A stretch of DNA of 36,821 nt from Chloroflexota bacterium (GTDB lineage: Bacteria; Chloroflexota; UBA6077; CF-72). The position numbers were made by a program, and so were the translations under genes. How positions within the stretch are numbered: position 1 is the stretch's first letter; each line of letters opens with the position of its first letter. The stretch is taken from NCBI GenBank assembly GCA_005883405.1, contig VBGG01000516.1, positions 1 through 36,821 on the forward strand, in the 5' to 3' direction. This document shows, one piece after another, positions 1-36,821 of this stretch. The notes under the pieces were generated by a model that saw only the letters and a program-made list of their open reading frames with translations, was not told the DNA's origin and did not search any database.

Positions 1-127
1 CCACGCCGATGATCGGCGCGTTCAACTGCCCGCGGCGAACCATCGCCTGCAGGGCGGGGAAGATCTGTTTGTAGGCGAGGTCGCCGCTGGCGCCAAAGAA
101 CACCAGCGCGTCTGAGGTATCGGCCAC
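1..127 (-). CDS. zwf: Glucose-6-phosphate 1-dehydrogenase, N-terminal part
   Basis: Only the first 42 codons lie in the window; the gene runs off the left edge. The product starts at a GTG (127-125) and carries the Rossmann nucleotide-binding motif FGASGDLA near residues 9-16, followed by KQIFPALQAM. This pattern is typical of the G6PDH N-terminus, where GASGDL(A/T) contacts NADP. The enzyme oxidises glucose 6-phosphate to 6-phosphogluconolactone at entry to the oxidative pentose phosphate pathway. An in-frame stop at 139-137 limits the start to this GTG or an upstream CTG. It fits the neighbouring GH65 phosphorylase and beta-phosphoglucomutase, which would supply glucose 6-phosphate, although a plus-strand gene lies between them. 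Identification rests on one strong motif in a short piece. Confidence 0.82.
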   Translation of the reverse strand, partial: MADTSDALVFFGASGDLAYKQIFPALQAMVRRGQLNAPIIGV

Positions 128-200
128 CGGTCTCAGTCAACCCGCTGCCGGCAAGTTCTTCAAGTCTGGCACGCGTCCTGCCGGTCACTTCGGGTAACGC

Positions 201-208
201 AAGGAGGT
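201..208 (+). promoter_or_regulatory. Strong Shine-Dalgarno for the DUF3303-like gene
   Basis: AAGGAGGT lies 5 bases before the ATG at 214. It is a near-perfect anti-16S match and fixes that start. Confidence 0.7.
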
Positions 209-213
209 CAGAG

Positions 214-510
214 ATGCTCTGGTACTGTCGGTTTTCCTGGCACTCGGGCACCACCGCCAATGAGGTGCGCCGGCGCGTTGTTCAGCAGCACGAGGCTGGT
301 ACAAACCACCCCGAGCAGATCCGCGGCTGGTACAACCTCGCAGGCGGCGGCGCGGGCTTCCTGATGATCGAGACACGGGATCCGCGCGAGCTGAACGAGA
401 TCATCGAACCGTATATGGATTTGATGAGCTTCGACGTGCACGCTTGCTACGAGCTGCCGTATCAGGAGACGGTCCGCGCCTTCCAGCAGAAGCTGACCGC
501 GAGGGTCTAG
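214..510 (+). CDS. DUF3303-like small protein
   Basis: A 98-residue soluble protein opening with MLWYCRFSWHSG and containing IRGWYNLAGGGAGFLMIE, then a pattern of a single small alpha/beta (ferredoxin-like) domain ending in a helix. Short cytosolic proteins of this build with a W-Y-x-x-x-GGGAGF core are grouped in DUF3303, whose function is not established. The strong ribosome-binding site and ATG make translation likely. It stands alone on the plus strand between minus-strand zwf and the zinc-ribbon gene, with which it converges 27 bases away. Family assignment is from memory of the pattern; the biochemical role is unknown. Confidence 0.72.
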   Translation: MLWYCRFSWHSGTTANEVRRRVVQQHEAGTNHPEQIRGWYNLAGGGAGFLMIETRDPRELNEIIEPYMDLMSFDVHACYELPYQETVRAFQQKLTARV

Positions 511-537
511 AAGCCGGGCCGGGCGTCGCGCGCCTTG

Positions 538-942
538 TCAGTCCTGTTCGTCGGCAGGCGGGGGGACGATTCCCTGGGTGAGCAGAGTCGGCAACGGAAC
601 GCCCTCGTTGAAGTAGGCTGCCGCGGTCGCGTCGCGGACGCGGCGCAGGCGCGCGATCTCCCCGGCGCTAAAGCCGACCTGACTCAGGCGCGCTTCATCC
701 GCGCCCGGCCAGGGCGGGGTGAGCTTCTCGGTCAAACCCTCGACGCTCTCGAGGAGTCGCCTGACCTGCAACGTCCGCTTCTGGCGGGCGTGGGGGTTCG
801 GCCAGGCGGACTGCACGTACACCGTGCCCGTGAGGCTCACCGTCCAGCGCCAGTCGCAATCGGCGCAGACGAAGTACGGACCCTCGCGTTCGTCTCGTGT
901 TCTGGCGCAGCGGGGGCAGGCGGACGTCACGGCGGCGGCCAA
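538..942 (-). CDS. Zinc-ribbon hypothetical protein
   Basis: A 134-residue protein with a four-cysteine zinc ribbon at its N-terminus: C9-x2-C12 and C26-x2-C29, separated by a charged stretch. A tryptophan-rich segment (DWRW) follows, then a helical C-terminal half with basic and acidic heptads. No enzymatic motif is visible. It lies 54 bases downstream of the GH65 phosphorylase on the same strand, so it may be the last gene of that operon. The plus strand is also open here, but the paired CxxC motifs and operon position favour this frame. Function unknown; nucleic-acid or protein binding is the usual role of such ribbons. Confidence 0.6.
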   Translation of the reverse strand: MAAAVTSACPRCARTRDEREGPYFVCADCDWRWTVSLTGTVYVQSAWPNPHARQKRTLQVRRLLESVEGLTEKLTPPWPGADEARLSQVGFSAGEIARLRRVRDATAAAYFNEGVPLPTLLTQGIVPPPADEQD

Positions 943-996
943 TATCGCAGACGATCGCGAGTCTGTCCAGCCCCGACGTCGGAAATCGACCGCCTC

Positions 997-3375
997 TCAA
1001 CCGGGTTGTTCGGAGCCGTTTCTGAAGCGTCTGGGCGCGGGTTCGCGGCCCGGCGGTTGGCTCGGCCGCGGGCGGGCGGGAGCAGGCGGAATTGGCCAGC
1101 TCACTGGGCGGGCCGCGGTGAGCGTGAAGGGCAGTCCGTGATGGCTGGTCTCCATTGGTTCGCCATCGCGCAGCTCGTACACCGCGCTCGCGTGGGTGGT
1201 GGTTATCCGCAAGCGCCGCTTCCGATAGAGGAGGTTGAACACCAGGCGGTCGATCCCGGCGGGCAGTCGCGGCGCGAAGCACAGGCTGTCACCCCGAGGT
1301 CGCAGCCCGCCGAAGCCGGCCACCAGCGCGATCCAGGCCCCCGCTAGCGCCGCGATATGCACGCCGTCGCGGGTATTGTGCTCCAGATCGTGGAGGTCCA
1401 GCAGCGCGCTTTCGCCGAGATAATCGTACGCGAGATCGGTCTGGCCCACCTCCGCGGCGATCACCGCCTGCGTACCCGCCGAAAGCGATGAGTCGCGCAC
1501 GGTGATCCGTTCGTAATAGTCGAAGTTGCGCGCCTTCTGCTCGTCGGTAAAGACGTCCGTGCGGAGCAGCATCGCGTGTACCAGATCAGGCTGTTTGACC
1601 ACCTGCTTGCGATAGAGATCGAAATAGTGGTAGTGCAGCAACAGCGGGTAGTGATCGGGCGGAGTAGCGGCAAAGTCCCACACTTCGTGCTCGGTGAACC
1701 CCTCCGACTGCGGGTGCACGCCCAGGCGCTCGTCATACGGAATGAACATCGCTTCCGCCGCCAATCGCCAGGCGCTTGGCTCGTCCGCGGCAACCCCAAG
1801 CTCAGCCGCCCGCTCCGGGTGTCGCGCGCAAGCATCGGCGGCCGTGCGCAGGTTCTGTTCGGCCATCAGGTTGGTGAATACGTTGTTGTCGGCCAGGGCG
1901 CTGTACTCGTCGGGACCAGTGACCCCGTCAATGCGGAACCTGCCCTGGGTGTCGGTGTAGCCAAGCGAGCGCCATAACCTGGCCGTGTGCACGAGCAGGT
2001 CCAGCCCCGTTTCCCGCTCGAAGTCGTCGTCGTCGGTGGCGTGGACGTAGCGCACGACGGCGTCGGCAATGTCAGCATTGATGTGGAAGGCAGCGGTGCC
2101 CGCGGGCCAGTAGCCGCAGCACTCGTGGCCGTCGATGGTCCGCCAGGGGAAAGCAGCGCCCTCCAGTCCGAGAACTCGCGCTCGTTCGAGCGCGATCGGC
2201 AGCGTCGAGTGTCGCCAGCGCAAGGCGGACGCCGCCGCGGCCGGCATGGTGCGGGTCAGAAGCGGCAGCACGAACGCCTCGGTGTCCCAGAACGCATGGC
2301 CGTCGTAGCCCGGGCCGGTCAGGCCCTTGGCCGGAATCGGCCGGTCCTCTCCGCGCGCCGCCGCCTGGAGGATGTGAAACAGCCCGAAGCGAACGGCCTG
2401 CTGGACCTCGTCGTCGCCGCGAAGCTCCACATCCGCTCCCTCCCAGAACTCGTCCAGGTAGGCCCGCTGCTCGGCTAACAGGCCGTCCCAGCCCGTCTTG
2501 CAGGCGGCCTTCAACGCCGCGAGCACCTGATCGCTCAGCGCCTGACGCGATCTGTGGCGCGACCAGCCATACGCCAGAAACTTGACAATCCGCAGGCGCT
2601 GGCCGGCCGCGAGGCGGGTGGTCACCGTCACCCGCCCCGTATCAGGTGCCGACTCGCAATCGGCCTCCGTTCCCGGCGGACCTTCGATCACGTGGTCCAT
2701 AGCGGCCGCCACGCCCAGGCCACTATTCTTTGTGCGATGCACCAGCTTGGCTCTCAGGTCGCGACAGCTGAATTCCTCCGACAGCAGCGGCGCCTCCATG
2801 GCTGCCGTGCCGCGCGGATCGGTCGTAAATGGCGGAGCTGGCAGCGGCTCGTTCGCGATCAGCTCCGATTGCACGACGATGCGCGCCGCGTTGCCGACCG
2901 GTTCCACTTCGTAACTGATCGCCGCGACCGAGCGTTGTGTGAATGACACCAGCCGCACGGACGTCACGCGCACCATCTGGCCGGCCGGTGAAGTCCACTC
3001 CGCTCGCCGCTCCAGCGTACCCGCGCGCAGGTCGAGGATCCGTTCATGCCCCGTCAGCCGGCCGTACCGAATGTCGAATGGCTCATCATCCACCAGCAAG
3101 CGGATGAGCTTGCCATTGGTGACGTTGATCACCGTCTGGCCGGACTCCGGGTACCCGTATCCGGGCTCGACGTACGCCAGTGGCCGCAGGTCGTAGACCG
3201 AATTCAAGTACGTGCCCGGCATGCCGCTGGGCTCGCCTTCGTCCAGGTTGCCGCGCAGACCGATGTGGCCGTTGGCCAGGGCAAAGATCGACTCCGTCTG
3301 CGCCAGCACATCCAGGTCCAGCGCGTCCTCGCGTATTCGCCAGGACTCGACCGCAAACGCGGGATGACGGATCAT
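997..3375 (-). CDS. GH65 family disaccharide phosphorylase (maltose/trehalose/kojibiose type)
   Basis: The 792-residue product has the normal length and order of a GH65 inverting phosphorylase: an N-terminal beta-sandwich (about 1-270, with FALANGHIGLRGN near 31-43), a linker, an (alpha/alpha)6 barrel (about 320-690) and a small C-terminal sheet. The barrel has HAFWDTEAF (360-368) and GVTGPDEY (484-491); Glu490 matches the family's general acid. Such enzymes cleave an alpha-linked glucose disaccharide with phosphate, giving beta-glucose 1-phosphate and glucose in the cytosol. Which disaccharide is used cannot be read from sequence by eye. Its start overlaps the stop of the upstream HAD gene by 4 bases (ATGA), so the two are translationally coupled and the product is probably passed to beta-phosphoglucomutase. 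Confidence 0.93.
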   Translation of the reverse strand: MIRHPAFAVESWRIREDALDLDVLAQTESIFALANGHIGLRGNLDEGEPSGMPGTYLNSVYDLRPLAYVEPGYGYPESGQTVINVTNGKLIRLLVDDEPFDIRYGRLTGHERILDLRAGTLERRAEWTSPAGQMVRVTSVRLVSFTQRSVAAISYEVEPVGNAARIVVQSELIANEPLPAPPFTTDPRGTAAMEAPLLSEEFSCRDLRAKLVHRTKNSGLGVAAAMDHVIEGPPGTEADCESAPDTGRVTVTTRLAAGQRLRIVKFLAYGWSRHRSRQALSDQVLAALKAACKTGWDGLLAEQRAYLDEFWEGADVELRGDDEVQQAVRFGLFHILQAAARGEDRPIPAKGLTGPGYDGHAFWDTEAFVLPLLTRTMPAAAASALRWRHSTLPIALERARVLGLEGAAFPWRTIDGHECCGYWPAGTAAFHINADIADAVVRYVHATDDDDFERETGLDLLVHTARLWRSLGYTDTQGRFRIDGVTGPDEYSALADNNVFTNLMAEQNLRTAADACARHPERAAELGVAADEPSAWRLAAEAMFIPYDERLGVHPQSEGFTEHEVWDFAATPPDHYPLLLHYHYFDLYRKQVVKQPDLVHAMLLRTDVFTDEQKARNFDYYERITVRDSSLSAGTQAVIAAEVGQTDLAYDYLGESALLDLHDLEHNTRDGVHIAALAGAWIALVAGFGGLRPRGDSLCFAPRLPAGIDRLVFNLLYRKRRLRITTTHASAVYELRDGEPMETSHHGLPFTLTAARPVSWPIPPAPARPRPSQPPGREPAPRRFRNGSEQPG

Positions 3376-4115
3376 ACGCGATCGAGCAGCTCGGCCAGAT
3401 CGCCGACGACAATGTCCGCTCCGCGCTCGAGGAGCGCCTCTCGCTGACCAACGCGGTCCACGCCGACGACGAAACCGAAATTCCCCCCTCGACCGGCTTC
3501 CACTCCAGCCAGTGCGTCTTCGAACACGGCCGCCTCCGACGGCGCGACATTCAGCCGACGCGCCGCGGCGAGATACGTGTCGGGCGCCGGCTTGCCCTTC
3601 AGCCGCTCTTGCTCGGCGACGACCCCGTCAATGCAGACGTCGAACTCATCGGCGATGCCGGCGGCCTTCAGTACCTCGTGGGTGTTAGCGCTGGCGGACA
3701 CCACCGCACGGCGCAGACCCGCCTCGCGGACCGCGCGCAGGTAGCGCAGTGATCCGGGGTAAACCTTCACACCGCCGGTGCGCAACCGCTCCAGCAGGAT
3801 CGCATTCTTGCGGTTGGACAGCGCGTGGATCGTCTCCACTTCGGGCGGATCGTCTGGTTCGCCTTCGGGAAGCGTGATGCCTCGTGACTGCAAGAAGGTC
3901 CGCGTGCCGTCGGCTCGGGCTCGGCCGTCCACATATAAGTCGTAATCACGCACTGGGTCGAACGGCGCGAAGGGTGTGCCCGTGCGCTTTGCCCATACAG
4001 CGAGAAAGGCGTCGAACGTGTCCTTCCACGCCGCCGCGTGGACCGTGGCTGTCTCGGTGAGTACACCGTCGAGGTCGAAAAGACAGGCGCCAATACCCTC
4101 TGGCAAACCGAGCAC
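3372..4115 (-). CDS. pgmB: Beta-phosphoglucomutase-type HAD hydrolase
   Basis: A 247-residue HAD-superfamily protein. Motif I is DLDGVLTE (14-21; Asp14 nucleophile, Asp16 general acid/base, as in phosphomutases). A helical cap follows; motif II is the Ser in VVSASANTHE, motif III is the Lys in KGKPAPDTY and motif IV is FEDALAGVEAGR. The DLDGV(L/I)T signature and KPAPD are typical of beta-phosphoglucomutase and close relatives. It would convert beta-glucose 1-phosphate to glucose 6-phosphate. The start is GTG at 4115. The ATGA overlap with the GH65 phosphorylase is the classic pairing for this enzyme and is the main argument for mutase rather than phosphatase activity. Confidence 0.9.
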   Translation of the reverse strand: MLGLPEGIGACLFDLDGVLTETATVHAAAWKDTFDAFLAVWAKRTGTPFAPFDPVRDYDLYVDGRARADGTRTFLQSRGITLPEGEPDDPPEVETIHALSNRKNAILLERLRTGGVKVYPGSLRYLRAVREAGLRRAVVSASANTHEVLKAAGIADEFDVCIDGVVAEQERLKGKPAPDTYLAAARRLNVAPSEAAVFEDALAGVEAGRGGNFGFVVGVDRVGQREALLERGADIVVGDLAELLDRV

Positions 4116-4186
4116 ATGCCGAGTCTACGACTCCGACTTACCGTGGCAATTTCGCTGCCAACATTGGGTGTCTGGGCGGCGGAATA

Positions 4187-5191
4187 ATGGGCTTGCCAAT
4201 GCACGCCGAGCCCGCTGCAGGTCAGGCTGAGGTGCCGAGTCGCATCGTCGTCCTCGGTGGGCTGAACGCGGATCTCGTCGTCGCCGTGCCGCGCCTGCCG
4301 CGACCCGCCGAAACGATCATGGGCGAGCGCCTGCGCACGTTTGCTGGCGGCAAGGGCGCCAATCAAGCGGTCGCCGCGGCGCGACTCGGCGGCGCCGTCA
4401 GCATGGTGGGCCGCGTCGGCCAGGACGCGTTCGGCGACATGCTGCTGGAGTCGCTCGTTGGCGACGGGATCGACACCACCGCCATCGGCCGCGACGCCGA
4501 GGAGCCGACCGGCGCGGCGCTGATCTTCGTCGAAGAAGGCGGCCAGAACATGATCGCCGTCGCCCCGGGCGCCAACGCAAAGGTCGGCCGACAGGAGGTC
4601 GATCGCCTGGCCACCTTGCTCGATGCAGCCAGCGTCCTGCTTGTCCAGCTCGAGGTCCCACTGATGGCGGTGGAGGCGGCCGTTCAGGCCGCCCGCCAGG
4701 CTGGCGCACGTGTCATCCTGAACGCCGCGCCGGCGATCTCGAAGCTGCCTGACGCGCTGCTGCAAGCGGTGGACGTGCTGGTGGTCAACGAGGTGGAGGC
4801 GTCGAGCCTCTTCGGGCGTCCCGTCGAAAGCCAGGACGAGGCCGCGGCCGCCGGGCGGGCCGCGCTGGAGAACGGCGTCGGGGCAGCCATCGTGACGCTC
4901 GGCGCCGCGGGTTCGGTCGTGGTCGATCGCAGCGGGGCGTCGCCGATCGCCGCTTATCCAGTGGTCGCGGTCGATGCGACCGCGGCGGGCGATGCGTTCG
5001 TGGGTGCGCTCGGCGTGGCGCTCGGGCGCGGCGCGGATCTGCGGTCCGCGGCGCGTCTGGGAGCAGCCGCGGGCGCCGCGGCGGCGTCTCGCCCAGGTGC
5101 CCAGAGCTCCTTGCCGCGCCATAATGAGATAGAGGAATCTCTCGAGCGCGCAAAGCCCCAGCAAGCGGGACCTAAGTCTGACGCTGGCTAG
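4187..5191 (+). CDS. rbsK: Ribokinase-like PfkB family sugar kinase
   Basis: A PfkB-fold kinase with both family signatures. AGGKGANQA (about 53-61) binds the sugar, and DATAAGDAF (263-271) carries the anion hole and the catalytic base Asp269. LGGLNAD near residue 23 starts the first strand, and the usual N-E-x-E metal site is NEVEA near 201-205. These features fit ribokinase or a near relative phosphorylating a furanose or other sugar with ATP. About 18 residues precede the expected start of the fold, so ATG 4199 or GTG 4232 may be the true start. It is divergent from pgmB across about 70 bases. No ribose transporter or repressor is adjacent, so the substrate is unassigned and the symbol is tentative. 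Confidence 0.88.
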   Translation: MGLPMHAEPAAGQAEVPSRIVVLGGLNADLVVAVPRLPRPAETIMGERLRTFAGGKGANQAVAAARLGGAVSMVGRVGQDAFGDMLLESLVGDGIDTTAIGRDAEEPTGAALIFVEEGGQNMIAVAPGANAKVGRQEVDRLATLLDAASVLLVQLEVPLMAVEAAVQAARQAGARVILNAAPAISKLPDALLQAVDVLVVNEVEASSLFGRPVESQDEAAAAGRAALENGVGAAIVTLGAAGSVVVDRSGASPIAAYPVVAVDATAAGDAFVGALGVALGRGADLRSAARLGAAAGAAAASRPGAQSSLPRHNEIEESLERAKPQQAGPKSDAG

Positions 5192-5241
5192 GCCCACCGC
5201 CCCTGGGGATAGCGTGCGCCCAAAAGTAAAATCGCGTTCGC

Positions 5242-6675
5242 ATGACTGTTGCAACCGCCGCAATTCGAGCCGTACACTGGGACGGCACGGCCATCCTGGC
5301 CAGGTTCCGTGTTGCGCCGCGGTGGTCGTTGGCGCGACAGTATCTGGTCGCCAGCTTGCTCGTGGTGCTCACCGGTGTCGTGATCACCGGCGCCTGGATT
5401 GGCCACCAGATCGAAGCGAGTGTGCTCGACCGCACCGCCGGGATCTCCGCGCTCTACATCGATAGTGTGGTCAGCCCGAATCTGCAGAGCCTCGCCCAGG
5501 GCGATCGCTGGCTCCCGCAGAGTGACACTGCCGCGCTCGACCACCTGTACTCCGAAACGGGCCTGGGCCAGGGCGTCGTGCTCTTCAAGATCTGGTCGCT
5601 CGACGGACGGGTCCTGTACTCCCCAGATGTCGCGGTCGTCGGCCGACAGTTCCCGCTGGACACTGGCCTGACGCAGGCGATGCACGGCGAGGTGGCCGCC
5701 GACATCAGCAGCCTGGACGAGCCGGAAAATACGTACGAGCGTGCGCGCTTCAGCCGCCTGGTGGAGGTATATGCGCCAGTTCGTTCGGTCAGCGACGGTC
5801 GCGTCATCGCCGTCAACGAGTTCTACCTGCGGCCCGACGCGCTCGATGCCGACATTCGCGAGGCCCAGCTTCGCTCGTGGGCAGTCGTCGGCGGTATCGG
5901 GCTGTTCACCTACCTCATCCTGTCGGGCATCGTGAAGCGCGGCAGCGACACGATTCGCCGACAGCAAACCGAGCTGCAGCGCCGCCTGGACCAGAACGTG
6001 CGGTTGCACGAGCGCGTGCGTCAGGCCGCGGGTCGGACCACGGCCTTGAACGAACAGGCACTCCGCCGCATCAACGCCGACTTGCACGATGGGCCTGGAC
6101 AGGCGCTGGCACTGGCATTGCTGCGGCTGGACGCGCTCCAGGCGCCGTGCGAAAGCGACGACGGCACGCAAACTCGCGACGACTTCGCGACGGTCCAATC
6201 GGCAGTACGTGACGCGCTCAGTGATGTTCGGGCGATCTCGGCCGGCTTGCGGCTGCCCGAGCTCGGGGCGATGTCCGTGGCCGAAGTCGCGGTGCGAGCG
6301 ATCGACGATCATCAACGCCGCAGTGGCGTGACGGTCGGCCGCCGGCTCGAGGGGCTACCCGAGCACGCGCCCCTGCCGATCAAGATCGCGGTGGTGCGGA
6401 CCTTGCAGGAAGCGCTGTCGAATGCGACGCGACACGGCGAGGGTCGGGGCATCCAGGTGTCTATGCAACGCGAGGCGGACGCCCTGCGCCTTTCGGTCGA
6501 GGATCATGGCCCCGGTTTCGACCCCCAAGCCGCCGACCGCTCTGGACACCTTGGACTGGCAGGCATGCGTGAGCGCGCCGAAGTGCTGGGCGGATCGTTC
6601 GAGGTAGTGTCGGCGCCAGGCGCCGGCACCGCCGTGATGGTGCGGCTTCCGTTGACCGCGCGGGTCGTCGTATGA
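5242..6675 (+). CDS. NarL-type sensor histidine kinase
   Basis: A 477-residue membrane kinase. Two hydrophobic segments (about 34-54 and 213-231) flank a roughly 155-residue extracytoplasmic sensor domain. A coiled-coil linker (235-265) follows, then a HisKA_3 dimerisation motif INADLHDGPGQ with His282 as phospho-acceptor. The HATPase_c domain has LQEALSNATRHG (N box), EDHGPGFD (G1) and GHLGLAGMRERAEVLGG (G2). This is the arrangement of NarX/DesK-type kinases that phosphorylate LuxR-type regulators. The stop overlaps the regulator start by 4 bases. The periplasmic domain resembles no ligand class I can name. Its convergent position with livKHM suggests, but does not show, a link to amino-acid sensing. 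Confidence 0.93.
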   Translation: MTVATAAIRAVHWDGTAILARFRVAPRWSLARQYLVASLLVVLTGVVITGAWIGHQIEASVLDRTAGISALYIDSVVSPNLQSLAQGDRWLPQSDTAALDHLYSETGLGQGVVLFKIWSLDGRVLYSPDVAVVGRQFPLDTGLTQAMHGEVAADISSLDEPENTYERARFSRLVEVYAPVRSVSDGRVIAVNEFYLRPDALDADIREAQLRSWAVVGGIGLFTYLILSGIVKRGSDTIRRQQTELQRRLDQNVRLHERVRQAAGRTTALNEQALRRINADLHDGPGQALALALLRLDALQAPCESDDGTQTRDDFATVQSAVRDALSDVRAISAGLRLPELGAMSVAEVAVRAIDDHQRRSGVTVGRRLEGLPEHAPLPIKIAVVRTLQEALSNATRHGEGRGIQVSMQREADALRLSVEDHGPGFDPQAADRSGHLGLAGMRERAEVLGGSFEVVSAPGAGTAVMVRLPLTARVVV

Positions 6676-7328
6676 GCGAAGCGATTCGGGTAGTCGTCGC
6701 CGACGATCATCCGCTGTTTCGCGAGGGCGTAATCAACTCGCTCCGCTCGATGCCCGACATCGTCGTCGTCGCCCAGGCGTCAGATGCTGACGAGGCGGTG
6801 CGTCTGGTGCGAGAGGAGCTGCCGGATCTGGCCCTGCTCGACGTGACCATGCCCGGCGGAGGCATCGAAGCCGCCCGCAAGATCGCCGCGGCATGCCCGG
6901 CGACGCGTATCGTCATGCTCACGGTCTCGGAGGACGAGGACGATCTGCTGGCAGCCATGAAAGCGGGCGCCTCGGGGTACGTGCTCAAGGGCGTCTCCGC
7001 GCGTGAGCTGGCGGGTGTGGTTCGCTCGGTCAGCGCGGGCGAGGTCTACGTGGCTCCGTCATTGGCGTTCGGGCTTCTGCGCGAGATGTCGAAGCCGCGC
7101 GCGAGCGACCCGCTGGCCGAGCTGAGCGGTCGTGAGCGCCAGGTGCTCGAGCTGGTGGCCAACGGCCTCAGCAACCAGGAGATCGGCTTCAAACTCGGCC
7201 TGGCGGAGAAGACGATCAAGCACTACATGACCAACATCCTGACCAAGCTGCAGGTGCGCAGCCGCGTCGAGGCAGCCTTGCTTGCCGCCCGCGTCGGCCT
7301 CGGCCAGCCCGGCGGCGGGGCCCGCTAG
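6672..7328 (+). CDS. NarL/LuxR-family response regulator
   Basis: A 218-residue regulator with an N-terminal receiver: acidic pocket DD at 11-12, phospho-acceptor Asp57 in LALLDVTMPG, and the conserved Lys in YVLKGVSA. The C-terminal LuxR-type helix-turn-helix is at about 150-205 (LSGRERQVLELVANGLSNQEIGFKLGLAEKTIK in part, ending LQVRSRVEAAL). It is the cognate partner of the upstream kinase, with an ATGA overlap. Targets cannot be determined from the window. The gene ends in a 4-base convergent overlap with livM, so there is no room for a separate terminator between them. Confidence 0.95.
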   Translation: MSEAIRVVVADDHPLFREGVINSLRSMPDIVVVAQASDADEAVRLVREELPDLALLDVTMPGGGIEAARKIAAACPATRIVMLTVSEDEDDLLAAMKAGASGYVLKGVSARELAGVVRSVSAGEVYVAPSLAFGLLREMSKPRASDPLAELSGRERQVLELVANGLSNQEIGFKLGLAEKTIKHYMTNILTKLQVRSRVEAALLAARVGLGQPGGGAR

Positions 7329-8293
7329 ACTTCGCTCCCCCAGGATCGCCGTCCTCTGAGCCGCCGCCAGGCGTCGATCAGACCACCCGGCAGCAGCAGC
7401 ACGATCAGGATGAACAGCACACCGAAGATGATCTGGTGAAACTGGGTGAATGAGATGGCCAGCCCTTCGCGCACGAGGATGTAGAACAGCGCGCCGAGGA
7501 AGGGCCCGAGGGTGGTGCCAACACCGCCGATGAACGTGATCAGCAGCGCGTCGAACGTCCAGCTCGGCTCGAACACGAACTCGGCATAAAAGCTCGCCTG
7601 GTGCAGCGCGAACGTGCTGCCCGCCAGACCAGCCAGAAAACTGCTCGCCACCAGGGCGACGAGCTTGTGGAGGAGAGGATCGACGCCCGTTGCTCGGGCC
7701 GCCTCCTCATCCTCACGAACCGCTGACCAGCCGAGCCCGAAGCGCGACCTGATCGACACGTACGCGAAGACCATCGCCACCACCGCCAGCCCAAGCGCCA
7801 GATAGTAGTGGCTGAGCACGTCGTATTCGGCGGTGGCCTGCGCAGGCAGTGCGTTGATGTTCGGAAAGACGTTGCTCACGGCGATGCGCAGGGCCTCGGC
7901 CAGGCCGAGTGTGCCGATCGAAAAGTACGCACCTCGTAGCCGGAACGTCGGAATCCCGATCACCAGCGCAAACAGCGTGGCCGCGACGCCGCCGGCGAAA
8001 AACGCGAACGGGTACGGCCACTGTCCGAGCAGCCACAACTGCCGCGTGACCATCACCCCGATGCCGAAAAACGCCGCGTGGCCCAGGTTCACCTGGCCGG
8101 TGAAGCCTCCGAGCACGTTCCAGCTCTGCCCGATTGCCACGTACAGCAGGACCAGGAAGAGCAGGTTGAGCACGTCCTGTCGACCGATGAGCGCTGGGAC
8201 GACCAGTGCCGCGGCCAACGCGGCGAATCCGACGAGGGCCCGCAGTCCGACGGTTTGCCCGATGCGCTCAGGCGCGGCGAGCGAAAAGGCCAT
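7325..8293 (-). CDS. livM: Branched-chain amino acid ABC permease LivM-like
   Basis: A 322-residue polytopic membrane protein with about nine hydrophobic segments. The LivM family signature NVLGGFTGQVNLGHAAFFGIG is near residues 59-79 and the cytoplasmic EAA-like loop GLGWSAVREDEEAARATGVD is in the middle. It ends with the usual basic C-terminus. With LivH it forms the translocation channel of a high-affinity ABC importer for amino acids or related compounds (also amides or urea in this family). Its start lies 26 bases inside the end of livH, giving translational coupling. No LivG or LivF ATPase gene follows, so ATPases must come from elsewhere if the transporter is active. Confidence 0.93.
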   Translation of the reverse strand: MAFSLAAPERIGQTVGLRALVGFAALAAALVVPALIGRQDVLNLLFLVLLYVAIGQSWNVLGGFTGQVNLGHAAFFGIGVMVTRQLWLLGQWPYPFAFFAGGVAATLFALVIGIPTFRLRGAYFSIGTLGLAEALRIAVSNVFPNINALPAQATAEYDVLSHYYLALGLAVVAMVFAYVSIRSRFGLGWSAVREDEEAARATGVDPLLHKLVALVASSFLAGLAGSTFALHQASFYAEFVFEPSWTFDALLITFIGGVGTTLGPFLGALFYILVREGLAISFTQFHQIIFGVLFILIVLLLPGGLIDAWRRLRGRRSWGSEV

Positions 8294-9149
8294 TCGGGCG
8301 AAGCAGCAGGACCACCACGAACAACACCAGGCCGACGACCTGCTGATATTCGGGGCCGATCCAGAGCGTGCTGAGGTTTTCGACGACGCCGAGAAGTAGA
8401 CCGGCCAGGAAGGCGCCGGAGACGCTGCCCATGCCGGCCAGCACCACCACCACCAGCGCCTTCAGGGTCCAGGCCAGACCGATGGCAGGCGAGATGCTGA
8501 ACGTCACCAGCACCAGAGATCCCGCGATTCCAGCCAGCGCCGAGCCGATCGCGAACGTCAGCAGATAGGTCCGACGTACATCGACCCCCGCCAGGGCCGC
8601 GGCTTGCCAGTCGATCGCCGTGGCTCGAATGGCCATGCCGAAGTAGGTGCGCTGCAGCAGCACGTAGAGCACCAGCACGACCAGGGTGCCTACAACGAAT
8701 GTCGCGAGGCGGGTGTACGGAAAAACGACGCCCGCGAGCGTGATCGCACCACCCGCGTAGGCGGCTCGGACGGAGCGCTCGTCCGCGGAGAAGGCGTACA
8801 GCGCCAGGTTCTGCAGCACCAGGGCCAGGCCAAAACTGATCAGCAGTGAGTTCTTGATGCGCTGCTCTTCGGCAAGCCGCTCCACGAATTGGAACAGGAG
8901 CGTGTTCAGCAGCAGGCCGAGCCCGAACAGGCATACGGCCGACAAAGCCACCGAAATGTAGGGGTCGATGCCGGCGAGGGTGAAGCCAACATAGCTGGCG
9001 TACCCGCCCAGCATCAGCAGCTCGCCGTGGGCCACGTTGAGCACGCGCATCACCCCGAAGATCAACGTCAACCCGACCGCGACCACGCCGTAGTTGCTGC
9101 CCACGAACAGGCCGAATGCCAGCTTCTGGGCGATTACCGTCGGATCCAA
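8268..9149 (-). CDS. livH: Branched-chain amino acid ABC permease LivH-like
   Basis: An inner-membrane permease of about 293 residues with some eight hydrophobic segments. It has the LivH motif SNYGVVAVGLTLIFGVMRVLN and NVAHGELLMLGGY near the N-terminus, and the EAA-type loop TAIDWQAAALAGVDVRR. I choose TTG at 9149 because GGAGGAG (9164-9158) lies 8 bases upstream and the family normally starts at this point. A longer in-frame reading to 9275 adds about 42 low-complexity residues with no membrane segment. It partners the overlapping LivM and the upstream LivK-like binding protein. Substrate specificity is not visible. Confidence 0.9.
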   Translation of the reverse strand: MDPTVIAQKLAFGLFVGSNYGVVAVGLTLIFGVMRVLNVAHGELLMLGGYASYVGFTLAGIDPYISVALSAVCLFGLGLLLNTLLFQFVERLAEEQRIKNSLLISFGLALVLQNLALYAFSADERSVRAAYAGGAITLAGVVFPYTRLATFVVGTLVVLVLYVLLQRTYFGMAIRATAIDWQAAALAGVDVRRTYLLTFAIGSALAGIAGSLVLVTFSISPAIGLAWTLKALVVVVLAGMGSVSGAFLAGLLLGVVENLSTLWIGPEYQQVVGLVLFVVVLLLRPNGLFARRA

Positions 9150-9157
9150 CGCAGTCG

Positions 9158-9164
9158 CTCCTCC
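9158..9164 (-). promoter_or_regulatory. Shine-Dalgarno that sets the livH start at TTG
   Basis: On the minus strand this reads GGAGGAG, 8 bases before TTG 9149. It decides against the longer upstream reading of livH. Confidence 0.6.
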
Positions 9165-9364
9165 GCTAGCGCCGCTCCCCGCACTCGAGCCCACGGCCTG
9201 CTCCGGCGTGGCACCGCGCACCGTCCGAACCGCGGGGCCGTGATCCGCCGCCGCCCCGCATGGCCCGCCCTGCACTGCCTCATCACGGCCGCACTACCGC
9301 CCTGTTCCGCGTCCCGCCGCCGCTCCGCCCGCCCCGCCTTCATCAAGCTCAGCGTAACCACGAA

Positions 9365-9426
9365 GCGTCACGCAGGGCGTCACGTGGAGCGTCACGTGGG
9401 CGTCATGCGGGCGTCACGCGCGTCAC
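9365..9426. repeat. Short tandem repeat array with a GCGTCAC core
   Basis: Six copies of the core GCGTCAC (one variant, GCGTCAT) start at 9365, 9377, 9389, 9400, 9411 and 9420, with periods of 12, 12, 11, 11 and 9 bases. Units read like GCGTCACGTGGA. The array sits in the 309-base gap between the livK-like gene and livH, both on the minus strand, so it would lie in the operon's mRNA, where it reads GTGACGC repeatedly. The rest of this gap shows no gene I would accept. Confidence 0.75.
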
Positions 9427-9458
9427 AATTTTGCGCGGTATGCGAAATCTGCGGGCAT

Positions 9459-10817
9459 CTAGCGCTGGGCGAACGGTTTGGCGGGGTACTGGATCTGACC
9501 GCCCACCTGGTCGGGGGGCCACACGGTGACCTGCTTACCGCTCTGCCACTGCTCGTAGATCGTGACGACGTTACCGGTGCCGTCAGGATTGAAGGTGACC
9601 GGACCGATTACCGACGATGTCATATTCGTCGAGGCGAGTGCTGCTCGCAGGCTATCTCGGTCCAGCGCATCGGCGCGGGCGAGCGCGTCGGCAAACACCT
9701 GGACGACCGCGTAAGCGGCGCCCACCACACCTTCGGGGGGCTTGTTGTAGGCAGCTTGATACGCCTTGACCATGTCTGCGTTACCGGCGAACTTCAGGTC
9801 CGCACCCCAGCCCGGTGCGCCGACGGTAAAATCGCCGTCCTTCCCGAGCGCCGTGGACCAGGCGCCGGAGTCCGAGGCGCGGATGATGTTGAAGAGCTTC
9901 GGATTGACGTCCAACTCTTTCATCTGTTTGACGATCGCGATGCCGTCCGGCGGCGTAGGCACCATCAGCACGGCATCGGGATTTGCGCTCTTGGCCTTCA
10001 ACAGCATCGATGAGAAGTCCGTCGAACCAGGCGCATACTGCTCCTCGACGACGACCTCAAAGCCGCTGTGCGATTGCGCCTGCTGCTTCCAGCCGTTCTG
10101 CATCTCGGCGCCCCAGTCCGTCTTTTCGGCGAAGATCGCCACCCGCGCCGGCTTCGGATTCAGCGTATCCATCAGGTCAAAGATCGCTTTGGTGAGCAGG
10201 GGCGACTTCGGAAACGGCGAGAACAGGTATCTGTACCCCTGCTGGTGGATCGAGTACAGCGCAAACGCCACCCCGACATAGGGCGTCTTGTTCTTCTCGG
10301 CGACGGCCGCCGCGGCGGCGTGCAGGTCGCTGCCGAAGCCACCGAAATACGCCAGGATGCCGGAATTGTTGAGCGTCTCCATACGCTGCGCGGTCTGGTT
10401 CGCGTCCGAGGCATCATCGAGAATGTTGATCTCGAGGGGCAGCTTGCGGCCGAGCGCCTTGACCATGGCGCCGCCGCTGGAATTAATATCTTTGACCGCC
10501 AGCTCATAGCCGTTCTTGATCTGCTCGCCACCCGACGCATAGCGACCCGTCAGGCCGACGGCGGCGCCGACCTTGACGCTCGTCACCGCGTTTCCAGCGG
10601 CGGCGGCGGGTGCCTGCGTCGCGGCTGCGGCGGGCGCTTGCGTCGCGGCCGGCTTCGCGGGAGCCGCCGTCGGCGCCGGCGCGGCCGCCGGTTGGCAGGC
10701 CGCCAGGAGTGAGCCACCCAGCGCGGCGCTCGCCACCGCCATTCCGCGCAGCACGACGCGGCGCGAGAGACGGCGTGTTGCCGCGGCTTGATGAAGCTGC
10801 ATGTGGTCCTCAGACAT
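9459..10817 (-). CDS. LivK-like substrate-binding lipoprotein of an ABC importer
   Basis: A 452-residue exported binding protein of the type 1 periplasmic family. The N-terminus has S-R-R-V-V-L-R (18-24, Tat-like), a hydrophobic stretch and lipobox LLAA-C41. A low-complexity Ala/Pro/Thr linker (42-75) then tethers the domain to the membrane. The mature part begins VKVGAAVGLTGRYASGG, as in Leu/Ile/Val-binding proteins, and contains NGYELAVKDIN and GVVGAAYAVVQVFADAL. A GGAGGAGGGG ribosome site precedes the ATG. It is the first gene of the livK-livH-livM order. The ligand could be an amino acid, amide or aromatic acid, since this family is broad. The divergent FAD amine oxidase suggests an amino or N-methyl compound. 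Confidence 0.93.
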   Translation of the reverse strand: MSEDHMQLHQAAATRRLSRRVVLRGMAVASAALGGSLLAACQPAAAPAPTAAPAKPAATQAPAAAATQAPAAAAGNAVTSVKVGAAVGLTGRYASGGEQIKNGYELAVKDINSSGGAMVKALGRKLPLEINILDDASDANQTAQRMETLNNSGILAYFGGFGSDLHAAAAAVAEKNKTPYVGVAFALYSIHQQGYRYLFSPFPKSPLLTKAIFDLMDTLNPKPARVAIFAEKTDWGAEMQNGWKQQAQSHSGFEVVVEEQYAPGSTDFSSMLLKAKSANPDAVLMVPTPPDGIAIVKQMKELDVNPKLFNIIRASDSGAWSTALGKDGDFTVGAPGWGADLKFAGNADMVKAYQAAYNKPPEGVVGAAYAVVQVFADALARADALDRDSLRAALASTNMTSSVIGPVTFNPDGTGNVVTIYEQWQSGKQVTVWPPDQVGGQIQYPAKPFAQR

Positions 10818-10890
10818 CGTTCCCCTCCTCCTGGAAACCGAATAGTAGTGGACGCGGCAGACTCAGGTACGGTATCCACCAGGCACAACC

Positions 10891-12054
10891 ATGGACGAGC
10901 AGCCACGCCACGCAGAGGTGGCGATCATCGGCGGTGGTGTCATGGGCGCCAGCGTCGCCTACCACCTCGCGCTGCGCGGCCAGCGTGATGTGCTGCTGCT
11001 GGAGCGCGGCGACTTGTTCGGCCAGGGCGCGACAGGCAAGTGCGCCGGCGGCATCCGCTTCCAGTTCGGAAGCGAGATCAATATCCGCCTGTCGCTCGAG
11101 AGCATCCCCATGCTCGAACGCTTCGAAGAGGAGCTGGATCAGCCGATCGGATTGCACCACGGCGGCTACCTCTTCGTGCTCACGCGTGCGGCCGACGTGC
11201 AGGTCTTTCGACGCAATGTGGACCTGCAACGACGGCTCGGCGTGCCTACGGAGTGGCTCGAGCCGGACCAGGTCCGCCACCAACTACCTCTGCTGAAGTT
11301 CGACGATGCGCTGGGCGGCACGTTCAATGCGCGCGACGGCCTGTGTGACCCGAGCAGCGTTGTGAACGGATACGTCCACGCCGCTCGTCGGCTCGGGGTG
11401 ACGTGCCTCACGAACGTGGAGGTCACCGGACTTCGCGTCACGCGCGATAGGGTGACGACGGTGGTCACGCCGCTCGGCGACATCGAGGTGGGCAGCGTGG
11501 TGAACGCAGCCGGACCTTTCGCTGGCGAGGTGGGTCGGATGATGGACCTGGATCTGCCTATCGTTCCACTTCGGCGTCAGATGCTGGTGACCACACCGCT
11601 GCCGGAAGTGCCGCCGGATTTCCCGTTCGTGATCGACTTCGCCACCGGGTTGTACTTTCATCGCGAAGGTCCGGGCATCATGACCGGCATGGCCAATCCG
11701 AGCGAGCCTGTCGGGAGTGATGAGCGCGTCGATCTCGCCTGGGAGCAGGTCCACCTGGAGGCTGCTGTGCAGCGATTTCCGCTGCTCGCCCAGGCCGGGC
11801 TGGCGCACCACTGGGCGGGGCTCTACGAGATGTCGCCTGACGCCCACCCACTGATCGGGCGGCTCGAGCCGATCCAGAACGCGTACGTGGTGGCCGGCTT
11901 CTCAGGTCACGGCTTCATGCATGGGCCGATCGCCGGCAAGCTGCTCGCCGAGGTAATCCTCGACGGCAGCGCCTCGAGCCTGGACATTGGCGTCCTCAGC
12001 CCGACGCGTTTCGCACTTCACTCCGCCGCGCCCCACGAATACAACGTGGTCTGA
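10891..12054 (+). CDS. FAD-dependent amino acid/amine oxidoreductase (DAO family)
   Basis: A 387-residue DAO-superfamily flavoprotein. The dinucleotide-binding motif GGGVMG (14-19) lies in the first strand-turn-helix, with Glu40 of LLLERG expected to bind the FAD ribose. FARDGLCDPS-type and VVNAAGPFAGEVG motifs follow, and the C-terminal GLYEMSPDAHPLIGR and VVAGFSGHGFMHGP complete the pattern seen in sarcosine oxidase beta subunits, glycine oxidase and dimethylglycine dehydrogenase. It would oxidise a secondary or primary amine in the cytosol, passing electrons to oxygen or a carrier. It is divergent from the LivK-like gene (73-base gap), consistent with uptake and oxidation of the same compound. 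The exact substrate is not inferable. Confidence 0.92.
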   Translation: MDEQPRHAEVAIIGGGVMGASVAYHLALRGQRDVLLLERGDLFGQGATGKCAGGIRFQFGSEINIRLSLESIPMLERFEEELDQPIGLHHGGYLFVLTRAADVQVFRRNVDLQRRLGVPTEWLEPDQVRHQLPLLKFDDALGGTFNARDGLCDPSSVVNGYVHAARRLGVTCLTNVEVTGLRVTRDRVTTVVTPLGDIEVGSVVNAAGPFAGEVGRMMDLDLPIVPLRRQMLVTTPLPEVPPDFPFVIDFATGLYFHREGPGIMTGMANPSEPVGSDERVDLAWEQVHLEAAVQRFPLLAQAGLAHHWAGLYEMSPDAHPLIGRLEPIQNAYVVAGFSGHGFMHGPIAGKLLAEVILDGSASSLDIGVLSPTRFALHSAAPHEYNVV

Positions 12055-12058
12055 GAGT

Positions 12059-12809
12059 TTACGCGCGGTTGGCGCTGTTCCAAATGTCGGGAACCGGCTG
12101 CATTACGCGTGGCTGGCGGTTGGGGTCAGTGAGCTGCTCCACCTCGGCGGTGTACTCGACGGTGTTGCCCTCCGGATCGTGGTAATAGGAGAAGAGATTG
12201 TTACCGAAAAGGTGACGGCCCGGACCCCACACCCGACGGATGCCGCGTTCACCGGCGTAGAAGACGGCCTTGAGCCACATTGCACGCCCAGAAGCTCAGC
12301 CCGCCGATGAAGCGGTCGGTCAGCTTGAAGCCCAGCATCTCGCGGTAGAAGCGCTCCGAGCGTTCGATATCGCCCACGTTCAGCACGACGTGGTTCAGAT
12401 CCTGAGGCTTCACATCGCGCGGGCCGAAGGGGTCATGGACGCGGTCGACGCCCGCGACTAGCTCCACCAGGAAGCCGTCCGGATCTTTGAAGCGGATGGC
12501 CTTTGCGATGCCCGGCTCGAGCTCCTGCGCCGGCGGCGTCACCACCTCGATGCCGCCGGCCGCGAGCTCCTCGTACGCGCGGTCGACGTCCTCGGGGGCG
12601 GCCACCTCGAGCGCGACGTGATGCAGGCCGGGCGTTGGCTGCTCGTGCAGGGTCAGCACGTGGTGGGCCGGCCCTTCGGCGCGGAAGAACATCTCGCGGC
12701 CGAACTCGTCGATGCGTTCGAGGCCCCACTTGTCGTTGTAGAACTCGGCCTGGCGGCTGAGATCGGTGGCGTTCAGGCCCACGTGGGCCAACTTGACGAC
12801 TCTGACCAT
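12059..12809 (-). pseudogene. VOC-family extradiol dioxygenase-like gene with internal deletion and frameshift
   Basis: The first frame (12809-12249) encodes two glyoxalase/VOC modules: an intact N-terminal one (LAHVGLNATDLSRQAEFY, with GLHHVALEV and DPDGFLVEL) and the start of a second (LNHVVLNVGDIERSERFY up to SFWACN). The rest of module two resumes in another frame from about 12280 (RRVWGPGRHLFGNNLFSYY, DPEGNTVEY). Between SFWACN and the GPGRH segment, family members normally have about 45-60 residues, including a metal-binding His; here these are missing and the frame changes. The gene therefore looks inactivated by a deletion. Ring-cleaving dioxygenases of this type act on catechols in the cytosol. 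It converges with the FAD oxidoreductase 5 bases away. Confidence 0.75.
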
Positions 12810-13148
12810 GGCTGCGACGTACCCCGCGCTGTGGAGTCTACCCCGCGCGTTGGCGCGCTTGCCGCCACGTGAAGTCGTAACAACCCTTCACTTCAGCGTA
12901 ACCATGTAAGCGCCTCTCGTTCCCGAAAGTTAGCGCAGTCTGGCACGCCCAATGCTGGCACCACCTCGCGTTTGCTGGTCCGTTCGCGATCGACGCGAGC
13001 GGACCTGGCGTCGCTGCGTCCGGGCAACTACACGTGTGTCCGCGAAAGGGGGTGGTTCCGCACACTCACGCAGACTCCGCCGGGTCCGCTGCACCCACCC
13101 CTCTTGGATCCGCCACCCCGCTCTCTCAGTGCGAGGAGCTTCTGATCG
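12810..13148. other. Intergenic leader region with a long hairpin
   Basis: This 339-base gap separates the divergent VOC remnant and the secreted protein gene. I see no convincing gene. It holds an imperfect inverted repeat, 12977-12988 against 12994-13005: GGTCCGTTCGCG and CGCGAGCGGACC, a 5-base loop and one G-T pair. Nearer the gene, GAGGAG (about 13132-13137) is a reasonable ribosome site before ATG 13149. There is no T-run after the hairpin, so it is not an obvious terminator. Confidence 0.5.
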
Positions 13149-14930
13149 ATGGACGCGTACTCAGCACGACCTTCTCGATGCTCGGTCCTCCGCATTGGCC
13201 GTCAGCCGCTCGTTGCCGGTCTCTTCAGTCTCGGTTTGGCGCTGACCTGGTTCCCGCCCCCCGCCGCTACGGCCTCAGCCCCGCTGGATCAGTTCTGTGC
13301 GCACATCGAGCGCGACATTGCGGCCCCGCTTCCGCTCCATCCCATCTGGGCGTCATCCGGTCTCCAGATGCAGTGCTTTGGGCCCCAGTCGACGCGAGGA
13401 AACGGTACCAGCAACGGCTCAGCCTTCGGCTCGAACGTGGACGCGGCCAATCCGAAGGAGGATGTTACGCCCTCGGGCGTGCAGGTATTCGGCCAATCCG
13501 AGACCTCCATCGCGAGTGTCGGGCCCTACGTGGTCGAAGCCTGGAATGACGCCACCGGACTGATCGCGCCGTGCGGCTCGCAGATGTTCAAGGAGGAAGT
13601 GACGAGCTACGGCTTTTCGGCCGACGGCGGGGCCTCGTTCACCGACGAGGGCGGTCTGCGCAACGATAATTGCACCACCTCCAGGTTGTTGGGCGATCCA
13701 AGCGTGGAAGCCTGGCAGCCCGGCGGCGCGGCGTACTTCTACGTCGGCAGCTTGTACGACTTCAACGGGTTGTCCGCCGTTAGCGTAAGTGCTTGCAAGG
13801 CAAGCGGGTCAGGCGCCTCTGCGAGCATCGCATGCGGTACGCCCACGAACGTCGCCACAGGCGCCGTGAACTTTGATGCTTTTGGCGTCCCCACCTCTAT
13901 TGACTTCCTCGACAAGCCCTTCATGTCGATAGATCCGGTGCGCGGGCGCCTGTACGTGTCCTATACGAGGTTCACTTTCGAGTTCGTAGGAGCGGTGCTC
14001 TCGCAGATCGAGCTGGCGGTGTGCGACATCGGCACGCCCAGCGGGGGCACAACTCCGTCCGGTGGCACCGCCGGCACGCCGGTCTGCTTCCCAGGCCAGT
14101 CGCCCGTGCCCTATCTGGTGGTGGCGCCGCCCGACCCCCAGGGCTGCGAGAACCAGGGCGCCTATCCAGGCGTGGACGTCACAACAGGCGACGTCTATGT
14201 TGGCTGGGAGTTCAACTGGGGTACCAACCTCAACAACTGCACGAGTCAGCCGACGCAGAACCGCGTGGCTTTCGTCCCGTTCGCCTGTCTGACGCCCACG
14301 CCCGTCTCGCCATGCGTCACGACGCCGTCGACCAGGGGGGTCAATGTTTTCTCGTTGGCCGCGGCGAATATTCCAGGCTACAACCGCTTCCCGATGCAGG
14401 ACTTTCCGCGCATCGCGGTCAGTCCGCCCAAAGGCACCGTCAGCATCGTCTGGAACGACACGCGCGAGCACGCCACCGGCGATATCTTCCTCCAGAGCTT
14501 TGCCCTGAAGAGCCTGACGCCCGTGCAGCTCACGCCGGTACGCGTCAATCCGGCTCCCGTTCTGCCGGAGTGGCACTTCATGCCCGCGCTCCGCCAGGCG
14601 GACGCCAACGGCAACCTCAACGTGTCGTACTACGAGCAGCGCGACACAGCTACGTGTACCTCGTGTACCGACACCTTCGCGGTGCTGAATCTGTCTCCGT
14701 TGACGATGAGCTCGGGAGATAGCGTCCGCGTGACCAACGTGACCTCCAACTGGGTCGGCACCTCGTCGGACGTCGTTCCGAACTTCGGTGACTACACCGA
14801 CAACTACGTCCGCGCGACGCCGGGCAATCCGTACAACGATTGTCAGCTGTTCGTGGCCTGGTCGGACGGACGCCTCAGCTTCCCGAACCCCTTCGAAGCC
14901 CGCCTCGGGAGCTGCGCACCGGCCGACTGA
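13149..14930 (+). CDS. Secreted cysteine-rich Asp-box (BNR/sialidase-like) beta-propeller protein
   Basis: A 593-residue exported protein. Basic residues are followed by a hydrophobic core (about 20-35) and a signal-peptidase site after ATASA44. The mature part contains an Asp-box motif (S-A-D-G-G-A-S-F, near residues 157-164) and repeated short strands such as PFMSIDPVRGRLYVSYTRF, GDVYVGWEF, VSIVWNDTRE and LFVAWSDGR. These fit a multi-bladed beta-propeller of the exo-sialidase/BNR superfamily. About 20 Cys suggest disulfides and an extracytoplasmic location. Catalytic sialidase residues are not clearly present, so function is unknown; surface binding or glycan recognition is possible. It is monocistronic and ends at a strong hairpin terminator. 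Confidence 0.82.
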   Translation: MDAYSARPSRCSVLRIGRQPLVAGLFSLGLALTWFPPPAATASAPLDQFCAHIERDIAAPLPLHPIWASSGLQMQCFGPQSTRGNGTSNGSAFGSNVDAANPKEDVTPSGVQVFGQSETSIASVGPYVVEAWNDATGLIAPCGSQMFKEEVTSYGFSADGGASFTDEGGLRNDNCTTSRLLGDPSVEAWQPGGAAYFYVGSLYDFNGLSAVSVSACKASGSGASASIACGTPTNVATGAVNFDAFGVPTSIDFLDKPFMSIDPVRGRLYVSYTRFTFEFVGAVLSQIELAVCDIGTPSGGTTPSGGTAGTPVCFPGQSPVPYLVVAPPDPQGCENQGAYPGVDVTTGDVYVGWEFNWGTNLNNCTSQPTQNRVAFVPFACLTPTPVSPCVTTPSTRGVNVFSLAAANIPGYNRFPMQDFPRIAVSPPKGTVSIVWNDTREHATGDIFLQSFALKSLTPVQLTPVRVNPAPVLPEWHFMPALRQADANGNLNVSYYEQRDTATCTSCTDTFAVLNLSPLTMSSGDSVRVTNVTSNWVGTSSDVVPNFGDYTDNYVRATPGNPYNDCQLFVAWSDGRLSFPNPFEARLGSCAPAD

Positions 14931-14933
14931 CCC

Positions 14934-14975
14934 GACTCGGGTGGGGCCGCGAGGCGCTCCGTCCCCACCCGAGTC
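14934..14975. terminator. Bidirectional hairpin terminator
   Basis: A perfect 13-base inverted repeat: GACTCGGGTGGGG at 14934-14946 and its complement at 14963-14975, with a 16-base loop. It fills the gap between two convergent genes, the secreted protein (stop 14930) and the TetR regulator (stop 14980). There is no T-run, but the position and stem strength suit termination in both directions. Confidence 0.75.
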
Positions 14976-14979
14976 CAGC

Positions 14980-15579
14980 TCATCCCGCGGTTGCTTGACC
15001 GAGCCTCGCTTCGTACAGCCGGACGTACAGCTCGAACGCCGCATCGACCGCCGCCCGGTCGCCGCTCGCCACCAGGTCCAGCAGCAGTCCGCGTGTCACC
15101 GCGACACCAAGCCGCGCGTCGGCCCGCGCCGTCTCCGGTGGCAGCCCGCGACGCACGCCGTATTCGGTCAGCGGCTCCACCCATGCGTCGACGATGCGGT
15201 CCAGAAAGCCGGTCGTACCCGGCCGAGCCTGCAGGGCCAGGCCGTACAACTCGAAAAACAATCGCACGTTCTGCTCGAGCCTCGGATCGCTCACCCGCCG
15301 CCAGAAGGCCAGCGCCGCCTCGGCCGGCGGGACCGTCAGGTCGGCGATGAAGCTGGCGAAAAACTGCCGTCCCTGGGCCTCGACCTCCTCGACGATCGCC
15401 ACCATCAGCCCTTCTTTGGAGCCGAAGTGGTAGATGAGCATGCGGTGACTGGTGCCGATCGCGGCCGCGAGCTCGCGCAGGCTGAGATTGCCGAGACCGT
15501 GCGCGGCAACGTAGGCCATCGCGTCGCTCAGCAGGCGCTGTCGCGGGTGCGGCCGAGGCTTGACATCGCTCTGTACCAT
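14980..15579 (-). CDS. TetR-family transcriptional regulator
   Basis: A regulator of about 199 residues with an N-terminal TetR DNA-binding domain: LGNLSLRELAAAIGTSHRMLIYHFGSKEGLM contains the helix-turn-helix (T-S-H-R-M-L-I-Y-H-F is the recognition helix region). The C-terminal ligand domain is all-helical. I place the start at ATG 15579. GTG 15588 or GTG 15600 would extend it by 3 or 7 codons into the operator region. It is divergent from the SRPBCC gene, and two perfect palindromes lie between them, one within a TTGACA promoter spacer. It is therefore very likely a local repressor of that operon and of itself. The inducer is unknown. Confidence 0.92.
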   Translation of the reverse strand: MVQSDVKPRPHPRQRLLSDAMAYVAAHGLGNLSLRELAAAIGTSHRMLIYHFGSKEGLMVAIVEEVEAQGRQFFASFIADLTVPPAEAALAFWRRVSDPRLEQNVRLFFELYGLALQARPGTTGFLDRIVDAWVEPLTEYGVRRGLPPETARADARLGVAVTRGLLLDLVASGDRAAVDAAFELYVRLYEARLGQATAG

Positions 15580-15589
15580 CTGGTACACA
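15560..15589 (+). promoter_or_regulatory. Promoter of the SRPBCC operon
   Basis: An exact -35 hexamer TTGACA (15560-15565) is followed 18 bases later by a weaker -10, TACACA (15584-15589). The SRPBCC ATG lies at 15625, leaving a leader of about 30 bases. The operator palindrome at 15572-15587 lies in the spacer and overlaps the -10. Confidence 0.55.
15572..15587. promoter_or_regulatory. TetR operator candidate 1
   Basis: A perfect 16-base palindrome, TGTACCA-TC-TGGTACA, lies between the -35 and -10 of the SRPBCC promoter and over the TetR start. Binding here would block RNA polymerase. Confidence 0.65.
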
Positions 15590-15606
15590 TAGCGTACCAC
15601 ACGCTA
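15590..15606. promoter_or_regulatory. TetR operator candidate 2
   Basis: A perfect inverted repeat with 6-base arms and 5-base spacer, TAGCGT-ACCAC-ACGCTA, starts 3 bases after operator 1 and covers the expected transcription start of the SRPBCC operon. Its sequence differs from operator 1 apart from a shared GTACCA, so only one may be the true TetR site. Confidence 0.5.
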
Positions 15607-15624
15607 CGTCAGGCGGGATACACG

Positions 15625-16098
15625 ATGGCCTCCTACGAAACGTCGATCAACATCGCGGCAACCACCGATAAGGTCTGGTTCGCCATCGAGGATGTCGAGC
15701 GCTGGCCGCGTTGGACCGCGTCGATGACCAGCGTCGAGCGCCTCGACCGCGGCCCACTTGCCAGGGGCAGTCGCGCACGGGTCAAGCAGCCGACGCTGCC
15801 ACCCGTGGTTTGGACGGTGACTGACCTGGAGCCGCGGCGTTCGTTCACCTGGACGGCGAGGAACCCCGGCATCACCAGCGTCGCGGCCCACCAGCTCTCA
15901 CCCGGGCCTGGCAACACCGTGAACGTGCGGCTGTCGGTACGTCAGACTGGACCGCTCGCCCCGCTGCTGGGCCTGCTCGCGTCGGGATTGACTCGTCGCT
16001 ACGTCAACATGGAAGCCGAAGGGCTGAAGCGGTACTGCGAAGCCGATGCTGTCGCGTCGCCCTCGTCTTTGTCAGAAGCTCATCGCGCGCCGGCCTGA
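15625..16098 (+). CDS. SRPBCC (polyketide cyclase/START-like) family protein
   Basis: A 157-residue cytosolic protein beginning MASYETSINIAATTDKVWFAIEDVERWPRWTASM, the standard opening of SRPBCC/polyketide_cyc2 domains (beta-strand, then V-W-x-x-I-x-D-x-E-x-W-P-x-W). The C-terminal half has LGLLASGLTRRYVNMEAEGLKRYCE, the long C-terminal helix lining the hydrophobic cavity. Such proteins bind lipids or aromatic ligands; a specific reaction cannot be named. The start at ATG 15625 follows the TetR-controlled promoter. The gene is first in a likely three-gene operon with the unrecognised 266-residue protein and the small membrane protein. Confidence 0.88.
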   Translation: MASYETSINIAATTDKVWFAIEDVERWPRWTASMTSVERLDRGPLARGSRARVKQPTLPPVVWTVTDLEPRRSFTWTARNPGITSVAAHQLSPGPGNTVNVRLSVRQTGPLAPLLGLLASGLTRRYVNMEAEGLKRYCEADAVASPSSLSEAHRAPA

Positions 16099-16128
16099 TC
16101 GGCGGCCAACAGTCCGCCACGTTTGAGC

Positions 16129-16929
16129 ATGAAGGTGGGCTATGTGCCGGTGCTGCAGATCCTGCGCGACCTGTACGTGCAGCCGCGCGGTATGCAGCGC
16201 TTCCAGAAGTACGTGGCCACGCTGACCGGCGGCACGCAGGACGTGGTATTGCCGATCGGCGTCGCGAATCCGATGGCCAAAGAGCACGCCGTGGCCAAAA
16301 TCGACGAGCTGCTCGCGCTCGGCGCCGAAACGATCGGCGCGGCGGCCGCCGCAAACGCGAACGAACGCTTCGAGCGGATTCCGCTCGCGTTCAGCTCGGC
16401 GTCTGCTGGCGGGACAGCAGCTGAGGGCGAGCTCAAGGCGTCCGTTGTCCTGGCCGACGACGTCGGTGGCGGCTGGACCAACCGCTACACGACCGAGACC
16501 AGCGTGCGGTTTCCGCGCCGAGGAGCTTTGAAGCGACCGTTTGCGACGGCGTTGGTCTGGACTTCCGAATCGCCGACGCGCGAACGCCTGCGTCAAGAAG
16601 TGCTGGCGGCGATCTATCGCGTCGCGTACCAGCAGCGGTTCGGCTTACCCGCAACGCTCGCCTCAATGTTGGAACAGGAAGGCCTGGCTGGGGTTTTCGC
16701 GGATGCGCGGCCGTCACTTGCGACCGACGAGCTGAACGCCGCGCGAGACATCATCGCCAGGCTGGGTGCCGAACCGGCGTATCCGTTGGCCTTCGCCAGC
16801 ATGTACGGTGACGCTGCCGCCGATCAGCTGGGCTATCGAGCGCTGGGCCTGCCGCCGCGTGCTGGATTCGAAGTCGCCCTGGCAGGTGCGCTCGAGCGGC
16901 GCATTGAGCCTGTCAGGGTGCTCGAATGA
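16129..16929 (+). CDS. Unrecognised conserved-looking protein
   Basis: A 266-residue soluble protein I cannot assign to a family. It starts MKVGYVPVLQILRDLYVQPRGMQRFQ. Alternating helices and strands follow, then a central stretch with GGGWTNRYTTETSVRF, and a helical C-terminal half rich in Ala and Leu (LRQEVLAAIYRVAYQQRFGLPATLASMLEQEG in part). No signal peptide, membrane segment or metal cluster is visible. I use ATG 16129; a TTG two codons upstream is possible. The reading frame is clean and ends in an ATGA overlap with the next gene, so it is surely translated. It lies 30 bases after the SRPBCC gene and probably shares its TetR-controlled promoter. Confidence 0.75.
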   Translation: MKVGYVPVLQILRDLYVQPRGMQRFQKYVATLTGGTQDVVLPIGVANPMAKEHAVAKIDELLALGAETIGAAAAANANERFERIPLAFSSASAGGTAAEGELKASVVLADDVGGGWTNRYTTETSVRFPRRGALKRPFATALVWTSESPTRERLRQEVLAAIYRVAYQQRFGLPATLASMLEQEGLAGVFADARPSLATDELNAARDIIARLGAEPAYPLAFASMYGDAAADQLGYRALGLPPRAGFEVALAGALERRIEPVRVLE

Positions 16930-17258
16930 TGGGACTCACGCGCGATCAGCGGGTGCTGGTGCATCAGGTTCTGTGGAGACGCCGCCTGGTCGCTGGACTT
17001 TTCGTGCGGTACGCGTCGCCAGTGGTCGGCTCGGTGCTGGTCCTCCGCTTCGCCGACGTGGAGCGGCTCTCCAGCTCACGAGGCGGCCAGTACGTCTTGC
17101 AGCACATGCCACCAGCCATGGTGGCGCTGAGACTGGCCGGCGACACACTTATGGCCGTCGGTGCCTGGAAGCACCGACCGGTGTGGCTGGCGGTCGGATT
17201 GCTGCTGGTCGTTCTGGGCTGGTCGGACGGCATCCTCCACGGTGTACGGACCGTCTGA
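16926..17258 (+). CDS. Small integral membrane protein
   Basis: A 110-residue protein with a basic N-terminus and hydrophobic segments at about 20-42 (LVAGLFVRYASPVVGSVLVL), 62-78 and 84-104 (VWLAVGLLLVVLGWSDGIL). It probably spans the inner membrane two or three times. No family motif is recognised. Its ATG overlaps the stop of the 266-residue gene by 4 bases, so the two are made together and may form a complex. It is the last gene of the TetR/SRPBCC unit; 125 bases without a clear feature follow. Confidence 0.72.
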   Translation: MMGLTRDQRVLVHQVLWRRRLVAGLFVRYASPVVGSVLVLRFADVERLSSSRGGQYVLQHMPPAMVALRLAGDTLMAVGAWKHRPVWLAVGLLLVVLGWSDGILHGVRTV

Positions 17259-17383
17259 CCTCCCCACTATCCATTCTCCCACACAACCACTGGAAACACA
17301 CCGGCCCGGAGGCGCGCTATCGATCGTGTCAATCGGCCGATTCGCCTGGCCTGGCGTGGAGCTAGCGTGGCGACGCGGGAGAT

Positions 17384-17985
17384 GTGATGATGACGCTGCG
17401 CGAACGACTCTTCGCGACGGGCGAGGTCGCCATCAACTACGCGGAGGGATCGGCGAACGGTCCCGCCTTCGTGCTGCTCCACGGCGGGTCGGCGCGTTGG
17501 CAGTATGGTCGAGACCTCCTCGAGATGCTGGCGGACGATTGGCACGTCTATGCCCCCGACTTCCGCGGCCATGGCAAGTCGGGCCGGGTGCCCGGCGCGT
17601 ACATCCTGGCTGACTACGTCCGCGACACCGCGCATTCCTGGCGGGCGTCCTGGCCCAGCCCGCTGTGGTGTACGGGCACTCATTGGGCGGGGAAGTGGCC
17701 GTTATGTTGGCAGCCCAGCACCCCGAAGTGGTACGGGCGGTGGTGGTCGGGGACGCCCCGTTATCCAGAAACCAGCACGCCACGGAGGAGCCGGACCACC
17801 GCGCGCAGAACGTGCTCTGGCACCGGCTGGCGGGCCGCCCGGCGAACGAGATCGAACCCACGCTGCGCGAGATGGCGATCCGACTCACCGTGTTGCAGTA
17901 CTCGAAATGGCCAATCTCGTCCGAGAAAGCTACGTTGCATGAGTGCGCGGTCCACGGGACGCGGGTGTCCTCGCTAGACGTGCTG
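17384..17985 (+). pseudogene. Alpha/beta hydrolase, frameshifted and truncated at the 3' end
   Basis: The first frame gives an alpha/beta-hydrolase N-terminus with the oxyanion motif FVLLHGGSARW and the strand-turn DWHVYAPDFRGHGKSGR. Near 17632 the frame shifts by one base; the next frame continues AFLAGVLAQPAVVYGHSLGGEVAVMLAAQHPEVV in register with the family, including the nucleophile elbow G-H-S-L-G-G. Similarity fades near 17940-17985, and the last third, which should carry the catalytic Asp and His, is absent. Sequence from a minus-strand xylose isomerase piece follows. One frameshift alone might be a base error, but the missing 3' end shows a real remnant. The start is GTG 17384 or ATG 17387, after GGGAG. 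Confidence 0.75.
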
Positions 17986-18078
17986 TACGCCGGGTGGAAT
18001 GCCGCCGGCAGGCTGGTGCACGACGTCGCCGTCGGGTCGTACTTGATCTGCGCGAAGCCGTTGCGCACGCTGTGGGTG

Positions 18079-18276
18079 GCGAGCGAGGAAGCCGTGGACG
18101 GTGGCGCAGTCGTAGTCGTACTGGTGCTTGGTTGGCTCATGCGGCTTGGGCTCAATCAGCAGGGTGCCGGGGAAGCCAATCTTGTGCTTGTGCTCGGCAA
18201 CCAGCGTCAGGAATCGGGCGAAGTGGGCCTCTTCCTGCGCCAGGTCGGTGTTCAGCAAGGTCTCATAGCCTTCGGA
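18079..18276 (-). pseudogene. xylA: Xylose isomerase fragment
   Basis: About 66 codons match the middle of xylose isomerase: [12 protein letters not shown], then [28 protein letters not shown] and [10 protein letters not shown]. This includes the catalytic-site segment IEPKP, whose Glu binds the metal, and the conserved K-H-Q-Y-D. No start or C-terminal half is present and the frame soon reaches unrelated sequence. A full XylA has about 390-440 residues, so this is roughly one sixth of a gene. It abuts a DppC fragment on the opposite strand 14 bases away, which points to rearrangement. Confidence 0.82.
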
Positions 18277-18289
18277 CGTCATGATGTCG

Positions 18290-18542
18290 ATGCCCGGCAT
18301 CGTCTTGCTCATCGCGCTCTACGCCCGGACGGGTCCAAACATCTTCGCCGCGATGTCGGTGTTCGGGCTCCTCATCGCGCTGTCGTTCTTCCGCCTCGTG
18401 CGCTCCATCGTGCTTGGCGTACGGAACGAAGCTCTACGTCGACGCCGCGAAGGTGGTCGGGCTGTCGGACCTCAGGATCGTCGGTCGACACGTGCTGCGG
18501 GCCGTCCGCGCGCCGGTCATCATCCAGAGCGCGTTCGTCCTC
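18290..18542 (+). pseudogene. Dipeptide/oligopeptide ABC permease (DppC-type) fragment, frameshifted
   Basis: The first frame reads [25 protein letters not shown] and FFRLVRSIVLGVRNE. After a one-base insertion near 18428 the next frame continues LYVDAAKVVGLSDLRIVGRH and VLRAVRAPVIIQSAFVL. Together they match the BPD_transp_1 region of DppC/OppC permeases, including the EAA-like loop (DAAKVVGLSDLRIVGRH). Both ends of the gene are missing. No other peptide-transport gene is nearby. It is a remnant joined directly to the xylA fragment. Confidence 0.78.
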
Positions 18543-18619
18543 GTTTGCGTGAGGTTGTCAGGGTCGACGCAAGACGCCCGCACCGGGTGGTCGGCAGGCC
18601 GAGCCATATCCTGGCGCGG

Positions 18620-19345
18620 GTGACGACGGGTTTCCTGGCGCTGGTCGGGGGCGACGAATTCAAGCCGGGCAACGAAGAGCACGACCGCTTGCTCGTCGAG
18701 CACCGGGGACTGGGGCCGGCCTACGTGGTCCCGACGGCGGCCGCGCGCCAGCGGCCCGACCTCGCCGTCGCGACTGCCCAGCAATGGTTCAGGGGTCTCG
18801 GGCTGGACGTGGTAGAGCTGCCGGTGCTGAGGCGATCGGACGCCACGTCGGCGAAAAATGTGGAGCTGGCCGAGCGGGGCGGCCTTTTCTACCTGGCTGG
18901 CGGCGACCCCGGGCTCGTAGTTGACGTCCTTCGCGACAGTCCCGTCTGGCGGGCCATGGCGGCGGCCTGGCGGCGCGGCGCCGCGCTCGCCGGGTCCTCG
19001 GCCGGAGCCATGGCGCTGGCAGAGTGGACGCTGATCCGGAAGGCCTACCCGGGCCACGCCGAGCGCCGCTACAAGCCGGCGCTCGACCTTGTCCCGCGAG
19101 TGGCGGTCGCACCGCACTTCGAGACCTTCGGCCACCGCTGGGTCGAGTCGGCGTTGGTAGAACCGCCCGACGAGCACGTGGTGATCATCGGCATTGACGA
19201 GCGGTCGGCCGCGCTGTGGGATGGCCGCGCGTGGACCGCCCGCGGCCCGGGCTGCATCACGGTCGTGACCAGGCGCGATCGCGGCGTCCACCAGCCGGGG
19301 ACGCCCGTGCAGCTACCCACCCCGCGTGCTGGGCCCGACCGATAA
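18620..19345 (+). CDS. Peptidase S51 / cyanophycinase-like serine hydrolase
   Basis: A 241-residue cytosolic protein. FLALVGGDEF opens the first strand, YVVPTAAA and LFYLAGGDPGLVVDVL follow, and the nucleophile elbow is AGSSAGAM (124-131) with Ser127 in the G-x-S-A-G-A motif of family S51 (aspartyl dipeptidase PepE and cyanophycinase). VAPHFETFGHRW probably contains the catalytic His. The length suits PepE-like enzymes rather than full cyanophycinase (about 270). It would cleave an aspartyl or isoaspartyl peptide. The start is GTG 18620. An upstream in-frame reading to 18281 runs through the DppC remnant and is not used. The gene looks intact in a region of broken genes. Confidence 0.83.
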   Translation: MTTGFLALVGGDEFKPGNEEHDRLLVEHRGLGPAYVVPTAAARQRPDLAVATAQQWFRGLGLDVVELPVLRRSDATSAKNVELAERGGLFYLAGGDPGLVVDVLRDSPVWRAMAAAWRRGAALAGSSAGAMALAEWTLIRKAYPGHAERRYKPALDLVPRVAVAPHFETFGHRWVESALVEPPDEHVVIIGIDERSAALWDGRAWTARGPGCITVVTRRDRGVHQPGTPVQLPTPRAGPDR

Positions 19346-19368
19346 GATCCAGTGGTCACGGACGAGTC

Positions 19369-19530
19369 GTGGCGTACCGTTGGGCTGCGCGTGCATTGCT
19401 GCAGCGGGTTGCCAGTGCTGTCGTCAGCATTGATGGACAGACAGTCGGCGACGTGCTCGGCAACAGCCACGAGTTGATGACCATCTACGACCAGCATGCC
19501 TCGGACGCCAGCCGTCGCGAGGCTGGTGTA
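19369..19530 (+). pseudogene. Possible tyrosine-recombinase C-terminal remnant beside tRNA-Gly
   Basis: A reading frame contains TVGDVLGNSHELMT, then I-Y-D-Q-H and S-R-R-E-A-G. This resembles the end of phage-type integrases (LLGHS-x4-T, then a Tyr, a His shortly after, and REA). Spacing is two residues short before the Tyr and one long after it, and no upstream R-H-x-x-R box is present, so it would be an inactive piece. The frame points toward the 3' end of the tRNA gene, 27 bases away, where such elements integrate. The match is weak and could be chance. Confidence 0.3.
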
Positions 19531-19556
19531 ACGGCAGTACCCGGCCAACGAAGCGG

Positions 19557-19632
19557 AGCGGGAGATGGGATTCGAACCCACGACCTACTACTTGGAAGGC
19601 AGCCGCTCTAGACCAGACTGAGCTACTCCCGC
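19557..19632 (-). tRNA. tRNA-Gly (anticodon TCC)
   Basis: A complete 76-base cloverleaf on the minus strand. The acceptor arm is GCGGGAG (19632-19626) paired with CTCCCGC (19564-19558), with discriminator T at 19557. The D-arm contains AGCTCAGTCTGGT, the anticodon loop is CT-TCC-AA, and the T-arm has GGTTCGAAT. The anticodon stem has two G-T pairs. CCA is not encoded. The 5' end overlaps the last 10 bases of the HNH reading frame. Confidence 0.95.
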
Positions 19633-20243
19633 GTCGTTTGGTGCCGCCACACGAACGTGCGATTGCGGTGGCAGTTTGAGCATACAATATCGCGCTTCGC
19701 GACTTCCTCGAGGATTCGGCGATCGGATGCACGCCCGGCCATTTGGCATACGAGCGCGCGCTTCGTTGCGGGCTGCCGATGGTCGAACTCCATCACGAAC
19801 GGCGGAAAGTCACCTCCGCAATCAAGGCGAGGAACACTGCGAAGACGCGTCAGCAGTTCGACCTGACGAAGTCGGATCGCCGTTTTGGCACCTGATCGTG
19901 GCGAGTCGCCGCCTTTTGGCCAACTCCATTGGAAGGATGCGCGCTGACGCTGGGTCCTGAGGCGGTGGCAGTTCGCGCACACAACATCACACTTAGCGAC
20001 CTCGCGCGAGGGGGTTTCTTCGGACTTCAACTGGCACTTACCGGAGAGCGAAAGACTTCGTGGTCGGGTCTCGATGGTCGAAGTCCATCATGTGAGGCGG
20101 AAAGCCTCTACGACAATCAGCACGCGGCACCCGTCGCAAGGTGTTGAGAACATCCGCCGCCGCACGCTGGCGGGACGTAACTCGGCGGATCTCCGACTCT
20201 CGGTGCGACGCGTAGTACTGACCGTTGTACGCACGTTGCTGCT
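19623..20243 (-). pseudogene. Tandem HNH-endonuclease-like units, upstream unit frameshifted
   Basis: Two related units lie head to tail. The upstream one (about 20243-19930) begins after a stop with AYNGQYYASHRESEIRR, continues VPRADCRRGFPPHMMDFDHR, then shifts frame near 20050 into REVAKCDVVCANCHRLRT. The second is an open frame (20030-19623): VPRLDCGGDFPPFVMEFDHR, MAGRASDRRILEEVAKRD and IVCSNCHRNRT. Each has the D-x-x-H of the HNH core and C-x-x-C-type zinc residues. Such proteins are usually metal-dependent nucleases. The downstream frame could still be translated from a TTG, but it lacks the usual N-terminus. The last 10 bases overlap the tRNA-Gly gene. Confidence 0.7.
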
Positions 20244-20662
20244 AGACCGCCCAGGGCACCCTCTATTATAGAACAAAACCACGGCCTGGCGGCTACCGTC
20301 GTTTCCTGAGGGAGGTCGTGCGAGGGCGTCGCATGCTCGCAGCAGCGCGCCGGGCGGGTCAGCGGGGTCCGGCCGCCATGGCCTGGCGGCATAAGCCCTC
20401 CCGGTATGCGTGAACGCGCCAGGCCCCACACGGAGCGAGCTCGCGTCCAATCGACCGCGTCAGGCTGGGGCATCTTCGTCGCGGTCTGGGTGCTCGGTGG
20501 CTGTACAACCTGCGCAGCGGGCCAAAGGCGGAAACCACGCCCGCGAATGCGATGAGGCGCGTGCCCACTTCCAGCTTGCCTCTTGTCCAGCCATATACGC
20601 GGCCAAGTTGGTCGACCGGCGTACGTGCACAAGCAGCGCAAGCGCCCGAAGCGCAAGAGCAC
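20244..20662. other. Intergenic region without a supported gene
   Basis: About 420 bases hold only overlapping frames with arginine-rich shadow-like translations. Two items are visible: TATAAT on the minus strand (20270-20265) inside the small palindrome TCTAT-T-ATAGA, a possible -10 for the HNH units, and an 11-base direct repeat GGCCTGGCGGC near 20284 and 20379. Confidence 0.4.
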
Positions 20663-21304
20663 TCATATTTCTCGATCATTCCATCGCACCGGTTCGTCGA
20701 ACGGCCGCAATTCGAGTAGGGGAAGGATTGCGGCCGGCGGGAAGTCGATCCAATTCTCGACCGGGGCGCGCTCCGCGTGAAGGTGACGATCGAGGAAACG
20801 CTGCCAACGCCGGAGAGCGTCTGTCGCCTGCTCCACACTCAACGATCCGTCGTCAATTGCGTCGGCGAACTCGTCGAGATCCAGCATTCGGTAGTGCCGC
20901 CCGTCCATCGGCACCACGACGTCGATGAAGAGATCCCGAAAGATATATCGGTCTCCATGTTGTTCGACGGTCACGAGATCGACATACCACGTGCCACTTC
21001 CCTCAGCCCCGCGGTCGACAACAGTCCCGTCCGGCTTCGTGTGTCGGGCCCAACAGGGATTCGCGAAGCTCACGCCGAGCTCGAGCAAGACGAACGTCCT
21101 CTCAACGAGTGTTCTTCCCGGCCACGGCTTGAAGGAATCGGGTAACTCGAACTCATACGCCACTACGCCTGCATGCCGAGCGCCCGGAAGTGGGCCGAAG
21201 AGTCGTTCGAGGCCGTGACGCCCGCGCATGACCTCGACCGGTTGATTGAGACTGCTCAACGCGTGATCCGGGGGTATATGGTCCGGCTGGTTCATTGCAT
21301 TCAT
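20663..21304 (-). CDS. DUF402 domain protein
   Basis: A 213-residue cytosolic protein. The second half has YIFRDLFIDVVVPMDGRHYRMLDLDEFADAIDDGSLS in outline, the central pattern of DUF402, where acidic residues on adjacent strands coordinate divalent metal. It is followed by ALRRWQRFLDRHL. Relatives include nucleoside di/triphosphate phosphatases and FomD-like enzymes, so phosphate-ester hydrolysis is possible. The first 50 residues are more variable. ATG 21304 is used; ATG 21295 is equally possible and no clear ribosome site is seen. It stands alone on the minus strand and looks intact. Confidence 0.78.
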   Translation of the reverse strand: MNAMNQPDHIPPDHALSSLNQPVEVMRGRHGLERLFGPLPGARHAGVVAYEFELPDSFKPWPGRTLVERTFVLLELGVSFANPCWARHTKPDGTVVDRGAEGSGTWYVDLVTVEQHGDRYIFRDLFIDVVVPMDGRHYRMLDLDEFADAIDDGSLSVEQATDALRRWQRFLDRHLHAERAPVENWIDFPPAAILPLLELRPFDEPVRWNDREI

Positions 21305-21465
21305 TCTGGTTTACGCAGTTGCGCCAGACCAATATGGTGACTTATGGCGCCCCTTGAAGTTGCACACGGCCGATCCGCCATGGCTCCCTTTGGCGCGCTG
21401 CCCGACACGACCGTATAGCTCGGGTGGCCCGTGTGGGAACCCAACCCGGCGACGGAACCCCCAGG

Positions 21466-21582
21466 ATGTATCTGCGCGACCGTCAAGGCAATATCCGCTA
21501 CCTGGCGGCAGTCGATGCGAACGGCGACCCCTCGCTCCAGCTCTTGGACGCCGACGGCAACGTCATCTGGAGCGCCCCCTAA
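21466..21582 (+). pseudogene. Short C-terminal fragment of a repeat-type small protein
   Basis: A 38-codon frame, MYLRDRQGNIRYLAAVDANG then SLQLLDADGNVIWSAP, reads like the last two strand-turn repeats (L-x-D-x-x-G-N) of a longer beta-rich protein. No upstream continuation was found, so it is probably a 3' remnant. It may equally be a small independent gene; AGG precedes the ATG only closely. Confidence 0.35.
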
Positions 21583-21605
21583 ATGCTTCCAATTTAGAGG
21601 AAGTG

Positions 21606-21729
21606 TCATCCTGAGAAAGGAACCCATGGGCTCCGCTCGCAGGCTCGCTTCGCGCAGGGCAGGCGACGAAGGATCCGCTTCCTGTTGCGAGCGTCGGAGT
21701 CGCGGATCCTTCGCAAGCTCAGGATGACA
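21606..21729. repeat. Palindromic dispersed repeat with GTCATCCTGAG ends
   Basis: The element begins GTCATCCTGAG (21606) and ends with its complement CTCAGGATGAC (about 21719-21729). Inside are a second inverted pair, GAAGGATCCGC and GCGGATCCTTC, and a GCAGG/CGCTTCGCG-rich middle. It is about 124 bases. Elements of this sequence type, with GTCATCCTGAG and GAAGGATC, recur as small non-coding dispersed repeats in many bacterial genomes and are often mistaken for protein. It could fold into a long hairpin and may be mobilised in trans. Only one copy is visible in the window. Confidence 0.75.
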
Positions 21730-21733
21730 AATC

Positions 21734-22060
21734 GTGAACGAGCCGGGTAGATCAACCGACGACACGGCTGCACGCGAGATCGGAACGCAGCTCTCCAAGC
21801 AGCCCGGTTTCGACACATACACCGTCGTTCGTACAGCCGAGCGCGAGGTTGTTGTGGTGACGGTCTTCGACACGCGTGACGAACTCGACTCAGCGATGCA
21901 TTACGTGAACGAACGTTCGACGCGTGAAGGACACCGCAGCACGCCGTCGGCGGCCGGTATAGTTGCACGTAACAGTGGCTACATGCGGCGAATATCGCGT
22001 CTCGCACGAACTGCTCAGACGAGGGCCTTCAAGCAGACTGAACGTGCCGGTAAAGTGTGA
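21734..22060 (+). CDS. Small ABM-like (dimeric alpha/beta barrel) protein, possibly degraded
   Basis: A 108-residue frame from GTG 21734. The middle, LSKQPGFDTYTVVRTAEREVVVVTVFDTRDELDSAM, has the beta-alpha-beta pattern of antibiotic-biosynthesis-monooxygenase-like or stress-responsive barrels (Q-P-G-F at the strand start, then a V-V-x-V-T-x-F strand and a helix with E-L-x-x-A). The C-terminal 40 residues turn basic and show no matching fold, and the start lies immediately after the dispersed repeat. It may therefore be a truncated gene or a chance extension. Function cannot be assigned. Confidence 0.45.
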   Translation: MNEPGRSTDDTAAREIGTQLSKQPGFDTYTVVRTAEREVVVVTVFDTRDELDSAMHYVNERSTREGHRSTPSAAGIVARNSGYMRRISRLARTAQTRAFKQTERAGKV

Positions 22061-22129
22061 TTATGACGAGTGTTAGATGCATCTATCACGAGCGTGTGGC
22101 AGACTGGGAGCAGCGGAAGGAGTCCCACG

Positions 22130-22560
22130 ATGAAATGGGTGACCCGTGAACGGCCTAAAGTCGACCGCATCGCCTGCCCCTGGCTGATCAAGCGCTTCGT
22201 CGACCCCCATGGTATGCCCCAAGCGACCAGGTGCTGTCCGTCGCCGAGCGCGAGGGCGCCACTCCGTACGACATTCCCGACGCGGAGCTTGGGCACCATG
22301 GTGACGAGTGCAGCTTCGATGCGATCGTGCGCAAATACAAGCTGGAGGAAAAGGACCCGGCACTGGCGAGACTCGCACTCATCGTCCGCGGGGCAGACAC
22401 CCAGCAACGCGACCTGACGCCCGAGTCGCGTGGGCTGGTCGCGATCGCTCAGGGCTTCAGCGAAGCGTATGCAGACGATCACGAGCAGTTGGCCGCCGAG
22501 CTGCCGGTCTATGATGCGCTGTACGCGTGGTGCCGCCTGCAGGCGAACAGCGGCGGATGA
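22130..22560 (+). pseudogene. ChrB-type chromate resistance domain protein with a small deletion/frameshift
   Basis: The first frame starts MKWVTRERPKVDRIACPWLIKRFVDP, the typical N-terminus of the ChrB C-terminal domain. Near 22205 reading must change frame to continue YAPSDQVLSVAEREGATPYDIP, ELGHHGDECSFDAIVRKY and VYDALYAWC. Family members have about four more residues (A-E-F-L-like) between D-P and Y-x-P, so a short deletion of some ten bases probably caused the shift. AAGGAG precedes ATG 22130. The stop overlaps the next gene (ATGA), so the pair was an operon. ChrB-domain proteins are linked to chromate resistance or regulation, but no chrA transporter is here. Confidence 0.75.
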
Positions 22561-23466
22561 CCCTCGCTCTCCGCGGACAGGTGCGTCTGCCCGCGCATAC
22601 TTCGGGCGGGTTCGACCACGGCGACGTGCACACCAGGACGGGCCGCGTGTTCGTGGCGCACACCGCGAACGACACCGTCGAGGTGATCGACGGGGAGCAC
22701 ATGACGCTCGAGCAGACACTGGCAGACTGTCCACAAGGGAGTGGTGTGCTGTGCACTGTGGAGGAGCCGGCTGTCGTCTTCGCCGCCGCGCGGGGCGACG
22801 GAAGAGTGATGGTCTTCGACGCCGAAACGTGCGATCTGGTGCGGCGCATCCCGGTCGGACCCCGGCGAAACGGCCTCGCCTGGGACCCGGTCCATAGCCA
22901 GTTACTGGTCGCGGACGTCGAGGACCACGGTGCGCGACTGGTAGATGCAACCACCGGGATTTGCATCGCGTCGGTTGGCCTGCCTGGCCGACCGCGGTGG
23001 TGCGTGTACGACGGGCCCCGGGACCGCTTCCTGGTCAACATTCGCGAGCCGGCGTGCGTAGTCGCCCTGGCCGCCACCACACTCGAGCCGGTGTCCCGCG
23101 TCGATGGCTTTCCCCAGGGCCCGCACGGCCTCGATCTGGACAGGCCTGGGGAGCGCGCGTTCGTCGCATGCGACGCCGGCGTTGTCGTCGCGCTTCGCGC
23201 TGGACCTCACCACCGACCGCGAGCTCGGCCGAGTGCAGATCGCTGGCGAAGCCGACGCGATCTGGTACAGCGCTGCTGCCGACCGGTTGTACGTTGCGAT
23301 CGGAGAGCCCGGCGTCATCGATGTCGTCGATGGGCGCGCACTCGCGGTGGTGGACCAGGTCACCACCGAGCAGGGTGCCCACACGACCGCCTTCGACGCT
23401 CAGCGCGGGCGACTGTACGTGTTTCTGCCCAAGCTGTGTCAGGCGGCGATCTACGCAGAGATCTGA
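22557..23466 (+). pseudogene. YncE-like beta-propeller protein, frameshifted
   Basis: The first frame from ATG 22557 gives repeated blades: GDVHTRTGRVFVAHTANDTVEVID, GRVMVFDAETCDLVRRIPVG, LLVADVEDHGARLVDATTG. After about 23200 similarity continues in another frame: LDLTTDRELGRVQIAGEADAIW, then RLYVAIGEPGVIDVVDG and RLYVFLPKLCQAAIY. This matches a YncE/YVTN-type seven-bladed propeller of about 300 residues. No signal peptide is visible, so it appears cytosolic. A single-base event could be a sequencing error; otherwise the last two blades are lost. The start overlaps the ChrB-domain gene. Confidence 0.72.
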
Positions 23467-23515
23467 TCCGGGCGCTCCGGCTCGGCAGCCGACTCGAGCG
23501 GGAGGACAGGTCAGG

Positions 23516-23934
23516 TCAGGCTCGGCGAAGCGTCACTTCGATCCCACTGCCCAGCGGCACCGGCTGGCTCTGCGCGTTGGGATGGGACCGCGCCTTCTGG
23601 ACATAGGCGTCGATTCCAGGCATACCCGCCCCTCGATAGGGAACGTTGTCGGCGACGATCAGTCCGCTCCAGGGCATCGCCCTGGATGACGTGCACCGTC
23701 CTCTCGAGACCGGCTTGAGCAACGCGCTGGCGGATACGCTCAGCTTTGGCGGGCACGTTCTCCAGGCTGGTCAGCAGTCCGCCATGTGCTTCCACCGCCT
23801 CGGCGAGCCAAATCGTGGAGTAACCAAATGAGCATGCGCTCATCCAACGGCCGCGCCGGGCCGTACTCCCCGTTGGACTCGGTCAGTCGTTGCTGTTCCA
23901 GTTCGTCGAGCGTGTCGCGGATTGCGCTTCGCAT
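23516..23934 (-). pseudogene. O-methyltransferase (family 3) remnant with two internal deletions
   Basis: Three blocks of a class I O-methyltransferase appear in order but in shifting frames. They are MRSAIRDTLDELEQQRLTES with ARPLDERML (23934 onward); SFGYSTIWLAEAVEAHGG and VIQGDALE (about 23825-23690); and GLIVADNVPYRGAGMPGID to the C-terminus (about 23670-23516). Between block one and two the SAM-binding VLEIGT strand is missing (some 25-35 residues), and between two and three the FDVVFLDAEK-like metal-binding segment is missing (about 30-35 residues). Both losses remove essential parts, so the gene is dead. The family methylates catechols or caffeoyl-type substrates with SAM and divalent metal. 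Confidence 0.75.
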
Positions 23935-23980
23935 AAGCGAACTTGTTTTACGTTGCCGGGGTAAGGGGGTCGAGAGCAGC

Positions 23981-25417
23981 TCAGATCGGGTTGCGCAGAT
24001 CCTGAAGCTGGAAACCACCGAGTGGAGGCAACCGCCAGGCCGCGCTCGCGCAGTGATCGTCGAGTGAACAGACGATGTCCATGCGGTGCGGTGTTTCCAG
24101 GAAGATGACCTCCAGTCGCAGCGTCTTCTGGTCAGACCAGCCACCGGCGGCCGCGACCGGAATGCCTTTTCCAAACGTGTCAGCCGGAGTCGAGACAGTC
24201 CAGCCGCGCGTGCCTACGGCAAGGCTCAGCGCGTTATCGACCTCGTTCAAGGTGACCTGCAACCCCGCGGCGCCGCGTTGCAGTCCGATGGAGGTCAGTG
24301 TTGGCTGCGTTTCGGGGTCACCGTCGGCGGACGCCACCCTGAACGGCTCGCGCATCCAGCGCTCCCAGTCTGCTGGCTCCGCGTCAGCCTGGTAGGCAGC
24401 CAGCTCGAGCCCGCGGAGTCGAGACGCGAGTTGCTCCTGCGAGCCGATGTCCGGGGCGGACTGGCCCAGCGCCGGAATGAGATGTGCCCACATCGCATCG
24501 AGCATGGCCTGCATATCGCGCGTCGAGGCGGTGGTAACCACTACAGCATCCTGTTCGGGCAGGATGACGCAAAACTGTCCGAAGGCACCGTCACCGCGGT
24601 ATCCGTGGCGGGACATCCAGAACTGGAAGCCGTAGCCCTGACGCCAATCCGGATCCGGTCGATTGGCGTTGTCGATCTGCCTGGAGGTGGCGTGGGCTAC
24701 CCAATTCTCTGAGATCAACTGGGATCCGTCCCACCTACCGTTCTGCAAGTAAAGCTGTCCGAGCTTGGCAATGTCTTCAGTCCGAGCGTGCAATCCGGTA
24801 AAGCCTTGCTCACGGCCCGGCGGGAAGGTGTGCCAGCCGACCAGTCCGATGCCGAGCGGATCGAACAGGCGGGGTCGCAAGTATCGGGTGAGCGGCATCC
24901 CGGCTTTGCGCTGGATGATGCTCGCCAATGTGTATGTGCACGGCTGGTTGTATGCGAACACGGTGCCCGGCGGCCGATCCGGCGGGATGAGCAGGAAACC
25001 CCGAACCGGCTCGTTCGAGTCCAGAGCGACCGCCTGGCTCCAGGTCTCCTGTTCGTGGCCGCTGGCCATCGCGGCGATATGCCGTATGCGCATTGAGCGA
25101 CTGCCGCCATCCGTGATGTCTGCCTCGAACTCGGGGAAGTGCGAGACCACGGTGTCGTCGAGGTCCAGTAGACCCTCAGCCGCGGCGAAGGCAGCCGCGG
25201 TCGAGGTGAACGACTTGCTGAGCGAGTACAGACGATGGGGCCTTTCGGCGCTGAAGGGACGCCACCAGCCTTCAGCCACCACGTGCCCGTGTCGCACCAG
25301 CATGATGCTGTGCATCTCGATGTCAGGTCGAGACTCGAGTGCGTCGAGGAACGCGAGGACCCCGGCTGGGTCGACGTGCTGCTCGGCGGGCGAGCTCCGC
25401 GGCAACGATGCTGGCAC
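23981..25417 (-). CDS. Beta-lactamase-fold serine hydrolase (class C/esterase type)
   Basis: A 478-residue protein of the beta-lactamase/PBP4* superfamily. The catalytic motif S-x-x-K is in RLYSLSKSF, with Ser65 and Lys68. The second motif is YNQPCTYTLASII (Tyr plus Asn-like), and a Gly-rich strand near YRGDGAFGQFCVI stands in for the K-T-G region. A C-terminal extension of about 130 residues follows the hydrolase domain and is beta-rich. No signal peptide is seen, suggesting a cytosolic esterase or peptidase rather than an antibiotic resistance enzyme. The start is GTG 25417, 10 bases after the upstream gene, so they are likely co-transcribed. It is complete, in contrast to the genes just beyond its 3' end. 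Confidence 0.9.
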   Translation of the reverse strand: MPASLPRSSPAEQHVDPAGVLAFLDALESRPDIEMHSIMLVRHGHVVAEGWWRPFSAERPHRLYSLSKSFTSTAAAFAAAEGLLDLDDTVVSHFPEFEADITDGGSRSMRIRHIAAMASGHEQETWSQAVALDSNEPVRGFLLIPPDRPPGTVFAYNQPCTYTLASIIQRKAGMPLTRYLRPRLFDPLGIGLVGWHTFPPGREQGFTGLHARTEDIAKLGQLYLQNGRWDGSQLISENWVAHATSRQIDNANRPDPDWRQGYGFQFWMSRHGYRGDGAFGQFCVILPEQDAVVVTTASTRDMQAMLDAMWAHLIPALGQSAPDIGSQEQLASRLRGLELAAYQADAEPADWERWMREPFRVASADGDPETQPTLTSIGLQRGAAGLQVTLNEVDNALSLAVGTRGWTVSTPADTFGKGIPVAAAGGWSDQKTLRLEVIFLETPHRMDIVCSLDDHCASAAWRLPPLGGFQLQDLRNPI

Positions 25418-25427
25418 GAGCGCCAGT

Positions 25428-25916
25428 CTAAAGGATCACTGCGCGCCAGTGCCCCAGCGCACCCAGCGGCCGTGTAGCGGTCACGAAGCTGGCCAGTCCG
25501 TCCGCCTCGCGGGCCCGCAAGGCCCCGGGGAGCGGGCTGGACACGTCATGAAGAAAAAGGACTGCTTCGCGCAGCGGGCGGTCGTCGCCGGCTTCGAGCA
25601 CCTCGGCGAGCGCCGATGCGCTCAGAAAAACCAGCTTCAGACGCTCGGCTCGCAGGTGCTGTCTATCGTGGGCGATGGTCAGGTTCGTGTCTCGTAAACC
25701 CTGGCCTACGTGGCGTGCCAGAACCGCAAGACACGCCAGTGCCACGTCCGGCGGTCCAATCAGTAGCGCGCTGCACGATGCATCCGGCACCAGCGGCAAG
25801 TCCGCCAACACCTCCCGCACCGCCGCCCGCGCCTGCTCGCCGACGCCGAGCGTGACGAGACCATCAAGGTCCATGTGCAGCAACTCTCGCGGAATACGAA
25901 CGACGCGCGGCTCCAC
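25428..25916 (-). CDS. Unrecognised hypothetical protein
   Basis: A 162-residue frame from GTG 25916, or ATG 25874 inside it. It alternates short strands and helices: LLIGPPDVALACLAVLARH, then LTIAHDRQHLRAERLKLVFLSASALAEVL, and EAVLFLHDVSS. The strand-helix order with V-F-L-S-A and V-L-F-L-H-D resembles part of a Rossmann or P-loop-like fold, but there is no glycine-rich loop. No family is recognised. It sits directly upstream of the beta-lactamase-fold gene in the same direction with a 10-base gap, so a shared operon is likely. The 157 bases beyond it contain nothing clear. Confidence 0.6.
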   Translation of the reverse strand: MEPRVVRIPRELLHMDLDGLVTLGVGEQARAAVREVLADLPLVPDASCSALLIGPPDVALACLAVLARHVGQGLRDTNLTIAHDRQHLRAERLKLVFLSASALAEVLEAGDDRPLREAVLFLHDVSSPLPGALRAREADGLASFVTATRPLGALGHWRAVIL

Positions 25917-26073
25917 TTGTCTGTAGCACTACACGGGTTTGGCGCAGTCTATCTCTTGACGCGACGCACCTTGCCTAAGCCGTCGATGCCGCCCGTCTAG
26001 CGTGAGCCTGGCGTGCGTACATCCACCGGGCGGGCGAGTGGCCGGAGCGTCATCGGCATCGTGTGTAGCACGG

Positions 26074-26706
26074 CTACCGCTCGGGGCGTGTCGGGGTCTG
26101 CTCGCCGACGAGCTCGTAGAGGTGTTCGGGACGGCCGGTCGAGCCGTAGCGCAAATCCAGCGTGGCCTGACCGCGTTGCTCCAGATACTCGAGGTAGCGC
26201 CGCGCGGTGCCGCGGCTCACGCCCGTCCTGTCGGCCACCTCCTGGGCGGTCTGCGGCGCGTGCTGGCGCATCAGGTCGCGCAGAATCAGGTCGAGCGTCG
26301 GGCCATTCAACCCCTTGGGCACGCGACGCGCTCGCTCGTCGCGAAAGCGGCGGTAGGTCTCGAGTGTCTGGGCGAAGCGCGCGAAATCGAAGGGTTTGAC
26401 GATGTAGTGCAGCACACCGCCCTGCATGGCTTGCTGGAGTGACGGCATGTCCTTGGCCGCGGTGACCATGATCACGTCCACATCTGCCCCGTCGCGTCGC
26501 AGCTGCTGGAGGACGGCCAGACCCGACTGATCGGGGAGGTAGATGTCGAGGATGACCAGGTCCGGGCGCTGGCGCTCGATGGCAGCCAGAGCTTCACCGC
26601 CGGAATGAGCGATCCCGACGACCTGGAACCCGGGCACGCGTGCCGTGAAGTCGGAGTGGAGCTCGGCGACCATGAAGTCGTCGTCTACCACCAGCGCGCG
26701 GATCAT
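26074..26706 (-). CDS. CitB/DcuR-type response regulator
   Basis: A 210-residue regulator from ATG 26706. The receiver domain has acidic residues DDD at 8-10, phospho-acceptor Asp54 in LVILDIYLPD and Lys104 in YIVKPFDFARF. A linker follows, then a winged/HTH domain at about 150-185 with AQEVADRTGVSRGTARRYLEYL. This order marks the CitB/DcuR/MalR family that responds to di- and tricarboxylates. A longer in-frame reading upstream would run into the kinase gene and is rejected; the ATG overlaps the kinase stop (ATGA). It should activate the divergent dctA-malic enzyme operon once phosphorylated. Confidence 0.93.
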   Translation of the reverse strand: MIRALVVDDDFMVAELHSDFTARVPGFQVVGIAHSGGEALAAIERQRPDLVILDIYLPDQSGLAVLQQLRRDGADVDVIMVTAAKDMPSLQQAMQGGVLHYIVKPFDFARFAQTLETYRRFRDERARRVPKGLNGPTLDLILRDLMRQHAPQTAQEVADRTGVSRGTARRYLEYLEQRGQATLDLRYGSTGRPEHLYELVGEQTPTRPER

Positions 26707-28337
26707 CTCACCCGACCTCCCTGTTCGGCCGTCCCAACCGGCTGGAGAACGGGCACCGCCCGGGCCACACGCGGCAGCACCAGCTCGAACACGGCGCCAT
26801 CCTCGTTGTGCACGCTCAGCTCGCCGCCCCACCGCGCGACCGCCCGCCGCGCCAGCACCAGGCCCAGACCACGCCCGCGGACCCCATCCTGTTTCGTGCT
26901 GAATCCCTGTTCGAAGATCCGTTGGAGGTGATCCGGGTGGACCCCCGGGCCGGTGTCGCGGACGCGCGCCTTGATCTCCTGGCTGTCATCGCCGATGTCA
27001 ATCCGCACGACCCGCGCGGGCCGCCCCTCGACCGCATCGAAGGCGTTCTCGATCAGGTTGCCCAGCGCGGTCATGAGATCGTCGGCGCATTCACCCACCG
27101 GACCGAGTCGGCTGTCGGGTGCAACCTCCAGGGTGATTCCGCGCTCGGCGGCGACGCTCGTCTTGCCCAGCAGCAGGGCCGCGACCGCCGGTTCCTGAAT
27201 GCGCTGGGGCAGCTCCTCGATCAACACCTGCTGCTGCTGCGTGGTGGCCCGAACAAGGGCGACCGCCCGCTCCGGCCGACCCATTTCGATCAAGCCCGAG
27301 ATGGTATGGAGCTTGTTGGCGAACTCGTGGGCCTGCGCGCGCAAGGCGTCGAGGTGGCTCCGCGCGCCCGAGAGCTCGCTCGCGAGACGCTGGACCTCTG
27401 TCTGGTCGCGGAACGTGGCGATGGCGCCGACGAGCTCACCCCGCACGTGGACCGGCATGCGATTGACCACCATCACACGGCCACTGGGTGCCAGCAGCAG
27501 CTGGTCCTCCGCCGGCTGGCCAGTCTCGACCACCGCCGGCAGGCCCGAAGCGGGCACGACGTCACGGATGGAGTGGCCGGTGGCGCTGTCTTGCAGATCG
27601 AGCAAGCGGCGCGCCTCGTCGTTGACCACGTCGACCACACCCTCACTGTCGATGGCGATCACTCCTTCGCGAATGCACCGCAGCATCGCGTCGCGCTGCT
27701 CCAGGCGGGTGGCGATCTGGCGGGGCTCCAGACCGAAGATCTCACGCCGGATGTGGCTGGCCAGCAGCCACGAGATCCAGCCGCCGACGACTAATGCGCC
27801 CAGGGCGACGGCGCCAATCTGCGGCCAATAGGACTGCAGCAGATCCTCAGCGCTGCGACCCAGGATACCCACCGTCGCGACGCCAATCACCTGATCGGCG
27901 CGGTAGATCGGCACCTTGGCCCGGATGGCTCTGCCAAGGGTGCCCGTCTCATCGGTCGTGATCTCCGGGATGCCTTGCAGCGCCAGCCGGTCGTCGAAGG
28001 CAACGATTTCGCCGATTCGCTGCGGGACCGGGTGGGAGTAGCGGAGGTGATCGCGGTTGCTGATGACCACGAACGTCAGCCCAGCCCGCTCGGTAATCGC
28101 CTGCGCCAGCGGCTGGATGGTCGTGCTAGGGTCGGGGTCGTCGAAGGCCTGCACGATCGGCGGCATCAGTGCCACCGTCTGGGCGACGCTCATGACGCGG
28201 TCGCCGTACTCGCGCTCGATCAAACGAGCGAGGATCGCCAGATAGGCCGCGGATACCGCGGCCACGACCAGCAGGACGATGCCCGCCTGAATGGCGAGCA
28301 CCTGCGCCCGAAGCCCGAAGCGCACACGTGGCCGCAC
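26703..28337 (-). CDS. CitA/DcuS-type sensor histidine kinase (di/tricarboxylate sensor)
   Basis: A 544-residue membrane kinase: TM1 about 13-36, an extracytoplasmic sCache (PASp) domain about 40-170, TM2 about 172-194, a cytosolic PAS (205-315), then a SpoOB-type helix pair and HATPase. The ligand pocket shows R99-Y-S-H102-P and Arg139 in AIRAKVPIY, matching residues that bind citrate or C4-dicarboxylates in CitA and DcuS. The phospho-acceptor is His337 in AQAHEFANKLH. The ATPase motifs are NLIENAFDAV, DTGPGV and GRGLGLVLARR. Start GTG 28337. Its neighbours (DctA, malic enzyme) suggest malate, succinate or fumarate as the signal. Confidence 0.94.
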   Translation of the reverse strand: MRPRVRFGLRAQVLAIQAGIVLLVVAAVSAAYLAILARLIEREYGDRVMSVAQTVALMPPIVQAFDDPDPSTTIQPLAQAITERAGLTFVVISNRDHLRYSHPVPQRIGEIVAFDDRLALQGIPEITTDETGTLGRAIRAKVPIYRADQVIGVATVGILGRSAEDLLQSYWPQIGAVALGALVVGGWISWLLASHIRREIFGLEPRQIATRLEQRDAMLRCIREGVIAIDSEGVVDVVNDEARRLLDLQDSATGHSIRDVVPASGLPAVVETGQPAEDQLLLAPSGRVMVVNRMPVHVRGELVGAIATFRDQTEVQRLASELSGARSHLDALRAQAHEFANKLHTISGLIEMGRPERAVALVRATTQQQQVLIEELPQRIQEPAVAALLLGKTSVAAERGITLEVAPDSRLGPVGECADDLMTALGNLIENAFDAVEGRPARVVRIDIGDDSQEIKARVRDTGPGVHPDHLQRIFEQGFSTKQDGVRGRGLGLVLARRAVARWGGELSVHNEDGAVFELVLPRVARAVPVLQPVGTAEQGGRVR

Positions 28338-28371
28338 GGGTTTCCCTACCGACCAGTGTAGGCGGCCCCGT

Positions 28372-28411
28372 GGACACTATGGACAAAACGGACCTTATGG
28401 CGAATTTCGCC
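28372..28411. promoter_or_regulatory. Candidate CitB-type regulator sites between kinase and dctA
   Basis: Two direct copies, GGACACTATGG (28372-28382) and GGACCTTATGG (28390-28400), match at 9 of 11 positions and start 18 bases apart. They are followed immediately by a perfect inverted repeat, GGCGAA-T-TTCGCC (28399-28411). All lie about 50-90 bases upstream of dctA in a 126-base divergent gap, where an activator site is expected. TTGACG at 28416-28421 resembles a -35, but no -10 at normal spacing was found. Confidence 0.5.
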
Positions 28412-28463
28412 GCTGTTGACGCAAGGATGTACGCGCCAGGGGCGACCAGTCTAGGCTCGCCAC

Positions 28464-29801
28464 ATGTCCTTCTCCACCGCCACCCATCGCCGAAAGCCGT
28501 TCTACGCTCACCTGTACGTGCAGGTGCTTGCCGCCATCGTGGTCGGCATCGCACTGGGCGTTGTCTATCCGTCCCTGGCCAAGGAGATGAAGCCGCTCGG
28601 CGACGCCTTCGTGAAGTTGATCAAGATGATGATCGCGCCGATCGTCTTCACCACCGTGGTCGTCGGAATTGCCAGGATGGGTGACATGAAGGAGGTGGGC
28701 CGCGTCGGGCTCAAGACCCTCCTGTACTTCGAAGGGGTTACGACACTGGCGCTGATCATCGGCCTGGCGGTGGCCAATCTGCTGCGCCCGGGCGCGGGTG
28801 TCAATGCCGACCCGGCGGCTCTGGACCCGAAGGCCGTGGCCTCCTATACCAGCGGCGCCCAGCAGCTGCACGGGGTCGACTTCCTGCTGAATATCATCCC
28901 GACCAGCGTCGTCGATGCGTTCGCCAAAGGCGACATCCTGCAGGTGCTACTGTTCGCCGTCCTGTTCGGCCTGGCCCTGGCACGCTTTGGCGACTCCGGC
29001 AAGCCAGTGGTGGATTTCCTTGACCGCGTTGGGCATGCCCTGTTCGGAGTGATCGGGCTGGTTATGCGCATCGCGCCCGTTGGCGCATTCGGCGCGATGG
29101 CATTCACGATCGGTGCCTATGGCGCCGGGTCGCTCGTGTCGTTGGGCAAGCTGATGGCAGGCGTCTACGCCACGTCGTTCCTGTTCGTCTTCGTCGTGCT
29201 CGGAGTGATCGCGTACCTGACCGGCTTCAACCTGTGGCGCTTTCTCGCGTACATCAAGGAAGAGATTTTCCTCGTCCTCGGGACCTCGTCTTCCGAATCT
29301 GCCTTGCCAGGCCTGATGAAGAAGCTCGAGCATGCCGGCGCCGCCCGAACTGTGGTCGGTCTGACTGTCCCGACGGGCTACTCATTCAACCTTGACGGCA
29401 CGTCGATCTACCTTACGATGGCGGTAGTGTTCATCGCTCAGGCATTCAACGTCGACCTGCCGCTCGGACAACAAGTGGGCATCCTGGCGGTGCTGCTGCT
29501 GACCTCCAAGGGCGCCGCGGCGGTGACTGGGGGTGGCTTCATTACCCTGGCCGCTACGCTGGCGGCGACCGGCACGCTGCCGGTCGAGGGACTGGCGCTG
29601 CTGGTGGGAGTCGACCGGTTCATGAGCGAGTGTCGGGCGATCACCAACCTGATCGGCAACGGCGTGGCGACACTCGTGGTCGCCCGCTGGGAGGGCGCGC
29701 TGGACCGCGGCCGCCTCACCGCCGCCCTGAGCAATGAATCGGACCTCGTTGTGGATGAGCGGCCCGCGGCGGTACCGCGGGTTCAGCCGCTGGCGGTGTG
29801 A
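28464..29801 (+). CDS. dctA: DctA-like C4-dicarboxylate:cation symporter
   Basis: A 445-residue polytopic membrane protein of the DAACS (glutamate/dicarboxylate symporter) family. It shows the early motif [18 protein letters not shown] (49-66), the serine-rich re-entrant loop [10 protein letters not shown] (273-282), the substrate/cation motif [14 protein letters not shown] (303-316) and [16 protein letters not shown] near the C-terminus. These match DctA more closely than GltP; the R-x-x-x-N after D-R-F-M-S-E is typical for C4-dicarboxylates. It would import malate, succinate or fumarate with protons or sodium across the inner membrane. It is divergent from the CitA-like kinase, and malic enzyme follows 7 bases later, so uptake and the first catabolic step are linked. 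Confidence 0.94.
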
Positions 29802-29808
29802 CACTGCG

Positions 29809-31545
29809 ATGGTCCAGCCGGGGCTGCGTGAGCGTCCATTCTCGGTCGGGCGGGGCCCAAGCGGCCCCGTCCTGCAGGTACGCGCACGTGGCCTCGACGT
29901 GCTGACCACGCCACTCCTGAATCGCGGCACGGCGTTCACTGCCGAACAGCGCGAGCAGCTGAGCCTGACGGGCCTGCTGCCGTCTGCAGTGTTGTCGCTG
30001 GCCGATCAGTCTCGTCGAGCGTACGCCCAGTATCAACGCCAGCCGGACGACGTGAGCAAACACATTGCGCTCACCGCGCTGCACGACCGCAACGAAGTGC
30101 TGTTCTACCGGCTGGTGTCTCAGCACCTGCGGGAGATGTTGCCGATCGTCTATACGCCGACGGTCGGAACGGCGATCGAGCGCTACAGCCAGGATTACCG
30201 GCGCCCGCGCGGCGTGTACCTGTCGATCGATCAGCCGGAGGCGATCGAAGCAGCGTTCCACAATTTCGGGGCCGGGGCAGACGATGTGGACCTGATCGTC
30301 GCCACCGATGCGGAGCAGATCCTGGGTATTGGTGATTGGGGTGTTGGAGGGATCGCCATCTCGATCGGTAAACTTGTCGTGTATACCGCCGCGGCCGGCA
30401 TCGACCCGCACCGCGTGATCCCGCTGATGCTCGACGTCGGCACCGACCGCCAGAGCTTGCTGGACGACCCGCTCTACCTGGGGAACCGCCACCAGCGAGT
30501 CCGAGACGAGCGCTACGACGCGTTCGTGGATGCATACGTCGAGACCGCCACGCGGCTGTATCCCATGGCTGTGTTGCACTGGGAAGACTTCGGGCCGGCC
30601 AACGCGCGGCGCATCATCGAGAAGTACCGCGACGAGGTCTGTACGTTCAACGACGATATGCAGGGCACTGGCGCGATCACCCTGGCGGCCGCGCTGTCGG
30701 CGGTGCGAGTTTCGGGCGTCCCGTTGCGCGAGCAGCGCATCGTCATCTTTGGCGCGGGTACGGCGGGTATCGGCAATGCCGACCAGCTCCGCGCAGCGAT
30801 GATCCGCGATGGGCTGTCGAACGAGACAGCCAGTCGCCACTTCTGGTGCGTCGATCGGCCCGGGCTGCTGACCCAGGACCTGGCGTCCACCTTGCGCGAC
30901 TTCCAGATGCCGTACGCTCGATCAGCCAACGACGTAAACGGCTGGGCCCGCACCGGGCCGGGCGGTGGGATTGATCTGGCCGAGGTGGTGCGCCAGGTCC
31001 ACCCGACCATGCTGATCGGCACATCCACCGTCGGCGGCGCGTTCTCCGAGCCGATCGTGCGCGAAATGGCTGCGCATTCCCAGCGGCCCATCATTCTGCC
31101 GCTTTCCAATCCGACGCCGCTGGCCGAAGCTACGCCAGCCGATCTGATCCATTGGACCGAGGGGCGCGTGCTGGTGGCAACTGGTAGTCCGTTCGATCCA
31201 GTGACTTACAACCACGTCACGCATGTCATTGGCCAGGTCAACAATGCGCTGCTGTTTCCTGGACTTGGGCTGGGCACCATCGTCGCCCGCGCGAGTCACA
31301 TCAGTGATGGCATGCTCGCCGCGGCAGCCGCCTCGGTGGCTGACCTGGTGAACGTCAGTCAGCCCGGCGCGGCGTTGCTGCCGCTGGTGGAAGATCTGCG
31401 CGAGACGTCGGCCGCGGTCGCGGTGGCGGTCGCCCGGACGGCGATCCAGGAAGGCCTCGCCCGCGAGAAGCTCGGCGATAATCTCGATCGCGCGGTGCGC
31501 GACGCAATGTGGCAGCCGGAGTACCCAGAGATCGAAGCGGTCTGA
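29809..31545 (+). CDS. NAD-dependent malic enzyme (oxaloacetate-decarboxylating)
   Basis: A 578-residue protein of the large (MaeA/eukaryote-like) malic enzyme class. Malate binding and catalysis residues are visible: Tyr115 in PIVYTPTVG, Lys188 in SIGKLVVYTA, the metal ligands Glu259-Asp260 in WEDFGPANA, and Asp282-283 in FNDDMQGTG. The nucleotide site is FGAGTAGIGNAD (314-325). PLSNPTPLAEATPADLI and GQVNNALLFPGLGLG complete the family pattern. It converts malate to pyruvate and CO2, producing NADH. I use ATG 29809, 7 bases after the dctA stop; an upstream in-frame reading overlaps dctA. The gene order dctA-malic enzyme plus a CitA/B pair resembles the malate system of Bacillus (MalK/MalR). 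Confidence 0.94.
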   Translation: MVQPGLRERPFSVGRGPSGPVLQVRARGLDVLTTPLLNRGTAFTAEQREQLSLTGLLPSAVLSLADQSRRAYAQYQRQPDDVSKHIALTALHDRNEVLFYRLVSQHLREMLPIVYTPTVGTAIERYSQDYRRPRGVYLSIDQPEAIEAAFHNFGAGADDVDLIVATDAEQILGIGDWGVGGIAISIGKLVVYTAAAGIDPHRVIPLMLDVGTDRQSLLDDPLYLGNRHQRVRDERYDAFVDAYVETATRLYPMAVLHWEDFGPANARRIIEKYRDEVCTFNDDMQGTGAITLAAALSAVRVSGVPLREQRIVIFGAGTAGIGNADQLRAAMIRDGLSNETASRHFWCVDRPGLLTQDLASTLRDFQMPYARSANDVNGWARTGPGGGIDLAEVVRQVHPTMLIGTSTVGGAFSEPIVREMAAHSQRPIILPLSNPTPLAEATPADLIHWTEGRVLVATGSPFDPVTYNHVTHVIGQVNNALLFPGLGLGTIVARASHISDGMLAAAAASVADLVNVSQPGAALLPLVEDLRETSAAVAVAVARTAIQEGLAREKLGDNLDRAVRDAMWQPEYPEIEAV

Positions 31546-31595
31546 TCACCCATTACCGGCGGCCCCGCCGAAGAGCATGTCTGAGATCACAAGGC

Positions 31596-31610
31596 GGCCG
31601 GTGCCCGGCC
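31596..31610 (+). terminator. Small hairpin after the malic enzyme gene
   Basis: GGCCGG-TGC-CCGGCC, a perfect 6-base stem with a 3-base loop, lies 51 bases after the stop. There is no T-run, so a terminator role is only possible. Confidence 0.3.
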
Positions 31611-31669
31611 AAGCGGCGTCGTCGCGGCTGAGGCGAAGTGCGATGATGGACTGGTGAGAGATCAGATCC

Positions 31670-32428
31670 ATGGATAAGTCTCAGTTCGGGGTGCAGCTGT
31701 ACACGCTGCGGTCAATTACCGCCACGGACATGCTTGGCACGCTGGGTCGCGCCGCCGAAGCAGGTTACGGAGCCGTCGAGTTTGCCGGCTTTGGCGGGGT
31801 TCCCGTCTCAACGCTCCGCGCCAGGCTCGATGAACTGAACCTCCGCGCGGCCGGGGCGCACGTGCAGTACACCGAGTTTGACAGTGACGTCAAGCGCGTG
31901 TGCGAGGATGTGCTCACGCTCGGCGGGGAATATGCCATCGTTCCGGCGATCCCACGCGACATGCGCACCGATCCGAGCACCGCCCGTGAATTGCCGGCCC
32001 GCCTGGAGCAGTGGGCCAAGGCCTGCCATAACGCCGGCCTCCGCTTCGCCTACCACAATCACGACTTCGAGTTTGCTCCGCTCGGCAACACCGGCGGAAC
32101 AATTTTCGACGCGCTGCTCACCACCGATCCATCGGTCGTTGACCTCGAACTGGACGTGTTCTGGGCGGCCTACGCCGGCCGAGATCCGCTGGCGCTGATC
32201 CGTGAACACCGCGACCGAATCCGGCTGCTACACCTCAAAGACATCGCCCCGGGCCAGACTCCACCCGATGTTCCGGTGGGCCGCGGGACGCTGGATTGGG
32301 ACGCGATTCTCGATGCCGGCGGCGGAGCGGGGGTGCGCTGGTACATCGTCGAGCAAGATAATCCACGCGATCCGCTCGACGACATCACCCAGAGTGCGCG
32401 CTACCTCCAGCGGCACATCCGCACCTGA
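31670..32428 (+). CDS. Sugar phosphate isomerase/epimerase (AP_endonuc_2 TIM barrel)
   Basis: A 252-residue xylose-isomerase-like TIM barrel. It opens FGVQLYTLR, then has AGYGAVEFAGFGG, YHNHDFEF (128-135), DLELDVFWAAYAG with Asp162, LLHLKD with His188 and WYIVEQD with Glu228; these would bind a divalent metal. This pattern is common to inosose dehydratase/isomerase-type (IolE/IolH-like) and uncharacterised sugar epimerases. It probably acts on a keto-sugar or inositol derivative in the cytosol. It converges with the Gfo/Idh/MocA gene 12 bases away, and such enzymes frequently work with Gfo/Idh dehydrogenases in sugar catabolism. The exact substrate is not known. Confidence 0.88.
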   Translation: MDKSQFGVQLYTLRSITATDMLGTLGRAAEAGYGAVEFAGFGGVPVSTLRARLDELNLRAAGAHVQYTEFDSDVKRVCEDVLTLGGEYAIVPAIPRDMRTDPSTARELPARLEQWAKACHNAGLRFAYHNHDFEFAPLGNTGGTIFDALLTTDPSVVDLELDVFWAAYAGRDPLALIREHRDRIRLLHLKDIAPGQTPPDVPVGRGTLDWDAILDAGGGAGVRWYIVEQDNPRDPLDDITQSARYLQRHIRT

Positions 32429-32440
32429 TTCGTCCAGCGC

Positions 32441-33541
32441 TCAAGAGTCTCCGGCGATGATGTTCTGCAGTGGCACGGCATGCGGTCGCTCAGAGCGACT
32501 CTGAACCGCCACCGCGCGAGCTTCGTACGCCGATCGAAGCAGCGACTCCATGACGTCCAACACGTGAAATGCCAGCCTGCCGCCGGCGCGAGGCTCCTGG
32601 TCCGCGGCGGTACAGGCCAGGTCGTGCACTCCGAAGCCGCGTGATGCGCCGACGTAGCCGGCCGAAACTGGCAGCGTGTCCCAGTCTGTGGTGGCGAGAG
32701 TTCTGACCAGGACATCACCGTCGAAGCGGTTCGGGTCGGGCACCACCAGAGATCCCTCCTCGCCGTGTACCTCGATCCGGGCTGACTGCGTGGCGACCGT
32801 GTCGAAACTCATATAGATCGTTGAAAGCACGCCAGAGGCGTGGACCAGAACACCCGTGACGTGGGTGTCGGTCGAAACTGGAATTACCTCGCCTTGACGC
32901 GGGCCCTTACCGATGGTGCGGCTGGCCCGTGTACGGCTGGCCGCGCCGACCACCGACATGACGGGTCCCAGCATGGTGACAAGCGCAGAGATGTAGTACG
33001 GACCCATGTCGAGGAGCGGTCCGCCGCCCGGCGAGTAGTAAAAATCCGGGCTGGGATGCCAGCGCTCGGGACCGGCAGTACCCAGCGTCGCGGTGGCGGC
33101 GATGGGCGAGCCTATGACGCCGTCGTCGATCGCCTTGCGGGCCGTCTGGATGCCCGTCCCCAGCACCGTATCCGGGGCGCATCCGATCCGCACTCGGGCG
33201 AGCGTGGCCTCGTCCAGCACCCGGCGGGCCTCGGCGGTGGTCGATGCGAGCGGCTTCTCGCCGTACACACTCTTGCCGGCGGCCACTGCTCGCAAACCAA
33301 TGTCGGCGTGCGCGGCTGGGATGGTCAGGTTCAGTACCAGGTCCACCTCGTCATCTGCCAGCAAGTCGTCAACGCTCAAAGCACGGACCCCCGGATGATC
33401 TCTCGCAACCGCTTCAGCGCGCGCCAGGTCCAGGTCGGCCGCGGCGACGACTTTGACGGTTGAGAGTCGACCAAAAGTGTGCAAATACGCGGCGGCAATG
33501 GTGCCGCATCCGACAATGCCGACCCTTAGCGGCTGGCCCAC
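32441..33541 (-). CDS. Gfo/Idh/MocA family oxidoreductase
   Basis: A 366-residue NAD(P)-dependent dehydrogenase. The Rossmann motif VGIVGCGTIAAAYL (G11-x-G13-x-x-A16) starts the protein, and the family motif EKPLA (95-99) contributes the catalytic Lys96. The second half is the alpha/beta dimerisation domain with GGGPLLDMGPYYI, where D-x-G-x-Y-x-x is typical. Members oxidise or reduce a hydroxyl of a sugar, inositol or related compound. The start lies 16 bases inside the end of the upstream ThuA-like gene, so they are translated together. The convergent TIM-barrel isomerase is a likely pathway partner. Confidence 0.92.
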   Translation of the reverse strand: MGQPLRVGIVGCGTIAAAYLHTFGRLSTVKVVAAADLDLARAEAVARDHPGVRALSVDDLLADDEVDLVLNLTIPAAHADIGLRAVAAGKSVYGEKPLASTTAEARRVLDEATLARVRIGCAPDTVLGTGIQTARKAIDDGVIGSPIAATATLGTAGPERWHPSPDFYYSPGGGPLLDMGPYYISALVTMLGPVMSVVGAASRTRASRTIGKGPRQGEVIPVSTDTHVTGVLVHASGVLSTIYMSFDTVATQSARIEVHGEEGSLVVPDPNRFDGDVLVRTLATTDWDTLPVSAGYVGASRGFGVHDLACTAADQEPRAGGRLAFHVLDVMESLLRSAYEARAVAVQSRSERPHAVPLQNIIAGDS

Positions 33542-34221
33542 AGCATCCCTCTTTCAATGATTGTTCGCACGTTCACGTTCTCGAGAATTTCCACCCGATG
33601 GCCGGGGGTGCACACAAAGATCCTGCCCTGGCCCCAACGCCGCGTCCATATCGCCGGCGAAGTGACCGGCCGCGTCCACGGATCCCACTCACGAACGGCC
33701 TGGGTCGTAGTCGCCAGCACGTCGATGTAGCTGTCGACGAGCACCCAGTACTGCTCGGTCACCAGGTCGAAATCCGCGATGCCCTGGGTGATGGGATGGT
33801 CGGCGGCCTGAGGTAGCATATTGATGCGGTACGGCACGTAGTTGTCGGATTGTTCACCGGTACGTTCGGCGGGGTGCTTGCCAGGGTGGCAGGCAAACTG
33901 ACCACCGATCAGGTGCAGATAGTCCGACGAATTGCGATACGAGTCTGCGATGCCGCCGTGCCAGCCGGCCATGCCGGTGCCGGCCTCGATTGCCGATCGC
34001 AAACCCTGTAGTTGCTGGCGCTCGATGGTAGCCATCGTATTGCACTGGACGATCAGGTCCACGGTCAGCATGTACTCGGAATCGGCGTAGACCGCGGGCG
34101 ATTCCTCGATGCGGATCGAAAAGCCGTTGGCTTGCAGGAACGGGATGAAGAGCTCGGTCGCCATCTTCGGCTGATGACCCTCCCAGCCGCCGCGCACAAT
34201 CAGCGCTCTCCTGCCAATCAT
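33526..34221 (-). CDS. ThuA-like domain protein (glutamine amidotransferase-like fold)
   Basis: A 231-residue cytosolic protein. MIGRRALIVRGGWEGHQP opens the first strand, then LTVDLIVQCNTMATIE, and GTGMAGWHGGIADSYR replaces the nucleophile elbow of class I glutamine amidotransferases with G-W-H-G-G, the ThuA hallmark. YVLTDSY-like VLVDSYIDVLATT and WGQGRIFVCTPGHRVE follow. I choose ATG 34221 because GAGG lies 8 bases before it and the fold begins there; a longer frame to 34404 adds 61 unlike residues. ThuA is linked to trehalose/disaccharide catabolism (3-keto sugars), and the overlap with Gfo/Idh/MocA supports a sugar role. Confidence 0.88.
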   Translation of the reverse strand: MIGRRALIVRGGWEGHQPKMATELFIPFLQANGFSIRIEESPAVYADSEYMLTVDLIVQCNTMATIERQQLQGLRSAIEAGTGMAGWHGGIADSYRNSSDYLHLIGGQFACHPGKHPAERTGEQSDNYVPYRINMLPQAADHPITQGIADFDLVTEQYWVLVDSYIDVLATTTQAVREWDPWTRPVTSPAIWTRRWGQGRIFVCTPGHRVEILENVNVRTIIERGMLWASR

Positions 34222-34445
34222 CACACGTACCTCGCCACCATGATGAGCATACGGGTCGGGGGAGCCCTGCGGGCCCCCGCGGAGCATGGAAGGCGCTGGA
34301 CGTATGTTCGGCACCATAACGCAGAACGAGCTCGGTTCCGTTGCCATCCGTCGACGAACCTCGTCGGTGATTACACCCTGGGCCACCTGGCTATGGCCGC
34401 TCAATCGACCTTCCGGCCGAGCTTACCGAGGTGCAGCTCGACGGA

Positions 34446-35837
34446 TCACCCTGAACGCGGAACCGCCGTCTGGTGGCGACGAATCTCGACGTGATTCAAG
34501 GCGGACTCCAGGCCGTCCAGGATGCGGTAGCAGTCGTGGCGCAGGGTGTGCGGGTCGGGCGCTCGGAGGAGGAGCGTGCCTGCGTAGTTTCGGGTGCCGG
34601 CGGTGGGCGAGAAGGCGGGCATGGGCGCGCCGTTGGGGCGCGACTGGGTGCGGATGAGCTCGACCTGCGTCCCGACGGACGTCAGGCTGCGCCAGTCGAG
34701 CTCATCGGGTCGGAAATCCGGCAAGGTGGACCATGGCTTGCCGCGCGAATCCGTCGCGAGGAGCATGAGCGACGCGACGGCACGGCTGGCACCGCTTGAC
34801 GTGAGCATGGAGTGCGGCAACTCCGCGTCTTTGTCCAGCAGCGTGCACACGAGCATTTCCAGCAGATCCACCCCGAACGCCTCGTGGACCAGGCGTGGGA
34901 TCATCGCGCCGCCGAGCCGCGCGGCGTTTTCGAGCAAGCACAGGCGACCATCGCGCTGCAGCTTGAGCTCGGTGTGCGTACCGCAATCCTCGAGTCCAAG
35001 CGCGTCGATTGCACGGCGGACCTCGGCCTCGATGATGCGCTGCTTGTCGACCGATAACACCGTGGGCACGTGGAAGCTCGACTCCACGAACGGCGGAATG
35101 GTCGGCAGGCGGGCAGTGATGCACACCGGGTGGTAGCGTCCGTTGCAGACAATGCCTTCAACGCTGACGTAGTCGGCATACCCGTCATCGTCGTACCACG
35201 ACTCCGTACTGGACTGGATGATCTCCTCGGCGATGAACTGCGGGCCGCGACCGATGGGCATGAACTCGCACAGATTGACGCGCTCCATGTCCTCAACCGC
35301 GATGGCAGCGATGCGCCACGCCGTCGCCAGGTCAGTGTCGCGGTCGACGATGACCTGTCCCTGGGAGCAGGCCAGCCAGGTCGGTTTGAGCAGGAACGGC
35401 CGGGGCAGCTCGCGCGCCGCGCGCTGGAGGTCCTCCAGCGAGCGCACCGCGACATATGCCGGACCAGACAGCCCGTGTTGCCGCCAGGTGGCGCGCATCT
35501 CGACCTTGTCGCGCGAACGGACGACGTTCGGGCCTGGACCGCGCAAGCCGAGCACCTCGCTGGCCTTGGCTACGGCGACGATCGCGAACTCGCTGAAGGC
35601 GACAATCGCGTCGGCCGCGACGTCACGTGCCGCGTCGACGACACAGTAAGGCATGGCATCCAGGCTGCCGTAGCGGACCGATGTGCACCATTCGTCGAGC
35701 ATCGGCGTCAGGGCGGGTGAGGGCGGAGCGACGAGCAGGGCGTGGACGTCCCCATGGCGTCGGAGTCGAGGTAAGGCGAACTCCGGCGGCGGCCCGCCGA
35801 CCGGCGGGATGACATACAGAATGGAAGCGTTCGTCAT
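34446..35837 (-). CDS. ATP-grasp ligase (amino-acid/dipeptide ligase-like)
   Basis: A 463-residue protein with an N-terminal pre-ATP-grasp domain (1-105), N-V-V-R-S-R-D-K-V-E-M-R (104-115) leading into the ATP-grasp, Lys151 in FLLKPTW, hinge acids in FIAEEII (201-207), GTHTELKL (286-293) and the metal/ATP motif LLENAARLGG (301-310: Glu303, Asn304, Arg307). This order matches BacD-, carnosine synthase- and biotin-carboxylase-like ligases, which join a carboxylate to an amine via acyl phosphate using ATP. The roughly 110-residue C-terminal part resembles the lid-plus-tail of those enzymes. It overlaps the cyclase-family gene by 4 bases in an operon with a class IV aminotransferase. The product is unknown. 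Confidence 0.9.
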   Translation of the reverse strand: MTNASILYVIPPVGGPPPEFALPRLRRHGDVHALLVAPPSPALTPMLDEWCTSVRYGSLDAMPYCVVDAARDVAADAIVAFSEFAIVAVAKASEVLGLRGPGPNVVRSRDKVEMRATWRQHGLSGPAYVAVRSLEDLQRAARELPRPFLLKPTWLACSQGQVIVDRDTDLATAWRIAAIAVEDMERVNLCEFMPIGRGPQFIAEEIIQSSTESWYDDDGYADYVSVEGIVCNGRYHPVCITARLPTIPPFVESSFHVPTVLSVDKQRIIEAEVRRAIDALGLEDCGTHTELKLQRDGRLCLLENAARLGGAMIPRLVHEAFGVDLLEMLVCTLLDKDAELPHSMLTSSGASRAVASLMLLATDSRGKPWSTLPDFRPDELDWRSLTSVGTQVELIRTQSRPNGAPMPAFSPTAGTRNYAGTLLLRAPDPHTLRHDCYRILDGLESALNHVEIRRHQTAVPRSG

Positions 35838-36625
35838 CGGGATACCTCGGAGCGCTCAACAAGCGCGAGAACACGCGTGGGACTGCCGGAGCCGCCTACA
35901 ATCGGTAGCGGCCCCGCGAATAGGACAGCGCCGCGGGGTGGAAGTCGGTGCAAGTTCTGCAATTGGGTGAGGCCGTACTTGTTTGCGCCCTGCATGTAGC
36001 AGTGGCACGGAAAGGCCGGATCGAAGTTCATTGCCTGGCCGGCGTCAGTGCCCACGGTCTCCACGCCGAGACCAATCACAGACGTCTCCTGAGCAAGCCA
36101 GCGGGCACACTCCGGAGCGACGCCGGGCGTGTGTCCTCCGTTGAGGAACTGCTCGGCGTCGTCACGTCTGGCGTCCCAGCCGGTGCGGTACAGGAGCCAG
36201 GCGTTCTCCGGAAAGTGGCCGTGTTGCGCCTGCCAGGCCTCGACGTGCTCGCGGCGCAGCAGGAAGTCCGGGTCCGCGGCGGCCTCCGCGGAATAGTCGA
36301 GCACCACGGCCGGTCCAATGAGCCGACGCGCTGGCACCTGAGAAACGTCGTCGAGATGGCGACCCGATAGCCAGTGGATCGGCGCATCGAAATGCGTGCC
36401 GGTGTGTTCGGAGAGGCTGATGTTGTTCCAATACACATTCTCGCCCGCGTGGTCGTAGCGACTGATCACACACCGTTCGAAGGGACATGGCTGACCGTGC
36501 GTCGGCGGCAGTCGAATGATCGGTGTGCGCTCCGATAGTGGCGCCGTGAGATCGATGACCTCAACTGAGCCATCCACCATCCGGTCGCACAACTCGGCCA
36601 GCAGTGCCACGTCAGCGATCTCCAA
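35834..36625 (-). CDS. Cyclase-family metal-dependent hydrolase (kynurenine formamidase-like)
   Basis: A 263-residue protein of the Cyclase family (PF04199 type). It has VEVIDLTAPLSERTPI near 21-36, the metal motif S-E-H-T-G-T-H-F-D-A-P-I-H (72-84; His74, His78, Asp80, His84) and IGLGVETVGTDAG in the second half, where Glu completes the metal site. LLYRTGWDAR is also typical. Members hydrolyse amides or lactams such as N-formylkynurenine or isatin. The stop overlaps the ATP-grasp start and its own start lies 14 bases inside the aminotransferase end, so the three genes are tightly coupled. kynA/kynU are not present, so kynurenine is not implied. Confidence 0.9.
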   Translation of the reverse strand: MEIADVALLAELCDRMVDGSVEVIDLTAPLSERTPIIRLPPTHGQPCPFERCVISRYDHAGENVYWNNISLSEHTGTHFDAPIHWLSGRHLDDVSQVPARRLIGPAVVLDYSAEAAADPDFLLRREHVEAWQAQHGHFPENAWLLYRTGWDARRDDAEQFLNGGHTPGVAPECARWLAQETSVIGLGVETVGTDAGQAMNFDPAFPCHCYMQGANKYGLTQLQNLHRLPPRGAVLFAGPLPIVGGSGSPTRVLALVERSEVSR

Positions 36626-36821
36626 CCGACGCGTGGCCGACCACGCCGTTCACCGGCATCGGCGAGTACACCGGGGTGGTCCAGCTCTCGCGCGCTGACT
36701 CCCCGCGGACCGCCTGGTCGAACCGCTCCTGCAGCCGGCGTGTGAGCGGACCTCGGAGTCCGTCGCCAACCGGCAAGCGATCGATAGACACCACGGGCTG
36801 GATCTCAGCCAGCGTGCCGCA
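36612..36821 (-). CDS. Class IV (branched-chain type) aminotransferase, C-terminal part
   Basis: The last 69 codons of a gene that continues beyond the right edge. CGTLAEIQPVVSIDRLPVGDG is followed by PLTRRLQERFDQAVRGE. G-T-x-A-E-(I/V)-x-P-V is the conserved phosphate-loop segment that ends the PLP-binding fold of IlvE/DAAT/PabC enzymes. About 17 extra residues follow after the usual W-x-T-P-V end. The enzyme would move an amino group between an amino acid and a 2-oxo acid. Its stop overlaps the cyclase-family start, making it the upstream member of the ATP-grasp operon. Whether it makes a branched-chain, D- or other amino acid is not visible. Confidence 0.78.
   Translation of the reverse strand, partial: CGTLAEIQPVVSIDRLPVGDGLRGPLTRRLQERFDQAVRGESARESWTTPVYSPMPVNGVVGHASVGDR

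Follow-up and report, generated by a model that had tools for sequence, protein, structure and literature searches.

In this study, we extended the gene content around three overlapping genes at the edge of a Chloroflexota contig and relate it to active-site residues and to known enzyme families. The three genes are probably the contig-cut end of an NRPS-free cluster that makes a small amide or peptide derived from tryptophan. A first-pass annotation of the window (the whole stretch of 36,821 nucleotides analysed here, contig C506 of genome G000) had taken the trio as a pathway by itself; it appears instead as the end of a cluster of about 9-18 genes starting from tryptophan. The full gene set is known from three genomes, in one of which it is split over two contigs.

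Genes of the window

All three genes lie on the minus strand. They encode a BacD-like ATP-grasp carboxylate-amine ligase of 463 aa (34446..35837; Pfam ATP-grasp_4), a cyclase-family (PF04199) metal-dependent amide hydrolase of the isatin-hydrolase type (35834..36625; 263 aa, with a TTG start assumed) and the last 69 codons of an aminotransferase of class IV, branched-chain type (36612..36821, open at the contig edge). Pfam and NCBIfam matches to ATP-grasp_4, Cyclase PF04199 and ilvE_I agree with the three families as originally read. The 4-base overlap (ATGA) between cyclase and ligase is certain from the sequence, while the 14-base overlap reported between aminotransferase and cyclase requires the TTG start at 36625 and would be abolished by a GTG start at 36610. 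Such overlaps suggest co-transcription, perhaps with translational coupling; the stoichiometric synthesis earlier deduced from them does not follow. In two further genomes, belonging to two phyla, the same three families are again found together and at high identity, which makes the trio more than a chance grouping. Downstream of it, a family search identified ThuA and MocA-type genes (32441-34404) that look like sugar metabolism, and these were rejected as cluster members because no homologues stand beside the trio in either of the other genomes.

Since the contig ends at 36821, inside the aminotransferase gene, this gene is cut to a C-terminal fragment, and its PLP-binding lysine and substrate pocket lie outside the window. 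The 69-aa fragment aligns with branched-chain aminotransferase models over just their final ~50 positions (NCBIfam ilvE_I, E 4e-10) and is 61% identical to the C-terminus of a complete aminotransferase from a second Chloroflexota genome, G230. The latter scores 151 bits against PF01063 and 252 against ilvE_I (cut-off 245.6), and matches a solved branched-chain aminotransferase (BCAT) with E 8e-109. By sequence, the window tail is BCAT-like; the class IV assignment holds for the family, of which the window carries a C-terminal fragment only.

The cluster beyond the contig edge

Further members had been predicted beyond the right edge of the window, and we located them with the help of G230. In that genome (locus L053) the same three genes are adjacent and in the same order as in the window, inside a larger cluster. 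Their strand also carries two TDO-family genes, a divergent one (TDO2) and a shorter one (TDO1), together with genes for an FAD aromatic hydroxylase, a kynureninase-like PLP enzyme of class V, an ATP-grasp of the LAL type that has a LAL_C2 domain, and an MFS transporter, as well as a LuxR-type gene. The facing strand holds DAHP synthase, trpE, trpGD, trpC, trpF, trpB, trpA and a third ATP-grasp (trpC, trpB and trpA were read from ORFs, and trpA was confirmed separately). Probing with G230 DNA recovered the genes missing past the window edge, at 68-75% DNA identity, on contig C644 of G000: an FAD hydroxylase truncated where the contig ends, TDO2 (1176-2414), the kynureninase-like gene (2710-3846), TDO1 (3856-4578) and an LLM-type monooxygenase (4601-5470), followed by the LAL ATP-grasp, MFS and LuxR genes and, divergently, by DAHP synthase (9416-10198), TrpE (10195-11682) and the third ATP-grasp (11710-13023).

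Judged by the G230 spacing, the gap between the window edge and C644 is about 1.2-1.25 kb, as long as the rest of the aminotransferase gene and the end of the hydroxylase together. C506 and C644 have GC contents of 0.659 and 0.651 and a tetranucleotide correlation of 0.978; they remain separate contigs in the assembly, and bin contamination is estimated at 7.9%. Near the contig end the C644 hydroxylase reads in two frames, reflecting either an assembly error there or a damaged gene. The kynureninase-like enzyme of G230 scores higher against SufS (95 bits) than against kynureninase (56 bits), and the solved structure closest to the G000 copy is kynureninase. A search of the class and a search of the G230 family returned no further cluster members. 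A 48-bp match was also seen on contig C211.

Conserved synteny in several phyla, which the first-pass annotation had named as support for a pathway, was found in two. A tblastn search of PLSDB identified the ATP-grasp at 60% identity (67% for the G230 copy) in the actinomycetotal Nonomuraea gerenzanensis, on LT559118, an 11.85-Mb record that is evidently a chromosome filed as a plasmid, with TDO2 about 6 kb away. The locus (L083, about 11 kb) comprises TDO1, a KynU-like gene, TDO2, FAD hydroxylase, aminotransferase, a cyclase 68% identical to that of the window, a MarR-like ORF on the other strand, LLM, an MFS-like ORF and the ATP-grasp at 5578944-5580305, so that the trio is present in both Chloroflexota and Actinomycetota. 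Common to all three clusters are the two TDO-family genes, the kynureninase-like PLP enzyme, the aromatic FAD hydroxylase, the aminotransferase, the cyclase, the MFS exporter and the BacD-like ligase; the two additional ATP-grasp ligases and the dedicated DAHP synthase/trp genes are found in both Chloroflexota clusters only. As a single ATP-grasp was found at the Nonomuraea locus, the BacD-like enzyme is the core ligase and the other two are Chloroflexota additions.

The ATP-grasp ligase

The ligase exceeds the cut-off of ATP-grasp_4 (PF13535; 36.7 bits against 27) and does not reach that of the BacD equivalog NF053745 (177.9 bits against 850). Its closest PDB match is BacD/YwfE (E 3e-48, over residues 66-346), the enzyme already named for comparison in the first-pass annotation; on these scores, the protein is a relative of BacD, not BacD itself. 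An AlphaFold model built from a 7-row alignment has a pLDDT of 50.8, too low to compare substrate pockets, and retrieves BacD/YwfE as the top Foldseek match, at a TM-score of just 0.36. With the window ligase as query, the BacD Trp332Ala mutant chain (3wo1) outscores the wild type by 2.2 bits, which agrees with the residue at the ligase's own site: it reads AARLGGAM, with Ala replacing Trp332, where the BacD motif is AARFAGW. The ligase was not found in the other 60 relatives searched, bar one 36% partial match, and the housekeeping role once considered for it is not supported. In BacD, Trp332 is a pocket residue important for substrate recognition (PMC6920838).

Homologues at 37-39% identity in Streptomyces (L006, L007, L009) are followed by a PPDK_N (PEP-synthase-like) protein, with an MFS transporter gene also nearby in L006 and L009, and no cyclase stands beside them. 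They first suggested that synteny is not conserved, a view that was dropped as they form a different sub-branch in a different small cluster. Separately, on a plasmid of Streptomyces NBC_01383 (L086), a 45% homologue belongs to another cluster, which also contains two more ATP-grasp genes and one gene each of the MFS, TauD-type dioxygenase and cysteine-synthase-like kinds.

The paired TDO-family proteins

In TDO1, which is about 240 aa long, the distal His, the substrate Arg and the haem His are all conserved, but the GTGGSSG loop of TDO is replaced by GTKGTPV. TDO2, of about 412 aa, retains the Arg, the haem His and a GTG-type loop; Leu takes the place of the distal His, and the N-terminus carries a long extension. 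The full set of these three residues and the GTGGS loop is seen in neither protein. TDO2 was present in 3 of 400 Chloroflexota genomes, each time with TDO1 close by and in two cases with the ligase, and at the seven loci inspected it was seen only near TDO1. A TDO1-type gene (52% identity) occurs without TDO2 in Vibrio campbellii (NZ_CP050465, L087, 11995-12684), and pairing is thus a rule for TDO2 but not for TDO1. Tentatively, TDO1 and TDO2 may form a heteromeric tryptophan oxygenase, to which TDO1 would give the distal His and TDO2 the GTG-type loop and the N-terminal extension, and which could feed an undescribed class of metabolites made from tryptophan, with ATP-grasp ligases as the joining enzymes here and NRPSs in Streptomyces.

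In the third Chloroflexota genome with TDO2 (G351, L080; G351:C1 13192-14438), TDO2 reads in two frames and adjoins an intact TDO1, with no ATP-grasp of the BacD-like kind nearby; neighbouring ORFs, read from their starts, begin like asparagine synthase and a GCS2-type carboxylate-amine ligase. Other settings of the pair were seen on plasmids. In Micromonospora zamorensis NZ_CP107937 (L084, 9422-17679), genes for a nitric oxide synthase and a globin-domain protein lie upstream of TDO1, a class V PLP enzyme, TDO2 and MFS, a setting unlike that of the clusters above. On the plasmids of Streptomyces NBC_01006 and NBC_01343 (L085, L088), TDO1 and TDO2 overlap by 4 bases inside NRPS clusters that also hold LysW-type, acyl-CoA dehydrogenase and penicillin-acylase-family genes.

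The cyclase

The cyclase matches PF04199 at 140 bits (cut-off 23) and is nearest to the isatin hydrolases (PDB 5nmp, E 1e-75). Against the KynB model (TIGR03035) it scores 34.3 bits, far from the cut-off of 223, and formamidase activity is accordingly only putative; KynB and isatin hydrolase have the fold and the metal motif in common (PMC6117287). We mapped its residues on those of isatin hydrolase in LaIHA numbering (PMC6117287). The motif HTGTHFDAPIH fits the isatin-hydrolase metal motif HxG[T/A]HxDxPxH, the metal ligands His69/His73/Asp75 are retained in the alignment, and so are the catalytic His79, Asp193 and His207, all identical. In the pocket, Trp59 is changed to Val and Tyr204 to Phe, while Trp61 and Trp80 are retained. 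The first-sphere metal ligand Gln219 is Thr, with a Gln at +1; the active isatin hydrolase LaIHB is also without Gln219.

Among 301 Chloroflexota genomes, one close relative of the cyclase was found (G230, 79%) and many at 48-65%; when the loci were read with 1.5 kb flanks, an aminotransferase and an ATP-grasp adjoined the cyclase in G230 only. A tree built from 33 cyclases places the copies of the window, G230 and Nonomuraea in one clade (support 100/99). All three lack the Trp59-equivalent aromatic, with Val in the window (GENVYW), loss in G230 (GEAYW, one residue shorter) and Val in Nonomuraea (GPTVYW), whereas the non-cluster Chloroflexota cyclases keep Trp59 in the stretches displayed (GPAWYW, GPAWFW or GPGWYW). 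Loss of the stacking Trp throughout the cluster clade suggests a substrate different from isatin. Most likely, the cyclase opens or deformylates an oxidised indole rather than forming a lactam, and it would have been recruited into biosynthesis with a changed pocket. The amide or peptide first guessed as product finds support at the level of the whole pathway; the lactam proposed with it does not.

In 23 of the 28 non-cluster relatives a ThDP-enzyme gene adjoins the cyclase, and one of these also stands beside a TDO. Such cyclases and ThDP-enzyme genes (whole or as apparent subunits; L025-L051) are possibly an isatin/isatinate degradation pair.

Proposed pathway and alternatives

From the gene content, its conservation, the active-site residues and the duplicated trp/aro genes we infer a route whose reactions, substrates and product are all predicted. 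DAHP synthase and TrpE, in G230 together with TrpGD, C, F, B and A, would boost tryptophan supply, and the paired TDO-family haem proteins would oxidise the indole ring of tryptophan. The cyclase may then hydrolyse the resulting amide, either the formamide of N-formylkynurenine or an oxindole-type lactam, to give an aniline amino acid of the kynurenine type. Tailoring of this unit, or supply of a partner amino acid, could fall to the FAD hydroxylase, the aminotransferase and the kynureninase-like PLP enzyme. The BacD-like ligase would activate a carboxylate as acyl phosphate and couple it to an amine; in the Chloroflexota clusters only, the two further ATP-grasp ligases may extend the product, which the MFS protein would export.

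A variant of this scheme keeps the same cluster and lets the TDO-family proteins act like MarE, by mono-oxygenation to 2-oxindole, so that the cyclase takes an oxindole or isatin-type lactam and not N-formylkynurenine. MarE forms 2-oxindole, and its altered loop, SLGGR, has been proposed to favour mono-oxygenation (PMC11904535); the TDO1 loop GTKGTPV likewise departs from GTGGS, and the nearest relatives of the cyclase, the isatin hydrolases, open a lactam. We nevertheless consider this variant less likely, as the Trp59 that stacks isatin is lost in all three cluster cyclases and the kynureninase-like enzyme in the operon suits a kynurenine intermediate better.

It appears unlikely that the genes form a catabolic operon, acting on tryptophan, indole or indole-acetate, to which the ATP-grasp would be an unrelated neighbour. 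TDO, kynureninase-like enzymes, aromatic hydroxylases and isatin-hydrolase-type cyclases are known in catabolism, and the ThDP-enzyme genes beside most non-cluster cyclases, with a TDO in one case, would fit such a function. The clusters, however, hold one to three ATP-grasp ligases, an MFS transporter and extra copies of genes for tryptophan synthesis (TrpE is present twice in G000 and TrpA twice in G230, with one copy of each within the cluster), and these copies argue against catabolism, as does the rarity of the gene set evident from the TDO2 survey. Weakest of all is a free-standing three-gene pathway making a dipeptide, amide or small lactam from the aminotransferase product: the window and G230 agree in the adjacency and order of the genes, but TDO-family, kynureninase-like, hydroxylase and MFS genes accompany them in all three genomes, and LLM and MFS genes separate cyclase from ATP-grasp in Nonomuraea, which makes it very improbable.

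Comparison with known systems

Every enzyme of the cluster belongs to a known family; for the combination as a whole, the searchable open-access literature yielded no matching pathway. No open-access paper was found that links an ATP-grasp with isatin hydrolase or with a kynurenine/tryptophan dioxygenase gene cluster, and among open-access papers on kynurenine clusters, by titles and abstracts, none was recognisable as describing the present one, which is not proof of absence.

The cluster would be a variant of NRPS-free ATP-grasp biosynthesis. Few ATP-grasp peptide pathways are known, and they are easily overlooked because they lack NRPS hallmarks; the present one, common to Chloroflexota and Actinomycetota, would begin with tryptophan oxidation. 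Its presence in Nonomuraea gerenzanensis means that the product can be sought directly. It resembles the bacilysin system of BacD/YwfE in its ATP-grasp ligase, for which BacD is nearest by sequence and fold search, and in being an NRPS-free cluster with an exporter; it differs in the Ala at the Trp332 site and in its setting, which is tryptophan oxidation here and anticapsin in bacilysin.

The cyclase has the fold family, the metal motif and the equivalents of the catalytic His79, Asp193 and His207 of the isatin hydrolases LaIHA, LaIHB and RsIHA. It differs in lacking the Trp59 aromatic, in having Thr for Gln219, a residue that LaIHB lacks as well, and in its neighbours, which are ligase and TDO-family genes where most relatives have a ThDP-enzyme gene. 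It would be a case of an isatin-hydrolase-type enzyme recruited into biosynthesis.

Recruitment of the kynurenine pathway into a natural-product cluster is known from fungal terreazepine, through a repurposed IDO (PMC7448278). The present cluster is similar in that a haem tryptophan oxygenase and kynurenine-type enzymes appear dedicated to a secondary metabolite; it differs in that ATP-grasp ligases, and not an NRPS, would form the amide, and in having two different TDO-family genes and an isatin-hydrolase-type formamidase candidate. With MarE of maremycin (PMC11904535) it shares the TDO family, an altered GTGGS loop and probable biosynthetic recruitment. Unlike MarE, it has a two-gene TDO1/TDO2 set, a recurrent pair of complementary TDO-family genes in which TDO2 is extended far at its N-terminus and has Leu at the position of the distal His.
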